Assembly (NCBI GenBank): GCA_017560905.1
Contig: JAFZEA010000028.1
Span: forward strand, 1 to 37,044
From: Clostridia bacterium
GTDB taxonomy: Bacteria > Bacillota > Clostridia > Oscillospirales > QAKW01
DNA length: 37,044 nucleotides
Direction: 5' to 3'
How positions within the stretch are numbered: the first letter of the stretch is position 1; every line of letters starts with the position of its first letter. The notes beneath the pieces are model-generated. The model searched no databases. It worked only from the letters and a program-made list of their open reading frames with translations, and had not been told where the DNA came from. The translations under genes and the position numbers were made by a program. Positions 1-37,044 of the stretch are shown one piece after another.

Positions 1-1139
1 CCGGTGGAGATGTGGCTCATCTTGTCGCCGTAGCCCAGCGTGTTGACAGCAGCAGCACTGTCACCACCGCCGATAATGGTAACGGCATCGGTCTCGGCCA
101 GAGAAGCGGCAACAGCCATAGTACCCTTAGCCAGAGTGGGATTCTCAAATACGCCCATAGGACCGTTCCATACAACAGTCTTAGCGCTCTTCACTTCAGC
201 GGCAAACATCTCAGCGGTCTTGGGACCGATATCCATGCCCATCCAGCCCTCGGGAATGCTGTCAGCATTTACAACCTTGGTCTCGATGTCGCCGTCAATG
301 GGATCCGGAAAATGATCGGTAACGACACAGTCGATGGGAAGCAGCAGCTTAACACCCTTCTCCTCGGCTCTCTTCATCATCTCTTTGCAGTACTCGATCT
401 TGCTGTCGTCCAGCAGGGACTCACCCACGCCGTAGCCCTTAGCGGCCTGGAAGGTGTAAGCCATACCGCCGCCGACGATCAGAGTGTCAGCCTTGTTCAG
501 AAGGTTTTCGATAACGGTCAGCTTGTCAGCTACCTTAGCGCCACCCAAAATGGTAACAAAGGGACGCTCAGGCGCATTTACAGCGTTGCCGAGGAACTGC
601 AGCTCTTTACCGATCAGATAACCGGCAACAGCTTCCTTAACATAGGAAACCACACCAACGGTGGAGCAGTGTGCTCTGTGAGCGGCACCGAAAGCATCGT
701 TTACAAAAATATCTGCCAGAGAACCCAGCTCTTTGCTGAACTCTTCGCCGTTCTTGGTTTCTTCCTTGCGATAACGGGTGTTCTGCAGCAGAACCACGTC
801 GCCATCCTTCATAGCGGCAACAGCGGCCTTGGCATTCTCGCCAACCACGCAGTCATCTGCGGCAAATACAACTTCTTGACCCAGATGCTCAGACAATCTC
901 TTGGCCACGGGAGCCAGAGAAAGCTCGGGCTTGGGCTCACCCTTGGGCTTACCCATATGAGAGCAGAGGATTACCTGACCGCCGTCAGCGATCAGCTTTT
1001 TGATGGTGGGGAGTGCTGCAACGATTCTGTTTTCGTCGGTGATCACACCGTTTTTCAGCGGTACGTTAAAGTCGCAACGTACCAAAACCTTTTGACCTTT
1101 GACGCAAATATCGTCAATTGTCTTTTTGTTGTAAGCCAT
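1..1139 (-). CDS. pgk: Phosphoglycerate kinase (3' end cut by window edge)
   Basis: Cytosolic glycolytic enzyme that transfers the phosphoryl group of 1,3-bisphosphoglycerate to ADP. The minus-strand frame is open from the ATG at 1139-1137 to the window edge, giving about 379 codons; the family is about 395-400 residues, so only some 20 C-terminal residues are missing. Visible family motifs are [10 protein letters not shown] near the N-terminus, the [10 protein letters not shown] segment, LGGAKVADK, and the glycine-rich GGGDSAAAV nucleotide-binding segment close to the cut end. A strong AAGGAGA ribosome site lies 7-8 bases before the ATG, which settles the start. It is divergent from secA and has its own promoter (1182-1210). 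The overlapping plus-strand open frame at 12-1145 is a shadow. Identification is secure from the motifs and length. Confidence 0.96.
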
Positions 1140-1181
1140 TTGTAGTTTCTCCTTAAATAAATTTTTTATTTCCATAGGTTT

Positions 1182-1210
1182 ATTTTATTATACTTTTTCA
1201 TTTTTTTCAA
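1182..1210 (-). promoter_or_regulatory. Predicted sigma-A promoter of pgk
   Basis: Read on the minus strand, a TTGAAA -35 box (1210-1205) and a TAAAAT -10 box (1187-1182) are separated by exactly 17 bases. It lies about 43 bases upstream of the pgk start codon in very AT-rich DNA. A prediction from consensus only. Confidence 0.6.
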
Positions 1211-1216
1211 GTATTT

Positions 1217-1239
1217 CCGAATAATTTAAGAATATTCGG
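1217..1239. promoter_or_regulatory. Dyad between the pgk and secA promoters (possible operator)
   Basis: CCGAATA (1217-1223) and TATTCGG (1233-1239) form a 7-bp inverted repeat with a 9-base spacer. It lies just upstream of the pgk -35 box and upstream of the secA promoter. A T-run follows on the plus strand, so it resembles a terminator, but no plus-strand gene inside the window precedes it. A protein-binding site is therefore at least as likely. Confidence 0.3.
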
Positions 1240-1257
1240 CTTTTTTACAAATAACGG

Positions 1258-1286
1258 TGGAATTTTACTGAAAAATATAGTATAAT
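1258..1286 (+). promoter_or_regulatory. Predicted promoter of secA
   Basis: A perfect TATAAT -10 box lies at 1281-1286, 35 bases before the secA ATG. The -35 position at 17-base spacing (TGGAAT, 1258-1263) is a poor match, so the -10 box carries the prediction. Confidence 0.5.
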
Positions 1287-1321
1287 GCACAGTAAAGATG
1301 CCCCAAAGGAGAAAAAATACA

Positions 1322-4126
1322 ATGGGTTTATTTCAAAAATTATTCGGTTCTCAATCCGACAGAGAAATCAAAAAGATCCGCCCGATCGCCGATGCGGTTC
1401 TGGCGCTGGAGGCGGAATACGCCGCAATGAGTGAGCAAGAACTCAGAGGACAGACCGCCGTATTCAAAGCCCGTCTTGCCGAAGATCCCGATATGGAGCT
1501 TGACGATATTTTGCCCCGCGCCTTTGCCACGGTGAGAGAGGCCTCATTCCGGGTACTGGGAATGAAGCATTACCCCGTGCAGATCATCGGCGGCATTGCC
1601 CTGCATCAGGGACGTATTGCCGAGATGAAGACCGGTGAGGGTAAGACCTTGGTGGCCACTCTGCCCACCTACCTCAATGCGCTGAGCGGCGAGGGTGTGC
1701 ACGTAGTCACCGTCAACGAATATCTGGCCCGCCGCGACAGTGAGTGGATGGGTAAGGTGTACCGTTATCTGGGACTGAGCGTCGGCTTGGTGGTATCGGG
1801 CATGAAAGCCGAAGAAAAGCGGGAAAGCTATGCCTGCGACATCACCTACGGCACCAGCAGTGAATTCGGCTTTGACTATCTGAGAGACAATATGGTGGTG
1901 GAAAAGAGCCACCTGACCCAGCGGGGTCACAGCTTTGCCATCGTGGATGAGGTTGACTCCATTCTCATCGACGAGGCAAGAACGCCTCTGATCATTTCGG
2001 GACGGAGTACCAATTCCTCGGCGATGTATTCCGTGGCGGATCAGTTTGTGCGCACCCTGCGCCCCTTTAAGATCATTCATACCGACAGCAAAGCCGACTA
2101 TGATAAATTCGCTTCCCGGGAAGAATATGACGAGCTCACCATGAGTCAGTTTATCACACCGGAGCAGCACGAAGGTCTAAAAAAAGCCGATTACATCATA
2201 GATGAAAAAAGCAAGCAGGTCACCCTCACCGCCCTCGGTGTTGCCAAGGCGGAAAAGTCCTTCCATCTGGAAAATCTGGCCGACCCTGCCAATATGACAA
2301 TATCTCACCACATCAATCAGGCCTTGCGCGCTCACAGCATTATGAAGCGTGATATTGACTACGTGGTCAAAAACGGACAGGTGCTCATCGTCGATGAGTT
2401 TACGGGCCGTATTATGTACGGCAGACGCTATAACCAAGGTCTGCACCAAGCCATTGAAGCCAAAGAGCACGTCAAGATCGCCGACGAAAACCAGACCGTC
2501 GCCACCATCACCCTGCAAAACTATTTCCGCCTGTATTCCAAGCTGTCCGGTATGACCGGTACGGCCATGACCGAAAAGGACGAATTTGAATCCATATACG
2601 GACTGGACGTGGTGGAGATTCCCACCAACCGCCCAGGTGCCAGAGAAGATCTCACCGACCTGCTCTACAAAAGTGAAGCCGCCAAATACAATGCGGTTAT
2701 TGAGCAGATCGTCGCCTGCCACGAAAAGGGGCAGCCCGTGCTGGTCGGCACCATTTCCATTGAGCGCAGTGAACTGCTCAGCAAGCTGCTCAAAAAGAGA
2801 GGCATTGAGCACAATGTTCTCAACGCCAAGCACCACGAAAAGGAAGCCTCCATCATTGCCCAGGCAGGTCACTACGGTGCGGTCACCATCGCCACCAATA
2901 TGGCGGGCCGCGGTACCGATATTATACTGGGCGGCAACGCCGAGTTTATGGCCAAAGAGGAAATGCGCAAAAAGGGCTATGAGGATCGCCTGATAGCAGA
3001 GGCCACCGGCTTTGCCGAAACGGACGATGAGGAAATCTTAGAAGCCAGAGAAACCTATCAGACTTTATATAATAAATTCAAAGACGCCATCAAAGAAGAG
3101 GCCGAAAAAGTAGTGGCCGCAGGCGGTCTGTACATCATCGGTACCGAGCGCCACGAAAGCCGCCGTATCGACAACCAGCTCCGTGGACGTGCCGGTCGTC
3201 AGGGTGATCCGGGTACCACCCGTTTTTATCTGTCGGGTGAGGACGATCTGATGCGCCGATTCGGCGGTGAGCGCTTTGTGGCACTGATGAACGCCTTTAA
3301 TCTTCCCGAGGATCAAGCGCTGGATTTTGCTATGTTTGCCTCGGCTGTAGAGCGCGCGCAAAAGACGGTAGAGAGCAACAACTTTGCCGCCCGTAAGCAC
3401 GTGCTGGAATACGACGATATTGCCAACAAGCAACGTGCTATCATCTATGAACAGCGCCGCACAGTACTGGATAACGAAGATCTGCGCGCTTCCATCCTCA
3501 AAATGATCCCCGAAGTCGTGGAAGCGCTCTGCGCCCCCCGCTTTATCTCCGAAGACCCCGACCTGTGGGACATTGTCGGCTTACAGCAGGACTGCGAATT
3601 TCTGTTGTTGGGCTATGCTCTGCCCACCGACAAAGAAACGGTACGAAATATGGCCCCCTCTGAATTTGAGAGCATGATCTTAGAACGGGCGCAATCTCTC
3701 TACTATGCCAAAGAGAAAGAATATCCCGAGATCATCCGCGAGGTAGAGCGTGCCATTATGTTGCGCTGTGTCGACACCCGCTGGATGCAGCACATTGACG
3801 ATCTTGAGGAACTCAAGCAAGGCATCGGCCTGCTGTCCTACGGACAGAAAAATCCTCTGACAGAGTACAGTCTGCAGAGCGCAGATATGTTTGACGAGAT
3901 GGTACTGGGCATTAAGATGGACACCCTGCGTATGTTGCTTTCTCTGGTTATCAAATCGGACGAAGATATCAAGCGCGAGCAGATGATGAAAGAAACCTCT
4001 GCCGGCGGCGGTGACGGTACCAACCAACAGGGTAAAACCGTCAAAGTCGGCAAAAAGGTCGGTCCCAACGAGCCTTGTCCCTGCGGCAGCGGCAAAAAGT
4101 ACAAAAAATGCTGCGGTCAACGCTAA
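1322..4126 (+). CDS. secA: Preprotein translocase ATPase SecA
   Basis: Motor ATPase that drives unfolded preproteins through SecYEG at the membrane. The product is 934 residues, normal for the family. It shows the Walker A segment MKTGEGKT (residues 102-109), the DEVD Walker B motif (209-212), the NMAGRGTDI and QLRGRAGRQGDPG helicase motifs of the second nucleotide-binding fold, the helical scaffold, and a C-terminal zinc-binding SEC-C tail with cysteines 919, 921, 930 and 931. I chose ATG 1322 rather than the in-frame ATG at 1298, because AAAGGAG (1305-1311) is correctly spaced for 1322 and would lie inside the longer version. metF follows after 26 bases with no terminator, so co-transcription is likely. 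Confidence 0.97.
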   Translation: MGLFQKLFGSQSDREIKKIRPIADAVLALEAEYAAMSEQELRGQTAVFKARLAEDPDMELDDILPRAFATVREASFRVLGMKHYPVQIIGGIALHQGRIAEMKTGEGKTLVATLPTYLNALSGEGVHVVTVNEYLARRDSEWMGKVYRYLGLSVGLVVSGMKAEEKRESYACDITYGTSSEFGFDYLRDNMVVEKSHLTQRGHSFAIVDEVDSILIDEARTPLIISGRSTNSSAMYSVADQFVRTLRPFKIIHTDSKADYDKFASREEYDELTMSQFITPEQHEGLKKADYIIDEKSKQVTLTALGVAKAEKSFHLENLADPANMTISHHINQALRAHSIMKRDIDYVVKNGQVLIVDEFTGRIMYGRRYNQGLHQAIEAKEHVKIADENQTVATITLQNYFRLYSKLSGMTGTAMTEKDEFESIYGLDVVEIPTNRPGAREDLTDLLYKSEAAKYNAVIEQIVACHEKGQPVLVGTISIERSELLSKLLKKRGIEHNVLNAKHHEKEASIIAQAGHYGAVTIATNMAGRGTDIILGGNAEFMAKEEMRKKGYEDRLIAEATGFAETDDEEILEARETYQTLYNKFKDAIKEEAEKVVAAGGLYIIGTERHESRRIDNQLRGRAGRQGDPGTTRFYLSGEDDLMRRFGGERFVALMNAFNLPEDQALDFAMFASAVERAQKTVESNNFAARKHVLEYDDIANKQRAIIYEQRRTVLDNEDLRASILKMIPEVVEALCAPRFISEDPDLWDIVGLQQDCEFLLLGYALPTDKETVRNMAPSEFESMILERAQSLYYAKEKEYPEIIREVERAIMLRCVDTRWMQHIDDLEELKQGIGLLSYGQKNPLTEYSLQSADMFDEMVLGIKMDTLRMLLSLVIKSDEDIKREQMMKETSAGGGDGTNQQGKTVKVGKKVGPNEPCPCGSGKKYKKCCGQR

Positions 4127-4152
4127 CTAATAAATAAAAGAAGGTTTTGTAC

Positions 4153-5025
4153 GTGAAGCTCAGCCAATTACTTGCCAAGGATACCCTTTCTCTCTCTTTT
4201 GAAGTATTTCCGCCCAAGGCAGACACCGCCTTTGACAGTGTGAAAAAGGCCACCGAGGAAATCGCCTCTCTGCGCCCTGCCTTTGTCAGCGTGACCTACG
4301 GCGCCGGCGGCGGCACCAGCCGCTATACGCTGGACATCGCCAAAAATATCAAAGAGAATTTCGGTGTTTCCACACTGGCGCACTTAACCTGCGTTTCCTC
4401 CACCCGTGAAACGGTGCGGCAGCAGATCGAGGACATCAAAGCCGCAGGCATTCAAAACATTATGGCTCTGCGGGGCGATATTCCCAAAGAGATGCAGGAG
4501 CAGAATCGCTCCTCCTGGGACTATCGTTATGCCATTGATCTGATCCGTGAACTTAAAGAAAGTGATTTTTGCATCGGCGGCGCCTGCTATCCCGAGGTAC
4601 ACCCTGAGAGCCGCAATCAGAAAGAGGACATCCGTCATCTCAAAGAGAAGGCGCTGGCAGGTCTTGACTTTCTCACCACCCAGATGTTTTTTGACAACAA
4701 CCTCTTTTACAATTTTCTCTATAAAATCCGAGAAGCAGGCATCACCCTGCCCATTCTGCCCGGCATTATGCCCATCACCGTCGGCACGCAGGTAAAACGT
4801 GCCGTGGAGTTGTCCGGCTCGTTCGTTCCCCAGCGCTTCAAGGCACTGGTGGACAAATTCGGCGACGATCCCGGAGCAATGAAGCAGGCAGGCATTGCCT
4901 ATGCCACCGATCAGATCATCGATCTGTTTGCCAACGGCATCCGCAACGTTCACGTTTACTCGATGAACAAGCCCGACGTGGCCGCCGCCATTATGGCCAA
5001 CCTCTCTGACATCCTGAACAAATAA
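4153..5025 (+). CDS. metF: 5,10-methylenetetrahydrofolate reductase MetF
   Basis: Flavoprotein that reduces 5,10-methylene-tetrahydrofolate to 5-methyl-tetrahydrofolate, the methyl donor for MetH, which is encoded next. The 290-residue length and single TIM-barrel layout are typical. The N-terminal SFEVFPPK motif, the VTYGAGG segment, the substrate-loop LRGDIP segment and the C-terminal VHVYSMNK segment are visible. The start is most likely GTG at 4153: the AGAAGG ribosome site at 4139-4144 is 8 bases away, whereas it is only 2 bases from the in-frame TTG at 4147. It is in line behind secA and 18 bases ahead of metH. In acetogens the same enzyme serves the Wood-Ljungdahl pathway, but the MetH neighbour points to methionine synthesis here. 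Confidence 0.95.
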   Translation: MKLSQLLAKDTLSLSFEVFPPKADTAFDSVKKATEEIASLRPAFVSVTYGAGGGTSRYTLDIAKNIKENFGVSTLAHLTCVSSTRETVRQQIEDIKAAGIQNIMALRGDIPKEMQEQNRSSWDYRYAIDLIRELKESDFCIGGACYPEVHPESRNQKEDIRHLKEKALAGLDFLTTQMFFDNNLFYNFLYKIREAGITLPILPGIMPITVGTQVKRAVELSGSFVPQRFKALVDKFGDDPGAMKQAGIAYATDQIIDLFANGIRNVHVYSMNKPDVAAAIMANLSDILNK

Positions 5026-5043
5026 AGCAAAAGAAGGGCCAAT

Positions 5044-7395
5044 ATGAATCTACAACAACTTATAAAAGAGCATATTCTCCTGCTGGACGGCGGTATGGGT
5101 ACCGTCCTGCAGCAAAAGGGACTTCCTGCAGGCGCCCACCCCGAGCGGTTGAACGTCACCGACCCCGACCTCATCACCGCCATACACCAAGAGTATCTGG
5201 CGGCGGGCAGTGACATTATCACCGCCAACACCTTTGGCGCCAACGCCCTTAAGTTTGAAAAACAAGAATTGGAAAATATCATTGCCTGCGCTCTGCAAAA
5301 TGCCAAAAATGCCATTGCCCGGAGCGGCAGGAATGCTTATGCGGCGCTGGATATCGGCCCCACGGGCAAACTTTTGAAACCGTATGGTGATCTTGATTTT
5401 GAGGATGCCGTAAAAATATTTGCCGAGGTGGTAACACTCGGTGCGGCAAGCGGCGCCGACCTCATTATCATCGAAACGATGAACGACAGCTACGAAACCA
5501 AGGCGGCACTGCTGGCCGCCAAGGAAAATTCCAACCTGCCCGTCATCGTGTCCAATGCCTACGGCGAGGACGGCAAGCTGATGACAGGTGCCGACCCTGC
5601 CGCTATGGTCGCCCTGCTGGAGGGTATGGGAGCGGATGCCATCGGCATCAACTGCTCACTGGGTCCAAAGCAGCTGAGCGGTGTCATCGGTCAATATCTG
5701 ACCCACGCCTCTTTGCCCGTACTGCTGATGCCCAATGCAGGGCTTCCCAAAAGTGTGGACGGCAAGACGGTCTATGACGTCACCCCCGAGGAATTTGCCG
5801 CCGAAATGGCAGAGCAGGTGCGTAAAGGTGTTTTGCTTGTCGGCGGATGCTGCGGCACCACGCCCGACCATATCCGAGCATTGGCAAATGCCATTGGGTC
5901 CCTTGCGCCCCAACGTGTTACAAACAAAAACAAATCGTGGGTATCTTCTTATACCCAAGCCGTCGAGTTCGGTCACACGCCCGTGCTCATCGGTGAGCGC
6001 ATCAACCCCACGGGCAAAAAGCGGCTTAAGGCCGCCTTACTGGAAAACGATATGGACTACCTCTTGGGAGAGGGTCTGCGCCAGATGGAAAAAGGCGCGC
6101 ACGTTCTGGACGTCAACGTCGGTTTGCCCGAGATCAACGAAGCCCAAGTGCTCACGGCACTCACCGAGCAGCTTCAGTCGGTATGCGATCTGCCGCTGCA
6201 GCTTGACTCCTCCGACCCTGCCGCACTGGAAGCGGCCTTGCGCCGCTACAACGGCAAAGCGATGATCAATTCTGTCAGCGGTAAGGCAGAGAGTATGCAC
6301 GCTCTGTTCCCTCTGGCCAAAAAATACGGCGGTCTGGTGGTTGCGCTGACGCTGGACGAAAACGGTATTCCCGACACCGTCAGCGGTCGCATCGCCATCG
6401 CAAAAAAGATCATCTCCACCGCTCAAAGTTACGGACTAAGCCTCCAGGACCTCATCTTTGATCCCTTGGCAATGACCGTAAGCGCTGACAAAAATGCAGC
6501 GCTTGTCACGCTGGAAACGGTACAGCAGCTCAAGGCTTTGGGCTGTCTGACAAGTCTGGGCGTATCCAACGTTTCCTTCGGACTGCCGCAGAGAGATATC
6601 ATTACCACCGCCTTCTTCACCTGTGCGCTGGAGAGAGGGTTGGATGCTGCCATTATGAACCCCGACAGCGACAAAATGATGGCCGCTTACCACGCCCATC
6701 TCGCCCTGCACGCACTGGACGAAAACTGCAAAAAATATATTGAGTTTGCCACCGCATCTGCGACCGAACAGGCCGCCCCTGCCGCCACCTCCACCCTGCA
6801 GGATGCCATCATCAAGGGACTGGCGCATCAATCCGGCACACTGACAGCCGAGTTACTGACCGCAAATCAGCCGCTCGATATTATTAACAATGACATTATC
6901 CCCGCCCTCAACACTGTGGGCGAGGGCTATGAAGCAGGGCGCATCTTTCTGCCCTCTCTGCTGATGAGTGCCGAAGCGGCCGGTGCCGCCTTTGAGGTCA
7001 TCCGCAGTGCGGCCCCTGCCACAAAAAGCCATAAATATACCATCGTACTGGCCACCGTCATGGGCGACATTCACGACATCGGCAAAAACATCGTAAAACT
7101 CTTACTGCAAAACTATGGATATGAAGTTATGGATCTGGGTCGGGACGTGCCGCCCGAGGACATCGTTACGGCCGTACAAAAAACGGGCGCCCCTCTTGTG
7201 GCGCTGAGTGCGCTGATGACCACCACCGTTCCCGCAATGGAGCAGACGGTAAAACTACTGCGCACCCACTGCCCCGAATGTCGGGTGATGGTGGGCGGAG
7301 CCGTCCTTACCGCCAACTATGCAAACCGCATCGGCGCCGACTTTTACGGCAAGGATGCCATGAGCGCCGTCCGCATCGCCGAAAGCCTGCTGTGA
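5044..7395 (+). CDS. metH: Cobalamin-dependent methionine synthase, short form without reactivation domain
   Basis: Transfers a methyl group from 5-methyl-tetrahydrofolate to homocysteine through cobalamin. Domains in order: homocysteine-binding barrel (about 1-290) with zinc ligands Cys204, Cys269 and Cys270 (the last two in GGCCGTTPDH); pterin-binding barrel from GERINPTGKK (about 317 to 560); helical cap; and cobalamin-binding Rossmann domain with DIHDIG (675-680), where His677 is the expected lower cobalt ligand. The protein ends at 783 residues, right after the cobalamin domain. E. coli MetH is about 1,200 residues and carries a C-terminal AdoMet-binding reactivation domain, which is absent here. 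Short forms are common in Firmicutes. The frame is intact and an AAGAAGGG ribosome site precedes it. Confidence 0.95.
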   Translation: MNLQQLIKEHILLLDGGMGTVLQQKGLPAGAHPERLNVTDPDLITAIHQEYLAAGSDIITANTFGANALKFEKQELENIIACALQNAKNAIARSGRNAYAALDIGPTGKLLKPYGDLDFEDAVKIFAEVVTLGAASGADLIIIETMNDSYETKAALLAAKENSNLPVIVSNAYGEDGKLMTGADPAAMVALLEGMGADAIGINCSLGPKQLSGVIGQYLTHASLPVLLMPNAGLPKSVDGKTVYDVTPEEFAAEMAEQVRKGVLLVGGCCGTTPDHIRALANAIGSLAPQRVTNKNKSWVSSYTQAVEFGHTPVLIGERINPTGKKRLKAALLENDMDYLLGEGLRQMEKGAHVLDVNVGLPEINEAQVLTALTEQLQSVCDLPLQLDSSDPAALEAALRRYNGKAMINSVSGKAESMHALFPLAKKYGGLVVALTLDENGIPDTVSGRIAIAKKIISTAQSYGLSLQDLIFDPLAMTVSADKNAALVTLETVQQLKALGCLTSLGVSNVSFGLPQRDIITTAFFTCALERGLDAAIMNPDSDKMMAAYHAHLALHALDENCKKYIEFATASATEQAAPAATSTLQDAIIKGLAHQSGTLTAELLTANQPLDIINNDIIPALNTVGEGYEAGRIFLPSLLMSAEAAGAAFEVIRSAAPATKSHKYTIVLATVMGDIHDIGKNIVKLLLQNYGYEVMDLGRDVPPEDIVTAVQKTGAPLVALSALMTTTVPAMEQTVKLLRTHCPECRVMVGGAVLTANYANRIGADFYGKDAMSAVRIAESLL

Positions 7396-7468
7396 GGCAG
7401 TCTGCCGCCCTTTTTGTACATCTCAAAAACGTTTGCTACCCTCAACCGCAAAACCGTTCTATCTAAAT

Positions 7469-7499
7469 AAACAAGCAGGCTACTTGAGCCTGCTTGTTT
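7469..7499 (+). terminator. Intrinsic terminator after metH
   Basis: A perfect 13-bp stem (7469-7481 with 7487-7499) closes a 5-base loop; the stem ends in TTT. It lies about 75 bases after the metH stop and probably ends the secA-metF-metH transcript. Confidence 0.75.
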
Positions 7500-7531
7500 C
7501 AACGTTTCAAAGAGGGGTCTTTGACATACTG

Positions 7532-7568
7532 AAATCACCGTAGATTCGTTTTGAATCTACGGTGATTT
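7532..7568. terminator. Strong hairpin between convergent genes
   Basis: A perfect 16-bp stem (7532-7547 with 7553-7568) with a GTTTT loop is followed on the plus strand by a T-run. It lies 4 bases past the stop of the minus-strand lipoprotein gene, so it can serve both directions, although the minus-strand T-tract is shorter. Confidence 0.75.
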
Positions 7569-7572
7569 TTTA

Positions 7573-8571
7573 TTATTGTTTATAATCACTCGGGCAGGCG
7601 GGAATGTCACCCTCCCAAGTGTGATCCTTTTGCAGAGTGGCATCTCCTACCAGATAATAATCATACACTGTCATCTGTTCGCCCGCACCCACGGGATCGT
7701 CCCAGGTGACGTCCATATGATAATAGTTGCCGTCCAATTTGACCACGTTCCAGGCGTGTTCCTCGCCGGTGGCCATACCGAGGGCCACCATACTCTCAAT
7801 GCCTGCCGCCTTGAGCAGCAGATGGGCGGCATAGGTGTATCCGTCGCACACGCCTCTGCCGTTTACCAAGACGTTATAGGCCGTATGGTCGTCGACCTCC
7901 TCGAGCTCAGCATACTCTGTGTACTGCACCAGATAATCGTGAATGGCGCGCACTCGACTCTGCGGGTCGGTATCCTCCGTCCACAGCTCTGCGGACAGCC
8001 GTTCCACCTCCGCACGGGTTTTGTTGCGGTTTTCCAAAAGCTGTGAAGCCATCTGGTCGTATGAAAAGTCATACAATACCACCATATCCGAGGTGAAATC
8101 ATTGGTAACAAAAGACCATTCCGAGGTGCTCAGCCCCATCACCGCCAAATACTCCTTCTCTCGCAGAGTGTCCATAAACGTATGAGGATCGGGCTGTTCT
8201 TTCTGCGATTGCAGTACCACTACACCACGTTTCTCCACCGCCTCCAGGGTGGCAAGTACACCTTTACGCATCGCCTTTTCTCCACTGCCGCAGACAATAC
8301 TTGACGGGTCAATGCTTTGGTTTTGATATTCCACCTCAACGATGTGACGTGTTTTGGCGGATTGGATGCTCACCTTTCCCAGATATACCTGAAGCTCGGG
8401 ATGCTCGGCAAATACCTCGGCAAACGCTTGGTTAATATCTTCGGCACGCACCTCAAATTCACTTACAAAATTACTGAGATTCTGATAAAGAGAAGTTTCC
8501 TGCCCCTCTCCCACACAGCCGCCGCACAACAGCAGGAGGGCGACCAGTATTCCGCAAAGCCATCTTTTCAT
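7573..8571 (-). CDS. Transglutaminase-like lipoprotein
   Basis: Secreted, membrane-anchored protein of 332 residues with a transglutaminase-like (cysteine-protease fold) domain. The N-terminus is a lipoprotein signal: MKRW, a hydrophobic stretch, then lipobox LCGGC with the acylated Cys at about residue 19. The C-terminal half has the triad of the superfamily: Cys242 in GVCDGYTYA, His272 in EEHAWNVV and Asp287 in HMDVTWDDP. Such domains act as proteases or peptide-bond enzymes; the substrate cannot be read from sequence. The start ATG overlaps the stop of the upstream CYTH gene (ATGA), with GGAGGA just before it, so translation is probably coupled. No close functional name is justified. Confidence 0.88.
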   Translation of the reverse strand: MKRWLCGILVALLLLCGGCVGEGQETSLYQNLSNFVSEFEVRAEDINQAFAEVFAEHPELQVYLGKVSIQSAKTRHIVEVEYQNQSIDPSSIVCGSGEKAMRKGVLATLEAVEKRGVVVLQSQKEQPDPHTFMDTLREKEYLAVMGLSTSEWSFVTNDFTSDMVVLYDFSYDQMASQLLENRNKTRAEVERLSAELWTEDTDPQSRVRAIHDYLVQYTEYAELEEVDDHTAYNVLVNGRGVCDGYTYAAHLLLKAAGIESMVALGMATGEEHAWNVVKLDGNYYHMDVTWDDPVGAGEQMTVYDYYLVGDATLQKDHTWEGDIPACPSDYKQ

Positions 8572-9053
8572 ATCATTTCCTCCGGAATCTGCCGCGCCAG
8601 AGATACATTTTTATAGCGGATATCGCCTGTGACCTCTGCCACAATATCAATGTTGTAAGGGAGCTTTACGGTCTGCGCTTCGCTCTCCAGTTCCACTTCC
8701 ATCACGCACTGCCGCTGCCAGAAGGGGTACACGTCGATCTCAAACGTCAACCCCTCATAAGGGTAGTAATAGCGTGTTTTTTTCACGGGTTGCAACCGAG
8801 GATCAGCCTCAAGCAACAGCGTTTTATACTCATTTTCGTCGATCCGACGTTCATCTTCCCAACAAGACAGGTCTGATCGTCTGATTTTATGTGTAAAGTA
8901 ATATTCCTTTTCACCATCGCATATCACCTGTCGGATACGCCGTGTGCCGTCAGTACTGACCAGATAGGTCTGCACCATCTGCGCACACCGAAAAGCCTGC
9001 AAATTCCTTGGTATACGGACAATATATTTACGTTCAATTTCCATAGCGGCCAT
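8568..9053 (-). CDS. CYTH-domain protein (triphosphate tunnel metalloenzyme family)
   Basis: A 161-residue soluble protein starting MAAMEIERKY. The EIERKY motif at the N-terminus is the signature of the CYTH / triphosphate tunnel metalloenzyme family. Members bind a triphosphate group and divalent metal inside a beta-barrel and act as inorganic triphosphatases, thiamine-triphosphatases or class IV adenylate cyclases. Alternating charged strands (RIRQV, YYFTHKIRR, YEIDVYPFW-type) fit the barrel. In Firmicutes, tripolyphosphatase activity is the usual outcome, but activity cannot be assigned here. AAGGAG is 10 bases before the ATG at 9053. It is the first gene of a two-gene operon with the transglutaminase-like lipoprotein, served by the promoter at 9080-9108. 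Confidence 0.85.
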   Translation of the reverse strand: MAAMEIERKYIVRIPRNLQAFRCAQMVQTYLVSTDGTRRIRQVICDGEKEYYFTHKIRRSDLSCWEDERRIDENEYKTLLLEADPRLQPVKKTRYYYPYEGLTFEIDVYPFWQRQCVMEVELESEAQTVKLPYNIDIVAEVTGDIRYKNVSLARQIPEEMI

Positions 9054-9079
9054 AAAACAATCGCTCCTTTTATGATATT

Positions 9080-9108
9080 ATTGTAGCGGCTTTGCACACG
9101 TTTGTCAA
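9080..9108 (-). promoter_or_regulatory. Near-consensus sigma-A promoter of the CYTH/lipoprotein operon
   Basis: On the minus strand, a perfect TTGACA (9108-9103) and TACAAT (9085-9080) are separated by 17 bases, 26 bases upstream of the CYTH start codon. This is the best-matching promoter in the window. Confidence 0.8.
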
Positions 9109-9110
9109 CA

Positions 9111-9139
9111 CCACTGTAAAGGGAATCACCTTACAGTGG
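9111..9139. promoter_or_regulatory. Dyad next to the CYTH promoter (possible operator)
   Basis: CCACTGTAA (9111-9119) and TTACAGTGG (9131-9139) are perfect 9-bp inverted copies. GG/CC inside extends the pairing by two more pairs after a one-base bulge. It abuts the -35 box of the minus-strand promoter. There is no T-tract, so a repressor or activator site is more likely than a terminator. Confidence 0.4.
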
Positions 9140-9150
9140 ATATCGCGGAG

Positions 9151-9180
9151 TTTTTCACATTATCCACAGAGTTTTCCACC
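9151..9180 (+). promoter_or_regulatory. Cluster of three DnaA-box-like 9-mers
   Basis: TTTTTCACA (9151-9159), TTATCCACA (9160-9168, a perfect match to the strong DnaA box) and TTTTCCACC (9172-9180, weaker) lie in the same orientation, two of them directly abutting. They lie between two divergent promoters. The match is seen directly; DnaA binding is inference. Confidence 0.45.
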
Positions 9181-9258
9181 AAAACACCGAAAACCTCACG
9201 CCCCCAATGCTTTGATGCTGACAAGGTATTTGCTTTCTCTCTGTGTTTTTACAAATTC

Positions 9259-9287
9259 TTGCAAATCACTGCAAATTGTGCTAATAT
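9259..9287 (+). promoter_or_regulatory. Predicted promoter of the alpha/beta hydrolase gene
   Basis: TTGCAA (9259-9264) and TAATAT (9282-9287) are spaced by 17 bases, with an extended -10 TG at 9279-9280. Confidence 0.65.
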
Positions 9288-9308
9288 ATCTATAGGACGG
9301 TGATATTT

Positions 9309-10226
9309 TTGAAATTATTTTTAGGTGTAATACTTGTTATATCTGTATTATTATTTATAACGGCAGGCGTGATCTTTATGCAGGGATGCCGTCGGCGCAA
9401 GACGCCGCCCATCCCCTCCATGTCCGCCGCTCGACCCCTCTTTGCCAAAGAGATTGGCCGAGGTCGGCAGTGGTTTTCGGAGCAAGAATACGAGTCCTGT
9501 CAGATCACGTCCTTTGACGGACTGACTCTCAGAGCGCACTATCTGAAAGGCGAGGGCAAGACCGCCCTGCTGTTGATGCACGGTTACCACGCCGACTCTC
9601 TGTATGAGTTTGCTCCCCAGTTGCAGTTTCTCCACGAGCAGGGCTTTGATCTGCTGCTGCCCGACCAGCGCGCTCACGGGCAAAGCGACGGACAGTATCT
9701 CTCTTTCGGTGTTTTCGAGAGCAGGGATGTTGCCGACTGGGCCGCTTGGCTTGACGGTACACATCAGCCTCAAAACATCTTTTTGGGCGGAATTTCCATG
9801 GGCGGCACATCGGTCACCTTGGCCTCCCTGCAGCCACTGCCTGACACGGTAAGGGGCATCATTGCCGACTGTCCCTTCGGCAATCTGAAAAATCAGTTTC
9901 GCCATTCCCTCTCCCGCCGAACAGGTGTACTGGCACCGCTGTTTGTGTATCTGTGCGGCATCTGGAGCCGTCTGTTGGCCGGCTGGCACTTCGGCAGTTT
10001 TTTCCCTTCCGATCTGGAGCGTGCCACGCTTCCCCTATTGCTGCTGCACGGCACAGCCGACCCCACCGTACCCCACACCTCCAGCGAGGACATTGCAGAA
10101 TATTACGGCGGCAAGGTGCGCCGCGAGCTTTTTGAGGGGTGCGCCCACGCCTACGCCTATATTAAGGAAACCGAAAGATATCAACAACTGGTGCTGGAAT
10201 TTATAGAATGTTATGAAAAAAGATGA
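9309..10226 (+). CDS. Membrane-anchored alpha/beta hydrolase
   Basis: About 305 residues. One N-terminal transmembrane segment (roughly residues 3-25) is followed by an alpha/beta-hydrolase domain. Motifs, numbered from the in-frame GTG at 9300: the oxyanion-hole segment LLMHGYHAD, PDQRAHGQSDG, nucleophile elbow GISMGG with Ser166, acid Asp254 in HGTADPTVP, and His283 in GCAHAYA. The triad is complete, so it should be an active esterase, lipase or peptidase; the substrate is unknown. The start is uncertain. GTG at 9300 directly abuts the AGGAC element, while TTG at 9309 gives a usable ribosome-site distance (GGTGAT just upstream), so I prefer 9309. The gene stands alone, with its own promoter and terminator. 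Confidence 0.88.
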   Translation: MKLFLGVILVISVLLFITAGVIFMQGCRRRKTPPIPSMSAARPLFAKEIGRGRQWFSEQEYESCQITSFDGLTLRAHYLKGEGKTALLLMHGYHADSLYEFAPQLQFLHEQGFDLLLPDQRAHGQSDGQYLSFGVFESRDVADWAAWLDGTHQPQNIFLGGISMGGTSVTLASLQPLPDTVRGIIADCPFGNLKNQFRHSLSRRTGVLAPLFVYLCGIWSRLLAGWHFGSFFPSDLERATLPLLLLHGTADPTVPHTSSEDIAEYYGGKVRRELFEGCAHAYAYIKETERYQQLVLEFIECYEKR

Positions 10227-10257
10227 ACAGAGCCACTCTGTTCATCTTTTTTCATAA
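10211..10257 (+). terminator. Long intrinsic terminator overlapping the hydrolase stop codon
   Basis: A perfect 22-bp stem (10211-10232 with 10236-10257) with a 3-base loop. The 5' arm includes the last codons and the TGA stop of the hydrolase gene, and the 3' arm carries the T-run. Confidence 0.85.
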
Positions 10258-10318
10258 GCTCCGTTTTAAAAAGTCGGGTGACGCCACACAAAAAATAGAT
10301 AATTCCCACACAAAGGTC

Positions 10319-10347
10319 TTGCAATCTATTATAATATTCTATATAAT
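10319..10347 (+). promoter_or_regulatory. Predicted promoter of zapA and the downstream shape genes
   Basis: TTGCAA (10319-10324), 17 bases, then a perfect TATAAT (10342-10347), 46 bases before the zapA ATG. A second TATAAT-like hexamer overlaps at 10330-10335. Confidence 0.7.
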
Positions 10348-10392
10348 AGCAGTATATGAGTTAAAATAACCAGTATATAGGAGGATGCCACT

Positions 10393-10749
10393 ATGGCCAA
10401 AAACAAGATCATTATTACCATCGCCGGCAGTGAAACCGTTATTTTATCTGACGAGTCCAGAGAATACACTCTGGAGCTGGCAGGTATCGTAGATACCCGC
10501 ATCCGTGCTCTGCTGCAATCCAATTCCAAGATTACGCTGCCGATGGCCGCCATTCTGACCTCTATGGATCTGTGCAACGAAAACGAAAAGAACAAAGCCA
10601 CACTGGACCGTATGAGAGAAGAGATCCGCTGCTATCTGGAGCAGACCGCTGAGCTCAAAATGGAAAATGAAGAACTGCGCAAAAACAATCAGTTACTGCA
10701 AAAGAAGATCAAAAAATTAGAGGAGAGCGATCCTCAGGAACTGCTGTAA
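10393..10749 (+). CDS. zapA: Cell division protein ZapA
   Basis: A 118-residue cytosolic protein that binds and bundles FtsZ at the Z-ring. The N-terminal half has the ZapA fold (ITIAGSETVILSDESREYTLELAGIVDTRI), and the C-terminal half (from about residue 65) is a long charged coiled coil ending in lysine- and glutamate-rich heptads, as expected for the dimerising helix. GGAGGAT lies a few bases before the ATG. The stop TAA shares one base with the ATG of the U32 peptidase gene (TAATG), so the two are translationally coupled, a pairing I know from other Clostridia. It heads the run that continues into mreB. Confidence 0.9.
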   Translation: MAKNKIIITIAGSETVILSDESREYTLELAGIVDTRIRALLQSNSKITLPMAAILTSMDLCNENEKNKATLDRMREEIRCYLEQTAELKMENEELRKNNQLLQKKIKKLEESDPQELL

Positions 10750-12761
10750 TGACAGAACTTCTTTCCCCTGTCGGCAATCGGGAAGCGTTGGAGGCCGCCC
10801 TGCAAAGCGGCGCCGATGCCGTATATCTGGGACTGACGGAATTTTCCGCCCGTGCCGGCGCAGACAACTTTGACAACGAGGCACTGGAGGCCGCCCTGCG
10901 GCTCTGTCACAGACAAAACGTCAAAGTCTTCGTTACGCTCAACACCCTGATCCGTGATCGGGAATGTGAGCGTATGGCCGAGGCTATACGGTTTTTGGCA
11001 AAGATCGGTGTGGACGGCATTATCGTTCAGGATCTCGCTACCGCCGCCCTGGCAAAAAGCATTGCTCCCGACCTGCCTCTGCACGGCTCTACCCAGATGT
11101 GCATCTACTCCCTTGACGGAGCCAAGGCGCTGGAAAAGCTAGGCTTTACCCGTGTGGTACTGGCCAGAGAACTCTCCCTTGAAGAAATTCGGCACATCGC
11201 CCGAGGCACCGACCTTGAAATCGAGGTATTCGTTCACGGCGCGCTGTGTATGTGCTACAGCGGACACTGCTACTTTTCCGCTGTGGTGGGTCGCAACAGC
11301 GGAAACCGAGGTCGTTGCGCCCAGCCCTGCCGCCTGCCCTATGAGGGCGGCTATCCGCTGAGTCTTAAAGACCTGTCTTTGATCGAGTACGTGCAACAGT
11401 TGCAACAGGCAGGCGTAGACTCCTTTAAGATTGAGGGTCGACTGAAAAGTCCTCTGTACGTAGGCGCAGTCACTGCCGCCTTTGCCGATGCACTGCGGGG
11501 CAAAGCACCCGACAAATCCGTTATGCAGCAGCTTGGCGATATCTTTTCCCGTGACGGCTTTACCGACGGATATTTCAAAGGACAAACGGGCGCCCATATG
11601 TTCGGCACCAAAAAGAAAACGGAATATGCCAGCTACCGCGCGGCGGCGCTGGAGGCGCAGCAGCGCAAGCCGTACAAACGCTTTTGTCTGAACATCACGC
11701 TTACCGCCTCGGAAAACGTCCCCTCGCAGTGGCAAGCCGACGACGGCACCAACACCGTCACCTTTACAGGCGACACCGTATCAGCGGCGCAAAACAAGCC
11801 GCTGACCGAGCAAAGCCTGCGTGAACGATTGGACAAGCTGACCGACACACACTATACCTTGGGCGAGTGCAAGCTGTATGCCCAAAGTGATATATTTTTA
11901 CCCGTCGGTGCCATCAACGCCGCCCGCAGACAAGCCTGTGAGCTGCTCGACACCGCCCGTGAAAAAAGTCGCCCCTATCCCCTCACCGACGAGCGCCCCG
12001 ACACTCTGCCGCCCTGCAAGACCGATGGCGGTCAACAAATTCTTTATCACAGCATCAACGCCTTTTCGCCCGGCACCGATCACACCCCCTTTGCGGCGGT
12101 ATGGCTGCCTGCAGAGCAGGCGCACCTGTACAGCGGTGCCAACCGTGGCGCACACGTCGATCATTTCTATCCCTCTGACAAATTACCCTCGCTCATCGCC
12201 TCACTGAAAGAAAAAGATATTCCCCGTGTACTGGTGGGGAACATCGGTCACATTGCCCCCTTCAAGGAGGCAGGATTTGAGGTGTGGGGAGATTACGGGC
12301 TTAACATTACAAATTCTCTGTCCTTGTCGGAATACACCCGTCTGGGACTAAAAAACGCCTGTCTGTCCTTTGAGCTGGCTCTGCCGCAGATACGAGACAT
12401 TCGCCGCCCCCTGGCCACGACGCTGATCGTGTACGGACGGTTGCCGCTGATGCAGTTTAAAAACTGTGTTATCTCGCAAACCTCCCGTTGCCTGAACCAC
12501 CGTGGCTTTGGCACGCTGAGCGATCGAAAGGGTATGACCTTTTTGCTCTCCTGCCGCCCGGGTTGCGGCAACACGCTGTTCAATTCTCTGCCGCTGTGGC
12601 TGGATGCCAAGCAACTGCAAGGTTTTGACGACGTTGACAAGCGATTTGACTTTACAGATGAATCACCCGCCGAGGTGCAAACAATATTACAGTTATATGC
12701 CGACGGCCGTACCCCCGATGGGTCATATACCAAAGGACTGTACACCCGAGGCGTTATATAG
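10749..12761 (+). CDS. U32 family peptidase / RlhA-like protein with DUF3656
   Basis: A 670-residue soluble protein of peptidase family U32. The N-terminal barrel carries ELLSPVGNREALEAALQSGADAVYLG and the family signature around residues 155-200, with the conserved cysteines of LCMCYSGHC and GRCAQPCR, thought to bind an iron-sulfur cluster. The C-terminal part matches the layout of the collagenase-like DUF3656 extension. E. coli RlhA (about 650 residues), a long U32 member, hydroxylates C2501 of 23S rRNA with a prephenate-derived donor. That role is plausible here, but the protein could instead be another U32 enzyme, so I give no symbol. The start overlaps the zapA stop. mreB follows after 11 bases. 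Confidence 0.88.
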   Translation: MTELLSPVGNREALEAALQSGADAVYLGLTEFSARAGADNFDNEALEAALRLCHRQNVKVFVTLNTLIRDRECERMAEAIRFLAKIGVDGIIVQDLATAALAKSIAPDLPLHGSTQMCIYSLDGAKALEKLGFTRVVLARELSLEEIRHIARGTDLEIEVFVHGALCMCYSGHCYFSAVVGRNSGNRGRCAQPCRLPYEGGYPLSLKDLSLIEYVQQLQQAGVDSFKIEGRLKSPLYVGAVTAAFADALRGKAPDKSVMQQLGDIFSRDGFTDGYFKGQTGAHMFGTKKKTEYASYRAAALEAQQRKPYKRFCLNITLTASENVPSQWQADDGTNTVTFTGDTVSAAQNKPLTEQSLRERLDKLTDTHYTLGECKLYAQSDIFLPVGAINAARRQACELLDTAREKSRPYPLTDERPDTLPPCKTDGGQQILYHSINAFSPGTDHTPFAAVWLPAEQAHLYSGANRGAHVDHFYPSDKLPSLIASLKEKDIPRVLVGNIGHIAPFKEAGFEVWGDYGLNITNSLSLSEYTRLGLKNACLSFELALPQIRDIRRPLATTLIVYGRLPLMQFKNCVISQTSRCLNHRGFGTLSDRKGMTFLLSCRPGCGNTLFNSLPLWLDAKQLQGFDDVDKRFDFTDESPAEVQTILQLYADGRTPDGSYTKGLYTRGVI

Positions 12762-12772
12762 GAGGAAACCGT

Positions 12773-13819
12773 ATGAAATTCAACAGAAAAAAAAGCTTTA
12801 GCTTTTGGCGCAAACTGATGTCCTTCAACGATATCGGCATTGACCTGGGCACAGCCAACACCATCGTATACAAGACCAACAAGGGTATCATCCTGCGCGA
12901 GCCCAGTGTGGTGGCGCTGGATTCCTATGACCGCCGCCCCTTGGCCGTGGGTCTGCAGGCCAAACAGATGATCGGCCGCACCCCCGACTCCATTATGGCC
13001 ATCCGTCCCCTCAAGGAAGGTGTTATTGCCGACCTCGACGGTACCGCCGTTATGCTGCGCTACTTTTTGCGCAAAGCTATGGGCAAGGGTGTATTTTCCA
13101 AGGTCCGTATTCTCATCTGTGTTCCTTACGGTGTTACCGATGTTGAGCGCCGCGCAGTAGAAGAGAGTGCCTATCAGACCGGTGCCAAGGACGTGCGCAC
13201 CATCGAGGAGCCTCTGGCCGCCGCCATCGGTGCGGGCCTGCCCGTCAGCGAACCCACCGGCAGTATGGTCGTGGACATCGGCGGCGGTACCAGTGAAATC
13301 GCCGTAGTTTCTATGGGCGGTATCGTTACCAGTAAGTCGGTACGTATCGCCGGTGACGCCATGGACACCGCCATCGTCAACTATATCAAAAAGACCTTTA
13401 ATCTCTTTATCGGTGACAAGACCAGCGAAGAGATCAAAATTGCTATCGGCAGCGCCCATCCTTATGAAGGTGAGGGCGAGATGTCCATTCACGGCCGTGA
13501 TCTGGTATCGGGTCTGCCCAAAAACATCGTCATCAACTCCGCCCAGATCCGTGAGGCTATGAAGGAACCCATCCAGATCATTTTGGCAGCCATCAAGGAA
13601 ACATTGGAGAACACACCGCCCGAGCTTGCCGCCGATATCATTGACCGCGGCATTACGCTGACAGGCGGCGGCGCTATGATCCACGGTCTGGACACCCTGA
13701 TCTCCAAAGAGACCGGTATCAACGTTCACATTGCCGACAATCCTTTGGATTGCGTGGCGCTGGGCACCGGCAAAACACTGGAAAATCCCCATCTTTGGGA
13801 AGCACTGAGTAACTATTAA
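12773..13819 (+). CDS. mreB: Rod-shape-determining actin homologue MreB
   Basis: Cytosolic actin-like ATPase that forms membrane-bound filaments steering lateral wall synthesis. 348 residues. The DIGIDLGTANTIVY phosphate-1 loop begins at about residue 20, IVDIGGGTSEIAVVS is the phosphate-2 loop, and LTGGGAMIHGLD is the adenosine motif. GGAGG lies 7 bases before ATG 12773, supporting a 15-residue basic and aromatic N-terminal leader (MKFNRKKSFSFWRKL) before the usual MreB start; this could serve as a membrane-binding helix. It is followed by mreC, mreD and a PBP2, the classic elongasome order. Confidence 0.95.
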   Translation: MKFNRKKSFSFWRKLMSFNDIGIDLGTANTIVYKTNKGIILREPSVVALDSYDRRPLAVGLQAKQMIGRTPDSIMAIRPLKEGVIADLDGTAVMLRYFLRKAMGKGVFSKVRILICVPYGVTDVERRAVEESAYQTGAKDVRTIEEPLAAAIGAGLPVSEPTGSMVVDIGGGTSEIAVVSMGGIVTSKSVRIAGDAMDTAIVNYIKKTFNLFIGDKTSEEIKIAIGSAHPYEGEGEMSIHGRDLVSGLPKNIVINSAQIREAMKEPIQIILAAIKETLENTPPELAADIIDRGITLTGGGAMIHGLDTLISKETGINVHIADNPLDCVALGTGKTLENPHLWEALSNY

Positions 13820-13833
13820 GGAAGAATACAGTA

Positions 13834-14676
13834 ATGGGACATTTTTTTAGATCCCGCGCATTTATCGGTATGTGTATCATAGCGGTATTGCTGACGGGAC
13901 TGGGTCTGCTGAGTATGTCCGAGCGTGGTCGGGTCACCATCATAGAGGACTTTGTGGGCATCGTGATCACGCCCTTGCAAAAGGCCTCCAACCGCTTGGT
14001 CAAAGCCGCAGGCAACTTTAAAAAAGTTTTTACTGAATATGATCTGCTGCAGGAGGAGAACACCGCCCTCAAAGAGCAGCTTGCCGCCGCAGAGGATCAG
14101 TTACGTGATGCCGAAGAGGACATCGTGGAAAACAAAACGTTGCGTGGCGCACTGGGACTGGCGGAAGAAAACCCCGATATGCAGTTTGTTTCTGCGCACA
14201 TCAGCGGCAGTGATATGGACAGCTATGCCCAGACACTGACTCTGGACTGCGGCTCGGTACACGGAGTATCCGCCCGTGATATGGTTGTCACCGGCGAGGG
14301 CATCGTGGGCTACGTCAGCGAGGTGGGTACCACCTGGTGCAAGGTAATGACCATACTGGATCCCTCCTGCGAGATCGGTGTTGTGTTGACCCGTACGGGT
14401 ACGGCCGCCGTATTGCAGGGTGATGCCACTATGAGTGCCGACGGTCGATGCAAAACCGCCTATCTCAAAAACGATATTACCCTGACCGTAGGCGACAGCA
14501 TTGAAACCAGCGGCATCGGCGGATTGTTCCCCGATGGTCTGTTTGTCGGTCGCGTGCGCGAGATCAAAAGCGAAAGCACGGGTCTGTCACAATACGCCGT
14601 CGTCGAGCCGGCAGTGGATATCAAAAACATCAGCACCGTACTGATCATTACGGAATTTTTAGGTCAAGAAGAGTAA
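13834..14676 (+). CDS. mreC: Rod-shape-determining protein MreC
   Basis: A bitopic membrane protein of 280 residues that links MreB filaments to the external wall enzymes. One N-terminal transmembrane segment (about 9-28) is followed by a coiled coil (about 65-105, LLQEENTALKEQLAAAEDQL-type) and the double beta-barrel extracellular domain (about 115-275) with VVTGEGIVGYV, GDSIETSGIGGLFPDGL and VGRV segments typical of MreC. Length and order are standard. It lies 14 bases after mreB and 3 bases before mreD. Confidence 0.95.
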   Translation: MGHFFRSRAFIGMCIIAVLLTGLGLLSMSERGRVTIIEDFVGIVITPLQKASNRLVKAAGNFKKVFTEYDLLQEENTALKEQLAAAEDQLRDAEEDIVENKTLRGALGLAEENPDMQFVSAHISGSDMDSYAQTLTLDCGSVHGVSARDMVVTGEGIVGYVSEVGTTWCKVMTILDPSCEIGVVLTRTGTAAVLQGDATMSADGRCKTAYLKNDITLTVGDSIETSGIGGLFPDGLFVGRVREIKSESTGLSQYAVVEPAVDIKNISTVLIITEFLGQEE

Positions 14677-14679
14677 TCT

Positions 14680-15198
14680 ATGGCAAGAGCGCTGCGATAC
14701 AAGTGCATAGGCTACGGCTGTATGGTATTGTTTTTCTACATCCTGCAGTCTGCCGCAGACTCCCCTGCCCGTGTAATGGGGCAGATGCCGAGCTTTATGC
14801 TGTTGCTGACCATCGCCGTCAGCTTCAGAGAAAGCGAGGTATTCTCCGCCTATTTCGGTTTGATCTGCGGATTTCTCAGCGATGCTGTCACCGGCAGCAC
14901 CGTTGGTTTTCGTGCGGTCCTTTATATGTTTTTAGGCTTTTTTTTGGCCATCGCACTGCAAACGCTCTTCCGTCCCTTATTTTTAAGTTACGTCTGCGTT
15001 ACGCTGACCGTACTGACGGCAAGTGTAATGCTTGACTATCTGTTTTTTATACTGCTGGACGGCAGTATTGCTTTTACCGAGGCACTGCTGCGTATTATGC
15101 TGCCGCAGATCTTGCTCAGCGGCGTATGGAGTTACATCGTTTATTACGTAGTGTATCGCTATAATCTGACTCTTAAGCGAAAGGGGATCATATCATGA
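14680..15198 (+). CDS. mreD: Rod-shape-determining protein MreD
   Basis: An integral membrane protein of 172 residues with about five hydrophobic segments and few charges between them. It is recognised by size, hydropathy, the GLICGFLSDAVTGSTVG segment and position between mreC and the PBP2 gene. MreD is poorly conserved, so context carries much of the call. Its TGA stop overlaps the ATG of the PBP2 gene (ATGA), which implies coupled translation. Confidence 0.9.
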   Translation: MARALRYKCIGYGCMVLFFYILQSAADSPARVMGQMPSFMLLLTIAVSFRESEVFSAYFGLICGFLSDAVTGSTVGFRAVLYMFLGFFLAIALQTLFRPLFLSYVCVTLTVLTASVMLDYLFFILLDGSIAFTEALLRIMLPQILLSGVWSYIVYYVVYRYNLTLKRKGIIS

Positions 15199-17222
15199 AC
15201 CTGAGAGAAGGCCGTTTTCGCTTTATTATGCTGATCGTCACCGTTATAGTGGTGTTCGGCAGTTTTATTTTTGCGCTGATCAATTTGCAGATCGGCCAGG
15301 GCGCTTACTATAAAGAGCTTTCCGAAAAGCGCATTTCCACCACCGAAACGGTGTCGGCCGCCCGTGGCAACATCTACGACCGTAACGGTGAACTTTTGGT
15401 CACCAACCGCAACGGCTACAACATTACGCTGTCCAAAGCGGTACTGCAGCAGGGAGATCAGAACGCTACCATTTTGGGTCTGTGCAAGCTTTTGAGCAGT
15501 TACAACACCTCCTACAACGACAGCTTGCCCATCACACTGACAGAACCCTTTACCTTTGACAAAAGCAGTGATACCAATATCTCAGCTTTGGAAAAGTTGT
15601 TTGATACCTATCATCTTGGGGAAAACGCCACCCCCACCGATCTCATCAAAAAAATGGGGGAAGCCTATGACGTATCCCCCGGTTACACTCCTGCGGAAAA
15701 GCGCATTATCGTTGGCGTGCGCTACGAGATGGAGTTCAGAGAGTTTACGATGAGCAACCCCTTTATTCTGGCGGAGGACGTCCCCATAGAAACGGTCATC
15801 GCTGTCAGCGAGCGCAGTGTAGAGTACCCTTGTGTCACCGTGGAAACCGCAGCCTACCGTGAATATGCCGATCCCTCCATTACGCCCCATATCTTAGGCT
15901 ACATCGGCAAGATCTGGGCAGAGGAATACCCCGACCTCAAAGACCAAGGCTACAAAATGAGCGATCAGGTGGGCAAGGCAGGCATTGAAAAAGTCGCAGA
16001 AAATCACCTGCGCGGCACCGACGGTGTGCGCCTGATCGAGCGCAACGCTTCGGGTGAAGTGCTCAACGTCACCACAGTCAGCGAACCGATACAGGGCGAC
16101 AGCGTGGTGCTGACCATTGACAAGCAGTTGCAGATCACCACGCAGAATGCACTAAAAAATGTCATTACCAATCTGCAGAATTACCATGAAACACGGGATG
16201 CCAGTGCAGGCGCCGCCGTGGTGGTACAAGTCGATACGGGCGAGGTACTGGCCAGTGCCACCTACCCCACCTACGATGCCGCCACCTATCTCTCAAACTA
16301 CAATTCTTTGCTGGAAAACAAAGACAAGCCGCTGCTCAACCGTGCCTTTGGCGGCACCTATGCCCCCGGCTCCACCTTTAAAATGGCCACTGCCATTGCC
16401 GTTCTGGAGGAGGACGTCGTTCAGCCCTCCACCAAGATTCTGGACGAGGGTGTTTACCGCAAATATACAGGCTACCACCCCAAGTGCTGGCGTTACACTG
16501 ACTACGGTGCCACCCACGGCCGTGTCAACGTTTCCGAAGCGCTCAGAGACAGTTGTAACTATTTCTTCTACCAATCGGCAGACGAGATGGGCATCGACCT
16601 GCTCAACAAATACTGCAAGCAGTTGGGACTGGGCAGTAAGACGGGTCTGGAGGTCAGCGAGTCTGCAGGCATTCTGGCAGGCCCCGAATCAAGAAACAGC
16701 GAATGGTATCCCGGTGATACCCTGCAAGCCGCCATCGGCCAGTCAGACAACCTGTTTACCCCCGTACAGCTGGCCACCTACGTTGCCACTATCGTCAACG
16801 GCGGTACCCGCTACAGAACACATCTGATCAAATCTGTCAAGGACTCGGTTTCGGGACGTGACGTACTGGTCAATGCCCCTGCCGCCGTCAGCGAGATCAA
16901 CATTGACGAGGACAATATGGATGCGGTTATGGAGGGCATGTACCTCACCGCCGCCGAAGGAACCGCGGCCAACGTATTTGCCAACTATCCCGTCAACATC
17001 GGCTGTAAAACAGGTACCGCCTCGGTGCCCAGCGGCACGGCCAACGGTATCTTTGTCGCCTTTGCTCCCTACGAGGACCCCGAAATTGCTGTCTGCGTGG
17101 TGGTAGAGCACGGCGCCCACGGTAACTCCATCGCCCCCATCGCCAAGATGGTATTCGACGAATATTTCTCTATCAATGAATATGCCGGCCAAGAGGTCGG
17201 CGGCATCTATCTCCAGCCGTAA
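15195..17222 (+). CDS. mrdA: Penicillin-binding protein 2 (elongasome transpeptidase)
   Basis: Class B penicillin-binding protein that cross-links lateral-wall peptidoglycan; one membrane span with the enzyme outside. 675 residues. N-terminal transmembrane helix at about 11-33; the dimerisation and pedestal domain begins near RGNIYDRNGELLV; the transpeptidase domain covers about 295-660. The three catalytic motifs are intact: Ser393-X-X-Lys396 (STFK), Ser453-X-Asn455 (SCN) and Lys605-Thr-Gly (KTG). It ends the mre run, followed by a hairpin at 17247. In many Clostridia this position is followed by minC-minD-minE-rodA-mgsA; here those genes do not follow, and minD and mgsA lie 10 kb further on, on the other strand. 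Confidence 0.94.
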   Translation: MNLREGRFRFIMLIVTVIVVFGSFIFALINLQIGQGAYYKELSEKRISTTETVSAARGNIYDRNGELLVTNRNGYNITLSKAVLQQGDQNATILGLCKLLSSYNTSYNDSLPITLTEPFTFDKSSDTNISALEKLFDTYHLGENATPTDLIKKMGEAYDVSPGYTPAEKRIIVGVRYEMEFREFTMSNPFILAEDVPIETVIAVSERSVEYPCVTVETAAYREYADPSITPHILGYIGKIWAEEYPDLKDQGYKMSDQVGKAGIEKVAENHLRGTDGVRLIERNASGEVLNVTTVSEPIQGDSVVLTIDKQLQITTQNALKNVITNLQNYHETRDASAGAAVVVQVDTGEVLASATYPTYDAATYLSNYNSLLENKDKPLLNRAFGGTYAPGSTFKMATAIAVLEEDVVQPSTKILDEGVYRKYTGYHPKCWRYTDYGATHGRVNVSEALRDSCNYFFYQSADEMGIDLLNKYCKQLGLGSKTGLEVSESAGILAGPESRNSEWYPGDTLQAAIGQSDNLFTPVQLATYVATIVNGGTRYRTHLIKSVKDSVSGRDVLVNAPAAVSEINIDEDNMDAVMEGMYLTAAEGTAANVFANYPVNIGCKTGTASVPSGTANGIFVAFAPYEDPEIAVCVVVEHGAHGNSIAPIAKMVFDEYFSINEYAGQEVGGIYLQP

Positions 17223-17246
17223 AACTTTAAAAAGGTGCGAACCGTT

Positions 17247-17275
17247 GAGGCACACTTCGTAACGAAGTGTGCCTC
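17247..17275 (+). terminator. Hairpin after the PBP2 gene, possibly part of a repeat element
   Basis: A perfect 14-bp inverted repeat (17247-17260 with 17262-17275), realistically a 12-bp stem with a GTAAC loop, 24 bases after the PBP2 stop. The T-rich tail is weak, so it may be a dispersed repeat that doubles as a terminator. Confidence 0.5.
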
Positions 17276-17394
17276 TGTTATATTCGCCTGACAGCGAGTA
17301 TTTTCCTTTCTTAAGTATGTACCCCACTATGACATTTTTAGTTCTTGAAAGTGTCTTTCCTTTTCCGCACTTTTTTATTTCGTAAAACTTCAGC

Positions 17395-17444
17395 AACAGG
17401 GACGGTTCTCGCTGCCGAAATCGGCAATGAGAACCGTCCCTGTT
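17395..17444. repeat. REP-like palindrome with GGGACGGTT core
   Basis: A perfect 16-bp outer stem (17395-17410 with 17429-17444) contains an inner 6-bp stem (17413-17418 with 17421-17426). The outer arms carry the GGGACGGTTCT / AGAACCGTCCC motif, and a second solitary copy of AACCGTCCCC lies near 17503-17512. From memory, this motif recurs as intergenic palindromes in many Firmicutes genomes, often near Y1-type (RAYT) transposases. No transposase lies nearby. It could also terminate the SLH gene transcript. Confidence 0.6.
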
Positions 17445-17526
17445 ATCGCAAAAGAAATTAAGTCAACAGCATCTCCAACAAGATCGGCCCAAGCCCACGC
17501 TAACCGTCCCCTATCTTACTGTCTTA

Positions 17527-17688
17527 TTACCCTGTCTTATATTTTGTGATTAAAGCTTTAAATTGGCTTTCATCAAAAATGTTATAGCCTGCGTAATATC
17601 GAAATCCTTTTTGGAAAGTAAAAACACTTTGCACATTCCAATTAATCAATTCGAAACACAAAGGGTCGGTTGTCGTAATTACATATAT
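17527..17688 (-). pseudogene. Possible 3' remnant of an unknown gene
   Basis: A minus-strand frame of 53 codons without ATG, GTG or TTG near its beginning, ending in TAA at 17529-17527. Its product has a protein-like composition (segments FELINWNVQSVF, FRYYAGYNIFDE and FKALITKYK) in AT-rich DNA. It overlaps the last bases of the SLH gene in another frame. I do not recognise the family. It may be the C-terminal stump of a decayed gene or a chance open frame. The rest of the 456-bp intergenic stretch (17223-17678) holds the hairpin at 17247, the palindrome at 17395 and otherwise AT-rich DNA. Confidence 0.35.
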
Positions 17689-19319
17689 TTATTATAGAAA
17701 TTCATTAAGATGGTGGCGACTTGTGCGCGGGTGGCCGTGCCGCCGGGATCAAAGCTGTAGCTGCCGTCGCCGTTGGCGATACCGCTGACGACACCGCCCC
17801 GCTGACAAGCGCCCACTGCCTTGCGCGCCCAGCTTGAGATCTTCTTTGCATCTGTAAAGGTTATAGCCTTTACAGATTTGTCCAGTGAAACATCCACGTA
17901 CTTACAGTATCTCTGCACCATAGTGCAGATCTGCTCACGAGTGACCAGCTCCGCAGGCGCAAAGGTGGTATCGGAGGTGCCGGTAACGATGTCATTGTCA
18001 GCAGCCCATTTGACGTATCCGGTGTAATATTTGCCCTTTTCAACGTCGTCGAATACCGTGCGGATCTTGTTGCTGACCTCCACACCGCTCAGTCGGCCCA
18101 GAATGGTCACAAACATTCCTCTCTGCACATTTCCGTTGGGGTCAATCTTATTTCCGTCCACGCCCTTGAGAACACCCATATTGTAAGCAAAATTCAAAGA
18201 GCCGTTTTTGTAGTACCACTGGCTCTTGCTGACGTCGCTGAAAATATCCAGCACGTCTTCACCCTTGAGCTTATCAATGCTCTTGTGCTCCAGCAATGCG
18301 TCGCAGGACACACAGCGAAGCTCTTTTCTGCCCGCCTTGACATAGCTAGCCTCACGGATGACCTGCCATGTGTGACCGTAGCAGTCAAAGCGTTGCAACG
18401 CAAGCTTGCCGTGGGGAATTTTCCAAACACTGTCAAAATCAAAGGCAAGAAATGTTTCCTGCATGGTAGCGGCGACGGCATCTATAGCAAAGCTGCCTTC
18501 GTCAACAGACCAGTTCTCCCCTGCAAATTCGCCCGCCAAAATGCCTACGGCACAGCTGTTGACAACGGCTCCGTTTGTCAGTCTGCCCACCAGATTGCCG
18601 CAACAAATGGCCAACTCGCTGTCGGCGGTGTTGATGTAATTGAGCTTGGCATCGGCAAAGCAGCTCTCTATCAGACAATCGGTGTCCGTACTGATATTGC
18701 TCTCGGCATGACCTGCGATGCCGCCCATACGGCAGGCCACCACACGGTCACGGCTAAAGCGCAGCTCTACTCGTACCATACTGTTTCTCACGGTACCCGA
18801 ATTGTAGCCCACTATACCGCCGACGTCCAATTTGTTCAGACCACTGCCCTTGGCGCTGAGAGAACCGTACACAGCGCAGTTTTCAATCACGCCGCCAAAG
18901 CTTCTGCCCGCTATTGCGCCGATGTAGTTACCTGTATTGACAGTTTCCCCCTCGGTCACGGTGTAGCTGATATCCACTCCGATAAGGCGCAGATTTTTGA
19001 CGGTACCTTTGAGATTTCGGATAAGCCCCACCTCATAGCGATTGGTGGCAATATCAAACGTTTCTTTGATTTTTAAGCCCACAACGGAATGGCCGCCACC
19101 GTCCAGCGTGCCGCTAAACTCGCCAAAGGGTACAAAGCTTTCCCCTTTGTCAAACACGATGTCCGACACCAGCTTGTAGTTACCGTCAAGATCGTTCCCT
19201 ATGGCGATAAACTCCGCCTTGGTACTGATCTCCACCGTATCTGCCGCCGTAGCAAAGGGCAATATACTCAGTGACATTAATCCGCACAATACCATAGCCA
19301 ACAAACGCTTTATTTTCAT
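17679..19319 (-). CDS. Secreted SLH-domain surface protein
   Basis: A 546-residue exported cell-wall protein. Signal peptide at 1 to about 24 (MKIKR, hydrophobic core, ATAA-type cleavage site). The N-terminal half (about 30-280) has short repeating strands with GTLDGGGHSVVGL and NYIGAIAGRSFGG, resembling a right-handed beta-helix with GLUG-type repeats. Three S-layer-homology domains follow at about 358-417, 422-480 and 486-546; they normally bind pyruvylated secondary wall polymer. The start is ATG 19319, with AAAGGAGA 7 bases upstream; the longer frame to 19364 is not used. Ligand or partner is unknown. It lies downstream of the Gld-type transporter operon in the same direction, separated by a terminator. 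Confidence 0.9.
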   Translation of the reverse strand: MKIKRLLAMVLCGLMSLSILPFATAADTVEISTKAEFIAIGNDLDGNYKLVSDIVFDKGESFVPFGEFSGTLDGGGHSVVGLKIKETFDIATNRYEVGLIRNLKGTVKNLRLIGVDISYTVTEGETVNTGNYIGAIAGRSFGGVIENCAVYGSLSAKGSGLNKLDVGGIVGYNSGTVRNSMVRVELRFSRDRVVACRMGGIAGHAESNISTDTDCLIESCFADAKLNYINTADSELAICCGNLVGRLTNGAVVNSCAVGILAGEFAGENWSVDEGSFAIDAVAATMQETFLAFDFDSVWKIPHGKLALQRFDCYGHTWQVIREASYVKAGRKELRCVSCDALLEHKSIDKLKGEDVLDIFSDVSKSQWYYKNGSLNFAYNMGVLKGVDGNKIDPNGNVQRGMFVTILGRLSGVEVSNKIRTVFDDVEKGKYYTGYVKWAADNDIVTGTSDTTFAPAELVTREQICTMVQRYCKYVDVSLDKSVKAITFTDAKKISSWARKAVGACQRGGVVSGIANGDGSYSFDPGGTATRAQVATILMNFYNKYM

Positions 19320-19351
19320 AACAAACTCTCCTTTTTGGGGTCGAAAAATTT

Positions 19352-19484
19352 GTTTGGAACGCAAAGGGCGTATTTAAAATAGAAAAATACCATATTTTGT
19401 GTATGGTATTTTTCTTTACTTGTTGTTTGTGAAAACTATCTTTTGTTTTCTATTTGTTTAAGACACACCTTTTGCGTTCCAGAC
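19352..19484. repeat. 133-bp element bounded by imperfect inverted repeats
   Basis: The ends, GTTTGGAACGCAAAGGG (19352-19368) and its near-perfect inverted partner ending at 19484 (CTTTTGCGTTCCAGAC), frame AT-rich DNA that contains the hairpin at 19381-19415. No coding capacity. It could be a MITE-like insertion or a regulatory fold in front of the SLH gene. Confidence 0.4.
19381..19415 (-). terminator. Terminator after the DUF4340 gene
   Basis: A perfect 14-bp stem (19381-19394 with 19402-19415) and a 7-base loop, with T-rich flanks on both sides. It lies about 90 bases past the stop of the Gld-type operon and before the SLH gene. It may instead be the internal hairpin of the surrounding repeat. 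Confidence 0.65.
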
Positions 19485-19506
19485 TATTTTTACGGTCCCT
19501 TTTGTT

Positions 19507-21033
19507 TTACCATGCCTGCATAATTTCTTCGTTATTATATACCTTCTGAACGTTTTCGATGATCTTATCAACGTCTTGCTTCTTGACGTAGAACATACCC
19601 TTTCCGTTCATCTCATAGTAGCAGTAGCGTTCATCCACGAGATAATAATTCATCTCTTCCTTACTGCCGTCCTCGGAAAGCGTCATCTCCACCGTCAGAT
19701 ACGGCTGATCAGTGGGCTTGTCGCCCTCTTTTTGAATCTCGATACCCAGCAGTGTGGCGTAAAACTCAGAGAAGATGGAACGCTCAACACTCTTGTTGTT
19801 GATGGTAACCTTTCTTTGGTCGCCTTTGCCCGTGGTCTTGATATCATAGGTCTTCTGTTCCGACGTGACCACGATACGGCTGACGGTATCAACATCTCTG
19901 GTATAGGTAATGATGTCGCACATATCGGCTACGCTCAGCCCCAGACAGACGATTTTGTCCGCCGAGATGGTGTAGATGGCGGTGCCGCCCTTGGGCATAC
20001 AGTAGATGCGATCTTCCTCAACAATACCGAAATAAATGGTGCGCTCCACAGTATTGTTTTCCCACGTAAGTGTATACTCGGGGTCAAGCAGTCCCAGCTT
20101 GGCAAGGTTTTGCTCACTGACGTCGTCATCCACGGGGACGGCATTGTTCATGGTAGTGAGCAGGTCGAGAATGGTATTCATAACCTGCGTGGAAAACGGC
20201 ATATTGACGGGGTCATCCATCACGTAGGAAAGACCCGAATCATCCTCAGCCATATAGACGTGTACGTCGGTGCCCTTGGTACCGCCAATGGTGACGGGCG
20301 TGATATTTTCGTTATCTTCAGAGGAATCGTACAGGGAGATATCCGTGGCGTAATAATAGAATCTGTCCGCCAGACACACATTGGCCTGTGTTTCGTTCAT
20401 CAGATACACCGCCGTTTTGCTCTCGGTGTTTTCCTCGTCATCCTTGATGGCGAAATAGTAGTCATTGCCCGCGTTCTTGTTGCCGAGATACAATACCGTA
20501 TCTCCCGTGGCCGTGGTGATGGTCACGGTGGCGGCAGGCGCTTTCAGTCCGTAGTCCTCCAGTGCATCGTCACTGACCATAATGCGCTTAGTAGATTCGA
20601 TAGCGGTCAGATAACCAATGGAGGTAGAGATAATGTCCTCCTCCACGGGCTTGTCCTCCAGACCCTCGATCTTGTACATCGATCCGGACTTTTTATACAT
20701 TGTATAGCTTTCCGTTTCGTTTTCCACTTTCATCGTTTTAACGTCGGAAGCGTTAAGACTGACAACGGAAATGGTGTTGACCTCGTCTTCGCCGTTGTCC
20801 TCGGGGCTGATGTAGCGCAATACGAAATAAACGCCTGTCAGCACCACGGCGGCAGTCAACAGAACAAACACCGGCATAAACTTACGGATAAAGCCCTGCC
20901 GCAAGCGCTTGTCTTTTTTCTTATTGCCCGCTTTTTCTTCGGGCATATCATATTGAAACAGTTCTCCCTCAGTGGCTTCGCTCTGCTCAGTGGGAGAAAG
21001 CTCCTTTTTTTCCTCGTTTTGGGAATTCATCAT
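19507..21033 (-). CDS. DUF4340 membrane-anchored protein
   Basis: 508 residues: an acidic, then lysine-rich cytosolic N-terminus (1-50), one transmembrane helix (about 52-72), and a large extracytoplasmic region built of repeated units, each with a pattern like VEDIISTSIGYLTAIESTKRI ... YGLKAPAATVTI ... LYLGNKN. That is the layout of DUF4340 proteins. These are regularly encoded next to GldG-like ABC components, and the function is unknown. Its ATG overlaps the stop of the GldG-like gene (ATGA). It is the last gene of the operon. The ectodomain probably partners the GldG-like protein in the same complex; that is inferred from context. Confidence 0.82.
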   Translation of the reverse strand: MMNSQNEEKKELSPTEQSEATEGELFQYDMPEEKAGNKKKDKRLRQGFIRKFMPVFVLLTAAVVLTGVYFVLRYISPEDNGEDEVNTISVVSLNASDVKTMKVENETESYTMYKKSGSMYKIEGLEDKPVEEDIISTSIGYLTAIESTKRIMVSDDALEDYGLKAPAATVTITTATGDTVLYLGNKNAGNDYYFAIKDDEENTESKTAVYLMNETQANVCLADRFYYYATDISLYDSSEDNENITPVTIGGTKGTDVHVYMAEDDSGLSYVMDDPVNMPFSTQVMNTILDLLTTMNNAVPVDDDVSEQNLAKLGLLDPEYTLTWENNTVERTIYFGIVEEDRIYCMPKGGTAIYTISADKIVCLGLSVADMCDIITYTRDVDTVSRIVVTSEQKTYDIKTTGKGDQRKVTINNKSVERSIFSEFYATLLGIEIQKEGDKPTDQPYLTVEMTLSEDGSKEEMNYYLVDERYCYYEMNGKGMFYVKKQDVDKIIENVQKVYNNEEIMQAW

Positions 21034-22466
21034 AAGTATCTCCTTCTAATAAAGACGATCACACCGATGAGAAGCACGATACCGGGAATGACACCCATAA
21101 CGATGATATTGATCATAGTTGTCTGTGCCTCGGTAAGCACCATAGCCTGAGAAGCGGTGTATTTGATGGCACTGAGAACGGTGTCACTCTCACGCTGCAT
21201 CATCATATCATAGACTCTCATCAGAAAGTCACCGTTGTCAGCGTAAGCCATATAGTCGCTCATCAGCATATCTGCCGAGCCTACGGCAAAGATATGAGAA
21301 TATACGTTCTGGTTGTTGTACACCTTGAGGTTCTGGCTGAGCAGGGCCACACTCAGAGGACCTGCCACGTCGCCGTCCTCTTTGTTGTAGGTGCTGATGT
21401 TACTGCTCTCAGCGGTGCTCTTGGCATAAGAACTCTCTCTGGTCAGCAGAACCGGCATAACCGTCAGGTTACCGTTGCTCTCAAAACGGGCAGTCATAGA
21501 TCTTGCAGCGGCGAGAATGGTGGGAACGGTGCTCTCGGAGAGGCTCTGTGTCAGATCGTTTTGCGCCACATCGGGCTGGAAAATGGTGGGTAAGCCGATA
21601 TAACGTGTGGTATCGCTCTCCACAACCATATCTTGATTAAACTCAATGCCCCATTCATAGAGCATATTTTCAAGGTTGGGCATCGCCACGGCGGAAGAGC
21701 CGGAGAAGAACATCAGATGTCTGCCGTACTCGTAGTCATTGGCCAGAAATGCGTCAATGGCGCTGACCTCTGCCACCGAATAATCCTTGGTGGGAGAAAC
21801 GATGACCATCAGCGTGGCGTTGTCATCAAAGGACATACCGCTGTAAAGCTGAATATCCTTGACGGTGTAACCATTGTTGGCAAACATATTGCGGAAGGTC
21901 TGGTCGGTGGATTCACCGTGACCGGTGACAAAGTAGATAACCTCTTCTCTGTCCTCGATAAAGCCCATCAGGCTAACCGCGATACGCTCCTCCAGCAAAT
22001 AAGTAATGGCTCCGCTCTCCTGATCGTAAGAGTACATTTCATTCAGACCTACAACACGGATCTTGCCGCCGCACTGCATAATCAGTGCGCCCTCGGCGAT
22101 ATCATACTGGGAGCCAAAGGACGAGGCAAAGGTGGGGTTCTGGTCGGGATCAATAAACTCCAGAGAAAAATGAGAACTCTGATTGACCACACGGCGCAAG
22201 ATCTCGGTAAACTGCGCAGTGAAGTCGGCCTCTGTTGCATAGACTGTAAAGGAAACATCCTTTTCAGTCTTGTCGATGACCTGTAAGGTCTGTGTATCCA
22301 GCTTATAGATTTCGTCACCTGAAATATCCAGCTTGATGGAATAGTTGGTGGTCAGGGTGGTGCAGATGATGTTAACGATCAAAATCACCGCAACAAAAGC
22401 AATGGTCAGTGCGGTCGACAGGGCACCGTATTTAAGTTTACGGTTGTTAAAAGGATTTTTAGCCAT
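21030..22466 (-). CDS. GldG-like component of an ABC-type transporter
   Basis: 478 residues. N-terminal transmembrane helix (about 20-42), a long extracytoplasmic domain with the GldG/ABC-transport-auxiliary pattern (KLDISGDEIYKLDTQT, YFVTGHGEST, LMVIVSPTKDYS, DAFLANDYEYGRHLMFFSG), and a C-terminal transmembrane helix (about 447-470) ending in basic residues. In gliding Bacteroidetes GldG works with GldA and GldF; in Firmicutes the function is unknown. The start is ATG 22466, eight bases after GGAGG, overlapping the permease stop (TGATG). A GTG at 22475 lies inside that ribosome site and is rejected. All four operon genes are translationally coupled or nearly so. Confidence 0.85.
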   Translation of the reverse strand: MAKNPFNNRKLKYGALSTALTIAFVAVILIVNIICTTLTTNYSIKLDISGDEIYKLDTQTLQVIDKTEKDVSFTVYATEADFTAQFTEILRRVVNQSSHFSLEFIDPDQNPTFASSFGSQYDIAEGALIMQCGGKIRVVGLNEMYSYDQESGAITYLLEERIAVSLMGFIEDREEVIYFVTGHGESTDQTFRNMFANNGYTVKDIQLYSGMSFDDNATLMVIVSPTKDYSVAEVSAIDAFLANDYEYGRHLMFFSGSSAVAMPNLENMLYEWGIEFNQDMVVESDTTRYIGLPTIFQPDVAQNDLTQSLSESTVPTILAAARSMTARFESNGNLTVMPVLLTRESSYAKSTAESSNISTYNKEDGDVAGPLSVALLSQNLKVYNNQNVYSHIFAVGSADMLMSDYMAYADNGDFLMRVYDMMMQRESDTVLSAIKYTASQAMVLTEAQTTMINIIVMGVIPGIVLLIGVIVFIRRRYL

Positions 22467-23170
22467 CAGCTCCACCTCCGTTTCTCGATTATGCGGATGG
22501 TCAGGAATAGGAAGATCACCGCTACGCTGATATAATAAACAATAGAGGATAAAGAGAACAGACCGCTGGTAAAGTCAGTATAGCGGTCGTATACGGAAAT
22601 AAAGCTGACGACCTTAGCCAGAAAAGCACTGTTGACACTGCTGGCCAATGTGTCCAGAAAATAAAGACTCATCAGTACCGTAAAGGACAGCACTGCCGCT
22701 ACCACCTGACTCTCCGTCACCGCGGACAGAAAGCAACCGATGGCGATAAAGGACATTCCCAAAAACAGTATTCCTATGTAGTTGCCCAGTGTCAGACCCA
22801 GCGATACGTCACCGTAGTGGGCCACAAATCCGATGGAAACCGCCGTGGGGATCAGTGCGATGGTGTATACGCTCAGTGCCGCCAAAAACTTGCCCAGTAC
22901 AATGCCCGTCACGCTGACAGGCGAAGTCAACAGAATCTGATCGGTCTTACTCTTTTGCTCTTCGGAGAACAATCTCATCGTGAGAATGGGTACGAGGAAC
23001 ATATAGATGATCAGCGTACCGCCGAAGAAATACACCACGTTTGACACGCCGGTGTCCAGAATGTACATCTTAAAGAACAGCGCCGTTGCAAACAGGTAGG
23101 CACAGATGTACACGTATCCGATAGGAGATGTAAAATAAGATTGCATCTCTCTTTTGAAAATAGCGATCAC
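22466..23170 (-). CDS. ABC transporter permease, GldF type
   Basis: A 234-residue integral membrane protein with about six transmembrane segments. It begins with the MIAIFKREMQSYFTSPIGY signature typical of GldF/ABC-2-type permeases and contains LFSEEQKSKTDQILLTSPV after the second helix, a hallmark of this group. It should form the membrane channel with the neighbouring ATPase. Translation starts at GTG (23170), which overlaps the ATPase stop codon (GTGA). The substrate is unknown; ABC-2 systems export polysaccharides, lipids or drugs or act in membrane protein assembly. Confidence 0.88.
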   Translation of the reverse strand: MIAIFKREMQSYFTSPIGYVYICAYLFATALFFKMYILDTGVSNVVYFFGGTLIIYMFLVPILTMRLFSEEQKSKTDQILLTSPVSVTGIVLGKFLAALSVYTIALIPTAVSIGFVAHYGDVSLGLTLGNYIGILFLGMSFIAIGCFLSAVTESQVVAAVLSFTVLMSLYFLDTLASSVNSAFLAKVVSFISVYDRYTDFTSGLFSLSSIVYYISVAVIFLFLTIRIIEKRRWS

Positions 23171-24120
23171 AGTGCCTCACCTCCCTCACTGTCTTCGGTA
23201 ACCAATTTAACGAACATATCCTCCAGTGACATATCCATACTCTTCAGTCCGATCATAGGATACTGACTGGCCGCCAACGTGCGGAACAGAGGTTTGCGGA
23301 TATCCACGACGGGGCTGGCCTCCAGCAGATAATCGTTACTGCCCGCCTCACGGCTGCCCAGACACTCAACCCGCAATACGTCGGGAATGGAGCGCAGGAG
23401 TTTGGTCACTTCCGTCTTACTGCCCGCCACTCTTGCCACCAGCTTGCGGTTGCCGGCAGCTTTGTAGGTCAGCTGCTCGGCATTGCCGTCAGCAACGATC
23501 TGACCTTTGTTGATAATGAGGATTCTGTCGCAGACCGACTGTACCTCCTGCAAAATGTGGGTAGACAAAATGACCGTATGGTTTTTTCCCAACTTTTTAA
23601 TGAGGTTACGGATCTCAATGATCTGTCTGGGGTCCAGACCTACAGTAGGCTCGTCCAGAATCAGCACAGGGGGGTTACCCATCAGTGCCTGCGCCAGACC
23701 CACTCTCTGCTTGTAACCTTTGGAAAGGTGCTTGATGGTACGGCCATAGACCTCTTTGATCTTGACCAGCTCGCAAATTTCGTTGATATGGGGACGACGG
23801 GGAAACTTGACTTTTTTAAGATCGTATACAAAGTCCAGATATTCCTTAACCGTCATATCCATATACAGCGGCGGCTGCTCCGGCAAAAAGCCGATGAACT
23901 GTTTAGCTTCGATGGGGTTGTCCAGAATGTCCACTCCGCCGATGCGTACCGCACCCGACGTGGCCGACAGATAGCCGGTCAGAATGTTCATCGTGGTAGA
24001 TTTACCCGCACCGTTGGGGCCGAGAAAACCGAGGATCTCACCCTCACCTACGGTAAAAGAGATGCTGTCCACAGCCAGCTTATCTCCGTACCGCTTCACC
24101 AGATTTTCCACTTGGATCAT
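23167..24120 (-). CDS. ABC transporter ATP-binding protein, GldA type
   Basis: 317 residues; cytosolic ATPase of the ABC-2/Gld-type system. Walker A GPNGAGKST at 34-42, Q-loop LPEQPPLYMDMTV, signature LSKGYKQRVGLAQAL (a variant of LSGGQ) at about 135-149, Walker B VLILDEPTVGLD at about 155-166, and the H-loop in LSTHILQEV. About 80 C-terminal residues beyond the NBD are usual in this family. AAGGAGA lies 8 bases before the ATG. First gene of ATPase-permease-GldG-DUF4340. It follows aspS by 67 bases in the same direction, with no clear terminator between, so it might be partly read through from the hisS-aspS transcript. Confidence 0.92.
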   Translation of the reverse strand: MIQVENLVKRYGDKLAVDSISFTVGEGEILGFLGPNGAGKSTTMNILTGYLSATSGAVRIGGVDILDNPIEAKQFIGFLPEQPPLYMDMTVKEYLDFVYDLKKVKFPRRPHINEICELVKIKEVYGRTIKHLSKGYKQRVGLAQALMGNPPVLILDEPTVGLDPRQIIEIRNLIKKLGKNHTVILSTHILQEVQSVCDRILIINKGQIVADGNAEQLTYKAAGNRKLVARVAGSKTEVTKLLRSIPDVLRVECLGSREAGSNDYLLEASPVVDIRKPLFRTLAASQYPMIGLKSMDMSLEDMFVKLVTEDSEGGEAL

Positions 24121-24187
24121 AGGTGTGTTCTCCTTTTTTATATTCTACATAATAATAGTATCATATTTGGTATGAATTTTCTGTGAA

Positions 24188-25946
24188 TTATTCAGTGCAG
24201 GCAATGTGAAGTTCTTCCAGTTGCTTTGCATCCACCGTGTCGGGACAACCGCTCATCGGCTCGCTGGCATTCTGTACCTTGGGGAAGGCAATAACTTCTT
24301 TGATGTTGGCCTTCTGTTGCATCAGCATAACCAGTCTGTCCAGACCGTAGGCCATACCGCCGTGGGGCGGTGCGCCGAAGGTAAAGGCATCCAAAAGGAA
24401 TCCGAATTTCTCTCTGGCCTCTTCCTCGCCCAGACCCAGAGCCTTAAACATTTTGGCCTGCAGCTCGGGGGTGTGAATACGGATACTGCCGCCGCCCAGT
24501 TCATAGCCGTTGAGCACGATATCATAGGCTCTGGCGCGCATCTTGTAGGGATCGCTCTCCAGCAAATGCATATCCTCCTCGCAGGGAGCGGTGAAGGGAT
24601 GGTGCATTGCCATATATCTGTCCTCTTCCTTGCTGTACTCAAACAGCGGGAAGTGGGTGATCCACAGGAAGTTATAGGTAAAGGGATCGAGAATGTCCAG
24701 TCGCTTGGCGCACTCACAGCGCAGCGCACCCAGAGAGTCAAAGACCACCTTGTCCTCGTCTGCCACCAGCAAGATAACGTCGCCCTTTTCAAAGTCAAGC
24801 GCCTTATACAGTCCCTCCAGATTGTCGGCATTCATAAACTTGGCAAAGGAGCAAGTGGGAGCCTCTTCGGTCCATCTGGCAAAGGCAAGACCCTTAGCGC
24901 CGTAGTCCTTAACAAACAGTGTCAGTGCATCCACCGTCTTGCGGGTGATCTTGTCGGCGTAACCCTTGACGTTGATACCCCGTACCGAGCCGCCGTTTTT
25001 GACAGCGTTTTCAAACACGGCAAAGCCGCAGCCCTCGGCATAGTCCGAAACGTTTTTGAGTTCAAATCCAAATCGGGTATCGGGTTTATCCGAGCCGAAA
25101 CGCTCCATAGCCTCTTTATATTCCATTCTGAGGAAAGGCGTTTTGATCTCCACGCCGAGCAGTTCCTTGAATACGCCTGCCAAAAAGCCCTCGTTGATGT
25201 ATAACGGTGTCCTCATCTACAAAGGACATCTCCAGATCGATCTGGGTAAATTCGGGCTGACGATCTGCTCTCAGGTCTTCATCACGGAAGCACTTGGCGA
25301 TCTGCATATAGCGGTCAAAGCCGGAAATCATCAACAACTGCTTGTAGAGCTGAGGACTCTGCGGCAGTGCGTAAAAGCAGCTCGGATGCACACGGGAAGG
25401 CACCAGATAGTCACGCGCACCCTCGGGGGTGGATTTGTTGAGAATGGGCGTTTCGATCTCCAGAAATCCGTTGTCATCAAAATAATCACGAGCATATTTT
25501 GCCACTCTGTGACGGAACATAATGCTGCGGCAGAGGTCACCTCTGCGCAGGTCGAGATATCTGTATTTCAGACGAAGTTCTTCTTTAACGTCGCTGTTTT
25601 CCAAAATTTCAAAAGGCGGTGTCTTGGCCTTGGCCAACACCTCCACACTGTCCACCAGAATTTCCAGAGCGCCGGTGGCAAGCTCGGTATTGACGGCGCC
25701 GCCACGCTTGGCTACGGTACCTACGGCTTTAAGCACGTATTCTCCGCGCACACCAAATGCCACGTCAAAGGCCGCCTTGTTGACACTCTCGTCAAACTGT
25801 AGCTGTACCAGACCCGTTCTGTCTCTGAGATCTACAAAGATCAGTCCTCCCAGGTCTCTCTGGCGCTGTACCCAACCGTACAGTGTTACGGTCTGTCCCA
25901 GCAGCTGCTCACTTATCTGTCCGCAATAACAAGTTCTGTCCAACAT
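24188..25946 (-). CDS. aspS: Aspartyl-tRNA synthetase with an apparent frameshift
   Basis: Charges tRNA-Asp in the cytosol. The protein is split over two frames: the 5' part runs from ATG 25946 to about 25200 (OB-fold, then motif 1, and motif 2 with [18 protein letters not shown]), and the 3' part from about 25198 to the stop at 24188 (GAD domain beginning near [22 protein letters not shown], motif 3 in [10 protein letters not shown]). Together they give about 585 residues, the normal bacterial length. Continuing requires a one-base forward shift at about 25199, between TVI and INEGFL. Everything on both sides is well conserved and the gene is normally essential, so a sequencing or assembly error is the leading explanation. 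Without the shift the product would stop after 276 residues. AGGAGGAAC precedes the ATG; the gene lies 11 bases after hisS. Confidence 0.9.
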
Positions 25947-25957
25947 ATCGGTTCCTC

Positions 25958-27217
25958 CTATTGTACATCAGCGGCACACAGCGCATCCAGTGCTATTTCT
26001 TTAGGCTCGCCGCCGTTCATATCTTTCAGTGTGATCTTCCCGCTTTCCAGTTCGCCGTCGCCCAGCACGATGACGTGACGAGCGCCGATCTTGGAGGCGT
26101 ATTTCATCTGCGCTTTAAGACTTTTGCCCATCAGGTCGGTAACAACGCCTGCCCCTGCACCTGTCAGTTCCGCCACAAGCGCCGCCGCCTTGACCTTGGC
26201 AGCCTCGCCCATAGGCGCAATATACAGATCAGGCACTTTTTTATCCTCTAAGGTAATGCCCTGACTTTCCAGCATCAGCAAAAACCGCTCCATACCCATC
26301 GCAAATCCGATGCCGGGGAAATCCTCACCGCCCAGCTGCTCGGTCATACCGTCGTAGCGGCCGCCGCCGCATACGGTGGACTGAGCGCCAAGGTCTGTAC
26401 TTACAAATTCAAACACCGTGCGGTTATAATAGTCAAGACCTCTTACGATCCGTGCATCGATCTCAAAGGGAATGTTCATCGCGCCAAGATAGGATTGCAC
26501 CTTTTCAAAGTGATCGGCGCAGTCAGAACAGATGTGGTCGAGAATCAGCGGAGCCTCTTTGCCAAGTTCCTTGCATCCCGCATCCTTACAATCGAGAATA
26601 CGCATCGGATTCTTTTCCAAACGGGTCAGACAGGTGGGACAAAGCTTGTCCTTTTTGTCCTCAAAATAAGCTCTCAGCTTATTTCTGTACTCCGCTCTGC
26701 AGCTGCGGCAACCGATGGAATTGAGGTGAAGTGTCACTCCGCTTACACCCAGTCGCTCAAACAACTGATGGGGCAGTGAGATCAGCGTGGCATCACTCAT
26801 CGGGTCGGTGGCGCCGAACATCTCCACACCAAACTGGTGAAACTCTCTGAGTCTTCCCTTCTGCGGTTTTTCGTAGCGGTAGCAACCGATCAGATAAAAC
26901 AGCTTGACGGGCATCGGCGCATTGAACAGACCGTTTTCCAAAAAGGAACGGACCACACCGGCCGTGCCCTCGGGGCGCAGGGTGATGCTTCTGCCACCCT
27001 TGTCCTCAAAGGTATACATTTCTTTACTCACCACGTCGGTGGTGTCCCCCACACCACGGGAGAATACCTCGGTATGCTCCACCACAGGCGTGCGGATCTC
27101 TTCAAAGCCGTGTCTGCCGCAAATATCACGGATGACGTTTTCCAGCGCCGTCCACTTGCCGCTGTTCTCCGGCAAAATATCAAGCATCCCCTTGGGGGCG
27201 GATATTTTCTCTGACAT
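25958..27217 (-). CDS. hisS: Histidyl-tRNA synthetase
   Basis: A class II synthetase of 419 residues that charges tRNA-His. N-terminal [13 protein letters not shown] and motif 1 region; motif 2 [22 protein letters not shown]; histidine-specific [13 protein letters not shown]; motif 3 [13 protein letters not shown]; and an anticodon-binding domain over the last ~95 residues (DLYIAPMGE ... [16 protein letters not shown]). Two Cys clusters (CRSC and CPTCLTR ... CKDAGC ... CSDC) are seen in many Clostridia, possibly a zinc knuckle. A T-box leader lies upstream, as usual for synthetase genes. aspS follows at once, the normal hisS-aspS pair of Firmicutes. Confidence 0.96.
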
Positions 27218-27271
27218 TATAGTTTACCTCCTGAAGGTTTGTTATAAAATGGATGGTGAACACTTTTGATT

Positions 27272-27296
27272 GATTTTTGATCTACGATCAAAAATC
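27272..27296. repeat. 11-bp hairpin in the hisS leader
   Basis: GATTTTTGATC (27272-27282) and GATCAAAAATC (27286-27296) form a perfect inverted repeat with a 3-base loop, between the T-box terminator and the hisS ribosome site. The role is unknown. Confidence 0.5.
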
Positions 27297-27301
27297 TTTC
27301 C

Positions 27302-27336
27302 TTACCTATTCACTCTTACCTATTACTTTTTACCTA
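27302..27336. repeat. Five tandem heptamers in the hisS leader
   Basis: On the plus strand, TTACCTA-TTCACTC-TTACCTA-TTACTTT-TTACCTA: three identical 7-mers alternating with diverged 7-mers, all in strict 7-base phase. Non-coding. Confidence 0.7.
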
Positions 27337-27344
27337 AAACAAAA

Positions 27345-27490
27345 GCCCCTTAGACCCACTGCCGTGCAGTGGGTCTAAGGGGCGAGAATACAAATTTTTC
27401 CCGCGGTGCCACCCTTATTGAGCAAACGCTCCGCTTTTTTGTTCAGTTTGGTTGTCCTCCGCGGTTGTCAGCCACCTCAACAGACAAAAC
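27345..27490 (-). ncRNA. T-box leader of hisS-aspS with terminator (compact form)
   Basis: Read on the minus strand, the T-box core AAGGGTGGCACCGCGGG (27416-27400) is followed by a perfect 18-bp terminator stem (27383-27366 with 27362-27345) and a T-rich tail. The antiterminator can be drawn: AAGGG pairs with CCCTT and GCGGG with CTCGC around the TGGCACC bulge, and the CCCTT strand is shared with the terminator. Uncharged tRNA should favour read-through into hisS. Only about 75 bases separate the core from the mgsA stop, too little for a full stem I, and no His codon (CAC/CAT) is evident in that gap. The specifier may lie inside mgsA, or the leader may be reduced. A second T-box-like string lies at 27478-27459. 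Confidence 0.85.
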
Positions 27491-27889
27491 TCATTTGTTA
27501 ATATACATTCTCCAATCCAGATCGCCCCGATCGAGTGCCATAATGATGACCTCGGCGGTGGCAATGTTGGTGGCAACGGGCACATTGTGCACGTCGCACA
27601 AGCGAAGGATCAGATTCTCCTCACGCTCCAGCTTGGAGGGGGTGGAGGGATCACGGAAATACAGCATTATATCCACATCATCACAGGATATTCTCGCCGC
27701 AATCTGGTCGGCGCCACCTTGTGTGCCGCTCAGAAAACGCTGAATCTCCATTCCCGTTGCCTCAGCGATCAGATTCGCGGTGGTCGCAGTAGCTCCGATA
27801 TTGTGCTTAGACAAAATACCGGCATAAGCAATACAAAATTGAACCATCAGTTCCTTTTTCTTTTCATCCGCAATAAGCGCTATATTCAC
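27491..27889 (-). CDS. mgsA: Methylglyoxal synthase
   Basis: Converts dihydroxyacetone phosphate to methylglyoxal and phosphate, a cytosolic bypass of lower glycolysis used under phosphate limitation or sugar-phosphate stress. 132 residues, the size of clostridial MgsA. Family motifs: NIALIADEKKKELMVQFC, phosphate-binding FLSGTQGGADQIAARI, DIMLYFRDP, and LCDVHNVPVATNIATAEVII. The start is GTG at 27889 with AAAGGAGA 6 bases upstream. It follows minD by 21 bases; the minD-mgsA neighbourhood is common in Clostridia, where minE and rodA often intervene, but not here. Regulation is probably from the minD promoter. Confidence 0.93.
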   Translation of the reverse strand: MNIALIADEKKKELMVQFCIAYAGILSKHNIGATATTANLIAEATGMEIQRFLSGTQGGADQIAARISCDDVDIMLYFRDPSTPSKLEREENLILRLCDVHNVPVATNIATAEVIIMALDRGDLDWRMYINK

Positions 27890-27910
27890 GTAGCTTCTCC
27901 TTTCTTCCTG

Positions 27911-28669
27911 CTAAAATTTCTTTTTCCTCCACAAGGGAGACAGGGGCATTTGTTTACCGCACAGCCGCCAAGCGATGCGCACAAGCGCATCGGCCGCCGA
28001 CGCCTTTTTCTCTTCAAAAATACTGCGGCGGGTATTGGCACATACCATTACCTTTTCATCCTCCGGGATAATGCCCAGAAGCGGCAGACCGATCTCATCC
28101 ATTATGTTGTCCACATTTTCAAAATATCCTTTTTTGACAAATGCGGGTCGCATACGGTTAATGATCAACTGCACGGGAATGGGATGCATACCAACGATCA
28201 AAGCGGCAGCTCTGCCCGCATCCCGAATGGCGGTGATGTCGGGTGTTGCCACCACAAGGGCACGGTCTGCGGCGTACACTGCAGAGGCAAAGCCCTCTCC
28301 CAGTCCTGCCGGACAGTCGAGCAACACGTAATCACAGCTCTGGGCCAGCTTTTTGCAAAGCTCTCTGAGCTTCTTTTCCTCAATGTGCGCTCTGAAATCC
28401 GCCGCAGCGGGAATCATCGAAAGATTCCGATAACGGTTGTGCGTAACCAATGCTTTGTGCAACGGTGTACGCTCACTCAGGACGTCGGAAAGATCAAATA
28501 TCGTCTTTTCCTCCAGTCCCAGTGCAATATCCAGATTGTTCAGTCCCGTATCGCAATCGATACAGACCACTTTTTTATCCTGCAAGGCCAGTGCCGTCGC
28601 AAGAAAAGCACAAAGTGTGGTCTTACCCACACCGCCCTTGCCGGAAACAATGGCAACTATCTCTCCCAT
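27911..28669 (-). CDS. minD: Septum-site-determining ATPase MinD
   Basis: 252 residues, ParA/MinD family. Deviant Walker A SGKGGVGKTT (9-18), switch region DCDTGLNNLDIALGLE, LLDCPAGLGEG (where MinD proteins have the DxPAG motif), TPDITAIRDAGRA, and INRMRPAFVKKG, all diagnostic of MinD rather than ParA or Mrp. The C-terminus ends in SPLWRKKKF, short and basic, a possible reduced membrane-targeting helix. The start is ATG 28669, preceded by AAGGGAAG; the frame extending to 28792 would cross the promoter. No minC or minE is adjacent. MinD recruits MinC to block division away from midcell; with no partner gene here, a DivIVA-type or stand-alone arrangement is possible. Confidence 0.9.
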   Translation of the reverse strand: MGEIVAIVSGKGGVGKTTLCAFLATALALQDKKVVCIDCDTGLNNLDIALGLEEKTIFDLSDVLSERTPLHKALVTHNRYRNLSMIPAAADFRAHIEEKKLRELCKKLAQSCDYVLLDCPAGLGEGFASAVYAADRALVVATPDITAIRDAGRAAALIVGMHPIPVQLIINRMRPAFVKKGYFENVDNIMDEIGLPLLGIIPEDEKVMVCANTRRSIFEEKKASAADALVRIAWRLCGKQMPLSPLWRKKKF

Positions 28670-28697
28670 GGGCACTTCCCTTTCGCATTGATACTTT

Positions 28698-28726
28698 ATT
28701 TTAACATAAGTATACAATAAAGTAAA
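28698..28726 (-). promoter_or_regulatory. Predicted promoter of minD-mgsA
   Basis: On the minus strand, TTTACT (28726-28721), 17 bases, TAAAAT (28703-28698) with an extended -10 TG. It lies 28 bases before the minD ATG in strongly AT-rich DNA. It may also supply hisS and aspS, as no promoter is evident between mgsA and hisS. Confidence 0.55.
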
Positions 28727-28770
28727 GTAAAAAAATATTATTAAGTACAATTTTGTTTCAAATAATTTCC

Positions 28771-28812
28771 AAAAGGGGCTGTAAAAAAACAACTTTTTTT
28801 ACAGCCCCTTTT
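28771..28812 (-). terminator. Strong terminator of the acyl-CoA ligase operon
   Basis: A perfect 19-bp stem (28771-28789 with 28794-28812) with a CAAC loop, beginning 1 base after the ligase stop. U-rich arms serve the minus strand. Confidence 0.85.
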
Positions 28813-28813
28813 A

Positions 28814-30511
28814 TTAGTTTCGTTTATTGTCTTCCCGATGCTGCAGGGATTTCCAGTCAACCTTACCCACTTTGGTCACGGGCAGGCTCTCCATCAGCTC
28901 CACCACACGAGGACGACTGTATACGCTGAGTTCTTTTTTGCAAACAGCCAGTATTTCGGAAACAAAGGCTTTTGGCACCTCGGGCATCTGAGCGGGCTGA
29001 ATGATCGCCTTGATGACGTTCATTTTATAGTCGTCAGGTACCGCCACACAGCAACAACGCGCCACACCGGGCAGACTCTCGATAAACTGCTCGATCTTGC
29101 CGGGATAGACGGGAAAGCCCGATACCTTGACAATGCGCTTGATGCGCCCTGCAAAGAAAAGGTACCCCTCCTCGTCCATACGTCCCATATCCCCCGTTTT
29201 GAGCCACACCGTGCCGTCACGGTCGGTAAACAGTACCTTTTGCGTTTCCGCACTGTCAAGATAGCCCAGCATCACGGTGGGGCCGGAGATGACAATTTCA
29301 CCCGTTTGCCCTGCGGTAAGCTCTGTCATAGTTTCGGGATCGCAGATCTTGACACAGACCTCGGGCAGAGGTACGCCGATAGACCCCTCTTTCTCCCGTT
29401 TGGGCGGAGTGACCACGCAAGCGGTCACCGTTTCGGTCAGTCCGTAGCCCTCTTTGAGGGTGACGGAGGCGTTATGCTCTTTGAGGAAAATATCAAAGCG
29501 CTTTTTAAGTGTGGGCGGACAGGCATCGCCGCCGACAAACACACCCTTGAGAAAAGAAAGGTCAATACTCTTTATGCTCTTTTCTCTGAGCAGAGCCTCA
29601 TACAGCGTGGGTACGCCGGTGATAATGTTCGGTTTTTTGGATTTGAGAATAGCGGCAAATTCCTTGGCGTTAAACTGCGCCACCATAATGGAGGTCATAC
29701 CGTATATCAAAGCTGCGTGCATACACACGCCCAGCCCGAACCCGTGAAAAAAGGGCAATATCGCCATCATTCGTGGCTCCTCGGGCCAGTGCTCGATCTG
29801 GCAGTACACCTGTCCTGCCAGCGCCGCAAAATTGCGTGCCGACAGACATATTCCCTTAGGCTCGCCGCTCGAGCCGCCGCTGAACAAAATGACGGCGGTA
29901 TCCCGCTCGGGGTCGGTCGCCACGGGCGGTGCGGGACATTCGTAATCGTTGTGAGAGAGCAGTTCTTTGAACTTTACAGGCACCTCGGGGGGACGTTTGA
30001 GTCCCGCTTTTTTGAGCACGATGCGGCGCACGATGGCACGCTTAATGAGCGGCGCATCCTGCCACATAGAGCAACACACAATGTTGTGCAGACCGCTGTT
30101 TTCCAGCATCTCTCTGTGCTTGGCATAGGCTACATCCATCAGAAAAAGTGCCTTAGCCTCACTCTGCCGCAAAAATTCCTGTAGCTCTGCCGTAGAGGAC
30201 AACGGATGCACCATAACGCTCACCGCGCCCACTCGACTGACGGCATAAAACAGCGCAGCGGCATCGGGCATATTGGGCAGGCAAATGCACACGCGATCGC
30301 CCTTTGAAATGCCGAGGTTGATCAGCGCATTGCTGAGAATGTCCGCTCTGGAAAGCAGTTTGTCAAACCGCACGGTAGCGCCGAAATAATCCACCGCATT
30401 TTTGTATCGGTTTTTGTAGGCGGAGCGACGAAACTGCTCGTAGAGAGTACCTGCCGCATACTCGGGATGGGCAGGTACATAATCATATTGTTTTTGCCAG
30501 ATGGGTTGCAT
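28814..30511 (-). CDS. AMP-dependent acyl-CoA synthetase/ligase
   Basis: A 565-residue ANL-superfamily enzyme that activates a carboxylic acid, probably a fatty acid, with ATP and then CoA. Core motifs: phosphate-binding ILFSGGSSGEPKG (variant of TSGTTGxPKG, about residue 210), YGLTET (A5), LKTGDMGRMDEEGYLFFAGR (A7-A8 hinge) and the catalytic lysine region PVTKVGKVDW near the C-terminus. It most resembles long-chain acyl-CoA synthetases; the chain-length preference cannot be read. Last gene of a four-gene operon, 2 bases after the membrane protein gene, with a terminator directly after the stop. The pairing with a wall hydrolase and epimerase is unusual. Confidence 0.9.
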   Translation of the reverse strand: MQPIWQKQYDYVPAHPEYAAGTLYEQFRRSAYKNRYKNAVDYFGATVRFDKLLSRADILSNALINLGISKGDRVCICLPNMPDAAALFYAVSRVGAVSVMVHPLSSTAELQEFLRQSEAKALFLMDVAYAKHREMLENSGLHNIVCCSMWQDAPLIKRAIVRRIVLKKAGLKRPPEVPVKFKELLSHNDYECPAPPVATDPERDTAVILFSGGSSGEPKGICLSARNFAALAGQVYCQIEHWPEEPRMMAILPFFHGFGLGVCMHAALIYGMTSIMVAQFNAKEFAAILKSKKPNIITGVPTLYEALLREKSIKSIDLSFLKGVFVGGDACPPTLKKRFDIFLKEHNASVTLKEGYGLTETVTACVVTPPKREKEGSIGVPLPEVCVKICDPETMTELTAGQTGEIVISGPTVMLGYLDSAETQKVLFTDRDGTVWLKTGDMGRMDEEGYLFFAGRIKRIVKVSGFPVYPGKIEQFIESLPGVARCCCVAVPDDYKMNVIKAIIQPAQMPEVPKAFVSEILAVCKKELSVYSRPRVVELMESLPVTKVGKVDWKSLQHREDNKRN

Positions 30512-30513
30512 AG

Positions 30514-31308
30514 CTATTCCTCTTTGTCCGCGATCTTTTCTACCTGGCGCATGCTGACGATCTGATAGTGCAGTTCTTCATATGCCAGTTCATTTTCGTC
30601 GCCGGAGGTCACTTTTTTGAGCGTATAGACCTCACGCTTGCGGAAGTTTGCCTCGTTGGCCAGAGGATCCTCGTCCACATCGTTATTCTGATAACAGTCC
30701 ACCGTTACCTGTGCGGTCTGATTTTCCTCATCCAGCGTGATCTCCACGACATTGGGAATGAGGTATTCGGTGGGATAAGAAATGGGTACGGTATAGGTAC
30801 CGTTAAGACGGTTGTAGGTAAAGTCACCGCACACCGTCATATTGCGGTGCTTGTAGCTTTCGGTATAATCGGTGTAGTAGTTAGCCAGTTTTTCCACCAA
30901 TCTCTTGGGCACACGGTAAGCCTGCCCATCCTCGCCCGAAGCCAAAACGCCCTGAGAATTGTTCAGCGTTATGGCCTGCCACAGACCGAAGCTGATCAGA
31001 TATTCGCTGTCCAGCTCGTTAATGGAAGTAAAGGAGGGTACGTCCTGCATAACAAAGTTATCCAGCAGTATCTCAAAGTATTCCTCGCTGTCCGCCTCAA
31101 CAGAGGACAACTGATCGTACAACGCAGAAGCCGCTGCAATGTTGTTTGTGTCCACACCCTCGGAATATACGTCGGCACGGAACAAACCAACGACACCGAC
31201 GATCAAGGATATGATCAGCCATATCACCAAACCGATAAAGGCCAAACCTATACAAAAGGTCAGCGCCATACGTTTTTTACTGGGATGAGTGTTAGGCGCA
31301 GTTTCCAT
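30514..31308 (-). CDS. Unknown membrane-anchored protein
   Basis: 264 residues; I recognise no family. A short cytosolic N-terminus (METAPNTHPSKKR) is followed by one strongly hydrophobic segment (about 15-42) and an acidic extracytoplasmic region (about 45-264) rich in Asp and Glu, with beta-type stretches (TYTVPISYPTEYLIPNVVEITLDEENQTAQVTVDCY). No cysteine-rich, enzymatic or signal-sensing motif is visible. It lies 2 bases after galM and 2 bases before the acyl-CoA ligase, so the three are surely co-expressed. AAAGGAGG lies 7 bases before the ATG. It is a good candidate for a small extracellular sensor or accessory protein, but that is a guess. Confidence 0.8.
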   Translation of the reverse strand: METAPNTHPSKKRMALTFCIGLAFIGLVIWLIISLIVGVVGLFRADVYSEGVDTNNIAAASALYDQLSSVEADSEEYFEILLDNFVMQDVPSFTSINELDSEYLISFGLWQAITLNNSQGVLASGEDGQAYRVPKRLVEKLANYYTDYTESYKHRNMTVCGDFTYNRLNGTYTVPISYPTEYLIPNVVEITLDEENQTAQVTVDCYQNNDVDEDPLANEANFRKREVYTLKKVTSGDENELAYEELHYQIVSMRQVEKIADKEE

Positions 31309-31310
31309 AT

Positions 31311-32336
31311 TTATTCCTCCTTTATAAAGGCATACGCTGTTTTACTGTGATAGGTTTCCCCCGCTTTAACAAGGGTAGAGGGGAAATGGGGCTGGTTGGG
31401 GCTGTCGGGATAATGCTGTGTTTCCAGACAAAAGCCCTCCCACTTATTGTACCCGTTGGCGGTGCCTTTACCCGCTGTGCTGGAGAGCACATTGCCGGCA
31501 TAAAACTGTACGCCCACCTCATCGGTAAACACGTTCATTGTGATACCGCTTCGGGGGCTGTATGCCTGCACTGCCAAGCGGAAGCCCTCGCCGTCCAGAC
31601 AGTAATTGTGGTCGTAACCGTCGCCGTAAGACAACTGCTTGTCATCGGCCTTGATCTCTTTGCCGATGGCTTTGGGCGCAGTAAAGTCAAAGGGTGTGCC
31701 TGCCACCAGACGGAGTACGCCTGTGGGAATGAGTTTTTCATCTACGGGCAGGTAGCGTCCCGCCAAGATTTGCAGACGGGTGTCCAGTATATCTCCGTTG
31801 CCCGCACCGCTCAGATTGAAGTAACAGTGATTGGTAAGATTGACAGGTGTATCCTCATCGCCCACGGCGCTGTATTCCAGTATCAGTGCGTCCTCCTCTA
31901 TGGAAAAACGCATCTCTACCGCCAGCGTACCGGGATAACCGCTGTCCGCTCCCTTGTCTGTCAGACACAGGGTAACGGCATTGTCCTCCATGCTTTTTTC
32001 TTGCCAAAACAGCTCGTTGTACCCCACGTTTCCGCCGTGGAGATGGTTGACGCCGTCGTCGTTTTTGTCTACGCTGTACTGCTTACCGTCTACGGTAAAG
32101 CTACCCCCGGCAATGCGGTTGCCGTAGCGGCCGATGGTGGCGCCCAGATAACCTCCGTTGTCCTCATAGCCTGCCACATCATCGTACCCCAGTGCTACGT
32201 CGACCCCTTTGTAGATCAAGGATTGGATGGTAGCACCTCTGTCGAGGATACCGACACTGAGATCTCCGTTTCGAATGGTGTAAAGCGTAACAACTTTACC
32301 ATCTTTGTCTGTTCCAAAAATACTTTTACTGACCAT
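31311..32336 (-). CDS. galM: Aldose 1-epimerase (galactose mutarotase)
   Basis: 341 residues. Interconverts alpha and beta anomers of hexoses for galactose and glucose use. Family motifs: GATIQSLI, GRYGNRIAGG, NHLHGG, the catalytic His region TNHCYFNLSG, YDHNYCLD, and the Glu motif CLETQHYPDSPNQP. No signal peptide, so cytosolic. The start is ATG 32336, because AGGAGG lies a few bases upstream; the longer frame to 32354 would run through that site. The gene begins 10 bases after the glucosaminidase stop and is the second gene of the operon. No galactose genes are nearby, so its role in a wall-hydrolase operon is unclear. Confidence 0.93.
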   Translation of the reverse strand: MVSKSIFGTDKDGKVVTLYTIRNGDLSVGILDRGATIQSLIYKGVDVALGYDDVAGYEDNGGYLGATIGRYGNRIAGGSFTVDGKQYSVDKNDDGVNHLHGGNVGYNELFWQEKSMEDNAVTLCLTDKGADSGYPGTLAVEMRFSIEEDALILEYSAVGDEDTPVNLTNHCYFNLSGAGNGDILDTRLQILAGRYLPVDEKLIPTGVLRLVAGTPFDFTAPKAIGKEIKADDKQLSYGDGYDHNYCLDGEGFRLAVQAYSPRSGITMNVFTDEVGVQFYAGNVLSSTAGKGTANGYNKWEGFCLETQHYPDSPNQPHFPSTLVKAGETYHSKTAYAFIKEE

Positions 32337-32346
32337 ATTTTTCCTC

Positions 32347-34812
32347 CTAATCAAATACCGGAATTACAAATTCTATTTCACTGTCCAACGTACCGCCGGC
32401 CACGTGCGCCTTATAGCACTGCCCTGCGTCCTGCACGGGAGCCGCCACATCGGTCATATACTGATGCCAGTTACGACCGGGTACAAAACAGTATTTTATA
32501 AAATACGGGGTATATTGCAGTACCGAAATGTACTGCGACTTGATCCAAACCGCACCCTCCACAATGGCGATGCGCTGGGTGGACCAGCCCTGCTCTTTGG
32601 CATAGATTGCCCCCTTCTTGGGGTTGGCATCCACGGCGTCAATGCCGTAAAAATTGTAGTAGCCCTCATACCCCGAAGCCAATCCCTTGGCAAGGTTTGA
32701 GGTACCGTTACCGCTCTCCAGCGAGGCTCTGGCGCCGATAAAGTAGGGGGAGAGACCCGCCACCTTTCCCGCCTCAAGGAAGCACTGCACGTAATAATTC
32801 TCACTTGCCAGCGCCCCCTCCCTCTGTGACCAGACGGCGGCTAAGCCCTCAGCGGAATAAGTACCCTCGTGGTAGGTTTGCTTTTCAAACATAAAGATAT
32901 CCTGCTCATTGAGGAAATTGGCGGGATTGATGTAATAATACAGTTCGCTCTCGGTGGGTGTGCGCCAACGGGTGGAGGTGGTAATGATCGGATTCTGCTT
33001 ACGCTCGTCCGCCACCGCTTTGTCCAGGCTCTTGCCCGCCTTGACAAAGGTAAACTTCCAGTTGGGGTGCGCTTTTTTGAGCTTATTTATGGCAGAAGCA
33101 TAGGAAGAGGGCATGGCGCACTTTTCGTAATCGTCGAAAATTCGGTGCTGCTGTACCCAGCCGCTCCTGCCGCTGCCGTCGGTCAACTCTATGCCGATCA
33201 TATTGTTTTGCTTGCCGCCCGTCAGCATTACTTTTGTACCCGAAGACAGGTAGCCCAGCACATCGGAGGATGTCAGTGGCTGACTGTACAACGGTGTGGA
33301 ATTGTCCAGAATAAAGGCATATCCCAGCTGATAGCTGCCTCTATCGGTGATGCAAAGTGTCAGCGTGCGATCTTCCGAAGCATTTTCTATATGAATTTTT
33401 ACGGTGTTTTTGCCTGGACGAAGCGGCATATCCTCCCCTTCTTTAAAAGAGTAGGTGTTGCCCGCCGCCGTTGTCAGCGTCATGGTGATTTTGCTCTTTC
33501 TGGCGGTCTGCACGTCGGTTATGCGTTTGCCCGTCAGGCCGTTACACACGGCGGTATAATAATTCTCCCCCTCCTCGACGGTGGAGGCAAGCTTAAAGCC
33601 AAAGGTTTCCAGTCCGTGCAACTTTACGCCCATATAGTAAAACCGCAGGTTATACCTTGCATCCCGTACACTGCCGTCCACGGTGCGCAAAGCCAGAGCA
33701 TACACATCCTGCAGCCCGTAAAACACGATTTCTTCGCTCACACCCTTTTTTGAGGTGTAGCGACCGATGAGATTTTTGTTCTCGTCGTAGGCCATAATCT
33801 GCAGCGCCGCATCCACGCCCGAAAGTTCCAGCGCCAGTGCTTCCAGATCGTCCTTGACGTCCTTGCCGAGAATGAAAAAGTCCTCGTCGCCGTAATAATC
33901 AAACACGCCGCTGTACTCGTCGTCCAGCCCTGCGGAGGTCATATTTTTCTGCCATTCGTTCTGATCACGATGGAAACCCATCTTCACCTGCCCTTCATCC
34001 GCCGCATTGATCTTGAGCAAAAATCTGCCGGCGGAAGCGGCACGGTAATAGATTTCCTCGGTTTCACGCTCCCCTGCATAACGGGTGCTGACCTTGTGAT
34101 AAGTATGATCGTACATTTCCCAGCTGCTGCCCTTGGGAAGCCCCGAGAGAAACAAGCTGATAAATTCGTTATCGGTGGTAAAGGTTATGTAGACGTAATC
34201 CCCCGGTCCCGTAAAGGAAAGGTACTGCTCGTGGTCGGCATCCACGGCAAAGGGGTGGGACAGCGTTCCCTCAAAAGCGTTTCGCTGACAAATGCGCACC
34301 GCCTTGACAGCGGAAATATACCGATCGTCGTCCAAACGGTAATAATATTTGCCGTCAATTTTTTCAATCTCACGGTATATGAGTTCCTGACCTGCCTTGT
34401 ATGTCACGCCCGTGGCGGTACTGCCGTCCTCGGTTTCCTCAACGTCCTGTATCAAATGAACACGCTTGGCCATAGGCAGATCCATCGTAGCGGTCAACTG
34501 CTGCTTTTGCCGATAGCGGTCATAAAACGTCACACGGTAGGGCGTGGTGGTATTTTCCTCGATATAGATCTGGTTTTTGAGTTGATCGCCCTGGACAAAA
34601 AAGTTGGTACCCGAATTGTTGACATAAGAATTCTGCAAACGTTCATCATTGTCTTCGGTGGAAGAATCCAGATAAAAGATCTGCATCCCCGTGTAAAAAT
34701 CACCGTCCTCGTCCTCAGGCGGCTGCCATACCGACAGCATCGTGATCACCGTGACGAGTATCAGGGCAAGTCCCAGCAGGGGAATCCATGCAATTTTCCA
34801 AAAACTTTTCAA
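32347..34812 (-). CDS. Membrane-anchored SH3 and GH73-type glucosaminidase
   Basis: 821 residues. N-terminal transmembrane anchor (about 7-30), then a long unassigned region (about 40-500) with beta-rich repeats, an SH3-type domain (about 520-580, YSQPLTSSDVLGYLSSGTKVML ... GWVQQHRI), and a C-terminal glucosaminidase domain (about 590-800) with ARASLESGNGTS containing the likely catalytic Glu699 and NFYGIDAVDANP, as in LytD/AcmA-type GH73 enzymes. It should cleave peptidoglycan glycan strands outside the cell. TTG start at 34812, with AAAGGAG 9 bases upstream. First gene of an operon continuing to the acyl-CoA ligase; its promoter is at 34848-34876. Unusually long for the family. Confidence 0.9.
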   Translation of the reverse strand: MKSFWKIAWIPLLGLALILVTVITMLSVWQPPEDEDGDFYTGMQIFYLDSSTEDNDERLQNSYVNNSGTNFFVQGDQLKNQIYIEENTTTPYRVTFYDRYRQKQQLTATMDLPMAKRVHLIQDVEETEDGSTATGVTYKAGQELIYREIEKIDGKYYYRLDDDRYISAVKAVRICQRNAFEGTLSHPFAVDADHEQYLSFTGPGDYVYITFTTDNEFISLFLSGLPKGSSWEMYDHTYHKVSTRYAGERETEEIYYRAASAGRFLLKINAADEGQVKMGFHRDQNEWQKNMTSAGLDDEYSGVFDYYGDEDFFILGKDVKDDLEALALELSGVDAALQIMAYDENKNLIGRYTSKKGVSEEIVFYGLQDVYALALRTVDGSVRDARYNLRFYYMGVKLHGLETFGFKLASTVEEGENYYTAVCNGLTGKRITDVQTARKSKITMTLTTAAGNTYSFKEGEDMPLRPGKNTVKIHIENASEDRTLTLCITDRGSYQLGYAFILDNSTPLYSQPLTSSDVLGYLSSGTKVMLTGGKQNNMIGIELTDGSGRSGWVQQHRIFDDYEKCAMPSSYASAINKLKKAHPNWKFTFVKAGKSLDKAVADERKQNPIITTSTRWRTPTESELYYYINPANFLNEQDIFMFEKQTYHEGTYSAEGLAAVWSQREGALASENYYVQCFLEAGKVAGLSPYFIGARASLESGNGTSNLAKGLASGYEGYYNFYGIDAVDANPKKGAIYAKEQGWSTQRIAIVEGAVWIKSQYISVLQYTPYFIKYCFVPGRNWHQYMTDVAAPVQDAGQCYKAHVAGGTLDSEIEFVIPVFD

Positions 34813-34847
34813 TCCCTCCTGCTCCTTTCAAAAGACTATACAGATTA

Positions 34848-34876
34848 ATCATAGCAGAAATGCACGAAAATTGCAA
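34848..34876 (-). promoter_or_regulatory. Predicted promoter of the glucosaminidase operon
   Basis: On the minus strand, TTGCAA (34876-34871), 17 bases, TATGAT (34853-34848) with an extended -10 TG, 35 bases before the TTG start. Confidence 0.65.
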
Positions 34877-34893
34877 TAATAATATTATAAACA

Positions 34894-34922
34894 AAAGCAG
34901 AGTGTGCGGCACACTCTGCTTT
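34894..34922 (-). terminator. Terminator after the lipid kinase / small membrane protein genes
   Basis: A perfect 13-bp stem (34894-34906 with 34910-34922) and a 3-base loop, 2 bases past the stop of the small membrane protein. It separates that transcript from the glucosaminidase operon. Confidence 0.75.
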
Positions 34923-34924
34923 AC

Positions 34925-35191
34925 TTAAAACTTGAAATCAAAATCGTTTCGCCCACCGGTCGGCTTTGTCGTCCGAGGTGTGGGCGGCTCGGGAGCTACG
35001 TACGGCGCCGCAGGCTCAGGCTTTTCCTCTTGCGGTGCCTGCGCTGCAGCCTTGGCCGCCTCGATGGCGGCAAGACGTCTTTGCTCCTTATATTTTTTAA
35101 AGCTCATCCAGGAAAACAGCGCCATCACGCCCAAAAGCAAAGCACTGCACATCGTTATAATGAGTATTCCTATTTGTCCCGGTAACATCAT
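34925..35191 (-). CDS. Small single-span membrane protein
   Basis: About 88 residues from ATG 35191 (ATG 35188 is equally possible; AAGGAG precedes both). One hydrophobic helix near the N-terminus (GILIITMCSALLLGVMALFSW) with basic residues after it (KKYKEQRR), then an alanine-, proline- and glutamate-rich tail that ends TGGRNDFDFKF. No enzymatic motif. It is encoded 7 bases after the lipid kinase in the same direction, so they are probably one transcript. I do not recognise a family. A small anchor or adaptor for the neighbouring kinase is a possibility only. Confidence 0.7.
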   Translation of the reverse strand: MMLPGQIGILIITMCSALLLGVMALFSWMSFKKYKEQRRLAAIEAAKAAAQAPQEEKPEPAAPYVAPEPPTPRTTKPTGGRNDFDFKF

Positions 35192-35198
35192 TTTCTCC

Positions 35199-36083
35199 TT
35201 AATACATAACATTCAGCTTTCGCGGTAACATTTCTATATGAAGCGGCGCCTGCGGCCCCTTTTCCCCATCTACGGTCGTATTCAACGCAACGGCACAGGT
35301 AACGGTACACCCCGCCGTCACGATGCGCTCCACGCATTTCTCCTGAAAATCAGAAGTGGTCACAAACTTAAGAAGAGTATCCGTCACGTCAATGAGATTG
35401 CTCTTCTTGAAGATTATGATATCCATTTTGCCGTCATCCATAACCGCATCCTTGCTCAGTCCCGTCATACCGGCGGCATCACGGCCGTTGAGCGCCAGAA
35501 ACAGATAGGCGTCGATATCATACACTCGTCCCTCTACGGTTTCAATGTGAAGCGGATAGGTCTTGAGCTTGGTCAGCTCGTTCATACCTGCTATATAATA
35601 GGCCAACGGTCCGAGGGTCTGCTTGAGCGAATCTTCGACGTTGTAGGACACGCCCACCATCATACCGCCTGCGATCTCGTTGACAAAATATTCCTCATTA
35701 TTGATGAGTCCTACGTCCACCCATTTGGTGCGGCCCTCTGCCAGAATCTTGGCGCTCTTGAGCAAATCATTGGGAAGTCCCAGAGAACGAGCAAAATCGT
35801 TGCAGGTGCCGTTGGGCAATACGCCCAGCGGAATATCCAGTCCCTTTTTACTCAAAAGACCGCCCACAAATTTTGCCGAGCCGTCGCCGCCGCACACCAA
35901 CACACCGTCAAAGTCGCCGGCATCCAGCACCTCTTCCAACGTTGAGGGTGTGGTATGGTCCAGCCGATATGTGGTGATAAACTTATCCTTGGCCTGAAAT
36001 ATTTCTATAATTCCGTCCAGCATACTTTTGATTCGCTTGCCGCCGCCGGAAGCGGGATTGTACATCAGTAGCAACCGTTCCAC
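35199..36083 (-). CDS. Diacylglycerol kinase-family lipid kinase
   Basis: 294 residues, DagK/YegS/BmrU family with an N-terminal Rossmann-like catalytic domain and C-terminal beta domain. MYNPASGGGKR nucleotide-binding segment, VCGGDGSAKFVGG with the GGDG motif (about 64-67), LPNGTCNDFARSLG, and VDVGLINNEEYFVNEIAGGMMVGVS are visible. In Firmicutes this family recycles diacylglycerol from lipoteichoic acid synthesis, or phosphorylates related lipids; no soluble DgkB-specific claim is made. GTG start at 36083, with a modest ribosome site (GGTGG, 11 bases upstream); its promoter is at 36128-36156. Cytosolic face of the membrane. Confidence 0.92.
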   Translation of the reverse strand: MERLLLMYNPASGGGKRIKSMLDGIIEIFQAKDKFITTYRLDHTTPSTLEEVLDAGDFDGVLVCGGDGSAKFVGGLLSKKGLDIPLGVLPNGTCNDFARSLGLPNDLLKSAKILAEGRTKWVDVGLINNEEYFVNEIAGGMMVGVSYNVEDSLKQTLGPLAYYIAGMNELTKLKTYPLHIETVEGRVYDIDAYLFLALNGRDAAGMTGLSKDAVMDDGKMDIIIFKKSNLIDVTDTLLKFVTTSDFQEKCVERIVTAGCTVTCAVALNTTVDGEKGPQAPLHIEMLPRKLNVMY

Positions 36084-36127
36084 TTTTTCTTGCCACCGTT
36101 TCCTTTCATAAAAGTATTTTCAAATAA

Positions 36128-36156
36128 AGTATATACCGAGTTTTTTAAAAAATCAA
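36128..36156 (-). promoter_or_regulatory. Predicted promoter of the lipid kinase gene
   Basis: On the minus strand, TTGATT (36156-36151), 17 bases, TATACT (36133-36128), 44 bases before the GTG start. AT-rich surroundings. Confidence 0.6.
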
Positions 36157-36183
36157 TCCCAAACAACATTACTTATCCAAAAT

Positions 36184-37044
36184 TTAACAATTATAGTAGA
36201 TCGCAGCGTTACCGGGCAGCAGTAATTCTCCCTTGCAAGAGGACAGCAACAATTTGCCCTCCCCCTTGATGGGCGGATGAGAAATATTGATGACCACCTC
36301 GATGTGCCGGCCTCTGCGATATCGGGCCATTCCATCCTTCTGCTCCAGCCACACAAAATCACCTGCAAAGTCTGCACGATGGTCACGGCGCAGCTGTCCC
36401 AGCATTTGATAATAGCCGTGGATATCGCTTTCGGTGCGGCTCCAGTCAAAGAAGCTGCGGCAATAAGGGTCGACAAAGCCCTCGGTGCCGATCTCATCAC
36501 CGTAATAGATACAGGGAATGCCGGGCAGTGTAAACTGCAACATCGCCGCAAATCGAAGCTTGCCCAGCGCACTCTCCCGTTGTGGCTCACTCATATCGTT
36601 GACGCCCTGCCGTTTGGTGGGCAGAGAAGCGCTCCCCAGCTCAGTCAGAATACGCACGGTATCGTGAGTAGACAAAATGTTCATCAGCGTATCCAGTGAC
36701 GGACGAGGATAATCTTCCCACACCGTTTGCACAGACTCGGCAAAAGCTGACAGATTTCCCGTCTTGACCAGTTGTATAATAGCCTCTCGCCACGGGTAAT
36801 TCATCACGCTGTCGCACTGCTTGCCCAGCAAAAACTGTCGGCGGGCGCCGTAACTGATCTTTTCCACGGCGTGTTCCCACACCTCGCCCACGATATAGGA
36901 CTCAGGGTCTTGCGCCTTGACCCGCTCTCGCAGTGCCTCCAGAAAAGCATCGGGCAGCTCGTCTGCCACGTCCAGCCGCCATCCGGCGGCGCCTCTCTGC
37001 TGCCAATAGGCCAGCACACCCTCTTTACCCGTAATAAAATCAAG
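36184..37044 (-). CDS. Alpha-amylase family (GH13) protein, 5' end cut by window edge
   Basis: The C-terminal 286 residues of a GH13 glycosidase; the frame runs on past the right edge, so no start is visible. Catalytic motifs are present: nucleophile Asp in GWRLDVADEL, acid/base Glu in IVGEVWE, and the third carboxylate pair in STHDTVR. A GIPCIYYGDEIGTEG motif and a C-terminal beta-domain follow. It resembles cyclomaltodextrinase/neopullulanase or maltogenic amylases, most of which are cytosolic. The stop at 36184 is 28 bases upstream of the lipid kinase promoter's -35 box; I see no clear terminator between. Confidence 0.88.
   Translation of the reverse strand, partial: LDFITGKEGVLAYWQQRGAAGWRLDVADELPDAFLEALRERVKAQDPESYIVGEVWEHAVEKISYGARRQFLLGKQCDSVMNYPWREAIIQLVKTGNLSAFAESVQTVWEDYPRPSLDTLMNILSTHDTVRILTELGSASLPTKRQGVNDMSEPQRESALGKLRFAAMLQFTLPGIPCIYYGDEIGTEGFVDPYCRSFFDWSRTESDIHGYYQMLGQLRRDHRADFAGDFVWLEQKDGMARYRRGRHIEVVINISHPPIKGEGKLLLSSCKGELLLPGNAAIYYNC

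Follow-up and report, generated by a model that had tools for sequence, protein, structure and literature searches.

The four-gene operon found in the window (the whole stretch of DNA analysed, 37,044 nucleotides of contig JAFZEA010000028.1 from a Clostridia bacterium) proves to be a recent grouping around an older pair of genes, one coding for a membrane protein of 264 residues, here given the working name U264, and the other for a protein of the ANL superfamily. The ANL protein is an intact acyl-CoA ligase in the window's genus and lacks the catalytic motifs in two sister genera, where it is nevertheless retained, such that its conserved role is probably non-catalytic, i.e., that of a pseudoenzyme with a single-pass membrane protein as its partner. 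What resembles a pathway operon can thus be a recent assembly that formed around an older pair.

By open reading frames, the four neighbouring genes all lie on the minus strand and code for a glucosaminidase (32347..34812, 821 aa, TTG start), GalM (31311..32336, 341 aa counted from ATG), U264 (30514..31308, 264 aa), and an ANL-superfamily acyl-CoA ligase (28814..30511, 565 aa, catalytic motifs present). The gaps of 10, 2, and 2 bases given in the first-pass annotation are exact with the ATG start of galM; an alternative start, TTG at 32354, would overlap the upstream gene. The strong terminator reported there is found as a 20-pair hairpin with T-rich flanks (28770..28813), situated directly 3' of the ligase stop and between the unit and minD; its stem is mostly A/T, and it is terminator-like when read from either strand. 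Concerning the single promoter, a weak promoter-like site with an extended -10 (9/12 match) exists at 34848..34876 on the minus strand, but 14 sites of that quality are observed in the 8-kb region vs 7.0 expected, so that one promoter is plausible at most. A further terminator-like hairpin of 13 pairs (34894..34922, minus strand) closes the preceding unit, which comprises a small ORF and a lipid kinase gene.

The same order of the four genes recurs in G001 (locus L023), the only other species of the window's genus (g1) examined, with protein identities of 46-59% to the window across the four. The grouping is therefore more than chance, and the compact unit described in the first-pass annotation is confirmed; its occurrence outside the window's species, without which that annotation would have counted as refuted, holds at the level of the genus. 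Within the sample of the window's family, which comprises 12 genomes (two of g1 and ten of the two sister genera g2 and g3), the set is complete only in the window and in G001. A tblastn search (E 1e-5) of the 9-20 kb available around U264 found neither the glucosaminidase nor galM in any of the ten g2 and g3 genomes, and the four g2 orthologues of the glucosaminidase sit, as judged by eye, in other neighbourhoods without galM.

As an aldose 1-epimerase, the window's GalM scores above the cut-offs of PF01263 (280.1 vs 27 bits) and PRK11055 (294.5 vs 240 bits), whereas it stays below that of TIGR02636 (288 of 398 bits). The glucosaminidase is membrane-anchored and GH73-like, with a LYZ2/SagB-like C-terminal domain; it scores below the cut-off of PF01832 (26.9 of 30.2 bits), and its PDB matches are autolysin-type structures (E 1e-14 to 7e-8). 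It resembles SagB and autolysin E in possessing one N-terminal hydrophobic anchor, and its LYZ2-type domain aligns with autolysin E across the catalytic region including ESGNG, whereas it differs from SagB in its long N-terminal region, in a weak SH3-like stretch, and in a score of 70.1 of 425 bits on NF052642, which places it outside that family. Pfam and NCBIfam recognised no SpdC-type partner in the four-gene unit.

The first-pass annotation had suggested that the unit may make or remodel an acylated envelope glycan. In such a pathway, the ligase would activate the acyl group, the epimerase would supply the sugar, and the glucosaminidase would trim the wall. The recurrence of the order in both g1 species, including G001, in which the unit lies away from minD, is in favour of such a pathway, and a canonical (separate and intact) ligase adjoins an E2/CAT-type acyltransferase in five genomes (G002, G004, and G008 of g2, G046 of f14, and G035 of f25), for which reason this type of ligase may serve acyl transfer. 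However, the glucosaminidase and galM do not accompany the pair in the ten sister-genus genomes, Pfam and NCBIfam recognise no acyltransferase or carrier protein in the unit, and GalM works on free sugars in the cytoplasm, whereas the glucosaminidase acts outside. Since the linked ANL protein is moreover without an intact catalytic motif in all ten g2 and g3 genomes, acyl activation is unlikely as the conserved function. The pathway is therefore rejected in that capacity; it may still apply in the window's genus, and on the whole we consider it improbable. The caveat of the same annotation, that the four genes are linked by proximity only, was correct. A Dlt-type D-alanylation system was also rejected, with no carrier protein or MBOAT acyltransferase among the proteins of the unit or the neighbours scanned.

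U264 is predicted to be a single-pass membrane protein with a hydrophobic stretch at about residues 12-49, and the remainder is predicted to be extracytoplasmic. It is present in all 12 family genomes. Equally to the first-pass annotation, which had listed it as unrecognised, our searches of Pfam, NCBIfam, and PDB assign it to no named family: the window's protein yields only stray matches in Pfam and NCBIfam (E 0.07, none at 0.05), 21 relatives scanned singly against both yield stray matches with each family in at most two members and nothing consistent, and a PDB profile search with the U264 family reaches E 0.23 at best. AlphaFold predictions for U264 (4-row alignment, pLDDT 45) and for a g2 ANL protein (3-row alignment, pLDDT 51) are too poor to use. 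In the genomes searched, matches to the unnamed family of U264 are confined to the window's order (Oscillospirales), and relatives are situated directly behind proBA at 18 of the 24 loci read (taken from 25 of the 35 matching genomes outside the family, plus L039, which matched in a different search only, with L039 and L154 left out for having no U264 ORF).

In 11 of the 12 family genomes, the ANL gene directly follows U264 on the same strand; the exception is G011, in which an opposite-strand GH20 gene is situated between the two. In the window's genus, the junction is a 2-base gap or a 4-base overlap. The linked ANL gene in turn adjoins minD in 11 of the 12 genomes; in G001, minD is located on another contig. 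The window continues beyond minD (27911..28669) with mgsA, coding for methylglyoxal synthase (27491..27889), and hisS (25958..27217), all on the minus strand, and this minD-mgsA-hisS neighbourhood is conserved. Such constancy could reflect neutral packing, with co-transcription for convenience and the adjacency of U264 and the ANL gene as an inherited order without shared function. The nearby hisS and mgsA, which have no obvious functional link to the pair, agree with this, as do the position of U264 relatives behind proBA, a housekeeping operon, and the insertion tolerated in G011. However, the two genes stay together in G001 though not beside minD, and in g2 and g3 the ANL gene is still under selection beside U264 despite the loss of its motifs; neutral packing is hence possible, but we regard it as unlikely.

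The window's ligase exceeds the gathering scores of PF00501 (264.9 vs 29.9 bits) and PF13193 (45.6 vs 24.5 bits), and its P-loop, YGxTE, TGD, hinge, and catalytic lysine motifs are intact, as they are in the copy of G001. With these domains and motifs, it is most similar to FadD-type long-chain-fatty-acid-CoA ligases, to which its best NCBIfam models and its best PDB match (3g7s, a FadD-1) also belong; it differs from them in that it stays below the cut-off in all 25 NCBIfam matches listed (best 352 of 705 bits), and in that its sister-genus counterparts exhibit no intact catalytic motif. In none of the ten linked proteins of g2 and g3 is a motif A3, A4, A5, A7, A8, or A10 (usual ANL names and labels) intact, whereas of the 19 canonical copies one deviates at A5 and one at A7. 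P-loop remnants survive in g3 proteins (SGTTG in L029, the closest, and GSSG in L034, both without the PKG end), so that nucleotide binding by these proteins is not strictly excluded. PF00501 is still matched by all ten at E 6e-7 to 7e-21, with two of the scores just below the cut-off; their Pfam homology is mainly N-terminal, the C-terminal domain being matched in two only and at E 0.17-0.19. With dN/dS of 0.15-0.24 (five within-genus pairs, synonymous sites near saturation), the linked genes of g2 and g3 are under purifying selection. A separate intact ligase exists elsewhere in the genome in all ten g2 and g3 genomes and in neither of the two g1 genomes; as the latter are only 61% and 85% complete, its absence there may be a gap. 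The retention of copies that have lost their motifs suggests that the pair is conserved for something other than fatty-acid chemistry.

The ligase and the motif-less proteins might also be different genes, i.e., an AMP-binding paralogue might have been replaced by another at the same place, without any change from enzyme to pseudoenzyme. The free ligase trees do group the g1 and canonical ligases (support 49/31, and 74/72 without the g2 pseudoenzyme rows), whereas g1 and pseudoenzymes as a single clade are compatible with the data (p-AU 0.504) and a clade of pseudoenzymes and canonical copies to the exclusion of g1 is rejected (p-AU 0.02). The long fusion outgroups L065 and L069 and the partial ligases L054 and L063 were kept out of these trees; long branches meet in the trees, and the mixture-model tree without the g3 pseudoenzyme rows misplaced the outgroup. 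The ligase tree does not settle the orthology of the g1 and the g2 and g3 linked proteins. Against replacement stand the identical position between U264 and minD and five residues (Y32, Y36, L53, N61, G482) common to 11-12 of the 12 linked proteins vs 0-2 of the 19 canonical ones, a count that leaves out residues common to g1 and canonical copies but not to pseudoenzymes, the catalytic motifs among them; the reverse pattern is found in one column under a similar, slightly different rule. We consider two different genes quite unlikely. In the MinD tree, g2 and g3 are joined (support 85/90, not a starred branch), and a single loss of the motifs therefore suffices.

The best explanation, in which we have about even confidence as a whole, takes the pair of U264 and the ANL protein, and not the four-gene set, as the functional core. 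In the ancestor of the family, an acyl-CoA ligase gene would have been copied beside U264, before minD-mgsA-hisS, and its product would have become the cytoplasmic partner of U264, as suggested by the constant order, the close junction in g1, and the fact that both genes are retained. In the ancestor shared by g2 and g3, two genera that still have an intact ligase elsewhere, the copy beside U264 would have lost its ATP-binding and catalytic motifs and stayed selected as a protein; because the motifs were lost while the protein was kept under selection, the conserved role would be structural or ligand-sensing and not enzymatic. In g1, where no separate copy of this ligase subfamily was detected, the gene next to U264 would have stayed intact and may serve both roles, and the membrane-anchored glucosaminidase and GalM would later have been placed in front of the pair, resulting in the present operon. 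Gene order, motif loss, selection, and distribution are observed, whereas we infer that the two proteins touch each other and that they have an envelope role. Few descriptions seem to exist of ANL pseudoenzymes that are retained for a non-catalytic function: in the literature searched, no paper combined 'pseudoenzyme' with 'ANL superfamily' (a narrow test), and the starts of the abstracts found contained no description of the pair. Since one family exhibits the states before and after at a single locus, always next to the same unnamed membrane protein, the transition from enzyme to partner protein can be tested.

Judged from the mre, min, and PBP2 neighbourhood only, the most likely function of the pair is in cell-wall growth or division. 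The same contig contains an mreB-mreC-mreD-PBP2 cluster (12773..17222, plus strand; PBP2 by Pfam, the mre genes by eye). As in a Min system, the adjoining minD exceeds the cut-off of the MinD model (TIGR01968), whereas no MinC (PF03775) or MinE (PF03776) exceeds its cut-off in any of the 59 genomes, a single weak MinC match being found in G016 (E 9.6e-4); the PF03775 model, the only one used for MinC, detected its controls, Bacillus subtilis and Escherichia coli among them, and that for MinE detected E. coli. MinC is missing from the other sampled families too, with no ANL gene before minD at any of the 18 non-family loci read, so that its absence is not specific to the window's family; the idea that the ANL protein replaces MinC in this family in particular was rejected. 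Because the region before minD looks promoter-like by eye and a terminator precedes minD in the window, co-transcription of the pair with minD is doubtful. In this family, U264 and the ANL pseudoenzyme might be working partners of MinD, with the ligase fold as a cytoplasmic adaptor between membrane-bound MinD and an extracytoplasmic, wall-facing protein. We hold this to be very unlikely; if true, a fatty-acid-activating enzyme would have joined the machinery of the division site or of cell shape, and the window's genus would show the transition midway, with an enzyme that is still intact. The 18 non-family minD loci read come from a search that matched 40 non-family genomes; at eight of these loci a PBP2-like gene lies directly upstream of minD, as in an mreBCD-PBP2-min cluster, from which the window's family differs in that U264 and the ANL gene precede minD in 11 of its 12 genomes.

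In the window, the genes of the glucosaminidase (32347-34812), of GalM (31311-32336), of U264, the 264-residue unnamed membrane protein (30514-31308), and of the acyl-CoA ligase (28814-30511) follow each other in this order on the minus strand, with intergenic gaps of 10, 2 and 2 bases; positions and gaps are as given by the first-pass annotation, and the compact unit is real. The terminator claimed for it is present as a 20-pair hairpin at 28770-28813, 3' of the ligase gene. The stem of this hairpin is mostly A/T, terminator-like on either strand, and sits between the ligase gene and minD. A separate hairpin (34894-34922) terminates the neighbouring unit upstream. For the single promoter, a candidate with a 9/12 match exists, but the region contains 14 such matches versus 7.0 expected. 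Family scans assign the ligase (PF00501, PF13193) and GalM (PF01263, PRK11055), whereas the assignment of the glucosaminidase as GH73-like is weaker (PF01832 under cut-off; structure matches to autolysin E and other glucosaminidases, E 1e-14 to 7e-8), and for U264 they returned nothing except stray matches at E 0.07. A second glucosaminidase gene (645 aa) exists in the window's genome (locus L221, G000:C7, 6244-9294), with a CAT/E2-type acyltransferase homologue immediately upstream on the same strand; in G001, the other genome of the genus, no match of this acyltransferase kind was found at E 1e-15.

The family sample comprised the window's genus (g1: the window's genome, a 1.0 Mb draft of 61% completeness with the window as its contig 32, and G001) and two further genera, g2 (four genomes) and g3 (six genomes). 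Among these 12 genomes, the complete set of four neighbours is confined to the window and G001; in G001, U264 and ligase genes overlap by four bases, and the distance between galM and the longest ORF of U264 is around 230 bases. The neighbourship described earlier thus recurs within g1 but is absent from the ten g2/g3 genomes, in which neither galM nor the glucosaminidase gene was found around U264 (9-20 kb per locus). Four glucosaminidase orthologues of g2 (37-39% identity) are situated, as read by eye, near trigger-factor-like and phosphoglycerate-mutase-like genes (4/4) and ilv genes (3/4), and galM was not seen in these regions. The four-gene set is young, having been assembled at genus level.

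What is conserved at family level is the pair of U264 and a protein of the AMP-binding superfamily of acyl-CoA ligases (ANL). Their genes directly adjoin in 11 of the 12 genomes, the exception being G011, where they are separated by a GH20-type gene in the opposite orientation (L034 7647-9518); the gap amounts to 2-53 bases in seven of eight g2/g3 loci measured and to 212 in G006. In g2 and g3, U264 is followed by the AMP-binding-domain protein (337-420 residues), minD, mgsA and hisS. The ANL gene adjoins minD in all family genomes except G001 (11/12), where uvrC follows the pair and minD lies on a different contig. On the other side of U264, mreB is situated a few kb off in g2 and a U32 peptidase gene is found in g3; in the window, an mreBCD-PBP2 cluster lies around 11 kb from hisS-minD. 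Outside the family, a PBP2-like transpeptidase gene directly precedes minD in 8 of 18 loci read within the order (three calls by Pfam, five by eye), which indicates that the pair moved into an mre-PBP2-min region in the window's family. U264 and the ANL protein may be physical partners, and the pair would serve an envelope or division role. The window's minD scores above the TIGR01968 cut-off, and a MinD match was obtained in 52 of the 59 order genomes sampled. Neither MinC (PF03775; one weak match) nor MinE (PF03776) exceeded its cut-off in any of the 59, with positive controls for both; as MinC is lacking throughout this sample, its absence is background and not a property of the pair.

U264 was present in all 12 family genomes, across the three genera. 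Matches were obtained in 47 of 394 genomes order-wide, counting these 12, and, with a wider profile, in 10 of 391 genomes of a class-wide sample, all ten inside the order. From 26 loci read outside the family, 24 U264-like ORFs were obtained, 18 of which are directly preceded by proA and/or proB in the same orientation, at up to around 250 bases (L036, L038, L040, L140, L141, L143-L145, L147-L153, L156, L158, L159), such that U264 is not unique to the window's operon. U264 is one member of a protein family without a name, whose members span the membrane once (a single hydrophobic stretch in 18/18 tested); outside the window's bacterial family, their genes usually stand behind proBA, an association with the proline operon within this order.

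The linked ANL proteins, i.e., those encoded beside U264, match PF00501 in all ten g2/g3 genomes, mainly over their N-terminal part and in two cases just under cut-off; the C-terminal domain is visible in two only (E 0.17-0.19). They are nonetheless alignable over the full length of the window's ligase. None of the ten possesses an intact P-loop, YGxTE, TGD, hinge or catalytic-lysine motif, P-loop remnants in g3 being SGTTG (L029) and GSSG (L034), both without the PKG end. All five motifs are intact in both g1 copies and in nearly all of 19 canonical ligases, the intact ones encoded elsewhere (departures: YGTTVC in one, TGN in one). Within-genus dN/dS of the linked g2/g3 genes is 0.15-0.24 in five comparisons, rough values with synonymous sites near saturation; the ratio for MinD is roughly two- to threefold lower (0.07-0.10), and the two intact g1 copies give a similar value (0.24) to the linked genes. 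Together with open reading frames in all ten, these ratios argue for maintained proteins and not for decaying genes: the catalytic motifs were lost while selection was retained. The formation or remodelling of an acylated envelope glycan, which had been proposed for the unit, is not supported as its conserved function; in g1, however, an active ligase is quite likely.

Concerning its origin, all ten g2/g3 genomes encode elsewhere an intact ligase 38-42% identical to that of the window; no separate one of this kind was found in the two g1 genomes (next best match 27%). The linked copy is thus intact where it is the only copy, whereas it lacks the motifs where a second ligase is present. This pattern is consistent with two roles for the gene, the non-catalytic role alone being conserved, and the linked ligase of g1 may have both. 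In the MinD tree, g2 and g3 are joined (85/90) with g1 outside, such that a single loss of catalysis suffices. In the ligase tree, the g1 proteins and those without motifs both fall outside the canonical clade (98/99; 71/79 once the g2 rows without motifs are left out). A single clade of these two groups is not rejected (p-AU 0.504), and a clade of motif-less and canonical proteins without g1 is rejected (p-AU 0.020); free trees place g1 with the canonical ligases at weak support (49/31, 74/72). Either group may be the nearer relative of the canonical clade. Five residues are common to 11-12 of the 12 linked proteins versus 0-2 of the 19 canonical ones, and one column shows the opposite. Directly beside the canonical ligase, a homologue of E2/CAT-type acyltransferases (PF00198 in the one scanned) is encoded in G002, G004 and G008 of g2 and in G046 and G035 of other families, and around 0.8 kb away in G026. 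The two genes (L091 7708-10294; L093 3335-5984; L102 5848-8459) are a candidate for a two-gene acyl-transfer module.
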